From: an uncultured Ruminococcus sp.
Lineage (GTDB): Bacteria > Bacillota > Clostridia > Oscillospirales > Acutalibacteraceae
NCBI GenBank assembly: GCA_902800065.1
Contig: CADCDE010000024.1
Span: forward strand, 1-64,000
Direction of reading: 5' to 3'
DNA: 64,000 nucleotides
Shown here: positions 1-64,000 of the stretch, in pieces
How the letters are laid out: each line of letters opens with the position of its first letter
Position numbering within the stretch: position 1 is the stretch's first letter
The notes under the pieces: model-generated
What the model saw: only the letters and a program-made list of their open reading frames with translations
Database searches by the model: none
Told to the model about the DNA's origin: nothing
Translations under genes and position numbers: made by a program

Positions 1-311
1 AGATTTTCTACTATCAGTTACTAAGAATTTTTGTGTTGAAAAACGTAGGAACGGTATTCGTTTGCAAATGTGTAACTTGAAATTAAGTTAGTGCATATGC
101 CCCTTACCCCACAGTGTACAGTATTTTTTGTTATTTTTCAAGAAAAGTAACAAAGTTGTAACTGTTTTCTATGTTCTGTACAAAAAGTGTTGGTAAAAAT
201 TTACACAAAATGTTGATGATTAAAACACTATAATATTCTTTTAAAGAATTATAATCGCTTTGAACTATATTAAAATTTAATTAAAAATAAAGATGAAAGA
301 GGGAATTTTTT
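1..311. other. Upstream region of the pullulanase gene
   Basis: No gene is visible here. A TATAAT at 229-234 is a plausible -10 box for the pullulanase gene, but no good -35 sits 17 bases upstream, so the promoter is uncertain. An AGAGGG at about 297-302 serves as the ribosome binding site for the ATG at 312. The rest is AT-rich sequence in which I see nothing definite. Confidence 0.4.
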
Positions 312-3300
312 ATGGCAAATGTTAAATACGGCATTAAAAAAGCGGCAAGTATTTTTATGTCAGCGGTACTTTCAATGTCAGTATTTTCGGGCATGAGTGC
401 TTTGAATGCGGATGCGGTGTCATATTCAGAGATGTCTGCACTTGACCAGTATGCGTACAGCGGAAATGACTTGGGGGCGGTCTATACGCCGTCATCAACT
501 ACCTTCAAGGTATGGGCTCCGACTGCCTCTAAAGTACAGGTGAAGCGTTATAAAACAGGCAGTGATTCCGAGAGCGGTGCGGCAGTCATTGAAACCAAGG
601 ATATGACCAAACAAAGTCAGGGTGTATGGTCGGTAACGATATCGGGAGATTTGAAGAATACCTATTATACATATCTCGTAACGGTGAACGGCACTACAAA
701 AGAAGCTGTTGATATCTATGCACGTTCAACAGGTGTCAATGGTATGCGTGGCATGGTAGTTGACCTTGACGGTACTGATCCTGCAGGCTGGGCTAATGAT
801 AAGCGAGTAGATTGTGACAATCAGACAGACGCTATCATATGGGAGGCTCATGTAAGGGATTTTTCTTCATCAGCAGATTCAGGTATGACTAATAAAGGCA
901 AGTTTCTTGCATTCACCGAAACAGGTACTACCGTCAACGGTGACGGAGTTCATAAGACAGGTATAGATTACCTTGAAGATTTGGGCGTAACACACGTTCA
1001 TCTTTTGCCTGTATATGATTACGGAAGTGTTGATGAGACTAAATTGAGTACAGACCAGTTCAACTGGGGTTATGACCCTATGAATTACAATACGCCTGAG
1101 GGTTCATATTCAACGAATCCCTATGACGGAAGTGTCCGTGTCAAGGAGTTCAAACAGATGGTACAGGCTCTGCACAAGAAAAATATCGGCGTTGTAATGG
1201 ACGTTGTATATAATCATACTTATGCAGGCTCTGAGGGTAAAAATGACTGGTTCGACTATACTGTGCCGGGATATTATTACAGACAGAACGCCAAGGGCGG
1301 TTTCTCAAATGCGTCAGGCTGTGGCAATGAAACAGCCAGTGACCGTGCGATGTATCAGAAATACATGGTGGATTCAGTCGTATACTGGGCAACGGAATAT
1401 CACCTTGACGGCTTCAGATTTGACCTGATGGGCGTACATGATACAGATACAATGAATGCTATCCGTGCGGCACTCGACAAGATAGACCCCGATATACTGA
1501 TATACGGTGAGCCTTGGACAGCAGATGCTACAACCTGTCCGAAAGCAACTGCTACTCAGCCGAATATGAAATTAGTGTCAGAAGAAATAGCAGCTTTCAA
1601 CGATAAAGTGAGAGATGCGATAAAGGGAAGCTGTTTCAATGCGGCAGACCCCGGATTTATACAGGGTGCAGGCTACGAAGAAGCACTTAAAGGCGGTATA
1701 CAGGCAAATTCAACTACAATGTCGGGAACAGGTCAGTGGTCGAAACAGCCCTCTCAGACCGTTACATATACGTCTGCACATGATAACTATACATTGTATG
1801 ATAAACTTGTAAAATCCGTCAAAGGTGGTTCAGGCTACGGCAACAGATATGATGACCTTGTTGCCATGAATAAAATTGCAGGTGGTATTATACTAACATC
1901 ACAGGGTATATCATTCTTTCAGGCAGGTGAGGAGTTCGCCAGAAGTAAATATGGTGATGAGAACAGCTATAAGTCACCTACTAATGTAAATCAGCTCAAA
2001 TGGCAGAATACAATAACCTATGCCGACCTCTATTCTTATTATAAGGGACTTATCGAGATAAGAAAGGCTTATTCACCTTTCAGAGACCCTACAAATACAT
2101 CTAACGGAACGATATATTTTTCCTGGGGAACATCATGTCCTGCAAATGTAGTTGCGTTTACCATGTATAATAAGATAAATCCGAGCAGTGAGTGGAATTT
2201 CGTTGGAGTTATACATAATGCGAATGCTTATGAAACAACGGTAACACTGCGTACCTATGACGGTGTGACACTTCCGTCACAGTGGGTTATAGTTGCCAAT
2301 GGTACAAAGGCAGGTACAGTATCACTTGGAACAACAGGCAGTACAGTTACAGTCCCTGCACGTTCAACAACGGTACTCGTTGACAAAACAAGCTTTGATA
2401 ATACAAATCTTGATAAAAAATGCACCGTCACTGTAAATCATGTTGTAAACGGTCAGAATTATAAAACAGAGACTCTCAAAGGCAATGAGGGAACAGCTTA
2501 TACAACATCTCCTCTCTCGGAACTTACTGATAACGGCTATACGGTTACATCAACAGGTTCAACAAGCGGTACTTTCTCAAAAGCAGGTGCAACGGTTACT
2601 TATACATATAACATAGACCAATCCAAAATAGGCAGTGTCACAGTAAAATATCAGGATATGTCAGGCACTTCTATATCAAGTGATGATACATATACAGGGC
2701 TTATCGGAAAATCCTATTCATATCAGCCGAAATCTATAAAGGGTTATGAATATGTTTCAACTACAGGAAATGCCAGCGGAACATTTGCAAAGACATCTTC
2801 AACGGTTATTTTCAAATATCAGGAAGTCGAAGAAGATACACTCAAAGTTCATTATTATAATGCATCAGGCTGGTCAAAGGTATGTATGTATGCCTATACG
2901 GAAAGCGGAACTGTAACATCTCAGCTTACGGGAGCATGGCCGGGCAAGGCTATGACAAAAGAAAATGATAATTGGTATGTAGGCGAGGTAGATACAACGG
3001 ATACTGCCTTGTTCATAGCAAACAACAATAATGCGGGAAGTCAGGATCCGTCTGGTGTGGGTTCGGCAGGCTATAAGGTTCAGGGTGAAGTATGGATAAA
3101 ATCAGGCAAAGTTTACCCGACAGGCAAAGTCAATGTAACTTACACCACAACAGACGGTGCAATACTCGCAAGTGAAAAACTCAGCGGAATGGCTGACGGC
3201 ACAAATAAATATACAACATCTGCAAAGACATTTGACGGATACACTCTTACAGCAACACCTTCAAATGCAACAGGTGTTTATGCAAGCGGTACTGTTACTG

Positions 3301-4457
3301 TAAATTATGTATATAAGTCAAATCAGGTAATTATAAAGGAGCTTGAAAATAATTCAACACTTTCATCTGAGAGTATAAAACTTGGTGATACAGTGACAGC
3401 GACAGGTTCAGCGACAGGTGGTACAGCACCGTATCAGTATCAGGTGGTCTATAAAAAATCCGCTGACAGTAAATGGACAACTGCGCAGGGTTATAAGGCT
3501 AATTCAACAGTCACATTCAAACCTGCAAGTGCGACGATCTATGACGTATGTGTTAAAGTCAAGGACAGTGCAGGTACGGAAATCAAAAAATTCTTCACAG
3601 TGAATGTATCTGGTTCAAGTGCATTGGTTAATAACTCGGCACTTTCGGCAACAGCGATAAATCTCGGCAGTACAATTACAGCCACAGGCAAGGCTACAGG
3701 CGGTACAGCACCATATCAGTATCAGATAGTTTATAAACAGACCTCTCAGACAAAGTGGACTACCGCTCAGAGCTATAAAACTAATGCAACAGTCACCTTC
3801 AAGCCGGCAAGTGCAACAACTTATGACGTGTGCGTTAAAGTAAAGGACAGCACGGGTACAGAAGTTAAAAAATTCTTCACAGTGAATGTATCGGGTACAA
3901 AGGCTCTCACAAATAACTCAACGATTTCTGCAACAAGTATTGCCCTTGGTAATACCGTAACTGTAAAAGGCTCTGCAACAGGCGGTACAGGCTCATATAC
4001 ATACGCATTTTTCTATAAGGCTTCGTCATCATCGACATGGACTACAAAACAGAATTTTTCTTCGACAAGCTCTGTATCAATTAAATTTGCAGGCACAGGC
4101 ACAAAAGATGTATGTGTAAAGGTCAAGGACAGTTCTGGTAAAGTTGAGAAAAAATATTTCACAGTCAGTGTTACAAGCGGAGCTTTGACTAATAATTCGA
4201 CAATTTCAGCTACATCTATAACATTAGGTAATAGTGTAACGGTACAGTGTAAGGCAACAGGTGGTAAGACTTCTTATAAGTATGCTATATATTATAAAAA
4301 GACATCTTCATCTACTTGGGAAACGAGACAGGATTTCAGCAGTAATACGATTAATACCGTAAAACCTGCAAGCAGAACGACCTATGATATATGTGTAAAA
4401 GTCAGGGATAGTGCAGGTACCGTAGCTAAGAAATATTTCACATTGACTGTAAAGTGA
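312..4457 (+). CDS. Secreted type I pullulanase (GH13) with starch-binding and Ig-like repeats
   Basis: This is a large secreted alpha-1,6-glucan debranching enzyme acting on pullulan or branched starch outside the cell. Residues 1-35 are a signal peptide. An N-terminal beta-sandwich (about 50-150) precedes the GH13 barrel. Visible signatures are FNWGYDP (250-256, type I pullulanase), DVVYNHT (297-303), GFRFDLMG with nucleophile Asp371, the acid/base Glu400 in YGEPWT, and HDN with Asp491. After the barrel come MucBP-like modules (about 700-845), a CBM26-like starch-binding module (about 848-935), another MucBP-like module, and four Ig-like repeats of about 90 residues to the C-terminus. The last repeats match those of the secreted protein at 28485-29771, which suggests a shared surface or carbohydrate-binding role. 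No dockerin or sortase signal is seen. Family assignment is firm; naming of accessory modules is less so. Confidence 0.93.
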   Translation: MANVKYGIKKAASIFMSAVLSMSVFSGMSALNADAVSYSEMSALDQYAYSGNDLGAVYTPSSTTFKVWAPTASKVQVKRYKTGSDSESGAAVIETKDMTKQSQGVWSVTISGDLKNTYYTYLVTVNGTTKEAVDIYARSTGVNGMRGMVVDLDGTDPAGWANDKRVDCDNQTDAIIWEAHVRDFSSSADSGMTNKGKFLAFTETGTTVNGDGVHKTGIDYLEDLGVTHVHLLPVYDYGSVDETKLSTDQFNWGYDPMNYNTPEGSYSTNPYDGSVRVKEFKQMVQALHKKNIGVVMDVVYNHTYAGSEGKNDWFDYTVPGYYYRQNAKGGFSNASGCGNETASDRAMYQKYMVDSVVYWATEYHLDGFRFDLMGVHDTDTMNAIRAALDKIDPDILIYGEPWTADATTCPKATATQPNMKLVSEEIAAFNDKVRDAIKGSCFNAADPGFIQGAGYEEALKGGIQANSTTMSGTGQWSKQPSQTVTYTSAHDNYTLYDKLVKSVKGGSGYGNRYDDLVAMNKIAGGIILTSQGISFFQAGEEFARSKYGDENSYKSPTNVNQLKWQNTITYADLYSYYKGLIEIRKAYSPFRDPTNTSNGTIYFSWGTSCPANVVAFTMYNKINPSSEWNFVGVIHNANAYETTVTLRTYDGVTLPSQWVIVANGTKAGTVSLGTTGSTVTVPARSTTVLVDKTSFDNTNLDKKCTVTVNHVVNGQNYKTETLKGNEGTAYTTSPLSELTDNGYTVTSTGSTSGTFSKAGATVTYTYNIDQSKIGSVTVKYQDMSGTSISSDDTYTGLIGKSYSYQPKSIKGYEYVSTTGNASGTFAKTSSTVIFKYQEVEEDTLKVHYYNASGWSKVCMYAYTESGTVTSQLTGAWPGKAMTKENDNWYVGEVDTTDTALFIANNNNAGSQDPSGVGSAGYKVQGEVWIKSGKVYPTGKVNVTYTTTDGAILASEKLSGMADGTNKYTTSAKTFDGYTLTATPSNATGVYASGTVTVNYVYKSNQVIIKELENNSTLSSESIKLGDTVTATGSATGGTAPYQYQVVYKKSADSKWTTAQGYKANSTVTFKPASATIYDVCVKVKDSAGTEIKKFFTVNVSGSSALVNNSALSATAINLGSTITATGKATGGTAPYQYQIVYKQTSQTKWTTAQSYKTNATVTFKPASATTYDVCVKVKDSTGTEVKKFFTVNVSGTKALTNNSTISATSIALGNTVTVKGSATGGTGSYTYAFFYKASSSSTWTTKQNFSSTSSVSIKFAGTGTKDVCVKVKDSSGKVEKKYFTVSVTSGALTNNSTISATSITLGNSVTVQCKATGGKTSYKYAIYYKKTSSSTWETRQDFSSNTINTVKPASRTTYDICVKVRDSAGTVAKKYFTLTVK

Positions 4458-4460
4458 CAT

Positions 4461-4586
4461 ATATAGTAAACGACAAAACAAATTGCTCTATGTCATTCCG
4501 AACGCAGTGAGGAATCTTTGAAAGATTCTTCGTTACTTCGTTCCTCAGAATGACAAAAGTAAATTTTGATTTACGTTTACTATATC
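4461..4586. mobile_element. Miniature inverted-repeat element, TATAGTAAACG type
   Basis: A 126-bp element with terminal inverted repeats: ATATAGTAAACG at 4461-4472 and CGTTTACTATAT at 4575-4586. Inside is a large hairpin made from GTCATTCCGAACGCAGTGAG and its near complement ending in CAGAATGACAAA. It encodes no transposase. It lies directly between the pullulanase stop codon and the surviving 3' part of a cotJC gene, so its insertion, with a deletion, removed the 5' half of that gene. A close relative lacking the right end is at 11484-11580. Confidence 0.8.
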
Positions 4587-5011
4587 TTATTGGAACAGAC
4601 GAACTTGCTCATCTTGAAATGATAGGTGCTATTGTCTATCAGCTTACCAGGAATATGACTATGGAACAAGTAAAGGAATCGGGCTTTGATTCATACTTTG
4701 TTGACCATACAACAGGGATATATCCGTCATCAAGTAATGGCTCACCATATACAGCGGCTTCCATGCAGGTCAAGGGAGACCTTATAACTGATCTGCATGA
4801 AGATCTCGCTGCAGAGCAAAAGGCGAGGACAACTTATGATAATATCCTCAGATTTTGTGACGATCCTGATGTGATAGATCCAATAAGATTTTTGCGAGCA
4901 AGAGAGGTAGTTCATTATCAGAGATTCGGAGAAAGCTTAAGGATTTTGACAGATAAGTTGGATAGTAAAAATTTCTATGCGTTCAACCCTGAATTTGACA
5001 GGAAAAAGTGA
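4550..5011 (+). pseudogene. cotJC: cotJC remnant (manganese catalase-like spore coat protein), 5' truncated
   Basis: The protein from IGTDELAHLEM onward matches the C-terminal two thirds of CotJC, a ferritin-like di-metal protein of the manganese catalase family found in spore coats. The ELAHLEM and later EVVHYQRFGE segments hold metal-ligand-like Glu and His residues. CotJC proteins are usually about 190-210 residues; here the first helix pair is missing. The upstream coding sequence is replaced by the miniature element at 4461-4586, and the only in-frame ATG (4550) lies inside that element, so the first 12 or so residues would be element-derived. There is no evident ribosome binding site. 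I infer a non-functional gene; translation of a chimeric stub cannot be excluded. Confidence 0.75.
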
Positions 5012-5020
5012 TATCAAAAA

Positions 5021-5057
5021 TACGGCTCTCACAATGATATGAGAGCCGTATAATTTT
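5021..5057. terminator. Bidirectional terminator
   Basis: A perfect 10-bp stem TACGGCTCTC / GAGAGCCGTA (5021-5030 and 5041-5050) is followed by TAATTTTGTTTT on the plus strand and by TATTTTTG on the minus strand. It separates the convergent cotJC remnant and the phosphohexomutase gene. Confidence 0.8.
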
Positions 5058-5073
5058 GTTTTATTTGCGTTGA

Positions 5074-6963
5074 TTAATTATTTTTTTTTCTTCTATTATG
5101 ATGATTTTTTGAAGTCGGCGTTTTTTTAGCAGTGGTTTTAGTTTTTTTCTCAGCTACAGGAACTTCAGCTTCGGTTTTTGTCTCAGCGACAGGAGTTTCA
5201 ACTTCGACTTTTTTCTCTACGACAGGAGTTTCAATTTCGACTTTTTTCTCTACGACAGGAGTTTCAATTTCGACTTTTTTCTCTATGACAGGAGCTTCAA
5301 CTTCGACTTTTTTCTCTATGACAGGAGCTTCAACTTCGACTTTTTTCTCTACGATAGGAGTTTCGACTTCGACTTTTTTCTCTGTAACAGGCTTTTTATT
5401 GTCAGATTTTTTGTTAGAAGTGGATTTTTTGTTTTCGGTCTTGGAAACGGCTTTTTTCACATAGGTGTCAAGTCCCTCACAGTCTTCGAGGAACGGCTTG
5501 ATTTTAGTATATATCTTATCAACTCCGCCCTCACTGTCACTTTCAATGTTAAGAGGCATTATCGGATCATGTACGCTCAGTCTGAGTAAGAACCAGCCAT
5601 TTCCGTTTTTCTCGTCAAATGATACTCTGATGCCTTCGTAATTGTCATCAGCTACTTTGAATTCCTTGTGAGAAGCGGCATATTTGTAGAGGTCAGAGAT
5701 GACCTTTTCGCCGTACTTGCGGAAGTCCTTTTCTTTTATGTTGATTCTTATCTCTTTGCTTTCGACAGGTTCTTTGAGGTCAGCAATGAGAGATTCGAGA
5801 TTTTTGCCTTCGTTGCGAAGCTGAACGGCTTTTATGATTATTTTTGTAACGAGATACGCACCGTCATCAAGGAAATAATTTTCCTTCATAGCGGCATGAC
5901 CTGACGTTTCGATAGCGAGGGGACAGTCAATACCGTTTTTATTTTGTTTTATAGCCTCGTCAATAACATTTTTATAGCCTCTTTTGAAACGGAGATGTTT
6001 ACCGCCGAGAGTATTTTCGATGAAGTCCTTGAGACCGCTTGAGGTAATGGAGTCGGTTACTACAAGACCTTTATAGCTGTTTTCGAGAGCGATAGCGGAA
6101 GCGAGTGCAACAAGACGGTTTCTGTTTATCTCATTGCCTTTTGAATCTACTGCACCGCCACGGTCAACGTCTGTATCGAAGATAACACCGAGGTCTGCAC
6201 CGAATTTTTTAACTGCATTGCAGATAGATTCCATAGCTGTCGCATCTTCGGGATTCGGAACATGATAGGGGAACATACCATCAGGTTCAAGGTACTGACT
6301 GCCTGTTATTTCCGCACCGAGAGCCTCAAGGACATCTGTTGCATAAAAACCGCCTGCCCCGTTGCCTGCATCAACGACTATTTTAAAGCCTTTGAGCGGG
6401 TGATGATAATCGTCTTTGGAATTTATTTCTTTTTTGATTAGCTCACGCAGAGAACCTGCATAATAGCACATGAAATCGGTTTCATATATGTATCCGGTGT
6501 CGCTGAAAGCGGGTTTTTTATCATCTTGTGCATATTCGAGGATAGCGGTGATATCATCACCTTCAAGACCGCCTGCACGGGTAAAGAATTTCAGACCGTT
6601 TCTGTAATATGGGTGATGACTTGCAGTTATCTGGATAGCACCGTCACATTCAAGTTCAACAGTTGTCATGAACATAGCGGGAGTTGAAGCCATACCGCAG
6701 TCGATAACATATACACCTGCATTGAACAGAGTATTTTTTGTAACGCCTGCTATCTGAGGACCTGATATTCTTGAGTCACGTCCGACAGATATTTTCATTT
6801 CTTCGGGAGTTTTGCCTGTTTTGTCAGAGAGCCACATCATGAAGCCGTTTACTATAGCAGAAACTGTCTCATCAGTGAGATTCACTTCATATCCTGCACC
6901 CTCGACAGCGACACCTCTTATATCAGTACCGCTTTTTAATGCTTTCCAAAAATCATTCAACAT
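5074..6963 (-). CDS. Phosphomannomutase/phosphoglucomutase with a repetitive C-terminal tail
   Basis: An alpha-D-phosphohexomutase that interconverts hexose 1- and 6-phosphates, supplying sugar nucleotides or glycolysis. The phosphoserine loop is TASHHP with Ser115; the metal loop DTDVDRGG lies near residue 265; the family's four domains end near residue 505. The family is usually about 450-500 residues, but this protein has 629. The extra C-terminus is a Lys/Glu/Val-rich tail with repeats of about 11 residues of the form EKKVEVETPVV, then a Lys/Thr/Asn-rich end. The ATG at 6963 is preceded by AAAGGAG about 10 bases away. Whether the enzyme prefers mannose or glucose phosphates cannot be told from sequence. 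The tail is highly charged and probably disordered. Confidence 0.9.
   Translation of the reverse strand: MLNDFWKALKSGTDIRGVAVEGAGYEVNLTDETVSAIVNGFMMWLSDKTGKTPEEMKISVGRDSRISGPQIAGVTKNTLFNAGVYVIDCGMASTPAMFMTTVELECDGAIQITASHHPYYRNGLKFFTRAGGLEGDDITAILEYAQDDKKPAFSDTGYIYETDFMCYYAGSLRELIKKEINSKDDYHHPLKGFKIVVDAGNGAGGFYATDVLEALGAEITGSQYLEPDGMFPYHVPNPEDATAMESICNAVKKFGADLGVIFDTDVDRGGAVDSKGNEINRNRLVALASAIALENSYKGLVVTDSITSSGLKDFIENTLGGKHLRFKRGYKNVIDEAIKQNKNGIDCPLAIETSGHAAMKENYFLDDGAYLVTKIIIKAVQLRNEGKNLESLIADLKEPVESKEIRINIKEKDFRKYGEKVISDLYKYAASHKEFKVADDNYEGIRVSFDEKNGNGWFLLRLSVHDPIMPLNIESDSEGGVDKIYTKIKPFLEDCEGLDTYVKKAVSKTENKKSTSNKKSDNKKPVTEKKVEVETPIVEKKVEVEAPVIEKKVEVEAPVIEKKVEIETPVVEKKVEIETPVVEKKVEVETPVAETKTEAEVPVAEKKTKTTAKKTPTSKNHHNRRKKNN
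5150..5395. repeat. 33-bp tandem coding repeat in the phosphohexomutase tail
   Basis: About seven near-identical units of the form ACTTCGACTTTTTTCTC plus TACGACAGGAGTTTCA run in tandem. On the minus strand each encodes an 11-residue unit of the type VEKKVEVETPV. The high nucleotide identity between units suggests recent expansion or contraction by slippage or recombination. Confidence 0.8.
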
Positions 6964-6979
6964 AATAAATACGCTCCTT

Positions 6980-7723
6980 TTATTTTATTTCATTTTCAAA
7001 AGAAAATTTATTGTCTGTTTTTGTAAGTGTATTTGTAAAACTATCAGTGATAAATGTAAGTTTATTATCAGTGATAGAATATTTCATAGTTTCATTATCA
7101 ATGTTACCGCTGTCAGTGATAAGATTATAGTCAAGTATCTTACCGTCCGTTTTGTAAGCACCGATATGCCTTGAGCCTTCACAGAGATATTCATATCTTC
7201 CGTCATCATAGAATGTAAAAGTGTAATTATAGCCCTTTTCAGTGTCCTTATAGAGCCATGAACCAAGAAGTGCTTCATCAGGTGAAAAGTCATTGTAATA
7301 TGTTATTACAGGTACATAATTGTTATTTGAAGTAAACAGAAGTTCATCATTATCCTCATTTATAAGAGAAAGTTTTCTTCCGCTGAAAGAATTTCCCGAA
7401 AACTGATAATTGAATCTGCTGTTGAGATTATCATAACCATAGCTTGACGAAACGAGAGTTACGGAGGATTTTTGTCTATCAATGGAATATCTTCCTGTAT
7501 ATGTTATGCCACCGAAGCTGTAATCAAACTCATTGTTATCCCTGAAGGTCAGTTGATAGAAATATTCACCGTTATCATCGTTCATAGTTAACCGCCAGCT
7601 GTTTTTTATGCTTGTATCAAAAAATATTTTCCATACGGAAAGTATTATTATGCTTATGACAACGATAAAGAGAGTTATCATAACAGGTGTATCAACAGAA
7701 AGCTTGGATTTTTTGCTTGACAT
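6980..7723 (-). CDS. Membrane-anchored protein with two lipocalin-like beta repeats
   Basis: Unrecognised by name. The N-terminus has a short basic start and one transmembrane segment (about residues 13-34). The outside part holds two similar beta-rich modules: one with SWRLTMNDDNGEYFYQLTF and one with GSWLYKDTEKGYNYTFTFYDDGRYEY. The pattern of a tryptophan in a GSW or SW start, then alternating polar/hydrophobic strands and a GRY motif, resembles lipocalin-like small domains often seen in clostridial secreted proteins. It is 16 bases upstream of the phosphohexomutase gene in the same direction, so the two are probably co-transcribed. Function is unknown. Confidence 0.7.
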   Translation of the reverse strand: MSSKKSKLSVDTPVMITLFIVVISIIILSVWKIFFDTSIKNSWRLTMNDDNGEYFYQLTFRDNNEFDYSFGGITYTGRYSIDRQKSSVTLVSSSYGYDNLNSRFNYQFSGNSFSGRKLSLINEDNDELLFTSNNNYVPVITYYNDFSPDEALLGSWLYKDTEKGYNYTFTFYDDGRYEYLCEGSRHIGAYKTDGKILDYNLITDSGNIDNETMKYSITDNKLTFITDSFTNTLTKTDNKFSFENEIK

Positions 7724-7905
7724 AATGGAAATTCCTCCGTTTGAAATTGCTTACAGATATTATTTTATCGTAAAATTGATTTTATTACAAGTGCGAAATC
7801 AAAAATTTTTGTAAATATTTTATTTTTTTTCATGTTGAAATTTGGTGATATTAACTCATTGGAAAAAATATTATTGATAAGTGAAAAAAATCTTATAAAT
7901 TACTG

Positions 7906-7934
7906 TTGAAAGAAGAGGAAAAATGTGCTATTAT
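7906..7934 (+). promoter_or_regulatory. Sigma-A-type promoter for the phospho-sugar mutase gene
   Basis: TTGAAA (7906-7911) and TATTAT (7929-7934) are separated by 17 bases, 38 bases upstream of the ATG at 7972. A GGGGG-type ribosome binding site (TAGGGGGATT) precedes the start. Confidence 0.6.
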
Positions 7935-7971
7935 AAATCTATTAAATTGTATCTTTTAGGGGGATTTTGTT

Positions 7972-9690
7972 ATGGATACGAGAAAAATTTTTAATGAGTG
8001 GCTCGCAAATGCGAAGGATGATCCTGATCTTATCAGTGAATTGGAGGAGATCAGGGATAATGATTCCGAGATATACGAGAGATTCTATCAGGAGCTGAAA
8101 TTCGGAACAGCAGGTCTGAGAGGAATAATCGCAGCGGGTACCAACAGAATGAATGTATATACTGTAAGACGTGCAACTCAGGGACTTGCAAATTTCCTTA
8201 ATAAGAATTATGAGAAGCCGTCAGTAGCAATTTCACATGATTCGAGAATCAAGGCTGATTTGTTTTCTATGGAGGCGGCACGAGTTCTTGCAGCAAACGG
8301 CATAAAGGCTTATATTTCAAGAGAGCTTGAGCCGACACCTGTTGTTTCATATGCTGTCAGAGAATTGAAGGCAAGTGCAGGCATCATGGTAACGGCAAGT
8401 CATAATGAATCCATATACAACGGATATAAGTGCTATGGCAATGACGGCTGTCAGATGACTGATGTATCAGCCAATGCGGTTTATGATGAGATAGTTAAAG
8501 TTGATTATTTCAACGGCGATATAAAGCTGATAGACTTTGAAGAAGGTCTGCAGAACGGCATGATAGAGTGGATAAGTGATGAGCTTTATGAAACATATCT
8601 TGAGAATGTCAGAAAGCAGTCTGTAAATCCCGATGTATGCAAGGATTCCGGCTTGAAGGTGGTTTATACACCTCTCAACGGTGCAGGAAATAAATTGGTA
8701 AGAGAGATACTTTCAAGAATAGGTATAAATGATGTCACAGTTGTTCCCGAACAGGAAATGCCTGACGGCAATTTCCCGACTTGTAAATATCCGAATCCCG
8801 AGACTAAAGAAGCTTTGAAGCTGGGATTGGAGCTTAGTGAAAAAACAGGTGCAGACCTGCTTTTGGCAACAGATCCTGACAGTGACCGTGTAGGAATAGC
8901 TGTTAAAACCAAAAACGGCGGTTATCGTCTTATGACGGGCAATGAAACAGGTATACTGCTCATGAATTATCTTCTTTCAACGAGACAGGCAAAGGGTACA
9001 CTTCCTGAAAGACCTGTTGCAGTTAAGACGATAGTTACAAGCAAGCTGATAGAAAAAATATGTGCCGCATACGGCTGTGAACTGAAAAATGTTCTCACAG
9101 GCTTCAAATATATCGGTGAACAGATACTTCTTCTTGAACAGAAGCATGAAGAAAGCAGATATGTATTTGGCTTCGAGGAAAGCTACGGCTATCTTGCAGG
9201 TACTTATGTAAGAGATAAGGATGCTGTTGTGGCATCAATGCTCATATGTGAGATGGCAGCATATTATAATACTCTCGGCAAGAATCTTGATGAGGTAATG
9301 ACTGAAATATATGAAAAATTTGGTTATTATATAAACAGGACTGACAGCTATAAATTTGAAGGCTCAACGGGTATGCAGAAGATGTCCGAGATAATGACAG
9401 CTCTCCGCAGCTCTCACCCGACAGAGATAAACGGCTTTAAAGTTACCGAGGTAGCTGATTATCTTGAGTCGTATACCAAAAATATCCTGACAGGTGAACA
9501 GACAGAAATACATCTTCCGAAATCCAATGTGCTTTCATATTCTCTCGACAATGGCGGAGGGGTTATCATAAGACCGTCAGGTACAGAGCCTAAAATAAAG
9601 GTATATGTAACGGCAGTTGGCAACAGCAATGAAACAGCAGTTGCAACAGCTCAGAATATGGCTGATGCCATGAAAGCATTTATGAAATAA
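7972..9690 (+). CDS. pgcA: Phospho-sugar mutase (phosphoglucomutase, PgcA-like)
   Basis: A cytosolic alpha-phosphohexomutase of the Firmicute PgcA type, normal in length at 572 residues. The start of domain 1 shows FGTAGLRG (44-51), the phosphoserine loop is TASHNES with Ser143, the metal-binding loop is ATDPDSDRVG, and the sugar-specificity loop is GFEESYGY. The C-terminal phosphate-binding loop is RPSGTEPKIK. It probably converts glucose 6-phosphate to glucose 1-phosphate, the step that feeds glycogen and cell-wall sugar nucleotides. It has its own promoter and a strong downstream terminator, so it seems to be monocistronic. The gene faces away from the other mutase at 5074-6963, to which it is only distantly similar. 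Confidence 0.93.
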   Translation: MDTRKIFNEWLANAKDDPDLISELEEIRDNDSEIYERFYQELKFGTAGLRGIIAAGTNRMNVYTVRRATQGLANFLNKNYEKPSVAISHDSRIKADLFSMEAARVLAANGIKAYISRELEPTPVVSYAVRELKASAGIMVTASHNESIYNGYKCYGNDGCQMTDVSANAVYDEIVKVDYFNGDIKLIDFEEGLQNGMIEWISDELYETYLENVRKQSVNPDVCKDSGLKVVYTPLNGAGNKLVREILSRIGINDVTVVPEQEMPDGNFPTCKYPNPETKEALKLGLELSEKTGADLLLATDPDSDRVGIAVKTKNGGYRLMTGNETGILLMNYLLSTRQAKGTLPERPVAVKTIVTSKLIEKICAAYGCELKNVLTGFKYIGEQILLLEQKHEESRYVFGFEESYGYLAGTYVRDKDAVVASMLICEMAAYYNTLGKNLDEVMTEIYEKFGYYINRTDSYKFEGSTGMQKMSEIMTALRSSHPTEINGFKVTEVADYLESYTKNILTGEQTEIHLPKSNVLSYSLDNGGGVIIRPSGTEPKIKVYVTAVGNSNETAVATAQNMADAMKAFMK

Positions 9691-9701
9691 ATAGTATTTA
9701 G

Positions 9702-9741
9702 GAAACTCTTTGTTTTTGAATAAAGGCAAAGAGTTTCTTTG
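9702..9741 (+). terminator. Terminator of the phospho-sugar mutase gene
   Basis: Stem GAAACTCTTTG (9702-9712) pairs with CAAAGAGTTTC (9727-9737), followed by a short T-rich run. It begins 11 bases after the stop codon. Confidence 0.75.
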
Positions 9742-9777
9742 TATTCTGTGTTTTGAACAAAAAATTTGTATGATGTA

Positions 9778-9806
9778 TTGACTTTTTTTGAAAAAAAGTA
9801 TATAAT
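9778..9806 (+). promoter_or_regulatory. Strong sigma-A-type promoter for a small membrane protein
   Basis: TTGACT (9778-9783), a 17-base spacer, then a consensus TATAAT (9801-9806). It lies 33 bases upstream of the small gene at 9840. Confidence 0.75.
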
Positions 9807-9839
9807 TATGTTAAATTTATAGAGTGGAGGTATTGACTG

Positions 9840-9995
9840 ATGAAAAAGCTTTGGATAACTTTGGTGTCCGTTTTGGGCGGATTGCTGTTGATAATGACTG
9901 CTTTTGCAACAGTTATGACAGTTTTGATGGTCAAGGAAAGAAAAAAAAGAGACGATGAAGAAATAGAGCAATATCTTGACGGTTCTATTCAGTGA
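9840..9995 (+). CDS. Small single-pass membrane protein, 51 residues
   Basis: An ATG at 9840 is preceded by GTGGAGG and a consensus promoter, and followed by a terminator at 10008-10041, so this looks like a real one-gene transcript. The protein starts MKKLWITLVSVLGG, has one hydrophobic segment (about residues 4-31) and a charged cytosolic tail rich in Lys, Arg, Asp and Glu (KERKKRDDEEIEQ). I do not recognise the family and assign no function. Confidence 0.7.
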   Translation: MKKLWITLVSVLGGLLLIMTAFATVMTVLMVKERKKRDDEEIEQYLDGSIQ

Positions 9996-10007
9996 GTGAC
10001 TTTTTTG

Positions 10008-10041
10008 AGCGGTGTGCAGTTTTCGGCATACCGCTTTTTTG
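10008..10041 (+). terminator. Terminator of the 51-residue gene
   Basis: Stem AGCGGTGTGC (10008-10017) pairs with GCATACCGCT (10026-10035) with one G-U pair, followed by six T residues. Confidence 0.8.
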
Positions 10042-10044
10042 GTG

Positions 10045-10083
10045 CAAAAAATAAACCGATGCAGATCATACAGACCGCATCGG
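10045..10083 (-). terminator. Terminator of the CdaR-like regulator gene
   Basis: Read on the minus strand, CCGATGC (10077-10083) pairs with GCATCGG (10056-10062) and is followed by TTTATTTTTTG. It lies just past the stop codon at 10096. Confidence 0.75.
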
Positions 10084-10095
10084 CATTGTTTATTC

Positions 10096-11181
10096 TCAGT
10101 ATTTTATAGGATTGGAGGAAAGATATTTCTTTACCATGAGTGCTACCTTGAATACTATAGCATCCTCAAATTCACGCAAATCAAGTCCTGTGAGCTTTTT
10201 GATCTTTTCAAGACGGTAAACGAGTGTATTACGGTGTACAAAAAGTTTTCTTGAGGTTTCGGAAACATTGAGGTTGTTCTCAAAGAAACGCTGGATAGTA
10301 AAGAGAGTTTCCTGGTCGAGCGATTCGATAGAGCCTCTTTTGAATACTTCCTTGAGGAACATATCACACAGTGTAGTCGGAAGCTGATATACAAGTCTCG
10401 CAATACCGAGATTGTCATAACTTACGATAGTTCTTTCAGTGTCAAATACCTTTCCGACCTCAAGGGCAACCTGAGCCTCCTTGAATGAGCGTGCAAGATC
10501 TTTAATGCCGACAACCGGAGTGCCGATACCGATAAGACAGTGTGTATAGAATTCGCCTGAGAGAGTATCAACAATAGAGCTTGCAAGCTTTTCGAGATCC
10601 TTTGAATCAATGTCATTTCTGATCTCCTTAACGAGGGCAATGTCAGTTTCGTTGATATTTATAACGAAGTCCTTGTTTTTGTCGGGGAAAAGATTCTGTA
10701 TAACGTCATATGCAGAGATGTCTGTCTTTGAAGATATCTTTATGAGCATACAAACTCTCGTTACATCGGCGTTGAAGCGGAGTTCCCTTGATTTGAGATA
10801 GATGTCGCCGGGGAGTATATTATCAAGTATGACATTTTTGATAAAGTTTCCTCTGTCGTATTTCTCATCATAATACTGTTTGATACTGCCGAGAGATATC
10901 GCAAGTATAGCGGCATATTTCTGTGCCGCAAAATCATTTCCGGCAACGAAAACAGCGTATTCGCCACGGGGTTTGTTGCCGAAGGATTTGTATGTATAGC
11001 CGTTAAGTACAAAGGGTGCGGAAGAGGTGAGCATATCAGAGGTGATATGTTCATTGACTTCACCGATCTTTCCAAGTTCACTGCAGGCGATAACAACAGA
11101 AGTCTCGTCTATAACACCGATAGTTCTGTCGATAGTGTCACGCATTTGATGGATAACACCCTGAAAAAGTCTGTTAGACAT
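10096..11181 (-). CDS. CdaR/PucR-family transcriptional regulator
   Basis: A 361-residue cytosolic regulator. The C-terminus (about 300-350) has the PucR-type helix-turn-helix: NVSETSRKLFVHRNTLVYRL followed by KIKKLTGLDLREFEDA. The central region with GIGTPVVGIKDLARSFKEA is the GGDEF-like domain seen in CdaR regulators. The N-terminal domain likely senses a ligand (sugar diacids in CdaR). No target gene can be inferred: the neighbours on each side have their own promoters and terminators. In many Firmicutes such stand-alone regulators remain uncharacterised. Confidence 0.85.
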   Translation of the reverse strand: MSNRLFQGVIHQMRDTIDRTIGVIDETSVVIACSELGKIGEVNEHITSDMLTSSAPFVLNGYTYKSFGNKPRGEYAVFVAGNDFAAQKYAAILAISLGSIKQYYDEKYDRGNFIKNVILDNILPGDIYLKSRELRFNADVTRVCMLIKISSKTDISAYDVIQNLFPDKNKDFVININETDIALVKEIRNDIDSKDLEKLASSIVDTLSGEFYTHCLIGIGTPVVGIKDLARSFKEAQVALEVGKVFDTERTIVSYDNLGIARLVYQLPTTLCDMFLKEVFKRGSIESLDQETLFTIQRFFENNLNVSETSRKLFVHRNTLVYRLEKIKKLTGLDLREFEDAIVFKVALMVKKYLSSNPIKY

Positions 11182-11428
11182 ATAATTTCCCTCACTTTGA
11201 TATTAAAAATTTATTAAGACTTTAAACGTTATGATTGAAATATTCATCAATACTGCTATATACATTTTACACAAAAATTAAAAAAAATGCAACCTTTTTA
11301 GCAAAAAATATTTAAATTTTTCTTGGAATAATGTTTAAAAATTATGGAATATTACAAAATGTGCCAAAGAACAGCATTAAAGGGACAAAAAAATACTCTC
11401 AAAAATCAACAATTCACAAAAATAACGG
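11182..11428. other. AT-rich divergent intergenic region
   Basis: About 250 bases between the divergent regulator and the U32 operon promoter. It is very AT-rich with several A runs. It must hold the promoter of the regulator on the minus strand, but I see no clear box pair. No ORF or RNA could be supported. Confidence 0.4.
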
Positions 11429-11457
11429 TTGCAAAAATCTCTTTGTCATAATATAAT
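11429..11457 (+). promoter_or_regulatory. Promoter of the U32-uvrB-parE-parC operon
   Basis: TTGCAA (11429-11434), 17 bases, TATAAT (11452-11457). The leader that follows, up to the start codon at 11632, contains a miniature hairpin element (11484-11580), so the transcript would begin with a long stable hairpin. Confidence 0.65.
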
Positions 11458-11483
11458 CAAAATCATAGAATTTTTTTGAGGGA

Positions 11484-11580
11484 TATATAGTAAACGACAA
11501 AATAAATTGCTCTATGTCATTCCGAGCAAAGCGAGGAATCTTTGAAAGATTCTTCGTCACTTCGTTCCTCAGAATGACAA
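11484..11580. repeat. Miniature hairpin element, TATAGTAAACG type, right end missing
   Basis: It starts ATATAGTAAACGACAAAATA, nearly identical to the element at 4461, and has the same GTCATTCCGAGC...CAGAATGAC hairpin. The right terminal repeat is absent: sequence diverges after GAATGACAAAAG. It sits in the 5' leader of the following operon. Confidence 0.75.
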
Positions 11581-11631
11581 AAGGATATAATAAAAAATCA
11601 GTAAAATAAAGTGACGGGGGTATTTTGGGAT

Positions 11632-12852
11632 ATGTTTAGAGGAGAATTGCTTTCACCGGCAGGAGATAAGGAGTGCTTTGACAGTGCCTTGAAATTTGGA
11701 GCAGATGCGATATATCTGGCAGGAAAAGAATTCGGCATGAGAACGGCTTCAGCTAATTTTGATTTGGACACGCTGAAAAAATCCGTTGAACAGGCACATG
11801 AAAAGAATGTAAATGTGTATGTGACGTGTAATACACTTCCGAGAAACAATGAGATAGACAGACTGCCTGAATTTCTTGAGCAGGCTCAGGATTGCGGTGT
11901 AGACGCATTTATAATAGCGGATTTGGGTGTTATGTCGCTTGCCGAGAAATATGCACCGAAGGTCGAAAGGCACGTTTCAACACAGGCAGGTATAGTGAAT
12001 TATCAGACAGCGAGAGTGCTTTATGAAATGGGTGCAAAGAGAGTTGTATTGGCAAGAGAGCTTACCTTGGAGGACATTGCAGGGATAAGGGCAAAGACAA
12101 ATCCCGAACTTGAATTGGAAGTATTTGTACACGGTTCAATGTGCGTATCATTTTCGGGGAGATGCCTTATATCAAGCTACATGACGGGCAGAGATGCAAA
12201 CAGGGGAGATTGTGCCCAGCCTTGCAGGTGGAAGTATCACTTATACGAGGAACACAGAGAGGGACAGTATTTTCCTGTTGTTGAAGAAAGTGACGGTACA
12301 TACTTATATAATTCAAGGGACTTGTGCATGATAGAACATATAGATGATGTTCTGAAAGCAGGTGCAAAGAGCCTTAAAATCGAGGGCAGGGCAAAGTCAG
12401 CTTATTATGTGGCTGTTACGACTAACGCATATCGTCATGCACTTGATGATTACTATGCACAGGGAGATAACTGGAAATTAGCCGACTGGATAAAAGAGGA
12501 ATTGGAGAAGGTCAGCCACAGGGAATATAATACAGGCTTTTTCTATGGAGGAGAGCCTGGACAGGTGACATCAAACGGCGGATATATTCGTCATTATGAT
12601 GTAGTGGCGGTATGTGATGACTATAAAGACGGAGTGGCATATCTGACACAGAGAAACAGATTTTTCACGGGAGATACACTTGATGTACTTCCGCCAAGCG
12701 GAGTGCCGTTTAATGTGAAAGTCGAAAAGATGTTCAATGACAAGGGCGAGTCCATAGAAGTAGCTCCTCATGCCATGCAGAAATTAACCATGCCGACAGA
12801 AATTGAAATACCGAAAGGTTCACTTTTAAGAAAAAAGCGTTTAACGGAGTGA
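11632..12852 (+). CDS. Peptidase U32 family protein (TrhP/YrrO-like)
   Basis: Members of this family in bacteria act in prephenate-dependent hydroxylation of U34 in tRNA or, in other branches, in ubiquinone synthesis. The family signature EVFVHGSMCVSFSGRC and the following GDCAQPCRW give the Cys cluster typical of U32 proteins, which bind an iron-sulfur cluster. The N-terminus MFRGELLSPAGD is the usual family start, so the ATG at 11632 is preferred to the GTG at 11611. It is about 406 residues, the normal length. It is the first gene of a tight operon; the next gene starts 6 bases after its stop. The exact tRNA role is inferred from the family. Confidence 0.85.
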   Translation: MFRGELLSPAGDKECFDSALKFGADAIYLAGKEFGMRTASANFDLDTLKKSVEQAHEKNVNVYVTCNTLPRNNEIDRLPEFLEQAQDCGVDAFIIADLGVMSLAEKYAPKVERHVSTQAGIVNYQTARVLYEMGAKRVVLARELTLEDIAGIRAKTNPELELEVFVHGSMCVSFSGRCLISSYMTGRDANRGDCAQPCRWKYHLYEEHREGQYFPVVEESDGTYLYNSRDLCMIEHIDDVLKAGAKSLKIEGRAKSAYYVAVTTNAYRHALDDYYAQGDNWKLADWIKEELEKVSHREYNTGFFYGGEPGQVTSNGGYIRHYDVVAVCDDYKDGVAYLTQRNRFFTGDTLDVLPPSGVPFNVKVEKMFNDKGESIEVAPHAMQKLTMPTEIEIPKGSLLRKKRLTE

Positions 12853-12858
12853 TATATA

Positions 12859-13674
12859 ATGATAGATAAAGAACTTTGGGATAAAATTGAAGAAATAAGA
12901 AAAAGTGGTGCTGAATCTCAGAAATTGCATTTTGCGAATTATCAGAAGCCGATTCCAAATCGAGAGGATATGGAAGAAAAGGACTTTGTAAAGAAAATTG
13001 AAGAAATCGGGAAAGTTTTTTCTGAATATCAGAATTCATATTCAGACGAGTATAATAAGTTACTTGCAAAGTGTGAGTGCCAAGAATATTCCAAAGGCGG
13101 ACAGGCTTTTCACAGGGGATATTATTGTCCGACTGTCGTAATGGATATTGTAATACAAAATGCAAGCCGAGGAAAAAAGGTCAAAAACATACCCAAGCAA
13201 AAACCATATTATCGTTATGGATTTGACAGTGAACATAAATTGCTGATTGTTGATAAATATGGCGACCTTGACAGACATGAATTTTTGGTATATGAAGATA
13301 ACAGGGAATATGGAATAACATTTGATGAAAATATCGGAATTATCAATATAAGTGAATGTATTTATGACGGACAAAACAGACTGACGGATTATTTTGTTTA
13401 CAGTCTTGTTGGTTCTGATGTAAGCGGTTGCACAGCAGAAATATATACTTATGATGATAACGGTCTTATTTTGGATTTGTATGATTATAGTGACTTAAAT
13501 CAAACTAAAAAATTACTTAACAATCTTTCAAGGCATGAAAGATTTACATTTCCCGTGATTGATGGAAAGTTATCGGAATATATTTATGAGGATTGTCTGC
13601 CCCGACCTGATTATGAAGAAGTGTGCAGGGTACTTGATGAAATGGACAAATCTTTGTTTGAGAATTTGAGTTAA
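12859..13674 (+). CDS. Hypothetical protein, 271 residues
   Basis: Not recognised. The protein is acidic and soluble, with an N-terminal helical part (about 1-75, Glu/Lys-rich) and a beta-rich centre (about 110-215) with repeated strand-like segments such as [15 protein letters not shown] and [13 protein letters not shown]. There is no signal peptide or membrane segment. It sits between the U32 gene (6-base gap) and uvrB (11-base gap), so it is certainly in the operon. Its look (mixed beta protein, aromatic-rich) resembles orphan immunity proteins such as the SUKH and DUF2262 proteins further along this operon, but that is inference only. Confidence 0.6.
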
Positions 13675-13685
13675 GGTGTGATATA

Positions 13686-15641
13686 ATGGACAGATTCAAA
13701 CTTGTATCGAACTATAAACCGACAGGTGACCAGCCACAGGCTATAAGAACGCTTTTGAACAGTATCAATGCAGGAAATAAAGAACAGACACTTTTAGGTG
13801 TGACGGGTTCAGGAAAGACTTTTACAATGGCGAATATTATTGCGGAACTCAACAGACCGACACTTGTATTGGCACACAACAAGACATTGGCGGCACAGCT
13901 TTGTTCGGAATTCAAGGAATTTTTCCCCGAAAATGCCGTTGAATATTTTGTTTCATACTATGACTATTATCAACCCGAAGCATATATTCCCACGACTGAC
14001 ACTTATATAGAAAAAGACAGTGCCATAAATGACGAGATAGACAAATTGCGACATTCGGCAACGTCTGCATTGTCCGAAAGACGAGATGTTATTATAGTAT
14101 CAAGTGTATCATGTATATATACTCTCGGAAATCCGATAGATTACCGTAACATGGTAATATCATTAAGACCGGGAATGGAAAAATCAAGAGATGAATTACT
14201 TGCAAAATTGGTTGAATTGCAGTATGAAAGAAATGACATTGATTTCAAGCGAAATACATTCAGAGTCAGAGGAGATGTCGTTGAGATATTCCCTGTATCA
14301 TCAAGCGATAAGGTGATAAGAGTGGAATTTTTCGGTGACGAGATAGACAGGATTTCGGAAGTGAATCCCGTTACAGGTGAAGTTATTGGAATTTTAAAGC
14401 ATACAGCGATATATCCTGCATCACATTATATAATTCCCAAAGAGAAATTGGAAATAGCGATAGATAATGTCGAAAAGGAATTAGCCGAGAGAGTGAAATA
14501 TTTCGAGGACAAGGGCAAACTTCTTGAAGCTGAAAGAATACAGCAAAGAGTAAATTATGATATAGAGATGCTCAGAGAAATAGGCTTTTGTCATGGTATA
14601 GAGAACTATTCAAGGGTACTTTTGGGCAGACCAGCAGGCTCTGCACCGTATACACTTTTGGATTATTTCCCCGAAGATTACTTGCTTTTTGTAGACGAAT
14701 CTCATGTAACACTGCCACAGGTTCGTGGAATGTACGGAGGTGACAGGGGCAGAAAGGATAATCTTGTCAATTTCGGATTCCGTTTACCGTCAGCTTATGA
14801 TAACAGACCGCTGAATTTTGATGAATTCTATGAAAGAGTGAATCAGGCGGTATTTGTCAGTGCAACTCCAGGAGATTTCGAGAAAGAAAAAAGCAAGGTC
14901 ATAGCTGAACAGGTCATCAGACCGACAGGCTTGTTAGACCCCGAAATCAGTCTAAGACCAATAGACGGACAAATAGATGACTTAATATCTGAAATAAATA
15001 TCCGTTCAGAGAAAAAACAGAGAGTTCTTATCACCACTCTCACAAAGAAAATGGCTGAGGATTTGACGGAATATCTGAAAACTGTCGGAATAAAAGTAAG
15101 ATATATGCACCATGATATAGACACGGTTGAGAGAATGGAAATTATCAGGGACTTGCGATTGGGTGAATTTGATGTATTGGTAGGTATAAATCTTTTGAGA
15201 GAGGGTTTGGATATACCAGAAGTATCACTTGTAGCGATACTTGATGCAGATAAACAGGGATTTTTGCGTAGTGAGCGTTCATTGATACAGACCATAGGCA
15301 GAGCCGCCAGAAATGCAGACGGTAAAGTTATCATGTATGCGGATATAGTGACGGACTCAATGGAAAAGGCTATCGAAGAAACCGAAAGAAGACGAGCAAT
15401 ACAGCAGAAATATAATGAAGAACACGGCATTATCCCACAGACAATACAGAAAAAAGTCAGTGATATACTTGAAATATCCACTCACAGTGATGACAGCAGT
15501 AAGCCGAAGCAAAAGCTGACAAAGGCAGAACGTGAAAAGCTGATAGAGCAGTTGACAAAGGAAATGAAAGCGGCAGTAAAATTACTGGAATTTGAACACG
15601 CTGCATATTTGCGTGATAAAATCAAGGAATTGAGGGGATAA
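13686..15641 (+). CDS. uvrB: UvrABC system protein B
   Basis: The damage-verifying helicase-like subunit of nucleotide excision repair; it is loaded by UvrA and recruits the UvrC nuclease. Walker A is GVTGSGKT (38-45). The beta-hairpin region carries [12 protein letters not shown], typical of UvrB. DESH is seen in [17 protein letters not shown], helicase motifs V-VI in [14 protein letters not shown] and QTIGRAARN. The C-terminal UVR motif ([18 protein letters not shown]) that contacts UvrC is intact. Length (651) is normal. uvrA and uvrC are not in the window; the gene is embedded with topoisomerase genes and small accessory genes. Confidence 0.97.
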
Positions 15642-15642
15642 A

Positions 15643-16185
15643 ATGGAGATACTCGGACTTGATATGATAAAAAAAGAGCCTGAAACGATAAATATAACAG
15701 GACTTGACAAAATCAGACAAGTGTTTCATAATGATTTGCCGAGAATGTCGCCTTTTGCACTGGAATTTACAAGGCTTGTCGGAAGATTGAGAGAACTTGA
15801 CAGAGAGTTTGAAGAATTCGGTGCAGAATATCATCAATATACATTCAATGCAGTTGTACCGCTTTCCAAAGTGAGAGATTTTGAAGAACGTCATAAAATC
15901 AAATTGCCACAGGGATATGTTGAATTTCTGACACAGGTAGGAAATGGCGGTGCAGGAGTGGCTTATGGATTTTATTCGATAGAGGAACTTGAAAATAAAT
16001 ATAAAAGAACAAATATGCTTGTCATAGCGGACTACGGTTGCGGAAAATTCGGGATATTAAACGAAAACGGCACTGTCGGTTATATTGATATAGATGATAC
16101 GGAAAAATCATTATCACATGAGATGTCCTTTGAAGAATTTGCGTTGAAATGGGCAAAGGACACTATAAAAAAGTATGAAAATTGA
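15643..16185 (+). CDS. SMI1/KNR4 (SUKH) family protein
   Basis: A 180-residue protein whose C-terminal half matches the SUKH fold: FEERHKIKLPQGYVEFLTQV, then GNGGAGVAYGFYSIEELE and a late Phe-Glu-Glu-Phe end (SFEEFALKWAKD). In bacteria these proteins are commonly immunity proteins to polymorphic toxins, or regulatory adaptors. The start codon is one base after the uvrB stop, so translation is probably coupled. No toxin gene is visible nearby. Confidence 0.8.
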   Translation: MEILGLDMIKKEPETINITGLDKIRQVFHNDLPRMSPFALEFTRLVGRLRELDREFEEFGAEYHQYTFNAVVPLSKVRDFEERHKIKLPQGYVEFLTQVGNGGAGVAYGFYSIEELENKYKRTNMLVIADYGCGKFGILNENGTVGYIDIDDTEKSLSHEMSFEEFALKWAKDTIKKYEN

Positions 16186-16199
16186 AAAGAGGAAAAGTT

Positions 16200-18188
16200 T
16201 TGGCAAAGAAAACATCACAGCAGACTTACGGAAATGAAAGTATAACATCACTCAAAGGAGCAGACAGGGTTAGAAAAAGACCTGCCGTAATATTCGGTTC
16301 AGACGGTATAGAGGGTTGTCAGCACTCTGTATTCGAGATACTTTCAAATTCAATAGACGAGGCAAGAGAAGGCTACGGCAATGAAATTATTATCACAAAG
16401 TATGCAGATAATTCCATTGAAATAGAGGATTTCGGACGAGGCATACCCGTTGATTATAATAAAAATGAAGAAAGATACAACTGGGAACTGGTATTTTGTG
16501 AGCTGTATGCAGGCGGTAAATATAACAATGCACAGGCGGAAAGCTATGAATTTTCGCTTGGACTGAACGGTCTTGGACTTTGTTCAACGCAGTATTCGTC
16601 CGAATACATGGACGTAGATATCAGGCGTGACGGAACAAGATTTACCCTGCATTTCGAGAAAGGTGAAAATATCGGAGGTCTTCACCGTGAGCAGTACATG
16701 GGTAAAAAAACAGGTACAAAGATACACTGGAAGCCTGACTTGGAGGTATTCACGGATATAAATATATCTGATGAATACTATATAGATATAATAAAAAGAC
16801 AGGCAGTAGTCAATGCAGGAATAAAATTCATTTTCCGTACAGAAAAAGACGGTAAATTTGACGTACAGGAATTCAAATATGAGAATGGTATCGTTGACCA
16901 TGTAAAAGAGCTTGTCGGGGAAAATGCCATTTCACAGATACAGTCATGGCAGACTGAAAGAATGGTAAGTGACCGTGACGATAAGCCTGAATATAAAACG
17001 AAGATAAATATAGCACTGGCATTTTCAAATAAAGTGAGCGTATCTGAGTATTACCACAATTCAAGCTGGCTGGAATATGGCGGAGCTCCCGAAAAGGCTG
17101 TGAAAAATGCCTTTGTGTATTCGATAGACAGCTATCTTAAACAGAATGGAAAATATAATAAAAACGAGAGTAAAATAAATTTTGAAGATGTAAAAGACTG
17201 CCTTGTAATAGTAATATCGTCATTTTCAAGTGTGACATCTTACGAGAATCAGACGAAGAAAGCCATTACAAATAAGGGCATACAGGAAGCTATGACGGAA
17301 TATCTGAGACATCAGTTGGAGGTCTATTTCATAGAAAATAAACTTGACGCTGATAAGATTTCCACACAGGTTCTTATAAATAAACGAAGCCGTGAGAGTG
17401 CCGAAAAGACACGTTTAAATATACAGCGTACACTTTCGGGAAATATGGATATGACGGGGCGAGTAGCGAAATTCGTTGACTGCCGAAGCAAGAATAAAGA
17501 GGAAAGAGAACTTTTCATAGTTGAGGGAGATTCAGCATTGGGAGCGTGTAAGCAGGCAAGAAACCCCGATTTTCAGGCGATAATCCCAATTCGTGGAAAG
17601 ATTTTGAACTGTCTGAAAGCCGACTATGACAAGATATTCAAGAGTGAAATAATAACAGATTTGTTGAAAGTGCTTGGCTGTGGAGTGGAAGTTAAATCAA
17701 AGGCGAATAAAGAATTATCCTCGTTTGACCTGAATCTGTTAAGGTGGAACAAGATAATATTCTGTACTGATGCAGACGTTGACGGTTTTCAGATAAGAAC
17801 ACTTTTACTTACAATGATATACAGACTGACACCGACACTTATCGAGGAAGGCAAGGTATTCATAGCGGAATCACCGTTGTATGAGATAACCTCAAAGGAG
17901 AAAGTATATTTTGCGTATACAGAGGCGGAGAAAGAGCAGTTTATCAAGCAGATAGGCAAAAATAAATTCACTGTACAGCGTTCAAAGGGACTTGGTGAAA
18001 ACGAGCCTGATATGATGAGTTTAACGACAATGAATCCGTCAACAAGGCGATTAATAAAAATCATGCCTGATGATGCAAAGAAAACATCAGAAATGTTTGA
18101 TATACTGCTTGGAGATAATTTAAGCGGAAGAAAAGATTATATCGTAGAGAACGGCTATAAATATATAGATGACCTTGATGTGTCATAA
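16200..18188 (+). CDS. parE: Type IIA topoisomerase subunit B (topoisomerase IV ParE-like)
   Basis: ATPase subunit of a type II topoisomerase that pairs with the A subunit at 18900-21137. The GHKL ATPase domain shows EILSNSIDEA, EDFGRGIPVD and GLNGLGLCSTQYSS; the ATP-sensing loop has NQTK. The Toprim domain has LFIVEGDSAL and DADVDGFQIRTLLL. A TTG at 16200 has AGAGGA about 6 bases upstream and gives a start MAKKTSQQ much like that of the partner (MARKKKTS); a TTG at 16182 overlapping the previous stop is less likely. The ATPase region is more divergent than standard GyrB, so the gyrase or topoisomerase IV label rests mainly on pairing and context. Confidence 0.9.
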   Translation: MAKKTSQQTYGNESITSLKGADRVRKRPAVIFGSDGIEGCQHSVFEILSNSIDEAREGYGNEIIITKYADNSIEIEDFGRGIPVDYNKNEERYNWELVFCELYAGGKYNNAQAESYEFSLGLNGLGLCSTQYSSEYMDVDIRRDGTRFTLHFEKGENIGGLHREQYMGKKTGTKIHWKPDLEVFTDINISDEYYIDIIKRQAVVNAGIKFIFRTEKDGKFDVQEFKYENGIVDHVKELVGENAISQIQSWQTERMVSDRDDKPEYKTKINIALAFSNKVSVSEYYHNSSWLEYGGAPEKAVKNAFVYSIDSYLKQNGKYNKNESKINFEDVKDCLVIVISSFSSVTSYENQTKKAITNKGIQEAMTEYLRHQLEVYFIENKLDADKISTQVLINKRSRESAEKTRLNIQRTLSGNMDMTGRVAKFVDCRSKNKEERELFIVEGDSALGACKQARNPDFQAIIPIRGKILNCLKADYDKIFKSEIITDLLKVLGCGVEVKSKANKELSSFDLNLLRWNKIIFCTDADVDGFQIRTLLLTMIYRLTPTLIEEGKVFIAESPLYEITSKEKVYFAYTEAEKEQFIKQIGKNKFTVQRSKGLGENEPDMMSLTTMNPSTRRLIKIMPDDAKKTSEMFDILLGDNLSGRKDYIVENGYKYIDDLDVS

Positions 18189-18200
18189 TTAGGAGGATAT

Positions 18201-18413
18201 ATGGAAAACAACGAGAAAAAATTTAATCAAAACGAATATAAAAAGCAATATGGTAAAGAACACTATAAATCAATATCTTTTTGTATAAAGCCCGAAAAAG
18301 TTGATTATATTAGAGAATTTGCGGCAAGTCGTAATATGTCAATACCAAATGCGATTATTGCGGCACTTGAATATATAGACGAAAACGGAATTGACATTAC
18401 ACCATTAGAATAA
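18201..18413 (+). CDS. Small ribbon-helix-helix-like protein, 70 residues
   Basis: The sequence has a short charged start, then a beta strand (SISFCIKPEKVDYIREFA) followed by two helices (SRNMSIPNAIIAALEYI). This layout fits an Arc/MetJ-type DNA-binding fold. It has a good AGGAGG-type ribosome binding site 13 bases after the parE stop. It may act as a small regulator, perhaps an antitoxin-like protein, but no toxin partner of the usual kind follows; the next gene is a DUF2262-like protein. Confidence 0.6.
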   Translation: MENNEKKFNQNEYKKQYGKEHYKSISFCIKPEKVDYIREFAASRNMSIPNAIIAALEYIDENGIDITPLE

Positions 18414-18429
18414 ATTAGGAGGGATTTTT

Positions 18430-18873
18430 ATGAAAATTACAGATGAAATTTTAGGTGAGATGACAGTTGATGAAGGTGATATTGAGGGAGAAGTTGAAAT
18501 AAGCGGTCAGAATATATATTTTGGTATTTCGGTTGACGATATAAACGACAAAGAAACTGTTGACAGATTAATCAGTGAATTTAAAAAATTTATATCGGAA
18601 TTTGATAAGTGGGATAAAAGGATAAGGGAATTTGCGGCAAAGTCATTGACCGACTGTGCAAACGACTGGTTGCAGGACAGTTTGGAGGACGGAGAACCAT
18701 TCATTGAGATAACCGAAGAAAGATTTGCCCAAAGAATGGTACTTAATTCAATAGGCTATGATGAAAACGGCTTTGACGTATATTATGATGATGACGATAT
18801 GTTCTGGGGACATTGTATATTGGTTTACGGAACATTGGAAAATGGAATTGAAGAAGCACAGATAGCAGGATAA
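18430..18873 (+). CDS. DUF2262-like protein
   Basis: An acidic protein of 147 residues. The C-terminal MFWGHCILVYGTLENGIEEA followed by QIAG resembles the end of DUF2262 proteins, which often occur in immunity-gene clusters of polymorphic toxin systems. N-terminal strands (MTVDEGDIEGEVEISGQNIYF) and a central Asp/Lys-rich helix region are visible. It lies between the ribbon-helix-helix gene and parC with short gaps. The family call is from memory of the motif and is moderate. Confidence 0.55.
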   Translation: MKITDEILGEMTVDEGDIEGEVEISGQNIYFGISVDDINDKETVDRLISEFKKFISEFDKWDKRIREFAAKSLTDCANDWLQDSLEDGEPFIEITEERFAQRMVLNSIGYDENGFDVYYDDDDMFWGHCILVYGTLENGIEEAQIAG

Positions 18874-18899
18874 TATTTTTTGAGGAGTAAAGGGAATTT

Positions 18900-21137
18900 A
18901 TGGCAAGAAAAAAGAAAACATCAGTAAGCGGGCAAATGCCGAAAATGCAGGGATATATTGCAGGGGCAGGGGAGATTGTCGAACAAAAAATCGCCTCCAC
19001 GATTGAAGAAAATTATATGCCGTATGCAATGAGCGTAATTTTGTCGAGAGCGATACCCGAAATAGACGGATTCAAGCCGTCACACAGGAAACTGCTTTAT
19101 ACAATGTATAAAATGGGGCTTTTGGGTACAACAAGGACAAAATCAGCGAATATAGTCGGACAGACCATGAAATTAAATCCTCACGGTGACAGTGCGATAT
19201 ATGATACAATGGTAAGATTGAGTCGAGGATATGAAGCACTTCTGCATCCGTTTGTAGATTCAAAGGGCAATTTCGGAAAATTTTACAGTAGGGATATGGC
19301 ATGGGCAGCATCAAGATATACGGAAGCTAAATTGGACAGTATATGCAATGAGTTGTTCAATGACATTGACAAGGATACAGTTGATTTCGTGGATAACTAT
19401 GATAATACGCTGAAAGAGCCGACATTGTTGCCAGCGGCATTTCCGTCAGTCTTGGTGAATGCTAATACAGGTATAGCAGTTGGTATGGCAAGTTCAATAT
19501 GTTCATTCAATTTGGAGGAAGTATGCCGTACAACCATAGGACTTCTCAAAGACGAAAAATTCGATATAATGTCAACACTTCTTGCACCCGATTTCACAGG
19601 CGGAGCTCAGATAATATACGACAGGAAAGTTATTGAAAATATCTATAATACAGGTCGTGGAAGTGTGCGTTTGCGTGGCAGATACAGCTATGATAAATTT
19701 GCGAACTGCATAGATATATCGAGTATTCCGCAAACGACTACATCAGAGGCTGTTATTGAAAAGATAATTGAATTGGTGAAGCAGGGTAAAATCAAGGAAA
19801 TAGCAGATGTACGAGATGAAACGGGCATAGATGGCTTGAAGATAACTATAGATTTAAAGAGAGGAATAAATCCCGATAAATTAATGCAGAAGCTGTATAA
19901 GATGACACCATTAGAGGACAGCTTTTCGTGTAATTTCAATATACTGATAGCAGGCACACCGAAAGTAATGGGTGTAAGAGAAATATTGAATGAATGGACG
20001 GCATTCAGAATAGAGTGTGTCAAGAGAAGAACATATTTTGATTTGAATAAAAAGCGTGACAGACTGCATTTGCTGAGAGGATTGGAAAAGATTCTTCTTG
20101 ATATAGACAAGGCTGTAAATATAATCAGGAATACAGAGGAAGAAACTCAGGTCGTACCGAATTTAATGGCAGGATTTGGAATAGATGATATACAGGCGGA
20201 ATATGTAGCTGAGATAAAATTAAGGAATCTTAACAGGGAATATATATTAAAGCGAACAGAGGATATTTCACAGCTTGAAAAGGATATTTCGGAGTTGGAG
20301 GAAATAGTCGGAAGTGACTCGAAGATAAAAAAAATTATCATAAAAGAGCTTGAGAATATCATCAAAAAATACGCTCAGCCGAGAAAGAGTATGATAATAT
20401 ACGCTGATGAGATTGAGGAGGAAATTGAGGAAGAAGTGCCTGATTACGCCGTGAATCTGTTTTTCACTAAAGAGGGTTATTTCAAAAAGATAACACCGTT
20501 GTCGCTGAGAATGGGCGGAGAACAGAAGTTCAAAGAAGGCGACGAGATGTTACAGCACTTTGAAACAACGAATAATACCGATATTATATTCTTTTCGGAT
20601 AAGTGTCAGGCGTATAAAACAAAAGCACCGATTTTCAGTGATACAAAGGCAAGTGTATTGGGAGAATATATACCTTCAAAATTAGAGTTTGACAATGGAG
20701 AAAATGCAATATACATGATACCGACAAAGGATTATCATGGATATGTATTTTTCTTTTTCGAGAATGGCAAAGCTGCAAAGGTACCGTTGGAATCCTATGC
20801 GACAAAGACAAACAGGAAGAAGCTGACGGGAGCATATTCGGATAAAGATAAGCTTGCGGAAATATTGTATGTTGAGGATGATGAGAGTGAAATAATGTTA
20901 AAAGCGTCATCGGGCAGGATAATGATATTCAAGTCATCCGATTTGCTTGCGAAGACCTCAAGGAATACACAGGGAGTAGCGGTATTCAGATTGGCAAAGG
21001 GACATCGTATAATGACAGCGGAGGTATATAAAGAGGGAATGTTGAAGAATCCCGACAGATACAGGGCAAAATCAGTACCATCATCAGGACAGCTTCCGAG
21101 AGGTGACGAGGAAGGCGAACAGATGACATTCAACTGA
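18900..21137 (+). CDS. parC: Type IIA topoisomerase subunit A (topoisomerase IV ParC-like)
   Basis: DNA breakage-reunion subunit partnered with the ParE-like protein upstream. The quinolone-resistance region and helix-turn-helix show RAIPEIDGFKPSHRKLLY; the catalytic tyrosine is in ASRYTEAKLD (near residue 142). GHRIM-type beta-propeller segments form the C-terminal domain (from about 520), for example GYFKKITPLS and GKAAKVPLES. It is the last gene of the operon that starts at 11632. The acidic C-terminal tail (RGDEEGEQ) is typical of some A subunits. ParC is preferred over GyrA because the gene pair is separate from any gyrase locus context, but this is not proven. Confidence 0.9.
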   Translation: MARKKKTSVSGQMPKMQGYIAGAGEIVEQKIASTIEENYMPYAMSVILSRAIPEIDGFKPSHRKLLYTMYKMGLLGTTRTKSANIVGQTMKLNPHGDSAIYDTMVRLSRGYEALLHPFVDSKGNFGKFYSRDMAWAASRYTEAKLDSICNELFNDIDKDTVDFVDNYDNTLKEPTLLPAAFPSVLVNANTGIAVGMASSICSFNLEEVCRTTIGLLKDEKFDIMSTLLAPDFTGGAQIIYDRKVIENIYNTGRGSVRLRGRYSYDKFANCIDISSIPQTTTSEAVIEKIIELVKQGKIKEIADVRDETGIDGLKITIDLKRGINPDKLMQKLYKMTPLEDSFSCNFNILIAGTPKVMGVREILNEWTAFRIECVKRRTYFDLNKKRDRLHLLRGLEKILLDIDKAVNIIRNTEEETQVVPNLMAGFGIDDIQAEYVAEIKLRNLNREYILKRTEDISQLEKDISELEEIVGSDSKIKKIIIKELENIIKKYAQPRKSMIIYADEIEEEIEEEVPDYAVNLFFTKEGYFKKITPLSLRMGGEQKFKEGDEMLQHFETTNNTDIIFFSDKCQAYKTKAPIFSDTKASVLGEYIPSKLEFDNGENAIYMIPTKDYHGYVFFFFENGKAAKVPLESYATKTNRKKLTGAYSDKDKLAEILYVEDDESEIMLKASSGRIMIFKSSDLLAKTSRNTQGVAVFRLAKGHRIMTAEVYKEGMLKNPDRYRAKSVPSSGQLPRGDEEGEQMTFN

Positions 21138-21170
21138 ATTCAGTTTTGTTATTTCTATGAATTTAGTTTT

Positions 21171-21195
21171 GTCATTCCGAGCGAAGCGAGGAATC
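21171..21195. repeat. Partial hairpin-repeat unit
   Basis: A single half-unit GTCATTCCGAGCGAAGCGAG plus GAATC without its inverted partner, 33 bases after the parC stop. It matches the core of the hairpin family found throughout the window. Confidence 0.7.
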
Positions 21196-21307
21196 CGTTG
21201 TTCAAATTGGCATAAATATTTGTACTTGGCAATTTACTGATAAATTGTTACAAATTATCAAAAGAAAATTTTATGTATTAAAATCATTCAAAATTTCCGA
21301 TAGATAC

Positions 21308-21336
21308 TTGATTTTGAAAAGTAAATATGTTATTAT
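21308..21336 (+). promoter_or_regulatory. Promoter of secG
   Basis: TTGATT (21308-21313), 17 bases, TATTAT (21331-21336). A TTGGAGGATTTT ribosome binding site precedes the ATG at 21375. Confidence 0.6.
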
Positions 21337-21374
21337 AGTTAGGCATTGTTAAAGTAATTGGAGGATTTTTAAAT

Positions 21375-22004
21375 ATGGGAATTTGGGAAATATTGGTCGG
21401 AGCATTAGTACTTATCTTTTCAATAATAATGATAATCGTTATCATACTTCAGGAGGGACATGATTCTGGACTCGGTACAATAACAGGCGGTGCAGATTCA
21501 TTTCTTCAGAGGGGCAAGGCAAAGACAGCAGATGCACTGTTTGCAAAGATAACGAAATATTGTGCAATAGCATTTTTTCTGTTGGTCGTACTTTTGAATG
21601 CACTTTCATATTTCGGACTTACAGGCAAACAGAAGGAAGATACCAAAACTCCCGAAACATCAGTTGTTTCTGAGGTGTCAGTGGTTGAAGAAAGCTCAAC
21701 AGAGGCTTCAACAACCGAAAGTTCAACAGAGGTTTCAACAACTGAGAGTTCAACAGAGGTTTCAACAACTGAGAGTTCAACAGAGGCTTCAACAACCGAA
21801 AGTTCAACAGAGGCTTCAGCAACTGAAAGTTCAGAAGAGGCTTCAGCAACTGAAAGTTCAGAAGAGGCTTCAGCAACTGAGAGTTCAGAAGAGGCTTCAG
21901 CAACTGAGAGTTCAGAAGAGGCTTCAGCAACTGAAAGTTCAGAAGAGGCTTCAGCAACTGAGAGTTCAGAAGAGACTTCAGCAACTGAAAGTTCAGAAGA
22001 GTAA
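21375..22004 (+). CDS. secG: SecG preprotein translocase subunit with Ser/Thr/Glu repeat tail
   Basis: Residues 1-80 are a standard SecG: a first membrane helix (about 4-25), the conserved loop with GLGTITGGADSF, and a second helix (about 56-75). SecG assists SecYEG protein export. Bacterial SecG in Firmicutes is usually about 75-85 residues, yet this protein has 209. The additional 125 residues are about eleven repeats of a nine-residue unit, ASTTESSTE changing to ASATESSEE. The tail follows the second membrane helix, and in the usual N-out/C-out topology would lie outside the cell. It is acidic and likely disordered. The tail's role is unknown. A terminator follows. Confidence 0.88.
   Translation: MGIWEILVGALVLIFSIIMIIVIILQEGHDSGLGTITGGADSFLQRGKAKTADALFAKITKYCAIAFFLLVVLLNALSYFGLTGKQKEDTKTPETSVVSEVSVVEESSTEASTTESSTEVSTTESSTEVSTTESSTEASTTESSTEASATESSEEASATESSEEASATESSEEASATESSEEASATESSEEASATESSEETSATESSEE
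21690..22000 (+). repeat. 27-bp tandem repeat encoding the SecG tail
   Basis: About eleven units of the form TTCAACAACTGAGAGTTC plus AACAGAGGC, drifting to TTCAGCAACTGAGAGTTC plus AGAAGAGGC. Units are very similar, which suggests length variation between strains. Confidence 0.85.
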
Positions 22005-22030
22005 TATATTTGCAGAAAATTGATTCGGAC

Positions 22031-22074
22031 AGCATCTTCAATGTTATAACATGCATTGAAGATGCTTTATTTTT
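22031..22074 (+). terminator. Terminator of secG
   Basis: Perfect 13-bp stem AGCATCTTCAATG (22031-22043) with CATTGAAGATGCT (22054-22066), followed by TTATTTTT. Confidence 0.85.
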
Positions 22075-22091
22075 AAGGAAGGTAAAGTAAA

Positions 22092-23438
22092 ATGAAGATA
22101 AATGTTCCGAAATCTGTGGATTGGATAATAAACAGATTGGAAGAAAAAGGATATGAAGCATATGCAGTAGGAGGATGTGTAAGGGACAGTGTTATGGGAA
22201 AGGAGCCTCATGACTGGGATATATGTACATCTGCACTGCCTGATGAAACGCTTTCGGTTCTTGGCATGGAGAATATCATAGAGAACGGTATCAAGCACGG
22301 TACAGTGACTATCAGGGTAGACGGGGAGAATTATGAGATAACGACATTCCGTACTGACGGTGAATATACTGATAACCGTCATCCCGAAAGTGTGACATTT
22401 GTAAGGGACTTGAGAGAAGACTTGTCAAGAAGGGATTTTACCGTTAACGCACTTGCGTACAATAAACAAAGAGGATTGCAGGATTATTTTCAGGGTGTCG
22501 GGGATATAGAAAATAAAGTAATAAGATGTGTGGGAAGTCCGGACAGGAGATTCGGTGAGGACGCTTTGAGGATACTCAGGGCATTGCGTTTTTCAAGCGT
22601 ACTCGGATTTGATATCGAAAAAAGGACTGCCAAAAGTATACATAAAAATGCGTATCTTTTGAAAAATATCTCGAAGGAAAGGATAATGTCCGAGCTGATA
22701 AAGATACTTCAGGGTGAAAATGTTGAGGCTGTACTTCTCGGATATCCCGATGTTATAGCTGAGATAGTGCCTGAGATAAAGCCAATGATAGGTTTTGAAC
22801 AGCATAATCCGCATCATGTATATGATGTCTGGACACATACGGTCAAGGTAGTATCGGGTATAAGAGCTGAAAAGAAGCTGAGACTTGCAGCACTTTTCCA
22901 TGATATAGGAAAGCCTGCAAAATTCACGGTGGATGAAAATGGAACGGGACATTTTCACGGACATCCCGAATTAAGTGCAGATATCGCTGAAGTGGTATTG
23001 AGACGGTTAAAGAGTGACAATAAGACGATATCGGATGTCTGTAAGCTGATAAGACTGCATGATATAAGACCGTTTGTAAGGAAAAGTATAAGACGGCTTA
23101 TGGCAAAATCAGGAATGGAGCTTTTTCCCGAGCTTCTTGAGTTGAAAAGAGCCGATGCAAAGGCTCAGAATGAGAGTTATATAAAAGAGACACTGGAATA
23201 TATAGATTTTCTTGAAACAATGTATTACAAAGAGCGTGAGGAAAATAACGATTTCACACTGAAGATGCTGAAGATAAACGGACAGGATCTGAAGGATATA
23301 GGAATAAAAAATGGCAGGGAGATAGGCTATTGTCTGAATCAGCTTCTTATGAAAGTCATTGATGAGGAAATAGAGAATAAAAAGGAAAATCTTCTGGAAT
23401 ATGCAGAAAAAATGGATAAAAATATTTGTAAAAGTTGA
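22092..23438 (+). CDS. cca: CCA tRNA nucleotidyltransferase with HD domain
   Basis: Adds or repairs the 3' CCA of tRNAs. The N-terminal nucleotidyltransferase shows AVGGCVRDSVMGKEPHDWDI with the catalytic DWD pair, then RRDFTVNALAY and the head/neck region RRFGEDALRILRALRFSS. A C-terminal HD phosphohydrolase domain has HDIGKP and HFHGHPELSADIA. Length of 448 residues is normal for the HD-containing form. It follows the secG terminator closely; with only 17 bases between, its promoter may lie within or before secG. Confidence 0.95.
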   Translation: MKINVPKSVDWIINRLEEKGYEAYAVGGCVRDSVMGKEPHDWDICTSALPDETLSVLGMENIIENGIKHGTVTIRVDGENYEITTFRTDGEYTDNRHPESVTFVRDLREDLSRRDFTVNALAYNKQRGLQDYFQGVGDIENKVIRCVGSPDRRFGEDALRILRALRFSSVLGFDIEKRTAKSIHKNAYLLKNISKERIMSELIKILQGENVEAVLLGYPDVIAEIVPEIKPMIGFEQHNPHHVYDVWTHTVKVVSGIRAEKKLRLAALFHDIGKPAKFTVDENGTGHFHGHPELSADIAEVVLRRLKSDNKTISDVCKLIRLHDIRPFVRKSIRRLMAKSGMELFPELLELKRADAKAQNESYIKETLEYIDFLETMYYKEREENNDFTLKMLKINGQDLKDIGIKNGREIGYCLNQLLMKVIDEEIENKKENLLEYAEKMDKNICKS

Positions 23439-23463
23439 TTGTATGAATAAAAAGTGATATAAT
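23435..23463 (+). promoter_or_regulatory. Promoter of the dnaD-dnaI-like gene pair
   Basis: TTGATT (23435-23440), 17 bases, TATAAT (23458-23463), overlapping the end of cca. The ribosome binding site TTGGAGGAG lies 7 bases before the ATG at 23482. Confidence 0.7.
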
Positions 23464-23481
23464 GATATTGGAGGAGTCATT

Positions 23482-24474
23482 ATGGAGTACAGTGTGAATT
23501 TTGGGATATGGAACGGTGTTTTTGCGGTGCCGAATGTTATAGTTGATGAGCATATAAAGCTGGCAGGTGCTACTCAGCTTAAAGTAATACTTTGGATGCT
23601 CAGGCACAGCGGAGAAAAATTTGATATAGATGAAATATCAAAAGCGTTGAATATGCAGACGGCAGATGTTAAGGATTGTATGCAGTACTGGGTGCAGGTC
23701 GGGGTTATCTCACCGAGTGGAAATGAGGTAAAAACTGCTGAAACTCAGAGTGATGATAAAAATATCAATGCTCCTGTTCATGAACGAAAAGATGAGGAAC
23801 AAAAAGAAGAAAAGAAAACTCCGAAGGTCAGAATGTATCAAATTGACTTGGAATATACATCAAAAAGAATGTCAGAGGATAAAAATATTGCTTATTTGAT
23901 GGAAATGGCTGATAATATGTACGAAAGAATGACAAGTACAAATGATAAGTCCGTGTTGCTTTTTATACATGAGTATTATGGAATGCCGATAGAAGTTATA
24001 ATAATGATGATGCAGTATCTGAAAAGCGTAAACAGGTGCTATACCGGCTCGATAAAGCAAATGGCAGATAAATGGTGGAAGAAGGAAATATTCGATCTTA
24101 ACAGTGCAGACAAGGAAATAAAACGTTTGGAAGCAGGAAAAGCTTCTGCAGTAAAAATACAAAAAATAATAGGAGACTGTCATTCGCCGACAGAACAGGA
24201 GATAGATACAGCAGAGCTGTGGATTGATCAGTGGAAGCTGAGTGAAGAACTTATAAGATTTGCTTATGAGACCTGTGTCAACAGCATAGGAAAATATAAT
24301 CCTGGATATATGAAAAAAATCGTTGAGGGCTGGCACAACAGGGGAATAACTACCGTTGAAAAGGCTAAAAATGAAATAGAAAGCAAACGAAATTCCTCGA
24401 AAGCATCAAATAACAGTGGTTTAAACGAAGATTTGGAAAAATTAAAGGAATTGAGCTTGAAGAAAAGAGTGTGA
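23482..24474 (+). CDS. DnaD-domain primosome protein
   Basis: A replication-initiation or restart protein. The N-terminal winged-helix region contains GATQLKVILWMLRHSGEKFD and the SKALNMQ recognition helix. A Lys/Glu-rich linker (about 92-115) precedes the C-terminal DnaD/DnaB2 domain, with the conserved IEVIIMMMQYLKS, KQMADKWWKKEIFDL and a second copy of the same fold ending YMKKIVEGWHNRGITT. YxxxIxxxW is the classic DnaD motif. The stop overlaps the start of the dnaI-like ATPase gene, its expected partner in helicase loading. Confidence 0.88.
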   Translation: MEYSVNFGIWNGVFAVPNVIVDEHIKLAGATQLKVILWMLRHSGEKFDIDEISKALNMQTADVKDCMQYWVQVGVISPSGNEVKTAETQSDDKNINAPVHERKDEEQKEEKKTPKVRMYQIDLEYTSKRMSEDKNIAYLMEMADNMYERMTSTNDKSVLLFIHEYYGMPIEVIIMMMQYLKSVNRCYTGSIKQMADKWWKKEIFDLNSADKEIKRLEAGKASAVKIQKIIGDCHSPTEQEIDTAELWIDQWKLSEELIRFAYETCVNSIGKYNPGYMKKIVEGWHNRGITTVEKAKNEIESKRNSSKASNNSGLNEDLEKLKELSLKKRV

Positions 24475-25454
24475 ATGATGTGGGATATTCTAAAGAATCG
24501 TATTTAAAAGCCAAAACAATTTTGGACAGGAGAAGAATCGAAAGTGAGAATGCTCTTGAAGAAAGGCGAAACATACTTTTTAATCGTTCACCTGAAGCAA
24601 GAGAGCTTGAGAGAAGAATCGCAAGAACATCACTTGATGCAGCCAGAGCGGTATACAGCGGTAAGGATGTCAAAAGTGAGCTTGAAAATCTTAAAATTAA
24701 GAATCAGACAAGTCAGAAAAGAATTGATGATATAATAGCAAAACTCGGTTTTCCGCCAAATTATCTTGAAAAATGGTATAAGTGCGATAAATGCCAAGAT
24801 ACAGGATATGTAAATGATAAAATGTGTACTTGTATGAAGAATATAATAAGAGATTTTGAATATGAGAGAATAAATAATTCTTCGAGCTTGAAGCTTTGCG
24901 GTTTTGATACGCTTTCGGTCGATTACTATGATGAAAGTGAACGAGATGACATGAAGAAAATATTGGATTACTGCAAGGACTATGCGAATGGCTTTTCGCA
25001 AAATTCCCGAAGTATTCTGATGATGGGAAAGTCGGGACTCGGCAAGACACACATTTCACTTGCAATAGCAAAAGCTGCTGTTGACAGGGGATACGGTGTT
25101 ATATACGTTTCAGCTTCGACAGTGTGCAAAAAAATGGAGTATGAGCGTTTTAATGAAAAAATAGATGATACAGAAAGAGCATTGATGGAATGTGACCTTC
25201 TTATCTTTGACGATCTCGGAACGGAATTTATGACAGCTTTTCTTATGTCAACGCTGTATACTATAATCAATAAAAGACTTGCAGAATCAAAACCAACGAT
25301 AATGAGTACTAATTTTGATTTTAATGAAATACCGAAAATTTATGATCAGCGAATTTCATCAAGAATTTTAGGTGCATATAAAGTGCTTACATTTACGGGA
25401 AAGGATATAAGAGTCAAGCAGGCAATAGAAGGACTTTCAGATGATGAGGAGTGA
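24471..25454 (+). CDS. DnaC/DnaI-like helicase loader ATPase
   Basis: AAA+ ATPase that loads the replicative helicase. The N-terminal region has a zinc-binding CDKCQDTGYVNDKMCTC (about 103-119). The ATPase has Walker A GKSGLGKTH, Walker B LLIFDDLGTE and sensor STNFDFNEI. The arginine-finger region ISSRILGAYKVLTFTGKDIR is present. A GTG at 24471 overlaps the preceding stop, which suggests translational coupling with the DnaD-like protein; GTG at 24480 is also possible. Length of 327 residues matches DnaI. Confidence 0.9.
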   Translation: MNDVGYSKESYLKAKTILDRRRIESENALEERRNILFNRSPEARELERRIARTSLDAARAVYSGKDVKSELENLKIKNQTSQKRIDDIIAKLGFPPNYLEKWYKCDKCQDTGYVNDKMCTCMKNIIRDFEYERINNSSSLKLCGFDTLSVDYYDESERDDMKKILDYCKDYANGFSQNSRSILMMGKSGLGKTHISLAIAKAAVDRGYGVIYVSASTVCKKMEYERFNEKIDDTERALMECDLLIFDDLGTEFMTAFLMSTLYTIINKRLAESKPTIMSTNFDFNEIPKIYDQRISSRILGAYKVLTFTGKDIRVKQAIEGLSDDEE

Positions 25455-25458
25455 TGAC

Positions 25459-26313
25459 ATGGCAAAGATATTTTTAAGTGCGGACAGTACCTGTGATGTA
25501 TCAGGTGAACTGCTTGAAAGATGTAAGGCGGAGCTTATGCCCTTGCATATAGTCCTTGAGGATAAAAGCTATGATGACGGAGTGAATATAAAGCCGGATG
25601 ATATCTATGAAAATTTCGCCAGAACAGGCAAGCTCCCGAAAACGTCTGCCATAAATACTCAGGAATATATAGATAAATTCAGACCGCTTGTCGAAGAAGG
25701 CTATGATATAATACATATAAACTTAGGTTCGGCAATATCGTCATCATATCAGAATTGTGTGACGGCGGCAAGAGAATTTGAAGGACACGTCTATCCGATA
25801 GATTCGTGCAATCTGTCATCAGGCAGCGGACATCTTGTAATCGAAGCTGCCAAAAGAATAGCTGACGGTATGCCGGCAAATGAAATAGTGGAGGAAATAA
25901 AGGGACTTGTCCCGAAATGTCATTCGAGTTTTATAATAGATAAGCTCGATTATCTCAGAGCAGGAGGAAGATGTTCAACTCTTGCAATGCTCGGAGCAAA
26001 TCTGCTGAAGCTGAAGCCCTGCATTGAGGTGTCGAATAAGGACGGTTCAATGACTGTCGGCAAGAAATACAGAGGTAAACTTGAAAACGTTCTTGTGCAG
26101 TATGTGCATGAGCAGCTTGAAAAATATGAGAATATACGAAATGACAAGATATTTATAACTCATGCCGGCATAGGTGATGAATATGTGGAGATAGTGAAGG
26201 CAGAGCTTGAAAAGCTGCACTATTTTACGGAAATATTTATCGAGAGGGCAAGCTGCACTATCTCGTCACATTGCGGTCCGGGTACACTGGGTATACTTTT
26301 CATGACTGAGTGA
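25459..26313 (+). CDS. DegV family fatty-acid-binding protein
   Basis: DegV proteins bind fatty acids and can serve as FakB in the fatty acid kinase system. The sequence starts MAKIFLSADSTCD, with the family DST/SxD start, then SxISTEY-like SAINTQEYIDKF, NLGSAISSSYQN and the late GGRCS motif (DYLRAGGRCS). The ATG at 25459 has GAGGAG upstream and gives the typical N-terminus; the ORF extension to 25441 lies inside the previous gene. It ends 20 bases before rnr and is probably co-transcribed. Confidence 0.88.
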   Translation: MAKIFLSADSTCDVSGELLERCKAELMPLHIVLEDKSYDDGVNIKPDDIYENFARTGKLPKTSAINTQEYIDKFRPLVEEGYDIIHINLGSAISSSYQNCVTAAREFEGHVYPIDSCNLSSGSGHLVIEAAKRIADGMPANEIVEEIKGLVPKCHSSFIIDKLDYLRAGGRCSTLAMLGANLLKLKPCIEVSNKDGSMTVGKKYRGKLENVLVQYVHEQLEKYENIRNDKIFITHAGIGDEYVEIVKAELEKLHYFTEIFIERASCTISSHCGPGTLGILFMTE

Positions 26314-26333
26314 AATTTTAAAAGGAGATATAA

Positions 26334-28466
26334 ATGAATACAGATGATAATAAGATAATATTGGATATTCTTAATGAACAGAATGAGCCTGTCGAGAGAA
26401 AGGAATTATGGCTTATGTCCGGTATGGATACGGAGGATTTCAATAATGCCGTTTCATATCTTGAGGGCAAGGGAGAAGTTATTTTACTTAATCAGAGCAG
26501 GACAAAAAAGATATCGCTTCCGAAGAATGCGGGATATCTGAAAGCAACTATCGTGAGACATTCGGGAAGTTTTTGTTTTGCTCATCCCGAAGATGAAAAC
26601 ATGGCTGATGTTTTTATTCCTGGGGCAAGTGATAAGGGAGCAATGCCGGGCGATACTGTAATGCTCAGAAATATCGTGATGGAAGCCAAAGGACCTGCCG
26701 GAGAAGTTTATAAGATACTTGAAAAGGGTACCCGTGTTATAACGGGAATTTATCTGAAAGATGTATTATACGGACACAGCAGAGACGGATATATACAGCC
26801 TGATACGGGATTTGCCCATGCACTGCCGATAGTGAAAGGCGGTTCGCTCAAAGCCAAAAACGGCGATAAAGTCAAGGCGGCAGTTGCGTTTGACCAGAAG
26901 ACCAAGAGGATAAATGCAAGAGTCATAAAGATATACGGTGCTGCTGACAGTGCCAGGATATGTGCAGATGCAATAATAGATGCCAACGGAATACCCACAA
27001 AATTCACTGTTGCAGTCAAGCATGAGGCGGCAATGGCAGCAGCTATGCCTATTACAGATGAGGAAATTGCAAAGAGACTTGATTTGAGAAACGAGCCGAT
27101 ATTTACAATAGACGGTGAAGATGCCAAAGACCTTGACGATGCCATATCTGTTAAGAAACTTGACAAGGGTTGGGAATTAGGCGTACATATAGCTGATGTA
27201 TCGCATTATGTCAGAGAGGGTACACTTCTTGATGAAAATGCGATGGACAGGGGAACTTCAGTTTATTTTGCCGACAGGGTGATACCGATGCTTCCTGTTG
27301 AGATATCAAATGGCTGCTGTTCGCTCAATGCAGGAACTAAAAAACTGACATTTTCAGCGATAATGATACTTGATGAAAAGGCTGAAATAGTTGATTACAG
27401 GTTTGAGAAAAGTGTTATAATATCAAAAGTCAGGGGAGTGTATTCCGAGGTAAATAAGATAATAGATAATACGGCTGATGAAAGTCTTAAAGAGAAATAT
27501 GCAGAGGTGTATGACGAGATATTTGCCGCACAAGAATTGGCAGAGCTTCTCAAGGCTAAGGCAAAACAGCGTGGTGAACTGGAGATAGAAACTACAGAAT
27601 TAAGATTTGTGCTTGACGAAAACGGAGTATGTATAGACGTATCTGAAAGAGACAGGGGCAATGCCGAGGAGCTTATCGAACAATTTATGATAATGGCGAA
27701 CAGGGCAGCAGCATTGTATGCAAAAAGTGCAGGTATACCGTTTGTATACCGTGTACATGAGGCACCCGATCCCGATAAGCTGGAAGCATTGGCTCAGTTA
27801 GCAGCAATATGCGGCTTCAACGGGAGAAGATTGAAAGAGGGAGTACATCAGACAGACCTTGCTGCACTTATAAACAAAGCCAAGGAAACACCCTATGCAA
27901 GACTTATCTCTACACAGGTTTTGCGTTCAATGGCAAAGGCAAGGTATGATGAGAGACCTTTGGGACATTTCGGTCTTTCACTGGAGGATTACTGTCATTT
28001 CACATCTCCGATAAGACGTTATCCTGATACATCTATACACAGAATATTAACAGACCTTGTAAGTGGAGTGCCTGTTGATGTGATAAGTGCAAAATATGAT
28101 GAGTTTGCCAAGAAGTCATCAAAGATGTCCTCGGAAAGAGAACTTAGAGCTATGAGGGCAGAACGTGAGAGTGAGAAATTCTATGCAGCGGAGTATATGA
28201 CCAAGCATATCGGCGAGATACATCAGGGAGTTGTTTCGGGTATCACGAATAAGGGCTTGTTTGTAGCGATAGAGAACGGTATCGAGGGATTTGTAAGTCT
28301 TATAGATGATGAAAGAGCGTATTTTGAATACAACGGTACCACTACCACAAGGGATGCAAGAAGCGGAATCAGCTATTCAATAGGTGATATCGTAAGTATA
28401 CAGGTAAAATCGGCTGAGATAGCACTCGGTACGGTGGACTTTGTACTTATCGACAATAAAAAATAA
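26334..28466 (+). CDS. rnr: Ribonuclease R
   Basis: 3'-5' exoribonuclease of the RNB family, which digests structured RNA and works with tmRNA in quality control. An N-terminal winged-helix region (1-60), cold-shock domains (about 65-225), the RNB catalytic domain with DGEDAKDLDDAISV (the Asp cluster that binds magnesium) and HFTSPIRRYPD, and a C-terminal S1 domain (HQGVVSGITNKGLFVAIENG) are all visible. 710 residues is the normal length. In many Firmicutes rnr sits next to smpB; here smpB is 33 kb away, next to ssrA. Confidence 0.95.
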   Translation: MNTDDNKIILDILNEQNEPVERKELWLMSGMDTEDFNNAVSYLEGKGEVILLNQSRTKKISLPKNAGYLKATIVRHSGSFCFAHPEDENMADVFIPGASDKGAMPGDTVMLRNIVMEAKGPAGEVYKILEKGTRVITGIYLKDVLYGHSRDGYIQPDTGFAHALPIVKGGSLKAKNGDKVKAAVAFDQKTKRINARVIKIYGAADSARICADAIIDANGIPTKFTVAVKHEAAMAAAMPITDEEIAKRLDLRNEPIFTIDGEDAKDLDDAISVKKLDKGWELGVHIADVSHYVREGTLLDENAMDRGTSVYFADRVIPMLPVEISNGCCSLNAGTKKLTFSAIMILDEKAEIVDYRFEKSVIISKVRGVYSEVNKIIDNTADESLKEKYAEVYDEIFAAQELAELLKAKAKQRGELEIETTELRFVLDENGVCIDVSERDRGNAEELIEQFMIMANRAAALYAKSAGIPFVYRVHEAPDPDKLEALAQLAAICGFNGRRLKEGVHQTDLAALINKAKETPYARLISTQVLRSMAKARYDERPLGHFGLSLEDYCHFTSPIRRYPDTSIHRILTDLVSGVPVDVISAKYDEFAKKSSKMSSERELRAMRAERESEKFYAAEYMTKHIGEIHQGVVSGITNKGLFVAIENGIEGFVSLIDDERAYFEYNGTTTTRDARSGISYSIGDIVSIQVKSAEIALGTVDFVLIDNKK

Positions 28467-28484
28467 TATGAAAGGGTGTTTGTT

Positions 28485-29771
28485 ATGTATCAGAAAAGTT
28501 TTTGGAAAAGAATATTTGCAGTGATGATATCAGCGGCAATTACTGTACCTGTGGCGACAAGCAGCTTTATACCTGTATCAGCGACTATCAACCTCTATGA
28601 TGTATGGGTTTCAAGTGAAGTGATTGAAGAAGAATCCGTTTTACCCGATTATGTACAAAGAGCATTTGATGAGGCAATGGAGGGATATAATGGACTTCCG
28701 CTCACTCCGATAGCATACTACGGCACACAGGTCGTTGCAGGATATAATTATGCTTTGATATGTCAGGAACGCTTGAACAATGGCAATATTTCACTCAAAG
28801 AAGTAACAATATATGATCCGTTGAGTGGAAATGGTGAAGAAAAGGCTAAGATATATGTAAGTGATTTTAATTTGAAGGATTATGAAACATCTTATTCATA
28901 TCCTCTGCCGCAGCAACCACCGTGTGGCAGTATGGAAATTGCAGATGATATGAGCGGAGCGGGCTTGCCTGAAAATGTAAAGAAGGTATATGACAAATTC
29001 TTTAATATGCATGACGGCTGGGGCTGCAGAACACTTGCATTCCTTGGCGAGAAGCATAACAATGAAGGTACGGATTATGCGATTCTCGGTGAGACATATG
29101 CAATAGTTCCTGATGCAGACAGATTTATAGATGTAGTTGTACTTCATGAGGACAATGATGGACATGTGTATGTCAAAAGCACACATTCTCTTTTGGGACA
29201 AAAAGGCAGATATGCGACTGAGTTGGAGAATTATTCCAGAATTTCGAGAGATAGAATAGCCTTGGGCGGTACATTTGATGTTGAAGGGTATGCAGAAGGC
29301 GGTGACGGCAATTATACATACGCTGTGCTTTACAAGAAGAAGTCTGATAAAAAGTGGACTGTAAAGCAGAATTACAGTACGAATGAAATTATAACTGTCA
29401 AGCCTGCAAAAGCAACAATGTATGATGTATGTATCAAAGTAAAAGACGGTACGGGAAAGATAGTAAAGAAATTTTTTGAAGTACAGGTAAATGAAAAGCT
29501 GAAAAATAACTCGACAATTTCCGCAGCGACTATTAAAAGAGGCGAGACGGTTACAGTGAACGCTTCATCAATAGGCGGAACAGGCGTGCCTGAATATGCA
29601 GTTCTTTACAAGAAGGTATCTGATTCAAAGTGGACAATAAAGCAGGGCTATAAAGAAAACAATAAGATAGTAGTAAAACCGTATAAGAGTACAGATTATA
29701 ATATATGTGTAAAAGCAAAAGATTTTGACGGTACAATATCCAAAAAATATTTCCTTGTAACAGTTAAATAA
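28485..29771 (+). CDS. Secreted protein with two Ig-like repeats shared with the pullulanase
   Basis: The N-terminus from the ATG at 28485 has a signal peptide (basic start, hydrophobic core IFAVMISAAITVPVA, then a cleavage-like VSA). The middle part (about 40-235) is unrecognised. From about residue 240 there are two repeats of roughly 90 residues, each with WTVKQNY or WTIKQGY and a YDVCIKVKDGTGK-like end. These match the four C-terminal repeats of the pullulanase at 312-4457. The repeats are therefore a family of surface or linker domains in this organism. The gene lies 18 bases after rnr and ends in a bidirectional terminator. Confidence 0.75.
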   Translation: MYQKSFWKRIFAVMISAAITVPVATSSFIPVSATINLYDVWVSSEVIEEESVLPDYVQRAFDEAMEGYNGLPLTPIAYYGTQVVAGYNYALICQERLNNGNISLKEVTIYDPLSGNGEEKAKIYVSDFNLKDYETSYSYPLPQQPPCGSMEIADDMSGAGLPENVKKVYDKFFNMHDGWGCRTLAFLGEKHNNEGTDYAILGETYAIVPDADRFIDVVVLHEDNDGHVYVKSTHSLLGQKGRYATELENYSRISRDRIALGGTFDVEGYAEGGDGNYTYAVLYKKKSDKKWTVKQNYSTNEIITVKPAKATMYDVCIKVKDGTGKIVKKFFEVQVNEKLKNNSTISAATIKRGETVTVNASSIGGTGVPEYAVLYKKVSDSKWTIKQGYKENNKIVVKPYKSTDYNICVKAKDFDGTISKKYFLVTVK

Positions 29772-29782
29772 TCATAAAAAAT

Positions 29783-29826
29783 ACACGGCAGAGATGTAAA
29801 AGCATTTCTGTCGTGTTTTTGATTTT
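29783..29826. terminator. Bidirectional terminator
   Basis: Stem ACACGGCAGAGATG (29783-29796) pairs with CATTTCTGTCGTGT (29803-29816) with minor mismatches. It is followed by TTTTTGATTTTT on the plus strand and, read on the minus strand, by ATTTTTTATG. It serves both the secreted repeat protein gene and the radical SAM operon. Confidence 0.75.
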
Positions 29827-30891
29827 TCAGAATATCATGTCTTTGAAGCATATAAGCGGGCGGTCATTTGAGTAATCCCAACTATGATATGAGCCTCCGC
29901 CACAGAAATATTTTGAATCACAGTGACTGCATTTTTCATTTCTCTCACAGAGAGGTGTACGGAATATTTTAAAACGATTCTTCCATACGTCTGTGAAATC
30001 GTCTTTAAGGATGTTGCCCTCGATAGTTTCAGGACGTCTTTCAATGTCGAGACAGGCACATATATCACCGTTTGCGAGGATACTTGCGGTATAAACTCCC
30101 GCACTGCATATGAAATACCAGTCACGGACTTCCTTTTCATATTCAAGACCGAGATAATGTGTACAGCCGTATGTAAGTGGATAGCCCTGTTCACGTTTTG
30201 TTTTGATAAATTCAAACAGCTTGATATAGTCCTGTTTTTCGAGCATATATCCGTCAAGGGAAAGAGCTCTGCCCATCGGCTCAAGGTTTACAACTCTCCA
30301 TGAATCTACATCAAGCTCTTGCATAAGCTCAAAGAGCCCGTCAAGGTCATCAATATTCTTTTTGTTGACAACGGTAGTTACCTGAACTTCCGAGAAGTCG
30401 TATTTGAGGAGATTTTTTATTCCATCGACAGCTTTTTTAAAACCGCCTTTGGTTCTTCGGAAACTGTCATGATTTTCTTCAAGACCGTCAAGGCTGATTG
30501 ATATAGTTCTCATGCCTGTTTCTTCAAGACGTTTAGCAACTTCGTCTGTGATGAGAGTACCGTTGCTTGTCATGCCCCATTTATATCCGAGTTTATTGGC
30601 GTATGACATTATATCGAAAAATTCCTTGCGAAGCAGAGGCTCACCGCCTGTGATACAGAGCATAGGCAGGGTATCAAAATCCTGTTTTACCTTGTCAAGC
30701 AGTTCATAATATTTTTCAACAGGCATTTCCTCTGAGGTTACATCTCCACAGTAGCTTCCACAGTGCAGGCATCTTTCATTGCATCTCATGGTAAGCTCAA
30801 AGAAAAGGAATTTCAGTATAGGTTCTTTTCTTAATTTTTCCTTATATTTTGCCATTTCGGTAAGCTGGGATATTTTAGTAATATAATCCAT
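29827..30891 (-). CDS. Radical SAM/SPASM enzyme, candidate maturase of YGPPP-repeat proteins
   Basis: A 354-residue radical SAM enzyme. The SAM-binding cluster motif is CNERCLHC (Cys37, Cys41, Cys44), with an extra Cys48. The GGEP motif (82-85) contacts SAM. The C-terminal SPASM region has Cys262, Cys278, Cys280, Cys315, Cys321, Cys324, Cys330 and Cys348, enough for two auxiliary iron-sulfur clusters. SPASM enzymes commonly modify ribosomal peptides or proteins. The two genes upstream in the same operon encode proteins with repeated YGPPP motifs, so they are the obvious substrates. An ATG at 30891 has GGAGG 8 bases upstream and lies 23 bases after the 70-residue gene. I recall a database family called FibroRumin radical SAM maturase that may match, which I cannot verify. 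Reaction type is unknown. Confidence 0.88.
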   Translation of the reverse strand: MDYITKISQLTEMAKYKEKLRKEPILKFLFFELTMRCNERCLHCGSYCGDVTSEEMPVEKYYELLDKVKQDFDTLPMLCITGGEPLLRKEFFDIMSYANKLGYKWGMTSNGTLITDEVAKRLEETGMRTISISLDGLEENHDSFRRTKGGFKKAVDGIKNLLKYDFSEVQVTTVVNKKNIDDLDGLFELMQELDVDSWRVVNLEPMGRALSLDGYMLEKQDYIKLFEFIKTKREQGYPLTYGCTHYLGLEYEKEVRDWYFICSAGVYTASILANGDICACLDIERRPETIEGNILKDDFTDVWKNRFKIFRTPLCERNEKCSHCDSKYFCGGGSYHSWDYSNDRPLICFKDMIF

Positions 30892-30914
30892 TAAATTTAC
30901 CTCCGTAAATAAGT

Positions 30915-31127
30915 TTACATATCATCTGGCGGTGGACCGTAAAGCTCCTGTGAGATATTTTCTTCGGAGTCAAAGTCAGATTTATTAGATATTTCTGTTT
31001 CATTATTGTTTGTATTGTCCTGTTTTATTGGAGGCGGAGCGTATAAAGGAGCAGGGGGCGGACCGTATAAGCATTGAATACGATTTTGTTTTCTTTTTTT
31101 GCCGAATAATTTTTTGAAAAATCTCAC
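30915..31127 (-). CDS. Small YGPPP-motif protein, candidate modified peptide
   Basis: A 70-residue protein starting at a GTG (31127) with an AAGGGTG ribosome binding site. The N-terminus is strongly basic and aromatic (MRFFKKLFGKKRKQNR) and has no hydrophobic core, so it is not exported by a classical signal. Motifs are YGPPP at 21-25 (right after Cys19-Leu20), YAPPP at 29-33, and YGPPP at 63-67 close to the C-terminus. The middle is Asn/Ser/Glu-rich. It lies between the lipoprotein gene and the radical SAM gene. A short basic leader with an aromatic-proline core would fit a ribosomally made modified peptide, but the leader could also simply bind membrane or nucleic acid. Confidence 0.75.
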   Translation of the reverse strand: MRFFKKLFGKKRKQNRIQCLYGPPPAPLYAPPPIKQDNTNNNETEISNKSDFDSEENISQELYGPPPDDM

Positions 31128-31164
31128 AGTAACACACCCTTTCTGTATTCAAGTGTTTGGTGAA

Positions 31165-31944
31165 TCAGTAATCATCGCCTGGAGGAGGACCGTATAAAAC
31201 CTCAGGCACATCGAAATACGGATCATAGCTGCTTTCGTTAGATACCTCTGAAGGATAAGATGATTCGTCTTCCGGAGGAGGACCGTATAAAACCTCAGGC
31301 ACATCGAAATACGGATCATAACTGCTTTCGTCAGATACTTCTGAAGAATAAGATGATTCATCAAACGGAGGCGGACCATATAAAGGCTCAGGTATATCGA
31401 TATCAGGATTATAACTGCTTTCGTCAGATATCTCAGAAGTTTTGATTGTGTCGGAAGATTCCTCAGTTGGTGTTTCATGACTACTTTCGTCAGATACTTC
31501 TGACGTTTTGCTTGTATTATTTGAGGAGTTCAAAAATGGAGGCGGACCATATATACTTTCAGAAATATTAGATGAAGGATCAAAACTGATTTCGACAGGT
31601 TCAGATGATTCAAGCTGGGTTGTTTCACTTTCTAACTGATGCGATTCATCATCCGAAGATTCCTCCGGCGGCGGACCATATATACCGTAAACCTTTTCTT
31701 TTGACGGATTATAGCTGCTTTCCAATGGTGAAGTATCCTGTTTGGAGGATTCTTTTTTAGAGGATTCCAATTTTGAAGTCTTGTCTGATGGATCGGAAAA
31801 TGGTGATTGGCTTGATAATGACATTTCAGCATCAGTAATAGGCTTTTCGGGGGGAGGACCATATAAACCACAACTATTGAGACCTAAAGATGTTCCCAAA
31901 ATTGCGGCAGTCAGCATATTTCGTCTGAATCTTTTGCCTTTCAT
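31165..31944 (-). CDS. Lipoprotein with six YGPPP motifs, candidate radical SAM substrate
   Basis: A 259-residue protein with a lipoprotein-type signal: basic start, hydrophobic LTAAILGTSLG and a lipobox ending in Cys25. The twin arginine at 7-8 (RRNML) is noted, but Tat export is only a guess. YGPPP occurs at 28-32, 89-93, 132-136, 189-193, 220-224 and 251-255. Between motifs are Ser/Asp/Glu-rich spacers with repeated SEVSDESS and PYFDVPEVL segments, the last two units being nearly identical. The first motif directly follows the lipidated Cys. The protein would be displayed on the cell surface as a flexible acidic chain with regularly spaced aromatic-proline motifs. It is the first gene of the operon and has a clear promoter. 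Function is unknown. Confidence 0.8.
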   Translation of the reverse strand: MKGKRFRRNMLTAAILGTSLGLNSCGLYGPPPEKPITDAEMSLSSQSPFSDPSDKTSKLESSKKESSKQDTSPLESSYNPSKEKVYGIYGPPPEESSDDESHQLESETTQLESSEPVEISFDPSSNISESIYGPPPFLNSSNNTSKTSEVSDESSHETPTEESSDTIKTSEISDESSYNPDIDIPEPLYGPPPFDESSYSSEVSDESSYDPYFDVPEVLYGPPPEDESSYPSEVSNESSYDPYFDVPEVLYGPPPGDDY

Positions 31945-31978
31945 TTTGACACGACCTTTCTTTGAATAATTTGCTTAT

Positions 31979-32007
31979 AGTATATCACAAATTTATATTA
32001 TTGGCAA
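31979..32007 (-). promoter_or_regulatory. Promoter of the YGPPP/radical SAM operon
   Basis: On the minus strand, TTGCCA (32007-32002) and TATACT (31984-31979) are separated by 17 bases, 35 bases upstream of the start codon at 31944. The operon's three genes are separated by 37 and 23 bases without a terminator. Confidence 0.7.
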
Positions 32008-32021
32008 TATATGATGATATT

Positions 32022-32277
32022 TTTATGTCGTGAAGTACTCACCGCCTATAGAGGCGGGAGCTTCCTTTAATCCGCCCAACCTTGCAGAGGATTTCATTTT
32101 ACGGGCATCAGTTTCCGAGGCTATGGGCTGTCTTACGGACAACTTTTGGAAACCTTATGTATATATTTTAACAACATATCTTGATATTGTCAAGAAAAAA
32201 AATCAGCCCTAACGGGCTGGCGGCAATTCATCTCCGACTTATAGAAGTCGGAGTCTTCTTGCCGCATTAGGATAAAA
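32022..32277 (-). mobile_element. IS200/IS605-family deletion remnant
   Basis: On the minus strand the left end has a hairpin ACTCCGACTTCTATAAGTCG plus GAG, then a promoter (TTGACA 32193-32188, TAAAAT 32170-32165, spacing 17). A short stretch encodes what looks like the C-terminus of a TnpB protein (an in-frame segment with SETDARKMKSSARLGGLKEA that ends in a stop near 32023). The right end has the hairpin CCGCCTCTATAGGCGG and GTACTTCACGACA. The body of tnpA and most of tnpB are missing, so it is a non-autonomous derivative. It abuts the frameshifted gene at 32278 and lies just upstream of the YGPPP operon promoter. Confidence 0.7.
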
Positions 32278-32621
32278 TCAAACAATAGCCTGAGACTGTA
32301 TTGCAGATGCTTGGCTTGCAGCTTCTGTCATTATTTTCTGAGACATTTTAGCTTTTTGTGCAATCTGTAAGAGCTGAGCAGCAGTTGTAGTTGAGAGCTT
32401 CGCATAAGCATTTTTTGCAGCGGTTTCCAAAATAGCCTTTAAAGTGTCCAGCTTAGAAAGTTCAACCTGTTCATAGTCCTCGAAGCCATTATCACGATAG
32501 GTTCTTCTTCAACTGCGGTATCCTCAACGGCAGATGCACAAACGCCAGTTATACTTGCGACCATAGAGATTGCAAGTGCAGCAGTAAGGATTATTGTCAT
32601 AAATTTCTTTGATGAATTCAT
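32278..32621 (-). pseudogene. Small secreted Ala/Gln-rich protein, frameshifted
   Basis: The ATG at 32621 follows an AGGAGG ribosome binding site and opens a signal peptide (MNSSKKFMTIILTAALAIS). The frame ends at 32439, but a different frame continues with DNGFEDYEQVELSKLDTLKA, then an Ala/Gln-rich helix, to a stop at 32278. Both parts fit one protein of about 113 residues with a single frameshift near 32500-32510. The C-terminal part (KLSTTTAAQLLQIAQKAK) is amphipathic. The stop is next to the IS605 remnant. Whether the shift is a real mutation, a sequencing error or programmed cannot be told. Confidence 0.6.
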
Positions 32622-32732
32622 TTAAAGATTCCTCCTGACTGATATATATTTTTTTAATAAACTTGCTAAAGTGTATTGATGATATTTACAAAAAAAGTTA
32701 TATATTTTAACTAAAGATTTTTAGTAAAATAA

Positions 32733-32828
32733 CGTGAGTTCGATGAAAACGAAAAATTATTATACTGTCATTCTGAGGAGCGACAGCGACGAAGAATCTT
32801 TTGAAGATTCCTCACTGCGTTCGGACGT
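32733..32828. mobile_element. Miniature hairpin element, CGTGAGTTCGA type
   Basis: Starts CGTGAGTTCGATGAAAACGA, contains the inverted hairpin core (GTCATTCTGAGGAGCGACAG ... CTCACTGCGTTCGG) and ends ACGT. Compared with the copy at 46191-46293, eight bases of the right terminal repeat are missing. TAAAATAA occurs on both sides (32725-32732 and 32829-32836), consistent with an 8-bp target duplication. Confidence 0.75.
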
Positions 32829-32835
32829 TAAAATA

Positions 32836-32866
32836 AAAAATCCCCTTTTCCTAGAAAAAGGGGATA
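32836..32866 (-). terminator. Terminator of the CotH-family gene
   Basis: On the minus strand TCCCCTTTTT pairs with AAAAGGGGA (32841-32864) followed by TTTTTTATTTT. It is 8 bases downstream of the stop codon at 32874. Confidence 0.75.
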
Positions 32867-32873
32867 ATAATTA

Positions 32874-34898
32874 TCAGTTTTCGGACTTTTTGCCTGTAGT
32901 AAAAATAATAATTAGTGAAACAAGAGCTGATGTCAGGAATACAGGTATAAGAGATATATCGCTTGTTTTCGGTATATTTTCGGTAGGTACAGAAGATGTA
33001 CTTGAGATTTGAGTATTTGATTGTTTTGATGTATCGGAGATACTGTTTTGGATAGGAGATGATTGCTTTGAGATTTCCGTATTTTGCGAATTTTGAGAAA
33101 CTTTTGATATTTCCGAAGCCTGAGATATTTCTGATACTTCTGATATTTCCGAAGTCTCGGATATTTCTGAAACGTCTGATACTTCCGAAATCTCTGATAT
33201 TTCGGATATTTCTGAGATCTCTGAGATTTCCGAAATCTCCGATATTTCCGAAACGTCTGAAACATCTGATATTTCAGGGATATAATACGGGTCATATGAA
33301 TAAGTCGGAGTCAGTACAATATCATTATAAATAATAGTGTCATCGTGATATACCTTTCCATTTTCGTCTACCCAGTCGTTAAATACCATGCCTTCAACCT
33401 TTGGAGGCTGTGGGCATTGGTATGGGTGCAGGATAGGTTCATCTTTAAGTGTAAGGCTTTGTATCACTTCATCATTGTATTTGAATGTGACAGTGCAGAA
33501 TACTTTTGTAAGGTCAGTGTCGATATGTTCGTTTATCCAAGCCTGTCTTTCAGACATCCAGTTTCTCAGAAGTTCGACTTCACCTTTGAATCCGCATTCT
33601 TCGTGGAAAAGATAAGGAGATCCCCATTTGCCGTCATCAGTTTGAGCAGATTTTTCCTGTTCAGCGGCATATTGGTCGATAATTCCGCCCTCTTTGATAA
33701 CATCTGTTATGATTGAATCAAGAACCTTCCAGCGTTCTTTGAGAAGCTGCTGATATTCGGTGTTGTAAGCTCTGAGATGGTCAGTCCAAAGGAAATGTGC
33801 TCTGTTGAAGCCGTAAGTTTCCTGTTCATAGAGACCGAAGGCATAGTCAAAGTCCCATAAAGGTCCCCAGTAAAGTTTTCCGTCTCTTTCCTTGTAGAGA
33901 TAGTTGCTCGGTGATTCATAGGCATCATGGTTGCGGCTGAATTCCTGTATCCACCAGTAATCTGCTGTTGACTGTATATCCATGTAATCGGTATAGGGTA
34001 TGCCGTCAGAGTCCTTGAAATCATCTCCGAAAATAGCCTCAGCAGTTTTATTGAGGTAATCGGTTATGTATTGTTTTTGTTCGGAAGTACCGACAGCATC
34101 ACTGTCCTCGGAGTAAAATTCGGGTTCCTCAGCCCATATTTTTATATTATTGTCAACGGTCAGAATATTCTGGTCGGGATAAGTCTTTATCAAATTGTTG
34201 TATGGATTGAGTGCCAGAAGATAACCGCCTGTTATATTGGGTTCGGAATTGTCTTCTTCGGTGAGTTCATCAATATTTACTCGTGATTTGCCTATTCTTA
34301 CGGTTTCAGCGAGGAAATAAGAGCCAAGATATTCTCCGTTCATGACTAAATCAACCGGGAGCATTTTGGGAGTATATGCAAAGCCGAGTTTTTCGCTGAT
34401 ATAGCTTGCAACTCTGTTTCTCAGAAAGCTGGCATCAAAACGGTTAGCAAGCAAAGCCCAGTGTTTGTTTTTGCCCATGCCGAGCAGTTCAGCTTTTTTG
34501 TCGAGCTTGAATTTATACGGCTTTTTGTCTACCATCCATGTCACGTTTCCTCTGCCACGAATGTACTCAAGCTGTAATTCATCGGTGTCTTCAAGTACGG
34601 TATCACTGTAATCACCTGTATATCCGTCGGGGACATCTATTTTGACAGTGCCTGTACATCTTACGCTGTGGTCGAAGCTGTCGTTCATTTCCTCAATGGT
34701 AGCGAAGCCCTCAGCATTTTCATCAATGTTGATGTACACTATGGGAATATTATTTGCTTCAATGACACTGAGGTCTGTATATTCAACGGAGTATACAGAG
34801 AAAGTATTCATCAGCAGTGCTGACGAAAGGGTAAGTGCTGAAATAATTTTTTTGAACAGGTTCAATTTAATAGTCACGCTCCTCAAATAATATTTCAT
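32874..34898 (-). CDS. Secreted CotH-family protein with Ser/Glu/Ile repeats and C-terminal membrane anchor
   Basis: The CotH kinase-like domain spans about residues 50-440, with an early RGRGNVTW-like strand, KPYKFKLDKKAELLGMGKNK and WALLANRFD, and a late YWGPLWDFDYAFG with the metal-binding-type Asp pair. CotH proteins include atypical kinases that phosphorylate spore coat proteins. In Ruminococcus they are often extracellular. A signal peptide (about 12-38), a MucBP/InlB-like strand region (about 480-540), a stretch of EISEISEIS repeats (about 545-600), and a C-terminal IPKTSD-like motif with hydrophobic helix and basic end suggest cell-surface anchoring, perhaps by a variant sortase motif. 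GAGGAG lies after the ATG at 34898, so the true start may be a later TTG near 34865. Confidence 0.8.
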   Translation of the reverse strand: MKYYLRSVTIKLNLFKKIISALTLSSALLMNTFSVYSVEYTDLSVIEANNIPIVYINIDENAEGFATIEEMNDSFDHSVRCTGTVKIDVPDGYTGDYSDTVLEDTDELQLEYIRGRGNVTWMVDKKPYKFKLDKKAELLGMGKNKHWALLANRFDASFLRNRVASYISEKLGFAYTPKMLPVDLVMNGEYLGSYFLAETVRIGKSRVNIDELTEEDNSEPNITGGYLLALNPYNNLIKTYPDQNILTVDNNIKIWAEEPEFYSEDSDAVGTSEQKQYITDYLNKTAEAIFGDDFKDSDGIPYTDYMDIQSTADYWWIQEFSRNHDAYESPSNYLYKERDGKLYWGPLWDFDYAFGLYEQETYGFNRAHFLWTDHLRAYNTEYQQLLKERWKVLDSIITDVIKEGGIIDQYAAEQEKSAQTDDGKWGSPYLFHEECGFKGEVELLRNWMSERQAWINEHIDTDLTKVFCTVTFKYNDEVIQSLTLKDEPILHPYQCPQPPKVEGMVFNDWVDENGKVYHDDTIIYNDIVLTPTYSYDPYYIPEISDVSDVSEISEISEISEISEISEISEISEVSDVSEISETSEISEVSEISQASEISKVSQNSQNTEISKQSSPIQNSISDTSKQSNTQISSTSSVPTENIPKTSDISLIPVFLTSALVSLIIIFTTGKKSEN

Positions 34899-34919
34899 GT
34901 GATATTATTAATGTGATTT

Positions 34920-35681
34920 TTATATTCTTACGGGAATATTATTTTTGTCAAGGTAGTTTTTAAGTTCGCCAATGGATATTTCACCGAAATGGAAAAGAGA
35001 GGCAGCTAAAACGGCATCAGCCTTTCCGAGAGTGAATACATCAGAAAAATGCTCCAAAGCCCCTGCACCGCCTGAAGCTATCACAGGGATACCGACATTT
35101 TCTGAAACGGCTCTTGTAAGCTCAATGTCATAACCGTTTTTTGTACCGTCACAGTCCATGCTTGTAAGTAATATTTCGCCTGCACCACGTTTTTCGGCTT
35201 CAACAGCCCATTTGAGAACGTCTTTTTCAGTGTTTATCCTGCCGCCGTTGATATATACATCCCAGCCGCTTTTGTCACTTCTTCTTTTGGCATCTATCGC
35301 AGTGACAACGCACTGACTGCCGAATTTATAAGCAGCTTCGTTTATGATTTCAGGACGGTGGACTGCCGCTGAATTGACGGAAACCTTATCAGCACCTGCA
35401 CGGAGGATAGCAGTGAAATCCTCGACAGTACGTATACCTCCGCCGACTGTGAACGGAATGAAAACACTGTCTGCAACAGCCCTTACAACGTCAACGATTA
35501 TATTTCTTGCATCGCTTGAAGCTGTAATGTCAAGTAAAACAAGTTCGTCTGCACCCTCTTTGTCATATATTTTGGCACATTCAACGGGGTCACCTGCATC
35601 ACGAAGATTGACAAAATTAGTGCCTTTCACGACTCTGCCGTCTTTTATGTCAAGACATGGGATTATTCTTTTAGCGTACAT
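34920..35681 (-). CDS. hisF: Imidazole glycerol phosphate synthase cyclase subunit
   Basis: Cyclase subunit of the HisH-HisF complex of histidine synthesis, which forms imidazole glycerol phosphate and AICAR. Starts [20 protein letters not shown] with the first catalytic Asp, then GGGIRTVED and the second catalytic Asp region VTAIDAKRR; phosphate loops [10 protein letters not shown] are present. The ATG at 35681 follows AAAGGAG and gives the normal start; a TTG two codons upstream overlaps hisH. Length (253 residues) is normal. No other his genes are in the window. Confidence 0.95.
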
Positions 35682-35683
35682 AT

Positions 35684-36304
35684 TCAAACTCCTTTCGCAA
35701 TATCAACGAAATTCTGTAATATCTGCAAACCGATTTTACCGCTTTTTTCGGGGTGGAACTGTGTAGCATATATATTCTGATACTGAACAGCGGCATCAAT
35801 GTCAACACCGTAATTTGTTCTTGCGGCAACGATATTTTCACTTTCGGCTTTGAGATAATATGAATGAACGAAATAGACATAGGAGTTTTGAGGGATATTT
35901 TTGAAAATACCGTCATTTTTGAGAATATCAAGTGAATTCCAGCCCATGTGAGGTATTTTGAGAGTATTGTCTTGATTAGGTATCTTTGTTATAGAGCCTT
36001 TAAGGAGACCGAGTCCCTGAACGCCCCTGCTTTCATCACTGTCGTCAAAGAGGAGCTGAAGTCCAAGACATATACCGAGAAAGGGCTTGCCTGTTTTTAC
36101 GAAATCAAGAACTGCTTTATCCGCACCGGAATTTTTCATACATGACATTGCATCAGCAAAAGAGCCTACTCCAGGAAGAATAGCACCCTCAGCATTGAGT
36201 ATATCATTTTCCTTGTCAGTGATAATGCAGTCACAGTTTATATAATTGAGTGCTTTGACAACGCTTTGAAGATTGCCTGCACCGTAGTCTATAACAGCTA
36301 TCAT
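35684..36304 (-). CDS. hisH: Imidazole glycerol phosphate synthase glutaminase subunit
   Basis: Glutamine amidotransferase subunit of the HisHF complex. It starts [19 protein letters not shown], has the nucleophile Cys in [14 protein letters not shown], and the catalytic His-Glu in [10 protein letters not shown]. Length (206 residues) is normal. The ATG at 36304 is the family start; the 23-residue upstream extension is unlikely. Its stop overlaps the ribosome binding site region of hisF. The leader upstream is disrupted by a miniature element at 36339-36491, so the hisHF promoter may lie within or be supplied by the element. Confidence 0.95.
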
Positions 36305-36338
36305 TTCTTTTTTTCCAACTTTCTTTTTAAATTTCCGA

Positions 36339-36491
36339 CTATAGATGAGCAAATTTAAAAAATGCACAAACAACTTGTCATTCCGAGCGTAGCGAGGAAT
36401 CTTTTAAGCCCCTTCACTTCGTTCAGGGTGACGAAACATGATATTTTATTTTGCATGATAATAAACAATTTATAAATTTGCTCATTTATAG
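36339..36491. mobile_element. Miniature element with CTATARATGAGCAAATTTA ends
   Basis: Left end CTATAGATGAGCAAATTTA (36339-36357) and right end TAAATTTGCTCATTTATAG (36473-36491) are inverted copies with one difference. The core (about 36378-36440) is the common GTCATTCCGAGCG hairpin unit with its partner CGTTCAGGGTGACGAAAC. Total 153 bp, no ORF. It lies between the divergent hisH and adaptor genes. Confidence 0.75.
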
Positions 36492-36591
36492 TTTTCAAGA
36501 TAATTTTAGCATAAATATTATAACTTGGCAATAGAGATTAAAGTTATAAAACGAAAAATATTACAGATAATAGAAAAGGGAGATGAGAGAG

Positions 36592-37548
36592 ATGAAACGA
36601 TATATATACTTATTTTTATCGACATTTTTGATAATAACAGTGATAGTACTGTCGGGATATGCAGTAAACGGAAATATAGTGGAAGTTGAAGTGTTTTCGC
36701 TTGAAACGAGGGATATGGACAATACGATAACGTCATCAGGAAAATTACAGTACAGGTCAGGTAAAAGTGTAAAGGCTGATGAAATGGGGATAATAAAGGA
36801 TATATATGTAAAAAGCGGTGACGAGGTAAAAAAGGGAGATGTTCTGTTTTCGTACTATCAGGCCGAGGGTTTTTCACAGTATGCGGATATGCAGAATATC
36901 AGTGCATTGCTGGGAAGTTTGACTGCAAAGGAACAGATATTGGATGAAGTGAAAAAGTATTGTACGGTAAAGGAAGTCAAAGCGGAGTCAGGCGGAAAGG
37001 TTACAGGAATACAGTATTCATCGGATGATATAGTTCAGAAAGGCAGTGAGGTGATAAAGCTGTCGAATACGGATATATTGGAAATACCTGTTAATATAAA
37101 CGAGAATTATATCAGACGGGTGAAGGCAGGACAGAAAGTTGAGATAACCTTCAATGCAGTTGATGGGAAAAAATATTCGGGTAAAGTGACAAAAATATCA
37201 GATGAAGCGGTACAGACAACGGGGCTCAGCGGAAAGGAAACTACAGTTGCAGTGACAGTCACACTTGATGATAAAAAGAATGATGAATTAAGGATAGGCT
37301 ACAGTGCCGACTGTACGATAGTTACATCGACTGATGAGAATGTATTGGTATTGCCGTATGAATATATACATTCGGATAATAAAGGCGATTATGTATTTTG
37401 TGCTGTAAGGAACAGGGCAAAAAAGATATATATAAAAACGGGAAATGAATATAAAGACGGTACACAGGTAATATCGGGATTAAATAAAAATGATAAGATA
37501 ATAAAAAATGAAGTATATGAAGGTCAGAATATAATAATAAAAAAATAA
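36592..37548 (+). CDS. MacA-like (HlyD family) membrane fusion protein
   Basis: An N-terminal membrane helix (about residues 2-24) is followed by a lipoyl-like hybrid motif split in two: SSGKLQYRSGKSVKADEMG with IKDIYVKSGDEVKKGDVLF, and a matching half with AESGGKVTGIQYSSDDIVQK. Only a short helical linker lies between, unlike the long hairpin of Gram-negative MacA. A beta-barrel domain (about 155-260) follows. In Firmicutes such proteins pair with an ATPase and a MacB/FtsX-type permease to export peptides or sense antimicrobial compounds. Here the permease gene follows 17 bases later, but no ATPase gene lies between or nearby. The start at 36583 (three codons upstream) is also possible. Confidence 0.82.
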   Translation: MKRYIYLFLSTFLIITVIVLSGYAVNGNIVEVEVFSLETRDMDNTITSSGKLQYRSGKSVKADEMGIIKDIYVKSGDEVKKGDVLFSYYQAEGFSQYADMQNISALLGSLTAKEQILDEVKKYCTVKEVKAESGGKVTGIQYSSDDIVQKGSEVIKLSNTDILEIPVNINENYIRRVKAGQKVEITFNAVDGKKYSGKVTKISDEAVQTTGLSGKETTVAVTVTLDDKKNDELRIGYSADCTIVTSTDENVLVLPYEYIHSDNKGDYVFCAVRNRAKKIYIKTGNEYKDGTQVISGLNKNDKIIKNEVYEGQNIIIKK

Positions 37549-37565
37549 ATGGAGTGCGTTTACAG

Positions 37566-38747
37566 ATGCTTGATTTGATAATGAATTCAATAAAGATACT
37601 TTTCAGAAAGAAGGGCAGGACTATACTGACATTGAGCGGTATAGCCGTAGCAGTGGCATCTGTAATTATAATAAATAATATAAGTCAGTGCGGAAAAACG
37701 GCTTTGACGAGTGAGATAGACGGTTTGGGTATAGGCGGTATAACGGTGAGTCTGAAAAAGCAGTCTGCACAGCTTTCACAGAATGAGCTGAATGAAATAA
37801 AAAATTTGTCGTATGTAGAATATGCGATGCCTGTGATGTTCGAGTCAACGGACGCATATATAAGAGATAAAAAAAGCAGTATATATCTTTGGGGGATAGA
37901 CAGGACAGCCAAAGATGTCATAGCACTTGAGCTTGAGTACGGAAGGTTTATAAATACAGGAGATATATCGTCATGCAGTAAAAACTGTATGATAGACCAG
38001 ACACTTGCACGGTCATATTACGGAACAGATAATGTGGTAGGCAAGAAGATACTTATAAACAGCGGAGGTTCAGGGGCAGATTATCAGATAGTAGGTGTGA
38101 TAAAGACAGGAAGTGGAATATTGCAGAATATAATGGGTTCATATATACCCAATTTTGTATATATCCCTTACACGACTATGCAGAATAATATGGGGAGCAG
38201 TAATTTTTCACAGATAGCAGTCAGGATAAAAGAAGATTATGATAATGAAACGGCAGGGAAGAATATTATCAAGACAATGGAAAGAGGTGCAAATATCAGC
38301 GGAGCATATTCGTTTATGAATATGGCACAGCAAAAGGAAAATATTGATAATATAATAAATATATTTTCGATAGTGCTTACAGCGGTGGGGATAATATCAT
38401 TGTTTGTAGCGGGACTGAGTATAATGAATGTGATGCTTGTAGCGGTAAGTGAGCGTACAAGGGAAATAGGCATCAAAAAAGCTCTCGGAGCATCAAGGAA
38501 AATAATAGTAATGGAATTCTTGGCGGAATCTGTTGTATTGACGCTGATAGGAGCGTTTTTGGGGATAGTACTCGGAATGATAATATCATGGGCAGGCGTT
38601 ATGTCATTGGGATTGATGTTTGCAATGAGAGTTGGTATAATAATTGAAATACTTGTATTTTCGCTAATAGTAGGAGTGGTATTCGGGATATATCCTGCTT
38701 TGAAAGCATCAAAGTTAAAGCCTGTTGAAGCGTTGAGAACAATGTAG
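37566..38747 (+). CDS. MacB-like ABC transporter permease (FtsX family)
   Basis: A 393-residue permease with the FtsX/MacB layout: one N-terminal membrane helix (about 22-42), a large extracellular MacB-type periplasmic-core domain (about 50-260), and three C-terminal helices (about 270-390). Conserved features are SGIAVAVASVIIINN and VAVSERTREIGIKKALGASR and the final PALKASKLKPVEALR coupling region. Start at the ATG 37566 (GGAGTG upstream) rather than GTG 37554. It has no nucleotide-binding domain, so it needs a separate ATPase, which is not adjacent. The gene's 3' flank holds a tandem repeat array. Confidence 0.85.
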   Translation: MLDLIMNSIKILFRKKGRTILTLSGIAVAVASVIIINNISQCGKTALTSEIDGLGIGGITVSLKKQSAQLSQNELNEIKNLSYVEYAMPVMFESTDAYIRDKKSSIYLWGIDRTAKDVIALELEYGRFINTGDISSCSKNCMIDQTLARSYYGTDNVVGKKILINSGGSGADYQIVGVIKTGSGILQNIMGSYIPNFVYIPYTTMQNNMGSSNFSQIAVRIKEDYDNETAGKNIIKTMERGANISGAYSFMNMAQQKENIDNIINIFSIVLTAVGIISLFVAGLSIMNVMLVAVSERTREIGIKKALGASRKIIVMEFLAESVVLTLIGAFLGIVLGMIISWAGVMSLGLMFAMRVGIIIEILVFSLIVGVVFGIYPALKASKLKPVEALRTM

Positions 38748-38754
38748 CTTAATG

Positions 38755-38870
38755 CTGTCATTCCGAACGAAGTGAGGAATCTTATGTCATTCCGAACACA
38801 GTGAGGAATCTTATGTCATTCCGAACGAAGTGAGGAATCTTATGTCATTCCGAACACAGTGAGGAATCTT
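38755..38870 (+). repeat. Four tandem 29-bp half-hairpin repeats
   Basis: Units ATGTCATTCCGAACGAAGTG plus AGGAATCTT start at 38755, 38784, 38813 and 38842. Units alternate between GAACGAAGTG and GAACACAGTG (A-B-A-B), which suggests duplication of a two-unit block. They are all in the same orientation and lack the inverted partner. No spacer sequence exists, so this is not a CRISPR array. The next gene's ribosome binding site begins 20 bases later. Confidence 0.9.
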
Positions 38871-38905
38871 TGGAGGACTGTGAACAATGTAGGAGGGAAA
38901 TTTTT

Positions 38906-39598
38906 TTGGAAAGATTCGTTGAGAGAGCAAATTTACCCGAAAATAGGGTAAGTGAAGTTATAATGTCGGACTATAAGCCTTTATTGAAAAAAGAACTTGA
39001 GATTATGGGGATAAGAGTGCAGGTGCCGAAAAGATTGGAATTTGTTGAGGGTTCGGAATCGTATCATGCTGATATGGCAGTATGTCACTTGGGCGGAAAC
39101 AGGTTTTTTTATGCTGATGAAATAGATGAGACGGTAACAGCGAAAAAGCCACTGCTGAATGTCTGCATTTTCGGAGATAATGTAATATGCAATATCAGGA
39201 AGGCTTATAAGCCGTTGATTGAGACACTTGAAAAAGGTGGAAAGAGGATATTGCATACAAATCAGAGTTATGCAAAATGTTCATGTGCAGTTGTCGGAGA
39301 AAATGCCATAATAACATCAGATGAAGGTATATACAGGGTATGTATGGAAAATAAGATAGATGTACTGAAAATATCTGTCGGAGATATACAGCTTGACGGA
39401 TATGATTATGGATTTATAGGAGGGTGCTGTGGATTCGTTGATAAAAATACACTTGTATTCAGCGGAAACGTAAAGTTACATAAAAATTATGAGGATATAA
39501 AAGCGTTTGCAGGGAATTATAATGTTGATGTAGTTTCATTGAGCGGTGAGATGTTATATGACATAGGCGGTATACTGCCTGTGAAAGAATTTTTGTGA
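38906..39598 (+). CDS. DUF6873-like (GME fold) protein
   Basis: A 230-residue cytosolic protein whose layout fits the guanidino-group modifying enzyme fold, known as DUF6873 in Firmicutes. Features are HADMAVCHLGGN, QSYAKCSCAVVGENAIITSDEGIY and a late GFIGGCCGFVDKNTLVFSGN, repeated beta-beta-alpha-beta modules with Cys, His and Asp in places similar to amidinotransferase-type sites. Substrate is unknown. The best start is TTG at 38906 with AGGAGG upstream; longer starts run into the tandem repeat. It may be co-transcribed with the transporter genes, but the repeat array lies between. Confidence 0.65.
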   Translation: MERFVERANLPENRVSEVIMSDYKPLLKKELEIMGIRVQVPKRLEFVEGSESYHADMAVCHLGGNRFFYADEIDETVTAKKPLLNVCIFGDNVICNIRKAYKPLIETLEKGGKRILHTNQSYAKCSCAVVGENAIITSDEGIYRVCMENKIDVLKISVGDIQLDGYDYGFIGGCCGFVDKNTLVFSGNVKLHKNYEDIKAFAGNYNVDVVSLSGEMLYDIGGILPVKEFL

Positions 39599-39614
39599 TA
39601 AATAATTTCTTTTG

Positions 39615-39643
39615 TTGAAATGCCCCGAAAATTGTTGTAAAAT
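39615..39643 (+). promoter_or_regulatory. Promoter of the dockerin-protein gene
   Basis: TTGAAA (39615-39620), 17 bases, TAAAAT (39638-39643), 28 bases upstream of the ATG at 39671, which has GGAG five bases before it. Confidence 0.6.
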
Positions 39644-39670
39644 GTAGAAAAGACAATTTTTCGGAGATTT

Positions 39671-41104
39671 ATGGATATGAAAAAGATAGGTATTTTAAGC
39701 GTGATAATGTTTTTGTGTGTATTTGTTATTGATTTCAATGCGGATTGTGTCATAAATGAAAGTACATATTTTCCTGACGGCAAAAACGGTATTTATGCTG
39801 TTGAATTGGATAATGACGGTCATATGACAGTGTGGCATTATTTTGAGAATGATAAGTCAAAGGTCAGGGAAAATACAGATTTTGACGGTGCATTTTATTC
39901 AGACGGAAGCCTTTATCTGACGGAAAATAAAGGAAGAATATTGTATGTAATGCCGATGGATAAAAAATCTGAATTGGCAGAGGTCAGCCTAAGTGAAACA
40001 TATATGATGTGTGTTGAGGGAAATTACTGGTATTTTCTTGATAAAGCCGATATGAGTACCGTAATAAAATATGATTATTCTTACGGGACAAGCGAAACAA
40101 TAAATATTGGCAGAGATTTAGAAATGATTTTCACCGATACAGTAAGTAAAGGGATTTTTGGGATATCAGAAAATGGTGTCATTGATGTAAATAAGAACCG
40201 ATATATAGAATGTGAAGTGCCGAAAATGCCGTTCAGATATAATACAGGAAGATTTACCGACAGTGACGGAATAGTGTATTCATTTGACAGTCAGAGAGGT
40301 TTTGAAACTGTTCTTGACACGGGATATAAAAATATATGCTGTATAAAAAATAATATCTATGCTTTGGATGATAAGAATATATATTGCATGAATGAAAGCG
40401 GTGATGTAATATCAGTTTGTCATTCCGAAGTTTATGTTTCCGATATAATTTCCAGCGGAGAAAATTTATATGGTATCACAGACGGAGATATCGTTTATAT
40501 TCCCAAAAGCAGTTTTGAGAAATATATCCATAAGCAAGACATTGCTTCAGAAATTTCCGAAAAAGAGCCTTCAAAAATGGAAAGTAAGGTTGAAATATCT
40601 GTTTCGGAGCCGTCAAGGGTGATACAAAGGTCAATGGTTGAAAGCTCAGTGAAAGAATATTCGAGAGTAATCGAAAGGTCTGTCACAGAGATAGTAAAGC
40701 GGGATTACAGTATTTCGGTAGATAAGTTTGAAGTATATGAAGATATGATATTTATTGAACAGGGAATGACTGTTGCAGGGCTGAAAAAAGGGATAAGCTA
40801 CGGTGATAATAAGATAAGCATTATAAATCACAACGGTAAAAATGTTACAAGTGGTACAATGGGTACAGGCTGGAGAATAGATTTTTCAGGGAATGGCGAA
40901 ATAAGAAGCTATTATACAGTAGTGATGGGAGATGTCACAGGTGAGGGGAATATAAATTCCAAGGATATTTACTTGCTGAAGGAATACATATTGGGAAAAG
41001 AGGAATTTTCAAAGTATCAGATGATTTCAGCGGATATAAAGCAAAACGGTGTAATAGATTCAGTAGATTTATATATGCTTGCAAAAGAAAATCAGCTCAT
41101 ATAA
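39671..41104 (+). CDS. Secreted protein with beta-propeller-like N-terminus and C-terminal type I dockerin
   Basis: Residues 4-25 form a signal peptide or anchor. Residues 30-280 show repeated beta-strand units typical of a propeller (DUF5050-like), for example DGAFYSDGSLYLTENKGRIL and NNIYALDDKNIYCMNESGD. A Ser/Glu/Lys linker (about 288-345) follows. Then a small domain with MTVAGLKKGISYGDNKISII ends in a GTGW turn. It is followed by a type I dockerin with two calcium loops, DVTGEGNINSKDIYLLKEY and DIKQNGVIDSVDLYMLAKE. Dockerins bind cohesin modules of a scaffoldin, so this protein probably joins a cell-surface complex. The substrate is unknown because no enzyme domain is present. Confidence 0.8.
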   Translation: MDMKKIGILSVIMFLCVFVIDFNADCVINESTYFPDGKNGIYAVELDNDGHMTVWHYFENDKSKVRENTDFDGAFYSDGSLYLTENKGRILYVMPMDKKSELAEVSLSETYMMCVEGNYWYFLDKADMSTVIKYDYSYGTSETINIGRDLEMIFTDTVSKGIFGISENGVIDVNKNRYIECEVPKMPFRYNTGRFTDSDGIVYSFDSQRGFETVLDTGYKNICCIKNNIYALDDKNIYCMNESGDVISVCHSEVYVSDIISSGENLYGITDGDIVYIPKSSFEKYIHKQDIASEISEKEPSKMESKVEISVSEPSRVIQRSMVESSVKEYSRVIERSVTEIVKRDYSISVDKFEVYEDMIFIEQGMTVAGLKKGISYGDNKISIINHNGKNVTSGTMGTGWRIDFSGNGEIRSYYTVVMGDVTGEGNINSKDIYLLKEYILGKEEFSKYQMISADIKQNGVIDSVDLYMLAKENQLI

Positions 41105-41122
41105 AAATGGGCTGATTTTTTG
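41090..41122 (+). terminator. Terminator of the dockerin gene
   Basis: AATCAGCTCAT (41090-41100) pairs with ATGGGCTGATT (41107-41117, one G-U pair) followed by six T. The gene's stop codon lies within the hairpin loop. Confidence 0.8.
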
Positions 41123-41291
41123 TGTCATTTCGAGCGAAGCGAGAAATCTTTAAGATCCTTCGCTTACGCTCAGGATGACATAAGAAGTACTAATGCCTTG
41201 TTGAATCTAAAACTTTGATGTCTTTGTCATTCCGAACGCAGTGAGGAATCTTTGGAAGATTCTTCGTCGCTATCGCTCCTCAGAATGACAG
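41123..41291. repeat. Two hairpin repeat units in tandem
   Basis: Unit one (41123-41181) is TGTCATTTCGAGCGAAGCGA with partner CGCTTACGCTCAGGATGACA. Unit two (41225-41291) is TGTCATTCCGAACGCAGTGA with partner TCGCTCCTCAGAATGACAGG. No clear terminal repeats of the longer elements flank them. Between them I see nothing else, and no gene lies in 41105-41330. Confidence 0.75.
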
Positions 41292-41330
41292 GTCACTTGA
41301 TTGACATTAAGAATTAGATTTTACAATGTA

Positions 41331-41711
41331 CTAAAATATATTTTTAATATCGGGATATTCTACTTCCCTGAAATTGTTTATCAAAAGCCGAGCGTTTTGG
41401 CATTGAGCCATATAATTTGAAATGTCATTGCTTTTGATATAAACATAAGCTATGTTGACGGTCTGTTCTATCTGGTCAAGTTTCCCGTGTGAAACGAATA
41501 AAAGCATAGTATCCATTTTGCTATCCCATTGGGATTTTGCTTTTTTAAGAAAAATTTCTGCATTTTGAATATCACCGTTTTCGGCTGAAGCAATGGACTG
41601 TGAAAGAAGTTCGCTGACGTAATAAGATATATTTGTGTTTATAAAAAATGCGGTTGTAACGGTTATTATCACTATGAGAAGTACTGTCAATGCACCCCAG
41701 AGCCTGTTCAT
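41331..41711 (-). CDS. DUF4363 family protein
   Basis: A 126-residue protein with an N-terminal membrane helix (about 5-26) and a helical extracytosolic domain with LSQSIASAENGDIQNAEIFL and a KAKSQWDS motif typical of the DUF4363 family. Such genes regularly neighbour DUF421 (YetF-like) genes in clostridia, as here with a 4-base gap. Function is unknown; the pair has been linked to sporulating clostridia by occurrence only, to my knowledge. Confidence 0.75.
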   Translation of the reverse strand: MNRLWGALTVLLIVIITVTTAFFINTNISYYVSELLSQSIASAENGDIQNAEIFLKKAKSQWDSKMDTMLLFVSHGKLDQIEQTVNIAYVYIKSNDISNYMAQCQNARLLINNFREVEYPDIKNIF

Positions 41712-41715
41712 GTTA

Positions 41716-42384
41716 TCACTCTTTTCTGATTATCTGATAATTTTTATATTTGTCGGCGGTCATTATAAATATATCCTTGAGGGAAATATTTTCTTTTTTG
41801 AGAGTATCATAAAGCCAGTTAGTACCGAGAGAGCATATTTTCATGGAAGATTTTGCGATTTCACCGTCACTTACGATAACGACCTGTAATATATTTTCAT
41901 CTTTTTGAATGTCTAAATCTTTTGGCGTGACGGGTTCAAAAGGAGATTTTTTGAATACGCTCATTTTACCGTTTGTTTCGAGGATAGCATAAGCGACTTC
42001 ATTTATATCAAAAATATCCTTTTGGCGAAGCTGTTCATATAAGTCCTCTGTACTGATGCGGAGCTGTTTCATAGCCTGCTGTTCGATTTTACCGTTGTTT
42101 ATGACAATGACAGGTTTACCGCATATCAAGCGTCTGATGCTTGATTTTTTGAGCATGAGATAAGATATAAGTATTTCGCATACAAGAAGTATCATAATAG
42201 GTATTACACCGCTGAGCATGGACTGGTCGGTATCCTGCATTGGGATTGACGCTATATTTGACATTAAAAGGGTTATGACAAGCTCACTTGTCTGCATTTC
42301 GCTTATCTGCCGTTTACCCATCATTCTCACGGCAAATATTATTATAATATATAATAAGACTGTTCTTATGGACGCTATTATCAT
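41716..42384 (-). CDS. DUF421 (YetF/YdfR-like) membrane protein
   Basis: Three N-terminal membrane helices (about 1-85) include the conserved RMMGKRQISEMQTSELVITL region; a cytosolic domain (about 90-222) contains KPVIVINNGKIEQQAMKQLR and LRQKDIFDINEVAYAILETN, both hallmarks of the family. The protein is of normal length (222). Biochemical role unknown in general. It is upstream of and co-directional with the DUF4363 gene and divergent from the germination genes, which fits a role in sporulation or germination but does not prove it. Confidence 0.88.
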   Translation of the reverse strand: MIIASIRTVLLYIIIIFAVRMMGKRQISEMQTSELVITLLMSNIASIPMQDTDQSMLSGVIPIMILLVCEILISYLMLKKSSIRRLICGKPVIVINNGKIEQQAMKQLRISTEDLYEQLRQKDIFDINEVAYAILETNGKMSVFKKSPFEPVTPKDLDIQKDENILQVVIVSDGEIAKSSMKICSLGTNWLYDTLKKENISLKDIFIMTADKYKNYQIIRKE

Positions 42385-42464
42385 AAAAAATCACCCTTTT
42401 TAAATTTTGCGTATTTTTGATAAAAATTATACAGTGAATAAATAATTTGATAATTGAGCAAAAT

Positions 42465-42542
42465 TATAGTAAACTCAAAATTATGTCATTCCGAGCAAAG
42501 CGAGGAATCATTATGTCATTCCGAGTGTAATGAGGAATCTTT
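42465..42542. repeat. Partial miniature element: TATAGTAAAC end plus two direct half-units
   Basis: TATAGTAAACTCAAAATTAT (left-end-like, compare 4461) is followed by two direct half-units, ATGTCATTCCGAGCAAAGCG plus AGGAATC and ATGTCATTCCGAGTGTAATG plus AGGAATC. No inverted partner is found. It sits directly upstream of gerKA, and the second unit is 18 bases from that gene's ribosome binding site. Confidence 0.7.
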
Positions 42543-42575
42543 GTGTTTCAGAACGGCAAGAGGAGGAAATTTTCG

Positions 42576-44099
42576 TTGTATGAGTTTATCAGGGATTTGA
42601 AGGATATATATACACATTCAGAGCCTAAGCCGTATATACAGACATACACAGCTATTTCGGGGATATTAAGTGATGATATGAATTATCTTCGAGGAAGATT
42701 TTGTCACAGTGCAGATTTGACTGTAAGGGAGATAAGATTGTCAGGGATAAATGCAGCGGTCATATCAATAGATAATATGATAGATAAACAGGTCTTGGCG
42801 GAGGGAATAATGACACCGCTTATGAAATATGATTTTCGGGATAAAATAGCGGAGCAGTGCTATAATGAGATAAAGTATAAGGTGCTGTATACAGCGGATA
42901 TGGTGGAGCTTGGAAGCTACGAGGAAGTCGAAAAACAGATAATGTCGGGATTTGCAGTGATAGCCATAGAGGGCTGTAAAAAAATGCTTGGTGCAGGGAT
43001 ACAGGGATATGCCTCAAGGGGAATTTCCGAGCCTGAATCAGATGTAGTGCAGAGAGGTTCAAAAGAGGGTTTTGTCGAATCCGTGAGAGTGAATATGTCA
43101 ATGCTGAGGAGGAGGATAAAAAATCCGAGTCTGTATTTTGAAACAATGGTAATAGGAGATGTGAGCCGTACAGAGATATGTATATGTTATCTCAAAGGGA
43201 CAGCCTCAGAGGAAATTGTGGATGAATTGAAAAGGAGGCTTAAAAGTATTGATATAAATACCGTTCTCACATCGGGATATTTAGTGCCGTTTCTGGAGGA
43301 AAAAAATGATTTTTCATTTTTCAGCGGGATAGGAGTGTCGGAAAGACCTGATACCGTATGCGGAAAGATAACTGAGGGAAGAATTGCTGTATTGGTCGAT
43401 GGAGTACCGTCTGTACTGATAGTGCCGTATTTGTTTGCGGAGTATTTTCAGACACTGGATGATTATTCCAACAGGGCATATTTTGCGACCTTTACGAGAT
43501 TACTGAAATATTGTGCATTTTTCATATCAATGTTATTGCCGGGAGTATATGTTGCACTGGGAACGTTTGATCCTGAGATGTTTCCGACTTTAATGCTGAA
43601 TAAAATAGCCGGTTCAATAGGAGCGACACCTCTTTCATTGATGTCTGAAACTATATTGATACAGTTTGTATATGAGATGATGAGGGAAGCGGGTTTGAGA
43701 ATGCCGCAGCCGTTGGGATATGCCGTGAGTATAGTCGGAGGATTGGTTGTAGGTGATACAGCAATCAATGCAGGACTGATAGGGGCACCAACTTTAATGG
43801 TCGTTGCGATAACGTCTATAAGCTCGTATGTGATACCGAATTTATATGCTCCTTCGGCGATATTAAGACTGATATTTACATTTGCAGGGGGATTTCTCGG
43901 TATATGGGGAATAGCAATAATCCTTTGTGTTGTGCTTGTGAATATATGCGGAAAAAACAGCTTCGGAGTACCGTATACTACACCGATAACGCCCTTCAGT
44001 GCAGTTGCAATGAGAGATGTAATTATCCGTGCCGGCTGGAAGATACTTTCCAAAAAAACAGCCAAAGTACAGAATTTACCGGGAGCTGACGTGAAATGA
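42576..44099 (+). CDS. gerKA: Spore germination receptor subunit A (GerA/GerKA family)
   Basis: Subunit A of a nutrient germinant receptor in the spore inner membrane. The N-terminal cytosolic domain (about 30-260) includes FCHSADLTVREI, VIAIEGCKKMLGAGIQGYAS with the RGISEPESDVVQRGSKEGFVE segment, and RTEICICYLKG. The C-terminal half has five or more membrane helices and PSVLIVPYLFAEYFQT, YAVSIVGGLVVGDTAI and VISSYVIPNLYAP-like regions. A TTG at 42576 with AGGAGG about 9 bases upstream gives 507 residues; the ORF upstream of it runs into the repeat. Its stop overlaps the next start (ATGA), so the two germination genes are coupled. Confidence 0.92.
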   Translation: MYEFIRDLKDIYTHSEPKPYIQTYTAISGILSDDMNYLRGRFCHSADLTVREIRLSGINAAVISIDNMIDKQVLAEGIMTPLMKYDFRDKIAEQCYNEIKYKVLYTADMVELGSYEEVEKQIMSGFAVIAIEGCKKMLGAGIQGYASRGISEPESDVVQRGSKEGFVESVRVNMSMLRRRIKNPSLYFETMVIGDVSRTEICICYLKGTASEEIVDELKRRLKSIDINTVLTSGYLVPFLEEKNDFSFFSGIGVSERPDTVCGKITEGRIAVLVDGVPSVLIVPYLFAEYFQTLDDYSNRAYFATFTRLLKYCAFFISMLLPGVYVALGTFDPEMFPTLMLNKIAGSIGATPLSLMSETILIQFVYEMMREAGLRMPQPLGYAVSIVGGLVVGDTAINAGLIGAPTLMVVAITSISSYVIPNLYAPSAILRLIFTFAGGFLGIWGIAIILCVVLVNICGKNSFGVPYTTPITPFSAVAMRDVIIRAGWKILSKKTAKVQNLPGADVK

Positions 44100-46162
44100 C
44101 AAAAAAGAATACAGTTACAGTCGGACAGATATATACACTTCTGTTTATAAGCAGGATATCACTTGTGATAATATATTCCGTATTTGTGTCGGGGATAGGT
44201 TCAATATGGAATTTTTTGATTCCGCTGATGATATCAATGGTGATAAGTATACTGATGATGATACCTGTAAATGTGTTTTACGGTAAAAGCAGAGAAAAAT
44301 CAGTGTGTGGGATATCCGTTGAACAGTCCGGTAAAATCGGATATGTGATACCGATTTTATATGCGATATATTTTTTGTTTTCATGTGTTTACGCTGTGAA
44401 GGCACTGGAATATTTTTTGGATATGTTATTGCCTGACGGGATAGATTCAAAGATAATAATATCAATATTGACGATAGCCTGTATATATGCGTCAGTTAAG
44501 GGTATAGAGGCACTTTCGAGAATGTCAGCGTTAGTATTGGGATTCATGTTTTTGGCTGTGATACTTTTGTTTGTATATCTGATACAGGGATTTTCGTCTG
44601 AAAATATGATACCGTTTGAGTATGTTACGTTCAATGGCGTAACAGACGGAATAATTTTTATAATATCGAGGATGAATACATCAGCGGCATTGAATGTACT
44701 GATACCGTCAACAAAGGGTAAACTGTGGAAAAGCAGTATAATATGGTCTGTGATGACATTTTTGTTTATGATATTCATGCTTTTGCTTTTCCGAGGAGCA
44801 ATAGGGGATTATCTTAATTCAAGGGAATTGAGTGTATATCAGGTGATAGAGGGAGCAGGCAGTCTGCAAAGACTTAATCCGTTTTTCATATTCGTGACGA
44901 TGTGCAGTATATTCTGTAATATATCGGTATTACTGTTTGCATTGTCGGAGAGTATCAAAACGATTTTTAAAGACGAATTCGTCAAGATAATTTCAGTGAT
45001 AAGCGGAGTTATATTATTATTGGGAGTGCTTCTGATACCTGAAACGGATATCTTATTCAATAAATATATATGGTGTGTGCTGACGGTGATATTCACGGCA
45101 GTGATACCGTTGATTGTATATGTATTTGCGAAAATGCCTGAACGGAAAATATCACGGAAAATTGTTGGGACAATATCGATAATATCGGTATTGATATTAT
45201 TTTCAGGCTGTAACAGTACACAGCTTAATCAGAGATTAATAGTGCAGGGCATGGGGATAGATAAGAATAATAATGGATATGATATAACACTGATAGTTCT
45301 CGATACAGAGAACGAAGAAAAAGAAAATGCAGTTAAGCTGATTTATACGGATGGAAAAAACGTTGAAGAAGCATTGTACAGGATAGAAAATCAGCGTGGC
45401 AAAAAATTATTGCTGAGTCAGTGTCTGTTTATAATGATGAACAGAGAATCAGCAATGGATTATCGGAATACACTGTCATATTTTGCAGATATGAGCGAAA
45501 TGCAGAAAACATCAAATTTAATGGTCACGGATGACAGTTCAAAAAATACTCTCTCAACAGCGATAGAAAAATTAGACTATCAGTCGGAATATATAAATGT
45601 ATTGGCAGACAGTAAGGCGATAGACCAGACGGAGGTGCATTGTTCTTTGATAGATTATATATCGTCATTAAGGAATGAAAAGGCACTTTTGTTTCCGCAT
45701 ATAGTGATAAAAGATGAAATATCGGCATTGAGCGTGGAGGGAAGCTGTCTTGCTGATAAAGACGGGGGATATTATGATTTAACGGGTGATGAAACGCTCG
45801 GTACTCTCATTGTAAATCAAAGAGTAAATGATTTCACGGATACGGTCGGGGAAATAAGTTATAAAATAGAGAAAGTCAAGTCAAATATAATTCCCATATG
45901 GAAAGACGGTTTTTTTGAAATTCATTTTGATATAGGGATATATTTGGATAAAAAATATAGCAAAGATATTTTGAATAATATACAGGAAAATATCGCTGAA
46001 AAGGTCAATTTGGGAATTGAAAAAACATTAAAATCAGGCAGTGATGTATTTTCGATAGGGAAGTATATAAGGAGTGCATATCCCGAAGTGTATAAAAACG
46101 GTGACGTGAAGGAATTTTTGCAGAATGCCGTCACGCATACAAAAATCACCTGCCGAAATTGA
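44096..46162 (+). CDS. Fused germination receptor subunits B and C (GerKB-GerKC)
   Basis: Residues 1-350 are a GerB-type permease of the amino acid/polyamine transporter superfamily, with about ten membrane helices. Then a basic stretch (ERKISRK), a hydrophobic segment (356-370) and a lipobox-like FSGC ending in Cys372 lead into a GerC-type domain (about 373-688): LIVQGMGIDKNNNGYDITLI, QRGKKLLLSQCLFIMM and the C-terminal half with FTDTVGEISYKIEKVKSN. GerB and GerC are usually separate proteins; GerC is a lipoprotein. Here they are one reading frame with the lipobox internal. The protein may be processed at Cys372 or work as a fusion. A hairpin (about 46147-46172) follows the stop. Confidence 0.88.
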   Translation: MTKKNTVTVGQIYTLLFISRISLVIIYSVFVSGIGSIWNFLIPLMISMVISILMMIPVNVFYGKSREKSVCGISVEQSGKIGYVIPILYAIYFLFSCVYAVKALEYFLDMLLPDGIDSKIIISILTIACIYASVKGIEALSRMSALVLGFMFLAVILLFVYLIQGFSSENMIPFEYVTFNGVTDGIIFIISRMNTSAALNVLIPSTKGKLWKSSIIWSVMTFLFMIFMLLLFRGAIGDYLNSRELSVYQVIEGAGSLQRLNPFFIFVTMCSIFCNISVLLFALSESIKTIFKDEFVKIISVISGVILLLGVLLIPETDILFNKYIWCVLTVIFTAVIPLIVYVFAKMPERKISRKIVGTISIISVLILFSGCNSTQLNQRLIVQGMGIDKNNNGYDITLIVLDTENEEKENAVKLIYTDGKNVEEALYRIENQRGKKLLLSQCLFIMMNRESAMDYRNTLSYFADMSEMQKTSNLMVTDDSSKNTLSTAIEKLDYQSEYINVLADSKAIDQTEVHCSLIDYISSLRNEKALLFPHIVIKDEISALSVEGSCLADKDGGYYDLTGDETLGTLIVNQRVNDFTDTVGEISYKIEKVKSNIIPIWKDGFFEIHFDIGIYLDKKYSKDILNNIQENIAEKVNLGIEKTLKSGSDVFSIGKYIRSAYPEVYKNGDVKEFLQNAVTHTKITCRN

Positions 46163-46190
46163 ACGACAGGTGATAAATTTTATTAATAAA

Positions 46191-46293
46191 CGTGAGTTCG
46201 ATGAAAACGAAAAATTATTATACTGTCATTCTGAGGAGCGACAGCGACGAAGAATCTTTTGAAGATTCCTCACTGCGTTCGGTCGAACTCACG
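46191..46293. mobile_element. Complete miniature hairpin element, CGTGAGTTCGA type
   Basis: Element of 103 bp, CGTGAGTTCGATGAAAACGA ... GGTCGAACTCACG, with 11-bp terminal inverted repeats and an internal hairpin core. It is flanked by direct repeats TTAATAAA (46183-46190 and 46294-46301), an 8-bp target site duplication. The right copy of the duplication supplies the stop codon (TAA, 46296-46294 on the minus strand) of the lipoprotein gene. Confidence 0.85.
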
Positions 46294-47751
46294 TTAATAA
46301 ATATATTTAAGAATGTTGCTGACACGAATATAACCGTATGCACGACCGCCGTCAATGGATTTGTAAGCCTCCATGTAAACTGTGTAGGTTTTTCCTTTTT
46401 CGGCTTTGAGATATTTCCAGAGGGAATCGGGGATTTCCGTTTCATTTTCAGCCCCGCGGCTCATTAAATGAGTGTCACCGTCATAGATTACCCAACTGAT
46501 ACGGTCATATTTGTCATTTTCTGTACGCTGTACACGGTTATTGGAATTGACGCTCAATGTGAAAGCCGTTTCATCTCTATTTTCCGTCAGGAATTTATCG
46601 GTATAAGAAAAATATCTGCAGGGTTCACCGTTGACGGTCACATCGAGTTGGCAGTCGGTGTAAATGCCCTCACCGCCACGACCGATGAAGCCGCCTGTAT
46701 CTTCGTCATCACCGTAGATAGTGCCGCTCAAAGATACGTTTGTAAATTTCTTGGTACCGTAACATTCACCGCTGAAACCGCCCACGCATCTCCGACCTAT
46801 AATATTGGCATTGGTGAAACTGACATTTTCCATCACAATGCTCCACGCATAGCCTGTAAAGCCTACTTCCTGATTGCCGGGGCAGTTGATATTCAATCCG
46901 TTGACGGTGTGATTTTGTCCGTGAAAAGTGAGATTTGTCGCATAGGCATTTTTCCAGCCCATAGGCTTCCAGTTATATTCGGATAAGTCAAGGTCATTTT
47001 CAAGGTAAATCTCAACAGGCTTTTCGTTTATCGCATTGACATAGTAAACGACACTTGCAAGCTGTTCGGGAGTACTGATATGATAAGTCGGGGCATTATC
47101 GACAGCCCATTTTTTGTCTGCTAATTTCAGAATATCACCTGTATCGTTTTCACGTTCCCAGTCTGACGGATAAAGAGTCTTGTCGATTTCATAGGCATAT
47201 TTAGAAACTTCCATACCCATAGCCGTACCATACTGATATATGTCGAGAAGTATGTAAGTTCCGCTTTTGTCTGCTGAAAATGAAACAGTGTTTTCGTCGA
47301 TATTCAACTCAAAATCATAAATCAGTTTAAAAATATTATCGTCATAATTTATGTACATAGGAGTAATATTTTTTTCGGGTATACCACGCAGTTCATCGGG
47401 GTTATATTGGAATGTGAGAGTAATATCTTCAATTGAGTTTTCGTATTGAACATCAATAGGTGAGCCTATAATTCCAACCGTTTGACGTACAAATACATTG
47501 CCGTTATAATCATCACGAACAGAACATTCCTGTTTTATGTTTCCTGAACATTTTGCGGTTATTTCAACATTTGTAATTTCAGGTTTTTCATCAACGGATA
47601 TTTTCTTGCTGTAAGATTGATAGCCGTTTTCATCTTCTGTGATGGAATTTTCGTAATCTTCTTTTTGTATTTGGAATAAATCATCATCACAGCCTGTAAA
47701 AATTCCTGCAAGTGAAAGACATAAGAATAGACAGAGAAATTTTTTCTTCAT
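46294..47751 (-). CDS. Lipoprotein with GLUG-like beta-helix repeats
   Basis: The ATG at 47751 has AGAGGTG upstream and gives a lipoprotein signal (MKKKFLCLFLCLSLAGIFTG with Cys21). A first domain (about 30-210) is beta-rich with an Ig-like look. Next, ISTPEQLASVVYYVNAINEK and DLDLSEYNWKPMGWKNAYAT begin a GLUG-type right-handed beta-helix, with NHTVNGLNI, GFTGYAWSIVMENVSFTNA, IIGRRCVGGFSGECYGTKKF and DTGGFIGRGGEGIYTDCQL. A C-terminal domain follows. Such domains are common in surface-attached proteins that bind carbohydrate or peptide. The gene lies 16 bases after nspC, so it is at the end of the polyamine cluster. Its stop codon is in a target duplication of the element downstream. Confidence 0.8.
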   Translation of the reverse strand: MKKKFLCLFLCLSLAGIFTGCDDDLFQIQKEDYENSITEDENGYQSYSKKISVDEKPEITNVEITAKCSGNIKQECSVRDDYNGNVFVRQTVGIIGSPIDVQYENSIEDITLTFQYNPDELRGIPEKNITPMYINYDDNIFKLIYDFELNIDENTVSFSADKSGTYILLDIYQYGTAMGMEVSKYAYEIDKTLYPSDWERENDTGDILKLADKKWAVDNAPTYHISTPEQLASVVYYVNAINEKPVEIYLENDLDLSEYNWKPMGWKNAYATNLTFHGQNHTVNGLNINCPGNQEVGFTGYAWSIVMENVSFTNANIIGRRCVGGFSGECYGTKKFTNVSLSGTIYGDDEDTGGFIGRGGEGIYTDCQLDVTVNGEPCRYFSYTDKFLTENRDETAFTLSVNSNNRVQRTENDKYDRISWVIYDGDTHLMSRGAENETEIPDSLWKYLKAEKGKTYTVYMEAYKSIDGGRAYGYIRVSNILKYIY

Positions 47752-47767
47752 TAAAAAACACCTCTTT

Positions 47768-48898
47768 TTATAATCTTCGTTTGAAGTCGGAATAGTCAAA
47801 TTTCTTGAGAAGCTGAGTTTCGCCGTTAGATTTGAGGAGATAAATTGATGGTAAAGGCATACCGTTGAAGGTATTATTTTTGACCATTGAATATATAGCC
47901 ATGTCTGTGAAAATGAGTTTATCACCGATATTGAGAGGTTTGTCAAAGGAATAATCTCCGATAACATCACCTGCAAGACAGGTAGGAGCACCCAAGCGAT
48001 ATGTATAGGGGAGGACATTTTTTTCTTTTGAGCCGATAATCATAGGGCGGTAGGGCATTTCAAGGACATCAGGCATATGACAGGCGGCAGAAGTATCTAC
48101 AATTGCAATATCCATATTATTTTTGATAATATCAAGAACGGAAGTCACAAGCCAGCCGGCATTGAGAGCAACAGCTTCACCGGGTTCGATATAGACTTGA
48201 ACGGAATATTTGTTTTTGATGTTGTTGATGCAGTTGATGAGCTTTTCAACATCATAATCAGGTCTTGTAACGTGATGACCGCCACCGAAATTTATCCATT
48301 TCATTTTGCGGAAATACTTTCCGAAACGCTGTTCGACTATTTCAAGAGTTCTTTGGAGGGTATCTGAACCTTGTTCGCACATTGTATGGAAATGGAGTCC
48401 CGAAATGCCTTCAAGTTCGTTTTCCTCGAAATTGGCAAGGGTTATTCCAAGACGGGAATTTGTGAAACAGGGGTTGTAAATATCGGTTTCAATTTCGGAG
48501 TATTCGGGATTGATACGCAAGCCAAATTCAATTTCGGGGTGTTGGAGAGCTTTTTTTCGAAAATGCTTCCATTGGGAGAATGAATTGAAAACAATGTGGT
48601 CGCACATTGTAAGGAGTTCGTCAAAGTCATTGTCAGTGAAAGCAGGGGAATAAACGTGTATTTGCTTGTCGGGCATTTCCTCATGGGCGAGTTTGGCTTC
48701 AAACAGACCGCTTGCAGTTGTACCGCTGATATATTTGGATATAAGAGGGTAAGTGTGATAAGTGGAAAAGGCTTTTTGAGCGAGAAGAACATGACAGCCT
48801 GTTTCCTGTTCAACGTACTGTAAAATTTCAAGATTATGTATGAGAGATTTTTCGTCAATAACATAGCAGGGAGTCGGGAGAGATAAAATATTTTTCAT
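47768..48898 (-). CDS. nspC: Carboxynorspermidine/carboxyspermidine decarboxylase
   Basis: A PLP-dependent fold-III decarboxylase that turns carboxy(nor)spermidine into (nor)spermidine. The start MKNILSLPTPCYVIDEKSLI is the family's. The PLP lysine lies in LLAQKAFSTY. Gly-rich phosphate-binding region WINFGGGHHVTRPDYD and the active Cys-containing segment DTSAACHMPDVLEMPYRP are also typical. Length of 376 residues is normal. It follows the dehydrogenase gene that makes its substrate, although a hairpin and a repeat fragment (48917-49011) lie in the gap, so it may have its own promoter. Confidence 0.92.
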   Translation of the reverse strand: MKNILSLPTPCYVIDEKSLIHNLEILQYVEQETGCHVLLAQKAFSTYHTYPLISKYISGTTASGLFEAKLAHEEMPDKQIHVYSPAFTDNDFDELLTMCDHIVFNSFSQWKHFRKKALQHPEIEFGLRINPEYSEIETDIYNPCFTNSRLGITLANFEENELEGISGLHFHTMCEQGSDTLQRTLEIVEQRFGKYFRKMKWINFGGGHHVTRPDYDVEKLINCINNIKNKYSVQVYIEPGEAVALNAGWLVTSVLDIIKNNMDIAIVDTSAACHMPDVLEMPYRPMIIGSKEKNVLPYTYRLGAPTCLAGDVIGDYSFDKPLNIGDKLIFTDMAIYSMVKNNTFNGMPLPSIYLLKSNGETQLLKKFDYSDFKRRL

Positions 48899-48916
48899 TA
48901 TAGCACCTCTTTATAA

Positions 48917-48953
48917 AATAAGCAGTGTCATTAAAAAACAACACTGCTTATAT
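48917..48953. promoter_or_regulatory. Hairpin in the dehydrogenase-nspC gap
   Basis: ATAAGCAGTGT pairs with ACACTGCTTAT (perfect 11 bp). On the plus strand it is followed by a run of T, but no plus-strand gene ends here; on the minus strand it precedes nspC by about 20 bases and has only a weak T run. It may act as an attenuator or mark a processing site. Confidence 0.4.
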
Positions 48954-48966
48954 TTTTTTGATTAAA

Positions 48967-49011
48967 TAAATGAGCAAATTGTCATTCCGAGCGAAGTGAG
49001 GAATCTTTAAG
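48967..49011. repeat. Partial miniature element, ATGAGCAAATT type
   Basis: AAATGAGCAAATT followed directly by GTCATTCCGAGCGAAGTGAG plus GAATC. This is one end and half of the core seen in the element at 36339-36491, without the other end. Confidence 0.65.
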
Positions 49012-49027
49012 ACATTTTGTTATTTTA

Positions 49028-50227
49028 TTATTCAACTAAATCAGGATTGTAACTTTCCTTCCAGGGCAAGCCAAATTTATTGAGAGCGTCCATAAACGGG
49101 TCGGGGTCAAATTCTTCAATGTTATGTACACCGGGCTTGTTCCATTTGCCTGTGAGGAGCATAGCCGCACCTATCATAGCCGGAACACCGGTTGTATATG
49201 AAACAGCCTGTGAGCCGACTTCCTTGTAACATTCCTCATGGTCGCATACGTTATAGAGATAATAAGTTTTGTCCTTGCCGTCTTTTTTGCCGATAAAGAT
49301 ACAGCCGATATTAGTTTTGCCCTTTGTTCTTGGACCGAGTGAAGCGGGATCGGGGAGAACAGCTTTCAGGAACTGTAAGGGTACTATTTTATGTCCCTCA
49401 AAGTCGATAGGCTCAATGGAAGTCATGCCGACATTTTCAAGGCATTTGAGATGTGTAAGATAGCTCTGTCCGAAAGTCATAAAGAAACGTATACGCTTTA
49501 TTCCCTTGATATTGAGAGCAAGGGATTCAAGTTCTTCGTGGTGAAGGAGATACATGTCCTTTTCGCCTACTTCGGGGAAATTATATACTCTTTTTATTTC
49601 CATAGGTTCTGTTTCAATCCATTTGCCGTCTTCAATGTAACTGCCTTTTGCGGAAACTTCACGGATATTTATTTCGGGATTGAAGTTGGTAGCGAAAGGA
49701 TAGCCGTGGTCGCCTGCATTGCAGTCGAGGATGTCGATGTAGTTTATTTCATCGAATTCATGTTTCATGGCATAGGCACTGAAAACACCTGTAACACCGG
49801 GGTCGAAACCGCTTCCGAGAAGTGCTGTAATGCCGGCTTTTTCAAATCTCTCACGGTAAGCCCACTGCCATTTGTATTCAAATTTAGCGGTGTCAAAGGG
49901 TTCATAGTTGGCTGTGTCAACATAGTTTACTTTTGTAGCAAGGCAAGCGTCCATTATAGTCAAGTCCTGATAAGGCAATGCAAGATTTATTACAACATCA
50001 GGTTTGAATTCATTTATAAGAGCTATAAGTTCATCTACATTGTCAGCGTTTACCTGAGCAGTTGAAATTTTAGTTTTACCGCCGTCAAGTTTTGCTTTGA
50101 GAGCGTCACACTTTGATTTGGTTCTGCTTGCAATGCAGATTTCCTCGAATACGTCAGAGTTCTGACAACATTTGTGTATGCAAACGCTTGCAACACCGCC
50201 TGCACCGATAATTAAAGCCTTTCCCAT
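49028..50227 (-). CDS. Carboxyspermidine/carboxynorspermidine dehydrogenase (saccharopine dehydrogenase family)
   Basis: Condenses a diamine with aspartate semialdehyde and reduces the product to a carboxylated polyamine, the substrate of the nspC product next door. The Rossmann motif is ALIIGAGGVASVCIHKC. Later segments AGDHGYPFATNFNPEINIRE and the C-terminal SQAVSYTTGVPAMIGAAMLL are family-typical. The ATG at 50227 with GGAGG gives 399 residues, the usual length; the longer ORF start is rejected. Which diamine is used (putrescine or diaminopropane) cannot be told. Confidence 0.9.
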   Translation of the reverse strand: MGKALIIGAGGVASVCIHKCCQNSDVFEEICIASRTKSKCDALKAKLDGGKTKISTAQVNADNVDELIALINEFKPDVVINLALPYQDLTIMDACLATKVNYVDTANYEPFDTAKFEYKWQWAYRERFEKAGITALLGSGFDPGVTGVFSAYAMKHEFDEINYIDILDCNAGDHGYPFATNFNPEINIREVSAKGSYIEDGKWIETEPMEIKRVYNFPEVGEKDMYLLHHEELESLALNIKGIKRIRFFMTFGQSYLTHLKCLENVGMTSIEPIDFEGHKIVPLQFLKAVLPDPASLGPRTKGKTNIGCIFIGKKDGKDKTYYLYNVCDHEECYKEVGSQAVSYTTGVPAMIGAAMLLTGKWNKPGVHNIEEFDPDPFMDALNKFGLPWKESYNPDLVE

Positions 50228-50255
50228 TTTAAAAACCTCCGTTTTTTTAATAATT

Positions 50256-51107
50256 TTATTCATTTTCCAAAAGCTGTTTTGTAACATAGGTAGGGAGTGC
50301 AAAACAGCCTTTGTGAAGTCTTGTATTGTAATAATCCGTGTCAATTCCAAGACGGTTCCATTTACCGACATCAAGGTCATTGACAGGGTGGAATTTTTTT
50401 GAAGCGAAACCGAAAAGCCAGTGTCCCGAGGGATAAGTCGGGATATGAGCCTGATAAACTTTTACTATGGGGAAAAATTGCAGAATTTTTTTATGAGCCT
50501 GTTTCATTGATTTTGAGTAAGTGTTGTAAAAAGGACTTTCATGCTGATTTACAAGGATACCGTCACTTGTGAGAGCTTTATAGCAGTTGCCGTAAAATTC
50601 AGTGGTGAAAAGACCTTCACCGGGACCGAAAGGGTCTGTTGAGTCAACGATAATTAAATCGTATTTGTTTTCAACATGACGGACAAAACGTAAGCCGTCA
50701 TCAATGAATATATGGACACGGGGGTCACTGAGTTTTGAAGCGACAGTGGGGAGAAATTCCTTGCAGGCATCAACGACCATTCTGTCAATTTCCACCATGT
50801 CGATTTTTTCAATGGACTTGTATTTTGTAAGTTCACGGACAGTACCGCCGTCACCTGCACCGATAACGAGGACATTTTTAATATCGGGATTTACCGCCAT
50901 AGGAACATGGGAAATCATTTCGTGATAAATGAATTCATCTTTCTGAGTGAGCATTATCCTGTCGTCAAGGACGAGAATATCACCGAATTCGGGCGTACTG
51001 AAAATTTCGATACGCTGAAAATCGGACTGAGCGGAATATTTTTGTTTGTCACAGCGGATAGAGAAACGGACATTGTTAGTCTGTTCTTCTGTGTACCACA
51101 TTTCCAT
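50256..51107 (-). CDS. speE: Spermidine synthase (aminopropyltransferase)
   Basis: Transfers an aminopropyl group from decarboxylated SAM to a diamine. The N-terminal beta-strand domain begins MEMWYTEEQTNNVRFSI. The SAM-binding GAGDGGTVREL and the gate-keeping region with DSTDPFGPGEGLF are visible. Length of 283 residues is normal. It works with the speD product (53078-53899). It lies 28 bases upstream of the dehydrogenase gene. Confidence 0.95.
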   Translation of the reverse strand: MEMWYTEEQTNNVRFSIRCDKQKYSAQSDFQRIEIFSTPEFGDILVLDDRIMLTQKDEFIYHEMISHVPMAVNPDIKNVLVIGAGDGGTVRELTKYKSIEKIDMVEIDRMVVDACKEFLPTVASKLSDPRVHIFIDDGLRFVRHVENKYDLIIVDSTDPFGPGEGLFTTEFYGNCYKALTSDGILVNQHESPFYNTYSKSMKQAHKKILQFFPIVKVYQAHIPTYPSGHWLFGFASKKFHPVNDLDVGKWNRLGIDTDYYNTRLHKGCFALPTYVTKQLLENE

Positions 51108-51121
51108 AAAATTGACCTCCT

Positions 51122-51520
51122 TTAAATCAAATTGATTTGATACAAGCAGTTCACTTTTGCATTAGCTAAAAAATCAGGAATATCAATATCACTTATATTG
51201 ACAATTTCTTCCGATTTATTTTTAGAGCCTTCCCAAGTTTTGCATATATAAATATATTTGCTGTTTTTTGTTTGTTTAAAGGCATTAAATAATTTTTGAA
51301 GTTCCTTGAGTTCTTTTGCATGAGGATTGTTTGTGCCGAAAGGAAATTCACAGTCGCATACCCAATCTGTTATACGATAATCACAGGTATCATTTTGAAT
51401 ACACATTTTTATATCATGTTTTGTTCCCATACGGAAAGAAAATTCTGATGAAGAACTGATTTGTTCATAGTCGTTTTTGTCGATTTCTTTATTGACAGCC
51501 CCATAAAGTATATAGCACAT
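51122..51520 (-). CDS. Hypothetical protein in the polyamine cluster
   Basis: A 132-residue soluble protein without recognised domain. It has several Cys residues (CIQNDTCDYRITDWVCDCEF) and a helical mid part (HAKELKELQKLFNAFKQ). It has no signal peptide. It lies between the decarboxylase (85-base gap) and speE (14-base gap) in the same direction. Its place suggests co-expression with polyamine genes, but I assign no function. Confidence 0.55.
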   Translation of the reverse strand: MCYILYGAVNKEIDKNDYEQISSSSEFSFRMGTKHDIKMCIQNDTCDYRITDWVCDCEFPFGTNNPHAKELKELQKLFNAFKQTKNSKYIYICKTWEGSKNKSEEIVNISDIDIPDFLANAKVNCLYQINLI

Positions 51521-51605
51521 GAGAGACCATCTCCTTTATAATATAAATTTTAATGTATCCGTCAATTCAATGTTATATTTTAAACGGATATGAAAGTAAC
51601 TTTCA

Positions 51606-53063
51606 TTATTCGACCATGATATTGATTTTTTCGGTGTTAATATCTTCCGCACCGGTGAGATTACAGCCTTTTGCCTTTGCGTAAATGATATATTCAAGAG
51701 CGTCTTTTGTAATGAGTTCACCTGGGGCGAGAATGGGTATTCCGGGGGGATAGCACATGACAAATTCCGCACATATCTTGCCAAGAGTTTCTTTCAAAGG
51801 CAGTTGAATTTTTTTGGAGTAGAAAGCCTCCTGCGGAGAGCATACCACAACAGGTTCAATGTATTCATGGTCAAGCATACCTGCGGAGCTTTTCGAGTAA
51901 AGACGCTTTATTTCATAGAGGGCGGAAATAAGACGTTCAATATTAAGAATCTTGTCACCGACAGATACGATTGCAAGGATATTTCCGATGTCACCGAATT
52001 CTATTTGAATATCATACCTGTCACGGAGAATATCATATACTTCAATGCCTGCCAAGCCAATATCTCTTGTATGTACGGAAATTTTTGTGGGGTCGAAGTC
52101 GAATACAGTATCACCGTTGATAAGTTCTCTTGAAAAAGCGTAAAGACCTCCGAGCTTATTTATTTCCTTAATGCCGTAATTTGCGAGAGTTGTGACACGT
52201 TCAAAAATAGCTTTGCCGTTGAGGGCTAAATTTCTTCTTGAGATGTCAAGGGAGGATAAAAGCAAGTATGAAGCACTTGTTGTTTGAGTGAGATTTATAA
52301 TCTGACGGACATATCCTTCGGATATGCCTTCACCGAGTAAGAGAGCAGAGCTTTGAGTAAGAGAACCGCCTGTTTTGTGCATACTGACAGCTGCCATATC
52401 GGCACCGACACTCATAGCTGAAAGGGGCATATAATCCCCGAAATAAAAGTGAGTGCCGTGAGCTTCGTCAACAAGAACTTTCATGCCTGCCTCGTGGGCT
52501 ATTCTGACAATTTCACGGAGATTTGAACATACACCGTAATAAGTGGGATTGTTCACGATAATAGCCTTTGCGTCGGGATGCTGTTTAATGGCACGTTTTA
52601 CGGAATCAACGGACATTCCGAGAGGTATTCCGAGCTGTTTGTTGACACCCGGATTTACATAGACGGGTACAGCACCACAGACTATTAAAGCATTTATGCT
52701 GCTTCTATGAACGTTTCGTGGCATGATTATCTTGTCGCCACGCTTGCAGACGCTCATGACCATAGCCTGAACAGCACTTGAAGTACCGTTTACCATGAAA
52801 AAAGCATGAGCTGCACCGAAAGCGTCAGCCATAAGTTCTTCGGCTTCTTTGATGACGCTGACAGGATGACAGAGATTATCGAGAGGTTTCATGGAATTTA
52901 CATCTACACTCATACACTGTTTTCCGAGAAATTCTGTTAATACAGGGTTGCCCTTGCCCTGTTTATGTCCGGGGACATCAAAGGAAACAATACGATTTTC
53001 ACGATATTGGCAAAGAGCCTCATACACAGGTGCTTTATTTTGGTCGAGTTTCATTTTATACAT
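51606..53063 (-). CDS. Ornithine/lysine/arginine decarboxylase (SpeA-type, aminotransferase fold)
   Basis: A fold-I PLP-dependent basic amino acid decarboxylase of the short form (485 residues), related to Bacillus SpeA and YaaO. PLP-binding lysine is in AAVSMHKTGGSLTQSS. Upstream are FFMVNGTSSAVQAMVMSVC and the acidic DEAHGTHFYFGDYMP. The C-terminal domain ends with YPPGIPILAPGELI. By context it makes agmatine or putrescine/cadaverine for the aminopropyl transfer steps. No agmatinase gene is in the window, so the specificity is open. Starts 14 bases after the speD stop. Confidence 0.88.
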   Translation of the reverse strand: MYKMKLDQNKAPVYEALCQYRENRIVSFDVPGHKQGKGNPVLTEFLGKQCMSVDVNSMKPLDNLCHPVSVIKEAEELMADAFGAAHAFFMVNGTSSAVQAMVMSVCKRGDKIIMPRNVHRSSINALIVCGAVPVYVNPGVNKQLGIPLGMSVDSVKRAIKQHPDAKAIIVNNPTYYGVCSNLREIVRIAHEAGMKVLVDEAHGTHFYFGDYMPLSAMSVGADMAAVSMHKTGGSLTQSSALLLGEGISEGYVRQIINLTQTTSASYLLLSSLDISRRNLALNGKAIFERVTTLANYGIKEINKLGGLYAFSRELINGDTVFDFDPTKISVHTRDIGLAGIEVYDILRDRYDIQIEFGDIGNILAIVSVGDKILNIERLISALYEIKRLYSKSSAGMLDHEYIEPVVVCSPQEAFYSKKIQLPLKETLGKICAEFVMCYPPGIPILAPGELITKDALEYIIYAKAKGCNLTGAEDINTEKINIMVE

Positions 53064-53077
53064 TTCTCACTCCTCGC

Positions 53078-53899
53078 TTAACATTCCTCATTATATACAT
53101 TTTGACCGCTGAAAATTTCTATCATTTCACGTCTGAGGCTGTTTGAGATAGCAAGACGTTCTTTCGGGGGAATTTCATAGACATCTGTTTTAAAGAGATA
53201 ATTTTGGAGTTCCATTTCTTTTATCAAAAGTTGTGTATGGAAGATATTAGCCTGATAGACGTTTATATCAACGGTATCATAGCGTTTGAGAGTTTCTTCT
53301 TTTATGTAGTCCTGAATGGAAGTGATTTTGTGGTCGATAAAGAGTTTTTTGCCGTCAGTATCTCTTGTGAAGCCCCGTACACGGTAGTCGATAGTTATGA
53401 TGTCGGAATCGAAGCTGTCAATGAGAAAGTCAAGGGTATTCAGCGGAGAGATAGTTCCGCAGGTGGAAACGTCAATATCAACACGGAAAGTTGCAATAGC
53501 GTTGTGAGGGTGATATTCGGGATAAGTGTGAACGGTGACATGACTTTTATCAAGATGAGCAGCGATAATTTCGGAGACATTGGTATATTTTCCGCAGTTG
53601 CAGGATTTGTCTATTTTTTCAGGAAGTCCCTTTTCGGATATGAGCAGGGTAACGCTTGCACCTTGGGGGTCATAGTCCTGTTTTGAGATATTGAGAACAG
53701 AAGCACCAATCATTTCGGTGACCTGACAGAGAATATTCGTCAAACGTTCAGAATTATACTGTTCGTCAATGTAGGCGATATAATCTTTTTGTTCTCGTTC
53801 TGTTTTTGCATAGCAGACATCATATATATTGAAACTGAGAGTTTTGGTGAGATTATTGAATCCGTATAGTTTAAGTCTTTTATCCAACTTTAACATCAC
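53078..53899 (-). CDS. speD: S-adenosylmethionine decarboxylase, Escherichia coli type
   Basis: Pyruvoyl enzyme that makes decarboxylated SAM for SpeE. The proenzyme is self-cleaved at the Ser in HLDKSHVTVHTYPEYHP to form the pyruvoyl group. FRVDIDVSTCGTISPL holds the catalytic Cys, and SDIITIDYRVRGFTRDTDGK and NVYQANIFHTQLLIKEMEL are diagnostic of the larger class I enzyme. Length of 273 residues fits. It is the first gene of the polyamine cluster. Its upstream region is a repeat unit (53913-54070), so its promoter probably lies in or near that repeat. Confidence 0.95.
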   Translation of the reverse strand: MMLKLDKRLKLYGFNNLTKTLSFNIYDVCYAKTEREQKDYIAYIDEQYNSERLTNILCQVTEMIGASVLNISKQDYDPQGASVTLLISEKGLPEKIDKSCNCGKYTNVSEIIAAHLDKSHVTVHTYPEYHPHNAIATFRVDIDVSTCGTISPLNTLDFLIDSFDSDIITIDYRVRGFTRDTDGKKLFIDHKITSIQDYIKEETLKRYDTVDINVYQANIFHTQLLIKEMELQNYLFKTDVYEIPPKERLAISNSLRREMIEIFSGQNVYNEEC

Positions 53900-53912
53900 A
53901 ACCTTTTATAAT

Positions 53913-54070
53913 AGAGTGGAAAGTTGAGAGTGGAGAGTGGAGTTGTGATATTTTCCGCACTGTTCTCAAAATCCCCAATTTTTTTATTTCAAAATTCTGC
54001 AAATCAGTGTTTAATTGAAAAGTAAAAGTTCGCATCAGCTAAACTCTAAACTCTCCACACTTCACACTTG
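53913..54070. repeat. Inverted-repeat unit of the GAGAGTGGAGAGTGG type
   Basis: Left arm GAGTGGAAAGTTGAGAGTGG plus AGAGTGG (53915-53941) and right arm AAACTCTAAACTCTCCACAC plus TTCACACTTG (54041-54070) are imperfect inverted copies built from short GAGAGTGGA words. The centre of about 90 bases has no ORF. The unit fills the gap between murC and speD. Confidence 0.65.
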
Positions 54071-54072
54071 AT

Positions 54073-55470
54073 TTATGTTTTATTTTTTTCTTCTAATTTT
54101 TTGATTATCATATCGGCACACATATAAACATTGCCGCCGCCTATTGTGATTATCAGGTCACCCGACTGAGCCTTTTGAGTTACATAGTCAGCAATTTCCT
54201 CAAAGGTCTTGAACCATACACAGCCGTCTATTTTATCAGCGAGGTCTTTTGCATAGATGTTGTATGTGTTTGTTTCACGCACTGGGAGAATTTCAGATAA
54301 TACAGCGTGGTCGGGGATAGAGAGAACTTCGGCAAATTCATCAAGGAACATATAAGTTCTTGAGAAAGTATGTGGCTGGAAAACCGCCCAAACATTTTTG
54401 AATTTCATGTTCATTGCAGTAGTGAGGGTTGCACGGAGTTCAGTGGGATGGTGAGCGAAATCGTCTGCAACGGTAATGCCGTCAAATTGACCGAGAACTT
54501 CAAAACGTCTGTGAGCACCGCCGAAAGTTTCGAGAGCTTTTTTAACATTTTCGGGAGAAACACCCATTGATACAGTTGCAGCGGAAGCGGCAAGAGCATT
54601 CATCACATTGAATTTTCCGGGGACACGGAGTGAAATATTGCAAAGAGTTTTATCTTCGTGTATCAAATCAAAACTGTCGAAAACATCATCAGGCTTGTTT
54701 GTGAGGACTGCACGGAAATCATTGTTTTCCCCGAAACCGAAAGTAACGATATTTTTGGAGCTTGTATCGGCATTTCTGACACATTCCATAGAGTTTTCGT
54801 CATCACCGTTTATTACGATAAGTGAGGTAGTTTGAGAGATAAATTTTGTGAATGATTGTTTTATTCTGTCGAGAGTACCGAAATAATCGAGATGGTCTTC
54901 ATCAACATTTAGAATAACGGATACAGCAGGGTATATGTGGAGGAATGTGTCAACATATTCGCAGGCTTCACAGACCATTATATCAGACTGACCGATACGG
55001 CTGTTACCGCCTATAAATGGGAGTTTTGCACCGATAACGGCAGTCGGGTCGAAGTCTGACATTGTGAATATCTGAGTTATCATGGAAGTAGTTGTGGTTT
55101 TGCCGTGAGTACCGCTGACGGCAACGGATTTTTTGTATTTGTCGACGACAGCACCAAGCATGATACAGCGTTCTATTGCAGGAATATTGTGTTCCCTTGC
55201 GGAAACGATTTCGGGATTATCCTGTTTAACGGCAGCGGTGTATACGACTAAATCGGCACCGAGTACATTTTCGGGGAAATGTCCCATTGTAACAGGGATA
55301 TTATATGAGCGTATACGGGCAAGGGTATCTGATTCGGCAGTATCTGAGCCTGTAATTTCAAAGCCCTCGCTGTGGAGGATTTCGGCTAACGGACACATAC
55401 CCGAACCGCCTATACCTACAAAATGTATTCTTTTTACATTGTCAAGTAAATGTTCATAACTTTCAATCAT
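54073..55470 (-). CDS. murC: UDP-N-acetylmuramate--L-alanine ligase
   Basis: Adds L-alanine to UDP-MurNAc in peptidoglycan synthesis. Residues: VHFVGIGGSGMCPLAEIL near the N-terminus, the P-loop AVSGTHGKTTTTSMI, central domain NVDEDHLDYFG, and C-terminal domain ADDFAHHPTELRATLTTA and VFQPHTFSRTY. The ATG at 55470 has GGAAG 7 bases upstream; the six-residue extension is unlikely. 465 residues is the normal length. It is monocistronic as far as visible. Confidence 0.96.
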   Translation of the reverse strand: MIESYEHLLDNVKRIHFVGIGGSGMCPLAEILHSEGFEITGSDTAESDTLARIRSYNIPVTMGHFPENVLGADLVVYTAAVKQDNPEIVSAREHNIPAIERCIMLGAVVDKYKKSVAVSGTHGKTTTTSMITQIFTMSDFDPTAVIGAKLPFIGGNSRIGQSDIMVCEACEYVDTFLHIYPAVSVILNVDEDHLDYFGTLDRIKQSFTKFISQTTSLIVINGDDENSMECVRNADTSSKNIVTFGFGENNDFRAVLTNKPDDVFDSFDLIHEDKTLCNISLRVPGKFNVMNALAASAATVSMGVSPENVKKALETFGGAHRRFEVLGQFDGITVADDFAHHPTELRATLTTAMNMKFKNVWAVFQPHTFSRTYMFLDEFAEVLSIPDHAVLSEILPVRETNTYNIYAKDLADKIDGCVWFKTFEEIADYVTQKAQSGDLIITIGGGNVYMCADMIIKKLEEKNKT

Positions 55471-55623
55471 AAAAGCACTTCCAATCAAATATATATTTAC
55501 GCAATAGATTATATTCCAAAAAGTCGGAAAAATAAAGATATAAAAAGAAATTTATTGAAAGGAGTCTAAACTGGTTTTATTATATAATAAAAAATATATA
55601 ATTTCAATAAATTTTTTATGACA

Positions 55624-55652
55624 GAAAAAAAGGAACGCTTTGAGCGTTCCCT
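55624..55652 (-). terminator. Terminator after tRNA-Gly
   Basis: On the minus strand GGGAACGCTCAAAGCGTTCC followed by TTTTTTTCTG forms an 8- to 9-bp stem with a T run. It starts 9 bases after the tRNA CCA end. Confidence 0.8.
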
Positions 55653-55660
55653 TAATTTGA

Positions 55661-55736
55661 TGGAGCGGATGACGAGGCTCGAACTCGCTACCTCAACCTT
55701 GGCAAGGTTGCGCTCTACCAGATGAGCTACATCCGC
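55661..55736 (-). tRNA. tRNA-Gly (GCC)
   Basis: On the minus strand a 76-base cloverleaf with 7-bp acceptor GCGGATG / CATCCGC, D arm GCTCATCTGGTAGAGC, anticodon stem CAACC / GGTTG with loop TTGCCAA (anticodon GCC), T arm GCGAGTTCGAGCCTCGT and an encoded CCA. A sigma-A-type promoter and terminator flank it, so it is a single-gene transcript. Confidence 0.95.
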
Positions 55737-55759
55737 ATTTGCTCTCAGCAACAGTTGAT

Positions 55760-55788
55760 ATTATAAAACATAATACATGAAAAGTCAA
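55760..55788 (-). promoter_or_regulatory. Promoter of tRNA-Gly
   Basis: On the minus strand TTGACT (55788-55783), 17 bases, TATAAT (55765-55760), 23 bases before the tRNA 5' end. Confidence 0.75.
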
Positions 55789-55823
55789 TAGTTTTTTTGA
55801 AAAAATTTTTTGATTTAAAAAAG

Positions 55824-55852
55824 TTGTATTTGAATGGATAATAGGTTATAAT
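55824..55852 (+). promoter_or_regulatory. Promoter of the DUF6062 gene
   Basis: TTGTAT (55824-55829), 17 bases, TATAAT (55847-55852). The leader to the ATG at 56001 contains a hairpin repeat element. Confidence 0.6.
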
Positions 55853-55867
55853 TTCAGTAAGCAACAA

Positions 55868-55956
55868 ATGTCATTCCGAACGAAGCAATATGTCATTCCG
55901 AACGTAGTGAGGAATCTTTGAAAGATTCTTCGTCACTTCGTTCCTCAGAATGACAA
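55868..55956. repeat. Hairpin repeat unit in the DUF6062 leader
   Basis: A half-unit (ATGTCATTCCGAACGAAGCA) is followed by a complete hairpin from TGTCATTCCGAACGTAGTGA to TTCGTTCCTCAGAATGACAA. It lies between the promoter and the ribosome binding site, so the mRNA would carry a strong hairpin. Confidence 0.75.
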
Positions 55957-56000
55957 AGGACACAATGACAAAGAATTACAATAAACAGGGGTGTTGAAAT

Positions 56001-56702
56001 ATGCAGGAAAATATTTGCAGTATACCGATAAATGATGTGTTCATGCCGAGAGACGGCTGTCCGATGTGCAGAATGAGGGATATGCTTGAAAGAAGAAAAG
56101 CGGAATATATCACAGGTTCGGCAATGATGGAGCCGAATGTCAGGGTAAGAACGAATCAAGAGGGTTTTTGTTACAGACATTTTGCAATGATGATAAAATT
56201 GGGAAAGAGATTGTCAAATGCCTTGATATTGGAAAGTCACTTGGAGGAAGTTATGGGAAAGTTGTCTTTAACGAATCCGAGAGGAAAATTCGACAAGAAA
56301 AGGCTTGAACAGTTGGATAATATGTCAAGGGACTGTTTTATATGCAGGGATATAAAGGATAATATGGAAAATATGGTGAGAATAGTCCATGCAATGTGGA
56401 TAAGCGAGCCCGAATTCAGACAGCTTTACAGCGAACAGCCGTATATATGTCTTGAACACTATATTTTGCTTTTAAGCGTAGACCAGAAAGGGCTTGGGAA
56501 AAATTTTGATGCTTTTTATCAGGAAACTTTTGCGTTGACAGTAGAATATTTGATGGAATTGAGAGATGATGTACACCATTTCAGTGCGATGTTCGATTAC
56601 AGGAATGAGGGTGCAGACTGGGGCAATTCCCGTGACAGTATCGAAAGGTCTGTTGAATTTCTTACGGGAGAAAAAATAATTTCCGAAGATATTGAGGAAT
56701 GA
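56001..56702 (+). CDS. DUF6062 family protein
   Basis: A 233-residue soluble protein with Cys pairs that suggest metal binding: CPMCRMRDML near the start, GFCYRHFAMMI, CFICRDIKDNM and YICLEHYILLL. The pattern of CxxC followed by CxxH is repeated, like two related half-units. It is known in Firmicutes as DUF6062; function unknown. ATG at 56001 with GGGGTG upstream. The next gene (DUF1015) starts 61 bases after its stop. Confidence 0.72.
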   Translation: MQENICSIPINDVFMPRDGCPMCRMRDMLERRKAEYITGSAMMEPNVRVRTNQEGFCYRHFAMMIKLGKRLSNALILESHLEEVMGKLSLTNPRGKFDKKRLEQLDNMSRDCFICRDIKDNMENMVRIVHAMWISEPEFRQLYSEQPYICLEHYILLLSVDQKGLGKNFDAFYQETFALTVEYLMELRDDVHHFSAMFDYRNEGADWGNSRDSIERSVEFLTGEKIISEDIEE

Positions 56703-56763
56703 TTGACAGAAAATGATTTTTTGTTATATAATAGATATTATTTTGAAAAAGGGGTTTTTGGAA

Positions 56764-58038
56764 ATGGCAGAGGTAAAGGCATTCAAAGCACTGAGATTCA
56801 ATACGGACAAGGCAGGAAAAATAGATGAGCTTGTGTGTCCGCCTTATGATATTATCAGTGAGGAACAGAGAAAAGGCTATCTTGCGAAGAATGAGAATAA
56901 TATAATCCGTCTTGAACTTCCGAAAGGTGATGAACCGTACAAAACAGCAAGTGAAACGCTTGACAAGTGGCTTAATGAATCTATTCTCAAGAGAGATGAC
57001 AAAGACGGTATATATATTTATGAAGAAGAATTTTCAATAAACGATATTCATACGAAATTTAAGGGCTGTATTGTAAGAGTGAAGTTAGAGGAGTTCTCAA
57101 AGGGAATAGTTCTTCCGCATGAGGAGACACTTTCAAAAGCAAAAGAGGACAGATTCAATCTGATGAAAGCAACTAATTGTAATTTCAGTCAGATATATTC
57201 GCTGTATATGGACAGTGAGCATAAGATAACAGGAAGATTGGATAAATTGTCAGAGGGCAAGCCTGAAATTGAGCTTACAGACGGTGACGGAGTAACACAC
57301 AGACTTTGGATAGTAACTGATGAAGCTGAGATAAATGCAATATGCGGTGATTTTGCGGATAAGAAGCTGTATATAGCAGACGGTCATCACAGATATGAGA
57401 CAGCACTGAATTACAGGAATTACTGTCACGAGAATAATATCGGTGACGGTGGGGAAAATTATGTAATGATGATGCTCGTTGATATGGAGCATGAGGGACT
57501 TGTTGTATTGCCTACACACAGGCTTGTAAGAGATTTGGAGAACTTTGATAAAGAGAAGCTGTTGAATGACTGTAAGGAATATTTTGATATAACAGATGAA
57601 AAGGATATAAATACGGCTGAAAGTAAATTGAAGAAACTGTATGACGAGGGTAAAAAGGCATTTGCATTTTACAGCGGTGACGAGGGATATAATCTTCTCG
57701 TGCTGAAAGATGAAAATATCATAGCTGAGTTATTGCCGAATAAGAGCAAAGCGACACAGGGACTTGATGTAACAGTTCTCCATACACTCGTACTCGAAAA
57801 GATATTCGGAATAGATGCCGAGAATATGGCAAAGCAGATAAATCTTACATACACGAGATTGTTTGATGAAGCAGTCGAGGGAGTAAGAGACGGAAAATTC
57901 CAGTGTGCATTTATATTAAATCCAACAAGAGTGACGGAAATAAGAGATGTAGCGGCAGCAGGCGAGAAAATGCCCCAGAAATCGACATATTTTTATCCGA
58001 AACTGATAACGGGACTTGTAATGAATAAATTGTTCTGA
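56764..58038 (+). CDS. DUF1015 family protein (SerK-like)
   Basis: A 424-residue protein of the ParB/Srx-fold family DUF1015, whose archaeal relatives include ADP-dependent free serine kinase. Starts MAEVKAFKALRFNTDKAGKI with the family's CPPYDIISEEQR. Other family stretches are VRVKLEEFSKGIVLPHEETL, LYIADGHHRYETALNYR with the catalytic-type DGHHR, and LVLPTHRLVRDL-like. The ATG at 56764 has a GGGG-type site upstream; the earlier ATG at 56713 adds an unlike hydrophobic stretch. Many bacterial members sit near serine synthesis genes; none are here. Confidence 0.82.
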   Translation: MAEVKAFKALRFNTDKAGKIDELVCPPYDIISEEQRKGYLAKNENNIIRLELPKGDEPYKTASETLDKWLNESILKRDDKDGIYIYEEEFSINDIHTKFKGCIVRVKLEEFSKGIVLPHEETLSKAKEDRFNLMKATNCNFSQIYSLYMDSEHKITGRLDKLSEGKPEIELTDGDGVTHRLWIVTDEAEINAICGDFADKKLYIADGHHRYETALNYRNYCHENNIGDGGENYVMMMLVDMEHEGLVVLPTHRLVRDLENFDKEKLLNDCKEYFDITDEKDINTAESKLKKLYDEGKKAFAFYSGDEGYNLLVLKDENIIAELLPNKSKATQGLDVTVLHTLVLEKIFGIDAENMAKQINLTYTRLFDEAVEGVRDGKFQCAFILNPTRVTEIRDVAAAGEKMPQKSTYFYPKLITGLVMNKLF

Positions 58039-58048
58039 TAATAAATTT

Positions 58049-58140
58049 TGTCATTCCGAGCGAAGTGAAACATTCTTAAAGACACTTCACTTCGTTCAGT
58101 GTGACAAGGTTGTCATTCCGAGCGAAGCGAGGAATCTTTT
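58049..58140. repeat. Hairpin repeat units downstream of the DUF1015 gene
   Basis: One complete hairpin (58049-58107: TGTCATTCCGAGCGAAGTGA with partner TCACTTCGTTCAGTGTGACA) and one direct half-unit (58110-58140). They may also serve as terminator for the upstream gene. Confidence 0.7.
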
Positions 58141-58172
58141 AAATGTCATGAAAAAATTTTTTTAAAATACAG

Positions 58173-58201
58173 TTGATTTTTTGATAAGAGTATAGTATAA
58201 T
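58173..58201 (+). promoter_or_regulatory. Promoter of the SRP RNA-dnaX region
   Basis: TTGATT (58173-58178), 17 bases, TATAAT (58196-58201). It lies about 48 bases upstream of the mature SRP RNA 5' end, so a 5' precursor is expected to be trimmed, or a nearer promoter is used. Confidence 0.6.
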
Positions 58202-58248
58202 AATTGCGTTGACAATGTTAAGTCTATTACAAGACAGATTCATATTTT

Positions 58249-58371
58249 TGGACATACGGTCGGGCAGGTGCTGTGCGACAGAACACCGTGAACCATGTCA
58301 GGCGAGGGATCGAGCAGCATTAAGCGTTTGCTTCTGTGCGATGCAGTTAGTCTGTCCGAGCGTATATCCAA
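58249..58371 (+). ncRNA. ffs: Signal recognition particle RNA (scRNA/4.5S type)
   Basis: The ends pair over about 19 bases: TGGACATACGGTCGGGCAG at 58249-58267 with CTGTCCGAGCGTATATCCA at 58352-58370. The apical domain IV is conserved: CCATGTCAGG, a three-base stem CGA/TCG closed by a GGGA tetraloop of the GNRA type, then AGCAGCATTAAG. This is the Ffh-binding site. As in Bacillus, it lies directly upstream of dnaX. The RNA is about 123 bases, between the short 4.5S and the long Bacillus form. Confidence 0.85.
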
Positions 58372-58462
58372 GAATATGACACCCGTTTTTCATGCGGTCT
58401 GTCTTGTTTTTTTAACGGTTTGTCGCTGTGTGACAAAAATTTCGGAAAGGCGGTGTTATAAT

Positions 58463-60079
58463 TTGTATAGAGTTCTGTATAGAAAATACCGTCCGAAATA
58501 TTTTGCCGATGTCATAGGTCAGCCGCAGGTCACTGATACTCTCAAAAATGAACTGAAAGCAGACAGATTGGCTCATGCGTATTTGTTTACAGGTTCAAGA
58601 GGTACAGGCAAGACTACCTGTTCAAAGATACTTTCAAAGGCAGTGAACTGTCTTTCACCGAAAGACGGTGACCCGTGCGGTGAATGTGCAATGTGTCGAG
58701 GGATAGATGACGGTTCGGTAACAGATGTCGTTGAGATAGATGCTGCAAGTAATAATGGCGTTGATGATATAAGGATGCTCCGTGAGGAAGCCAATTTCAC
58801 TCCTGCAGAGGCAAAATACAGAGTTTATATAATAGACGAGGTTCATATGCTCTCGATAAGTGCATTCAATGCCCTTCTGAAAACTCTTGAGGAACCGCCA
58901 GCCCATGTAATATTCATATTGGCAACAACAGAGGTGCATAAGCTGCCTGCTACGATAACGTCAAGATGTCAGCGGTTTGATTTCCACAGGATATCACCTG
59001 ATGATATCGCCAAGAGACTTGAATATGTATGCGGTGAAGAAAATGTTTCAATTGACCATGATGCAGCCTTGCTTATTGCGGGGATAGCTGACGGTGCAAT
59101 GAGAGATGCCCTTTCGCTGCTTGACCAGTGCATGGGACAGACTGAACACATAACAGAGGAGACTGTCAGAAAAACAGCAGGACTTGCAGACAAGAGCCAT
59201 TTGTTTGAAATAACGGATTCTATCCTGAATAAGGATTCTGCCTGTGCAGTACGGATAATAGACGAGCTTCACAGAAACTCAAAGGATATGGCAAGATTAT
59301 GCGAGGAGCTTATCGGACATTTCAGAGCCGTGATGATAATAAAAACCGTCAAAGAACCAAGAAATAATATAGTCATGTCGGAGAGCGATTTTGAGAGGGC
59401 TTCAAAGCAGGCTGAAATGATGGAACTGCCTTTTGTGATACAGGTCATTGATACACTTCAGTCAGCGATGGAAAGGATGTTTCAGGGAGTAAACCGACAG
59501 ATAGAAATGGAAATGACAGTCGTAAAGCTGTGTAGCCAGAAAGTCAGTGAGGCTTCGACAGTGAATTCTGATTCAAAGCTTGAACAAAGGGTTGCGGTAC
59601 TTGAAAAATTGTTTGAGGCAATAAAAAATGATCCTTCAGTCCTACAGCAGAGGTTTGTTCAGAGAACAAGTAGTGCTATTACTCCTCCAATGAAAAAACC
59701 TTCTGTTGATATGGATGAGCTTCGTAAGGCGGCTGTTAAATTTCAGCAGTGGCAGGATGTTGTCGAAAATACAAAAATATATTCCAAAAGTCTCGGAACG
59801 AGCCTTGACGGAAGTACAGCATATATAAGCGGAAAGTATGTTCTTGTTGATTCAAATAACGATTTGTGTTTTGAGCTTTTGAGGAAGCCCGAACACAAGA
59901 CGGAATTGAAAAGTATAATATATAAAGTGACGGGTAAGTCCTACAGTCTGGGAAGATATTCCTATCCTGATGAACAGAAGGCTGATGATCCCCTGACAAA
60001 ATTACTGTCTGATTTCAGGGCGGCCGGGGTACCCGTTCAAGATAAAAAAAATACAAATAATACAAATAACGGAGGTTAA
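58463..60079 (+). CDS. dnaX: DNA polymerase III subunits gamma and tau
   Basis: Clamp-loader ATPase that organises the replisome. Starts at a TTG (58463) with AAAGGCGG 9 bases upstream, giving LYRVLYRKYRPKYFADVIGQ, the universal DnaX start. Walker A is GSRGTGKTTCSK, the zinc module begins CLSPKDGDPCGECAMC, the Walker B is IIDEVHMLS and the sensor TTEVHKLPATITSRCQRFDF. The C-terminus from about 360 is a short tau-like region. Upstream frame up to 58295 lies in the SRP RNA and is not coding. Length of 538 residues fits. Confidence 0.96.
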   Translation: MYRVLYRKYRPKYFADVIGQPQVTDTLKNELKADRLAHAYLFTGSRGTGKTTCSKILSKAVNCLSPKDGDPCGECAMCRGIDDGSVTDVVEIDAASNNGVDDIRMLREEANFTPAEAKYRVYIIDEVHMLSISAFNALLKTLEEPPAHVIFILATTEVHKLPATITSRCQRFDFHRISPDDIAKRLEYVCGEENVSIDHDAALLIAGIADGAMRDALSLLDQCMGQTEHITEETVRKTAGLADKSHLFEITDSILNKDSACAVRIIDELHRNSKDMARLCEELIGHFRAVMIIKTVKEPRNNIVMSESDFERASKQAEMMELPFVIQVIDTLQSAMERMFQGVNRQIEMEMTVVKLCSQKVSEASTVNSDSKLEQRVAVLEKLFEAIKNDPSVLQQRFVQRTSSAITPPMKKPSVDMDELRKAAVKFQQWQDVVENTKIYSKSLGTSLDGSTAYISGKYVLVDSNNDLCFELLRKPEHKTELKSIIYKVTGKSYSLGRYSYPDEQKADDPLTKLLSDFRAAGVPVQDKKNTNNTNNGG

Positions 60080-60083
60080 TATC

Positions 60084-60431
60084 ATGAAAGCAAGATTACC
60101 AAAGGGCTATGGAAACGGCGGAGCATCAAATCTCCAGCAGCTTGCACGTCAGGCTCAGAAAATGCAGGAGGAAATGGATACTGCAAGCCAGCAGCTTGAA
60201 GCAAAGGAATATACTGCAACAGCAGGCGGTGCAGTTACAGCAGTTGTTACAGGAAAGTTTGAAATAAAGAGTCTCGATATCAAGAAAGAGGTCGTTGATC
60301 CGGAGGATGTTGAGATGCTTTCCGATATGATAACAGCAGCAGTCAACGAGGCAATAAGAAAGGCTCGTGAAGAAAAGACTGAAACAATGGATAAGATATC
60401 AGGCGGTCTTAATGTACCCGGATTGTTCTGA
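60084..60431 (+). CDS. ebfC: YbaB/EbfC nucleoid-associated protein
   Basis: A small (115-residue) DNA-binding protein of the YbaB/EbfC family. It has the family helical N-terminus (NLQQLARQAQKMQEEMD), then the beta strands (EYTATAGGAVTAVVTGKFEI) and the C-terminal helix ending in GGLNVPGLF. It lies between dnaX and recR in the conserved order, and has GGAGG before its start. Homologs aid recombination repair or nucleoid organisation. Confidence 0.92.
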   Translation: MKARLPKGYGNGGASNLQQLARQAQKMQEEMDTASQQLEAKEYTATAGGAVTAVVTGKFEIKSLDIKKEVVDPEDVEMLSDMITAAVNEAIRKAREEKTETMDKISGGLNVPGLF

Positions 60432-60433
60432 TT

Positions 60434-61036
60434 ATGGGGGAATACCGAGTAGCACCGCTCGAGGTACTGATAGAACAGTTTGAGCAGTTTCCAAGTATAG
60501 GTCATAAGACTGCTTCAAGACTTGCATATTATGTTCTTTCAATGTCAGAGGAGCAGGCACAGGGCTTTTCAAAGGCTGTGGTGGATGCCCATAAAAATAT
60601 ACGCCGGTGCAGTATATGCTGTAATCTCACAGATACAGAAATATGCTCAGTGTGCAGTGACGATAGCCGTGACAAGTCCATCATATGTGTTGTGGAGGAT
60701 TTCAGGGATGTAATCGCCCTTGAAAAAACAAGGGAATTTCATGCCTCCTATCATGTTTTGAATGGTGTTTTGTCACCTCTCAACGGTATCACGCCCGATA
60801 AACTGTGTATAAAGGAGCTTCTTGCGAGGCTTACCGATGATACTGTAAAAGAAGTCATCATGGCAACTAACGCTACAGTAGAGGGTGAGGCTACAGCAAT
60901 GTATCTTTCAAAGCTGATAAAGCCGTTGGGGATAAAGGTCACACGTTTGGCATATGGTCTTCCTATAGGTGCTGACCTTGAATATGCGGATGAAGTGACA
61001 CTTTCCCGTGCCATAAGCGGAAGAAGCAACATATAA
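60434..61036 (+). CDS. recR: Recombination protein RecR
   Basis: Recombinational repair mediator that acts with RecF/RecO. The helix-hairpin-helix QFPSIGHKTASRLAYYVL, the zinc finger CSICCNLTDTEICSVC, and the Toprim domain with CVVEDFRDVIALEKT and GVLSPLNGITPDKL are visible. The C-terminal motif TRLAYGLPIGADLEYADEVT is conserved. Length of 200 residues is normal. Starts two bases after the ebfC stop. Confidence 0.97.
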   Translation: MGEYRVAPLEVLIEQFEQFPSIGHKTASRLAYYVLSMSEEQAQGFSKAVVDAHKNIRRCSICCNLTDTEICSVCSDDSRDKSIICVVEDFRDVIALEKTREFHASYHVLNGVLSPLNGITPDKLCIKELLARLTDDTVKEVIMATNATVEGEATAMYLSKLIKPLGIKVTRLAYGLPIGADLEYADEVTLSRAISGRSNI

Positions 61037-61168
61037 ATTAGCAATTAGCAATGTGCAATGTGCAATTATTTGTGCGTTTTGCAGGCTGATTGCTGAAACA
61101 AACTTGAAAAATAAAATGCAGTTGCGGTTAGCAATCATTGCACATTGCTAACTGCTCATTGCTCATTG
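61036..61168. repeat. Inverted-repeat unit of the AATTAGCAATTAGC type, no ORF
   Basis: Left arm ATTAGCAATTAGCAATGTGC plus AATGTGCAATTA (61037-61067) and right arm TTAGCAATCATTGCACATTG plus CTAACTGCTCATTGCTCATTG (61128-61168) are inverted copies. About 60 bases lie between. It starts at the recR stop codon and ends next to the ribosome binding site of smpB. Confidence 0.75.
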
Positions 61169-61183
61169 AAAAGGGGTGAGTAC

Positions 61184-61657
61184 ATGGCAAAAGAAAATTT
61201 TAAGACTATCGCACAGAATAAAAAAGCTTACCATGAGTATTTTGTCATGGAAAGCTTTGAAACAGGCATAGAGCTTTTCGGAACAGAGGTAAAATCCATA
61301 CGTCAGGGACGAGTTAATCTCAAGGATGCATGGTGTACTATCGAAGACGGCGAGATATTCGTCAAAGGTATGCATATAAGTCCCTATGAACAGGGAAATA
61401 TATTCAATAAAGACCCCATGCGTGTAAGAAAGTTACTCATGCACAAGCGTGAGATAATGCGTCTTTACGGAACTGTCAAACAGGAGGGATATTCTCTTAT
61501 CCCGTTGTCACTCTATTTCAAAGGCTCAAAAGTAAAGCTCCAGCTCGGCTTGTGCAAGGGTAAAAAGCTCTATGACAAGCGTGATGATATGGCAAAACGT
61601 GATGCCAAGCGTGACATTGACCGTGCCATGAAAAATAAATTAGCAATTAGCAATTAG
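61184..61657 (+). CDS. smpB: SsrA-binding protein SmpB
   Basis: Binds tmRNA and brings it to stalled ribosomes. Starts [20 protein letters not shown]; family stretches [30 protein letters not shown] and [20 protein letters not shown] are present. ATG at 61184 with GGGGTGAG upstream. The gene ends in [16 protein letters not shown], and the last five residues (LAISN) are encoded by the repeat that starts at 61638. The native C-terminal end and stop codon were therefore probably replaced. The tail is functionally important in SmpB, so this may matter. It is followed by the four-helix-bundle gene and ssrA. Confidence 0.95.
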
Positions 61658-62070
61658 CAATTTGCAATTGTTGGTTACGGAGAATTTTATGGAAAACAAT
61701 GTGATATTGGATAAGAGTAAGGCATTTGCATTGAGAATAATAAATCTTTATAAATATCTTTGTGAAAATAAGAAAGAATATATTTTGTCAAAACAAATCT
61801 TGCGAAGCGGTACAAGTATCGGCGCCAATGCAAAGGAAGCAGTAAATGCACAAACCAAATCGGATTTTTACGCCAAAATGTATATATCTTACAAAGAGGC
61901 AAATGAAACAGAGTATTGGCTTGAATTACTGCATGAAAGCGGATATATAGAGACAAAGGCTTTTGAAAGTATATATTCAGACTGTAAAGAACTTATAAAA
62001 ATTCTTGCGGCAATTACGAAAACCCAAAAAATAGCCAGCAATGATAATTGCACATTGCTAATTGCTAATT
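61638..62070. mobile_element. Repeat-bounded unit carrying a four-helix-bundle gene
   Basis: Left arm AATTAGCAATTAGCAATTAG plus CAATTTGCAATTG (61638-61670) and right arm CAATGATAATTGCACATTGC plus TAATTGCTAATT (62038-62070) are inverted. They flank one gene of the S23/four-helix-bundle family. The unit lies between smpB and ssrA, which are often adjacent. This layout suggests an insertion, of a kind in which the gene travels with AATTAGC repeats. No transposase is encoded. Confidence 0.65.
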
Positions 62071-62207
62071 GTATATATGGGGGCGTAAAGGTTTCGACAG
62101 GGAGTGTGAGCCTCGGCAAGCGGGCAGCGGCACTGCAGAACCGCTATAAAATCCGCAGATTTTTAAAATTAAACGACAACAATAATACTGTTGCCCTCGC
62201 TGCTTAA
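61689..62207 (+). CDS. Four-helix-bundle protein (S23 / 23S rRNA intervening-sequence family), reads into tmRNA
   Basis: The first 115 or so residues match the S23-type four-helix-bundle family: KSKAFALRIINLYKYLCENK, ILSKQILRSGTSIGANAKEA, then AKMYISYKEANETEYWLELL and the last helix. Family members are about 115-125 residues, are found in 23S rRNA intervening sequences and also free-standing; their role is unknown. Here no stop codon follows the fourth helix. The frame passes through the right repeat arm (NCTLLIANC) and into tmRNA, where it enters the tag frame and stops at the tag stop codon (62205-62207). ATG at 61689 has GGAG upstream. The last 45 residues are likely not native. Confidence 0.7.
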   Translation: MENNVILDKSKAFALRIINLYKYLCENKKEYILSKQILRSGTSIGANAKEAVNAQTKSDFYAKMYISYKEANETEYWLELLHESGYIETKAFESIYSDCKELIKILAAITKTQKIASNDNCTLLIANCIYGGVKVSTGSVSLGKRAAALQNRYKIRRFLKLNDNNNTVALAA

Positions 62208-62432
62208 TTAGCGAGCGTTTCTCATAAGAGTACCACGGCTTTTGAGAGGCGTCGATTAGTGGTGAACGTGAACGGAGATGAGCCTTGCTCTCTGTCACGG
62301 CTTAAAGGCTACCGAAGCACAAAGCCTGCCTGTGGGCGTTGTGTGGGGGGAATCCCAAATCATAGGCTACGCTCGTAGAAAACCGTTGTAAGTGCTTTTT
62401 GGACAGGGGTTCAATTCCCCTCGCCTCCACCA
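62079..62432 (+). ncRNA. ssrA: Transfer-messenger RNA (tmRNA)
   Basis: Frees stalled ribosomes and tags proteins for degradation. The 5' end GGGGGCG pairs with CGCCTCC (62422-62428), followed by A and an encoded CCA. The tRNA-like part shows GTAAAGGTTTCGACAGGG and the T arm GGGGTTCAATTCCCC-like. The tag reading frame ends at 62207 with NDNNNTVALAA; the exact resume codon is uncertain (AAA at 62166 or TTA at 62169 are candidates). The stop lies in the hairpin CTCGCTGCTTAATTAGCGAG. Pseudoknot-rich 3' half follows. smpB is upstream, separated only by the repeat-bounded unit. Confidence 0.95.
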
Positions 62433-63898
62433 CTTAATATCAAAGCCGAACTATTCAAAGCATATTCAATGCTGAATAGCTCGGCTTTTTCTTTTTGCAG
62501 TAAATTATAAGTGATTATCAGCTTGTCACCAAATACATACACCGAATTTACAAAACATTCAATCAAATCTTTTCTGTATTCTTCAGTAAGCTCTGCAGCT
62601 TCATCAGCCTTGAACTGTGTCAGCATATATGCTATTTGTTTCTTTGAAAGTGTCGGCTGTACAATCTGCTCCGTCATCTCAGATTCAAGCTGAGCCTTCT
62701 GTTCTTCAAGCTCATTCAGACGTTGTTTTGTCGTTGAAGTGATAATTCCTTCTTCAATGGCTTTAATGATATTCGACAGCGATTTATTGACACTTGCAAG
62801 CTGAGATGTCAGTATATTTCTTTGAGCCTGATTATCATGTTCTGCAATGGAAAGCTTTTCACAGCGGGTGGCGATAATGTCTATTACATCATCTTGAAGA
62901 ATGTTTTTGGCTGTGACATCAACAACCATACTTTCAAGCCATTTCTTTTTGACATTCTTCAAATCACAGTTTTTATATCTTTTTCGTGATGAACAGGCAT
63001 AATAATAATGCGTTTCACCTGTTTTGCTTGTACCACCGTCACCTCGAAGTCCTGCACCGCACTTACCACAATAGGCTTTACCCGTCAAAAGAAATTCCGT
63101 TTTACGTCCTGCCGCAGGAGTGTGGGTGTGTTTTTTTATCTGTTCCTGAACCCTTTGCCATAATTCATCTGAAACAATACGAGGGACAGAGTCTATTTGC
63201 TCATAGTCTTTTCATTTATATACTCCGGTATATCGCACACTGTTGAACATTCGGTGAAAACTTCCTTTATTCCAAGTGCCTCCACGAGCATTTTTTATAC
63301 CCATGCTGTTCAATTCATCAGCTATTTCCTTGACAGGCTTTCCGTCTGCGTAATCATTGAATATCTTTTGTACAATCTCTGCTTCGGTTTCATCAACGAT
63401 AAAATAACCATCTTTCGTGACCTGATAGCCAAACGGACGGCATCCGCCTGTTGACTTATGCTTGAGAGCTGTTTCGTGCATACCATGTTTTATTTTTTGC
63501 GACAGCTCAGCGGAATAGTATTCTGCCATACCTTCGAGCAGACTTTCAAGGATAATGTCTTCGGGACCTTCCGGAATACTCTCCTTTGCATACAGCACTT
63601 TTACATTGTTGCGTTTCAGCTTCGCTTTGTACATAGCACTGTCGTAACGGTTACGGGCAAAACGGTCTATTTTGTAGACGATAACAAAATCAAAGCCTTT
63701 TTTGTCACTGTCTTTTATCATCTGCTGAAAGGCTGTTCGGTGTTCGGCAGAACGTCTGCTCAATGCCCTGTCGATATACTCTTTCACAATGGTTATATCA
63801 TGCTTTTCAGCATACTCATAGCATTCACGCAGTTGTCCCTCTATGCTCTGTTCGTTCTGCCTGTCGCATGAGTATCTGGCATAAATTACAGCTTTCAT
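62411..63898 (-). pseudogene. Large serine recombinase, interrupted by an in-frame TGA
   Basis: The N-terminal catalytic part starts at the ATG 63898 (AAGGAG upstream): MKAVIYARYSCDRQNEQSIE with the nucleophile Ser9, then VYKIDRFARNRYDSAMYKAK. A recombinase domain follows, with NARGGTWNKGSFHRMFNSVR. At 63214-63212 a TGA occurs exactly in frame, between VYK and KDYEQID. The same frame then continues through KDYEQIDSVPRIVSDELWQR, the zinc ribbon (TGKAYCGKCGAGL ... YYACSS) and a coiled coil to a stop at 62411. Total about 495 codons. The last codons overlap the tmRNA 3' end on the other strand. It is probably the integrase of an element inserted at ssrA, now inactive unless the stop is read through. 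Confidence 0.8.
62443..62498 (+). terminator. Terminator of tmRNA, inside the recombinase 3' end
   Basis: AGCCGAACTATTCA (62444-62457) pairs with TGAATAGCTCGGCT (62473-62486) with one mismatch, followed by TTTTCTTTTT. It lies in the coding sequence of the recombinase on the opposite strand. Confidence 0.8.
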
Positions 63899-63957
63899 AA
63901 ACTCACTCCTTAATATTGTATCTTTCAAAATAAGCCCCATTTTCGATAGTTTTCTTC

Positions 63958-63986
63958 AAGGGGTATAATTATACTCCTTATACCGA
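63958..63986 (-). promoter_or_regulatory. Palindrome overlapping the recombinase promoter region
   Basis: GGGGTATAATTATACTCC (63960-63977) is a 9-bp dyad with one mismatch and contains TATAAT in both orientations. It is about 62 bases upstream of the recombinase start. It may be an operator over the -10 box. The remaining bases to the window end hold nothing definite. Confidence 0.45.
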
Positions 63987-64000
63987 AAAATGCTGTCAGC

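Follow-up and report, generated by a model that had tools for sequence, protein, structure and literature searches.

The window, by which we mean the whole 64,000-nucleotide stretch of DNA analysed here, carries on its minus strand a tight three-gene operon encoding, in order, a lipoprotein, a 70-residue protein and a radical SAM/SPASM enzyme, with intergenic gaps of 37 and 23 nt. Its features are listed below.

31979-32007, minus strand: promoter-like site, TTGCCA-17-TATACT with a TG preceding the second hexamer (consensus match only)
31165-31944, minus strand: lipoprotein gene, putative substrate 1, 259 residues, six YGPPP motifs; no Pfam or NCBIfam match
31850-31863, minus strand: motif 1, LYGPPP, two residues past the lipobox Cys (codon-string match)
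31667-31680, minus strand: motif 2, IYGPPP (codon-string match)
31538-31551, minus strand: motif 3, IYGPPP (codon-string match)
31367-31380, minus strand: motif 4, LYGPPP (codon-string match)
31274-31287, minus strand: motif 5, LYGPPP (codon-string match)
31181-31194, minus strand: motif 6, LYGPPP, close to the lipoprotein C terminus (codon-string match)
30915-31127, minus strand: gene for a basic 70-residue protein, putative substrate 2, GTG start, two YGPPP and one YAPPP
31054-31067, minus strand: first LYGPPP of the 70-residue protein (codon-string match)
31029-31043, minus strand: YAPPP variant of the 70-residue protein (read from the sequence)
30928-30941, minus strand: second LYGPPP of the 70-residue protein (codon-string match)
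29827-30891, minus strand: putative maturase gene, 354-residue radical SAM/SPASM enzyme (PF04055 and PF13186)
29783-29816, scored on the plus strand: terminator-like hairpin closing off the operon (consensus only)

The first-pass annotation of this DNA had described the same minus-strand trio, and reading the sequence again returned identical coordinates, lengths of 259 and 70 residues, and numbers of YGPPP and YAPPP motifs. It had also placed the three genes under one promoter. The tight operon stands, and the promoter is a single consensus match: because promoter matches in the region barely exceed those in shuffled sequence (11 against 8.4), we regard a single promoter for the three genes as plausible only. 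The upstream neighbour (32874-34898 of the window) encodes a secreted-looking protein of 674 residues, with a long SEISEISEV-type repeat followed by a C-terminal hydrophobic stretch.

The lipoprotein begins with a signal sequence and a lipobox, LNSC (Cys25), after which the six YGPPP motifs are distributed through a linker rich in Ser, Glu and Pro. The 70-residue protein has no obvious signal sequence; small YGPP proteins of this kind recur beside exported ones (window 30915-31127; locus L060, about 5270-5506). The YGPPP codon string TAYGGNCCNCCNCC has eight matches in the 2.84-Mb genome, all of them in the operon, against none for a reversed-pattern control, and the six YGPP of the lipoprotein compare with a mean of 0.012 and a maximum of 2 in 20,000 shuffles. 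The copies differ from one another in codon usage at synonymous sites, and we therefore consider the repeat to be kept at the protein level. A logo of 237 sites gives Val (61%) or Leu (23%) immediately before the Tyr, then Gly (99%), Pro (96%) and a further Pro, this last (+3) being demanded by the search pattern and so not independent; Phe is often found at +6. The short pattern TAYGGNCCNCC is too frequent genome-wide for single matches to be counted, clusters of at least three being the informative unit, and among the matches listed such clusters lie at enzyme loci or, in one genome, at a contig end. There is no Cys inside the repeats, the sole Cys of the window lipoprotein being that of the lipobox. 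A sactipeptide or ranthipeptide maturase was considered and rejected, given that the core repeats offer no Cys donor.

The enzyme has the marks of a radical SAM/SPASM protein: matches to PF04055 (E 9e-26) and PF13186 (E 5e-07) in Pfam, a CX3CX2C motif at residues 37-44 followed by GS, and a fold resembling SkfB, SuiB and CteB. Its further Cys and His residues are C48, C243, C262, C280, C321, C324, C330, H336 and C348, and all of these, together with C37, C41, C44, G45 and S46, are kept in 80 clostridial-type, 30 Bacteroidales and three JAB-type enzymes. The "full Cys set" previously ascribed to the enzyme needs amendment: it is of the SPASM type, but the fourth Cys of the canonical CX2CX5CX3C is replaced by Ser334, which is followed by the invariant His336, and C48 and C243 are conserved extras. 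Against all NCBIfam models its best match is TIGR04133 (rSAM_w_lipo, radical SAM/SPASM proteins that in Bacteroidales and Treponema are paired with the putative lipoprotein of TIGR04134), at 284.4 bits, which lies under the curated cut-off of 425. The FibroRumin maturase (TIGR04136), named in the first-pass annotation as a possible identity, has to be dropped: both are radical SAM enzymes, but the score with that model is 18.6 bits, where 400 would be needed. With TIGR04103 it scores 104.2 bits (cut-off 725), lower than AhbD, at 163. The window lipoprotein does not match TIGR04134, and in the relatives of the window no match to it exceeds the cut-off.

We next consider how constantly the enzyme is accompanied by the motif. 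Within the genus, 17 close homologues (68-85% identity) were found; 16 of them have a YGPP protein as a direct neighbour, while the remaining one and a YGPP lipoprotein of its genome are each located at the end of a contig. Among relatives taken from one genome per species, of which there are at least 429, we used the best 80 (55-85% identity), which come from Ruminococcus including R. flavefaciens, Lachnospiraceae, Erysipelotrichaceae, and MAGs labelled Coriobacteriaceae and Atopobiaceae. Counting motifs in stop-to-stop frames within 3 kb of the enzyme, a same-strand YGPP frame is present at 78 of these 80 loci, 71 having two or more motifs, and the 80 loci together hold 324 motifs on the same strand as the enzyme and one on the opposite strand. 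One of the two negative loci (L058) is at a contig end, while the other (L069) is a real absence. As a control, 18 loci in the genus with either another SPASM-type enzyme or a weak homologue yielded a single motif, in an AAA ATPase-like protein, which is a chance match.

The same association extends beyond these bacteria. An enzyme and YGPP locus also occurs in MAGs labelled Lachnospiraceae (L089) and Paludibacteraceae, of the Bacteroidota (L092), the locus shared by these two being likely the product of binning contamination rather than of transfer. Entering by way of L092, we sampled 295 genomes of a single order, taken as Bacteroidales; 60 have true TIGR04133 enzymes, and 28 of the 30 loci inspected have a neighbour with Y-G-x-P. 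That neighbour is typically a lipoprotein with the motif right after the lipobox (CMYGTP, AEYGTP, CEYGSP), and a Treponema plasmid carries an annotated TIGR04133/TIGR04134 pair with SCYGMP. The TIGR04133 enzymes fall in the same subclade as the window enzyme (support 99/98) and share its C48/C243/H336 signature. The two sides differ in their neighbours: those of the window type have many YGPP in a low-complexity linker, and relatives of the window proteins bear dockerins, whereas the putative lipoproteins of TIGR04134 usually have one YGxP ahead of a folded domain. In a third branch the enzyme is fused to a JAB-like domain and adjoins a zinc-ribbon protein in which CLYGCP lies close to the end.

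Several loci have arrangements of their own. Tandem arrays of four to six YGPP genes, some with dockerins, precede one enzyme at L091, L111 and L115, and in a genome of the Bacteroidales order (L202:2584-3790) four tandem small lipoprotein genes stand ahead of the enzyme; KYGCIP occurs in one of them and Y-G-x-P in the other three. At L043:7330-8382 (the same region as L059), a prolipoprotein diacylglyceryl transferase (Lgt) with a C-terminal VYGPP tail is encoded directly upstream of the pair of YGPP lipoprotein and enzyme; the lipidation enzyme has itself the look of a substrate or partner. The JAB fusions lie at L049:1957-4114, L050:3473-5648 and L051:7773-10023; their JAB-like domain has an HSHP motif and a Pfam match under cut-off, and could be a peptidase linked to this modification.

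There are two ways to read this linkage. The first is that YGPP serves recognition or anchoring and is unrelated to the modification, the enzyme making something else; Pro-rich repeats are indeed common in linkers of surface proteins, and that is where the motifs sit. However, at the inspected loci the flanking genes vary while the enzyme and YGPP pair is constant, with no other constant partner; besides this same-strand linkage, the TIGR04133 enzymes of Bacteroidales and Treponema are linked to Y-G-x-P in their turn, and the motif is nearly absent from the control loci, all of which leaves this reading very improbable. The second, which the first-pass annotation had put forward, is that the enzyme modifies the repeated motif of its neighbours. 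Examining the neighbours of homologues, we met the motif at 78 of 80 loci rather than a consistent absence; because of this count, the one chance match at 18 controls and the 28 of 30 TIGR04133 loci, YGPP is almost certainly the modified site. From association and conservation together, we put at roughly 0.93 the probability that each (V/L/I)-Y-G-P-P repeat in the neighbouring proteins is modified by the enzyme at its Tyr-Gly site.

As to where such proteins would reside, Dockerin_1 was detected by Pfam in 44 of 96 YGPP proteins scanned, and most of the others start like lipoproteins or secreted proteins. It follows from the dockerins that the modified proteins of Ruminococcus relatives belong, on this prediction, to the cellulosome, and in cellulosomal Ruminococcus they would sit upon it. 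In the genome of the window there is a single dockerin match (window 40928-41086), about 9 kb from the operon, and the YGPP carrier is a lipoprotein. The feature common to the candidate substrates is predicted export with anchoring.

The chemistry of the modification is best approached through the relatives of the enzyme outside the YGPP group. Small neighbours with X-Tyr-Gly or X-Tyr-Ala are found beside TIGR04103, GDL and two further enzyme groups: the Nif11 precursor of a Nostoc TIGR04103 member (853 bits) ends GGRGSIALYGLPPELF, Azospirillum has PIRMLYGGAM, Agathobacter VMYGTG, and in a further organism of the phylum the neighbour of a TIGR04103-like enzyme has TTAYGIARP. In the genus of the window, a TIGR04103-like enzyme lies by a zinc-ribbon protein with GVYAGP/TYAGP, a Tyr-Ala variant of the motif (L207:2737-4167, L215:2332-3788 and L217:2559-4000). 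The PlpXY splicease acts at XYG, its natural sites being MYG and LYG; it needs no leader, accepts a site in a disordered part of FtsZ, and has PIRPLYGLPI as a published tag, while GAVAAGYGVVFPG has also been tested as a tag and some tags lack Pro at +3 (PMC10533398). The end of the Nostoc core closely resembles PIRPLYGLPI, and from this sequence and the two-gene layout of the one Nostoc locus we infer that TIGR04103 is the splicease class.

We built two maximum-likelihood trees, the second without long-branched outgroups and with AhbD and NirJ2-like rows. In both, the enzymes with X-Tyr-(G/A) neighbours, TIGR04103 and window enzymes among them, form one clade (support 99/92 and 100/97, respectively). 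MftC, NirJ, AhbD and the NirJ2-like enzymes fall outside it. Among the rows compared, CGS following CX3CX2C marks the entire clade. MftC, which in the second tree adjoins the clade as its sister, acts on a Val-Tyr pair by oxidising its Tyr, with formation of a C-C bond as the second step (PMC8326336); it differs in acting on a C-terminal Tyr, in having the partner MftB and in making a small redox cofactor. Since clade members share X-Tyr neighbours and the adjoining MftC acts on Val-Tyr, X-Tyr recognition looks old in the clade.

The likeness of the window system to PlpXY and TIGR04103 thus lies in the X-Tyr-Gly site, as seen by setting the 237-site logo against the published tag (PMC10533398), in a context of low-complexity linkers comparable to the disordered, leaderless setting in which PlpXY acts, and in membership of a common clade. 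There are also clear differences. The window subclade, alone in the clade, has lost the fourth SPASM Cys (Ser, Ala or Gly at 334) and gained His336, Arg199 and Arg208, whereas the Nostoc TIGR04103 member retains the SPASM Cys set with CX2CX5CX3C. Compared with the TIGR04103/GDL subclade, the window subclade has Arg199 for Gln, Arg208 for Asn, and the additional Cys48 and Cys243, which are jointly present or jointly absent in the clade and are present in Agathobacter too. Positions 334, 336, 199, 208, 48 and 243 are probably active-site positions. No PlpY-like partner or Nif11-type leader was seen in the operon or at the inspected homologous loci, the substrates in the window having no family match, nor was a fused recognition domain seen on the enzyme. 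The putative window substrate, unlike that of PlpXY, is a large exported protein that retains many sites. Given that its SPASM ligands differ from those of the TIGR04103 class, the same chemistry is not to be assumed, and we treat the enzyme as a variant rather than a proven splicease.

An AlphaFold model of the enzyme (pLDDT 88.8, low only near residues 45-49) has SkfB, SuiB, CteB and anSME as its nearest folds and is also similar to ChlB. The nearest solved structures in this search are SPASM peptide maturases, and because no splicease structure is among the matches, the geometry does not decide the chemistry.

The first-pass annotation had suggested that Tyr-Gly-Pro or the Pro residues are modified, for example by a C-C or C-O crosslink at Tyr. 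The modification itself gains support from our data, while the crosslink is weakened. As a proposal it would link the ring of Tyr with a residue close by, such as the Pro at +2 or +3, as a cyclophane or an ether with a loss of 2 Da per motif, and stiffen the repeats of structural proteins. Crosslinking of aromatic residues is frequent among SPASM radical SAM enzymes, some of the peptide-modifying enzymes whose fold is shared here being crosslinkers, and the subclade-specific SPASM ligands allow a different chemistry; furthermore, the Pro at +3 is common to the clostridial, Bacteroidales and JAB-linked systems, which would be sensible were it the second partner. Yet relatives of the same clade retain X-Tyr-Gly/Ala without the Pro (VMYGTG of Agathobacter, MLYGGAM and KPYGVAI of Azospirillum), the +2 residue is variable (T, S, V, A, M, C or P), and the enzyme comes nowhere near the cut-offs of the NCBIfam crosslinking families WgkB, DynA and PapB, making us sceptical of a crosslink, which we consider unlikely. 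We hold a rather low expectation also of other radical chemistry centred on Tyr (alpha,beta-desaturation, epimerisation or cleavage of the Tyr side chain), with Pro-Pro serving recognition only. The Val-Tyr chemistry of MftC, the nearest outside group, means that X-Tyr chemistry may be ancestral and its outcome variable, and C48, C243, R199 and H336 are specific to the subclade, but the strict Gly or Ala following Tyr is a better fit to the splicease signature. Since X-Tyr-(Gly/Ala), the substrate signature of the tyramine-excising splicease, is all that relatives outside the YGPP clade have in common, backbone splicing is a better-founded guess than the crosslink.

Our proposal is therefore a splicease-like one, in four steps. 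The SPASM enzyme would modify the YG site of each repeat in the cytoplasm, prior to export. It would do so by excising tyramine (-135 Da) from the backbone, leaving a reactive ketoamide; to this step, suggested by clade and motif identity, we give even odds, and no better because the SPASM ligands have changed and a PlpY partner is lacking. After export the modified proteins would stay fixed outside the membrane, being lipoproteins in the window and in Bacteroidales or attached to the cellulosome by a dockerin in Ruminococcus relatives, a step supported by predicted domain content. Finally, the anchored array of electrophilic ketoamides might covalently trap serine or cysteine proteases. R. 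flavefaciens FD-1 has dockerin-bearing serpins (PMC2930009), which suggest by analogy a role in protease control for an anchored electrophile, of which the YGPP proteins would be the chemical counterpart. The analogy is one of function only: both are dockerin proteins on the cellulosome, but serpins inhibit as folded proteins, while an inhibitory role for YGPP is a guess from the ketoamide, and we hold protease trapping to be doubtful. The broader reading, that natural radical protein splicing is widespread on large surface and cellulosomal proteins of rumen and gut bacteria and not confined to small peptides, with a backbone alpha-ketoamide at each YGPP serving as protease trap or covalent anchor, we offer tentatively, at somewhat less than even odds.

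In the open-licence literature we did not find the pair of YGPP protein and radical SAM enzyme described, and the same holds for FibroRumin, TIGR04133/TIGR04134 and the annotation name of the lipoprotein. Judged by sequence, the pair is a clostridial branch beside TIGR04133 whose putative multi-site substrates are anchored surface or cellulosome proteins, and this predicted two-part YGPP system is present in many gut and rumen bacteria. These results point to a substrate site open to testing, and to a likely chemistry, for the hypothetical NCBIfam pair TIGR04133/TIGR04134 and for an undescribed clostridial branch, and would place radical SAM modification on components of the cellulosome. The 118 dockerin proteins of R. 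flavefaciens FD-1 include regions of unknown function (PMC2930009), for some of which its relatives offer candidates in their YGPP-dockerin proteins. If splicing is true, an electrophile within the protein backbone would be displayed at the surface of many gut and rumen species; it should be detectable by carbonyl probes and by open-modification searches of existing proteomes, and site-specific ketoamide labelling would gain new enzymes from the family.
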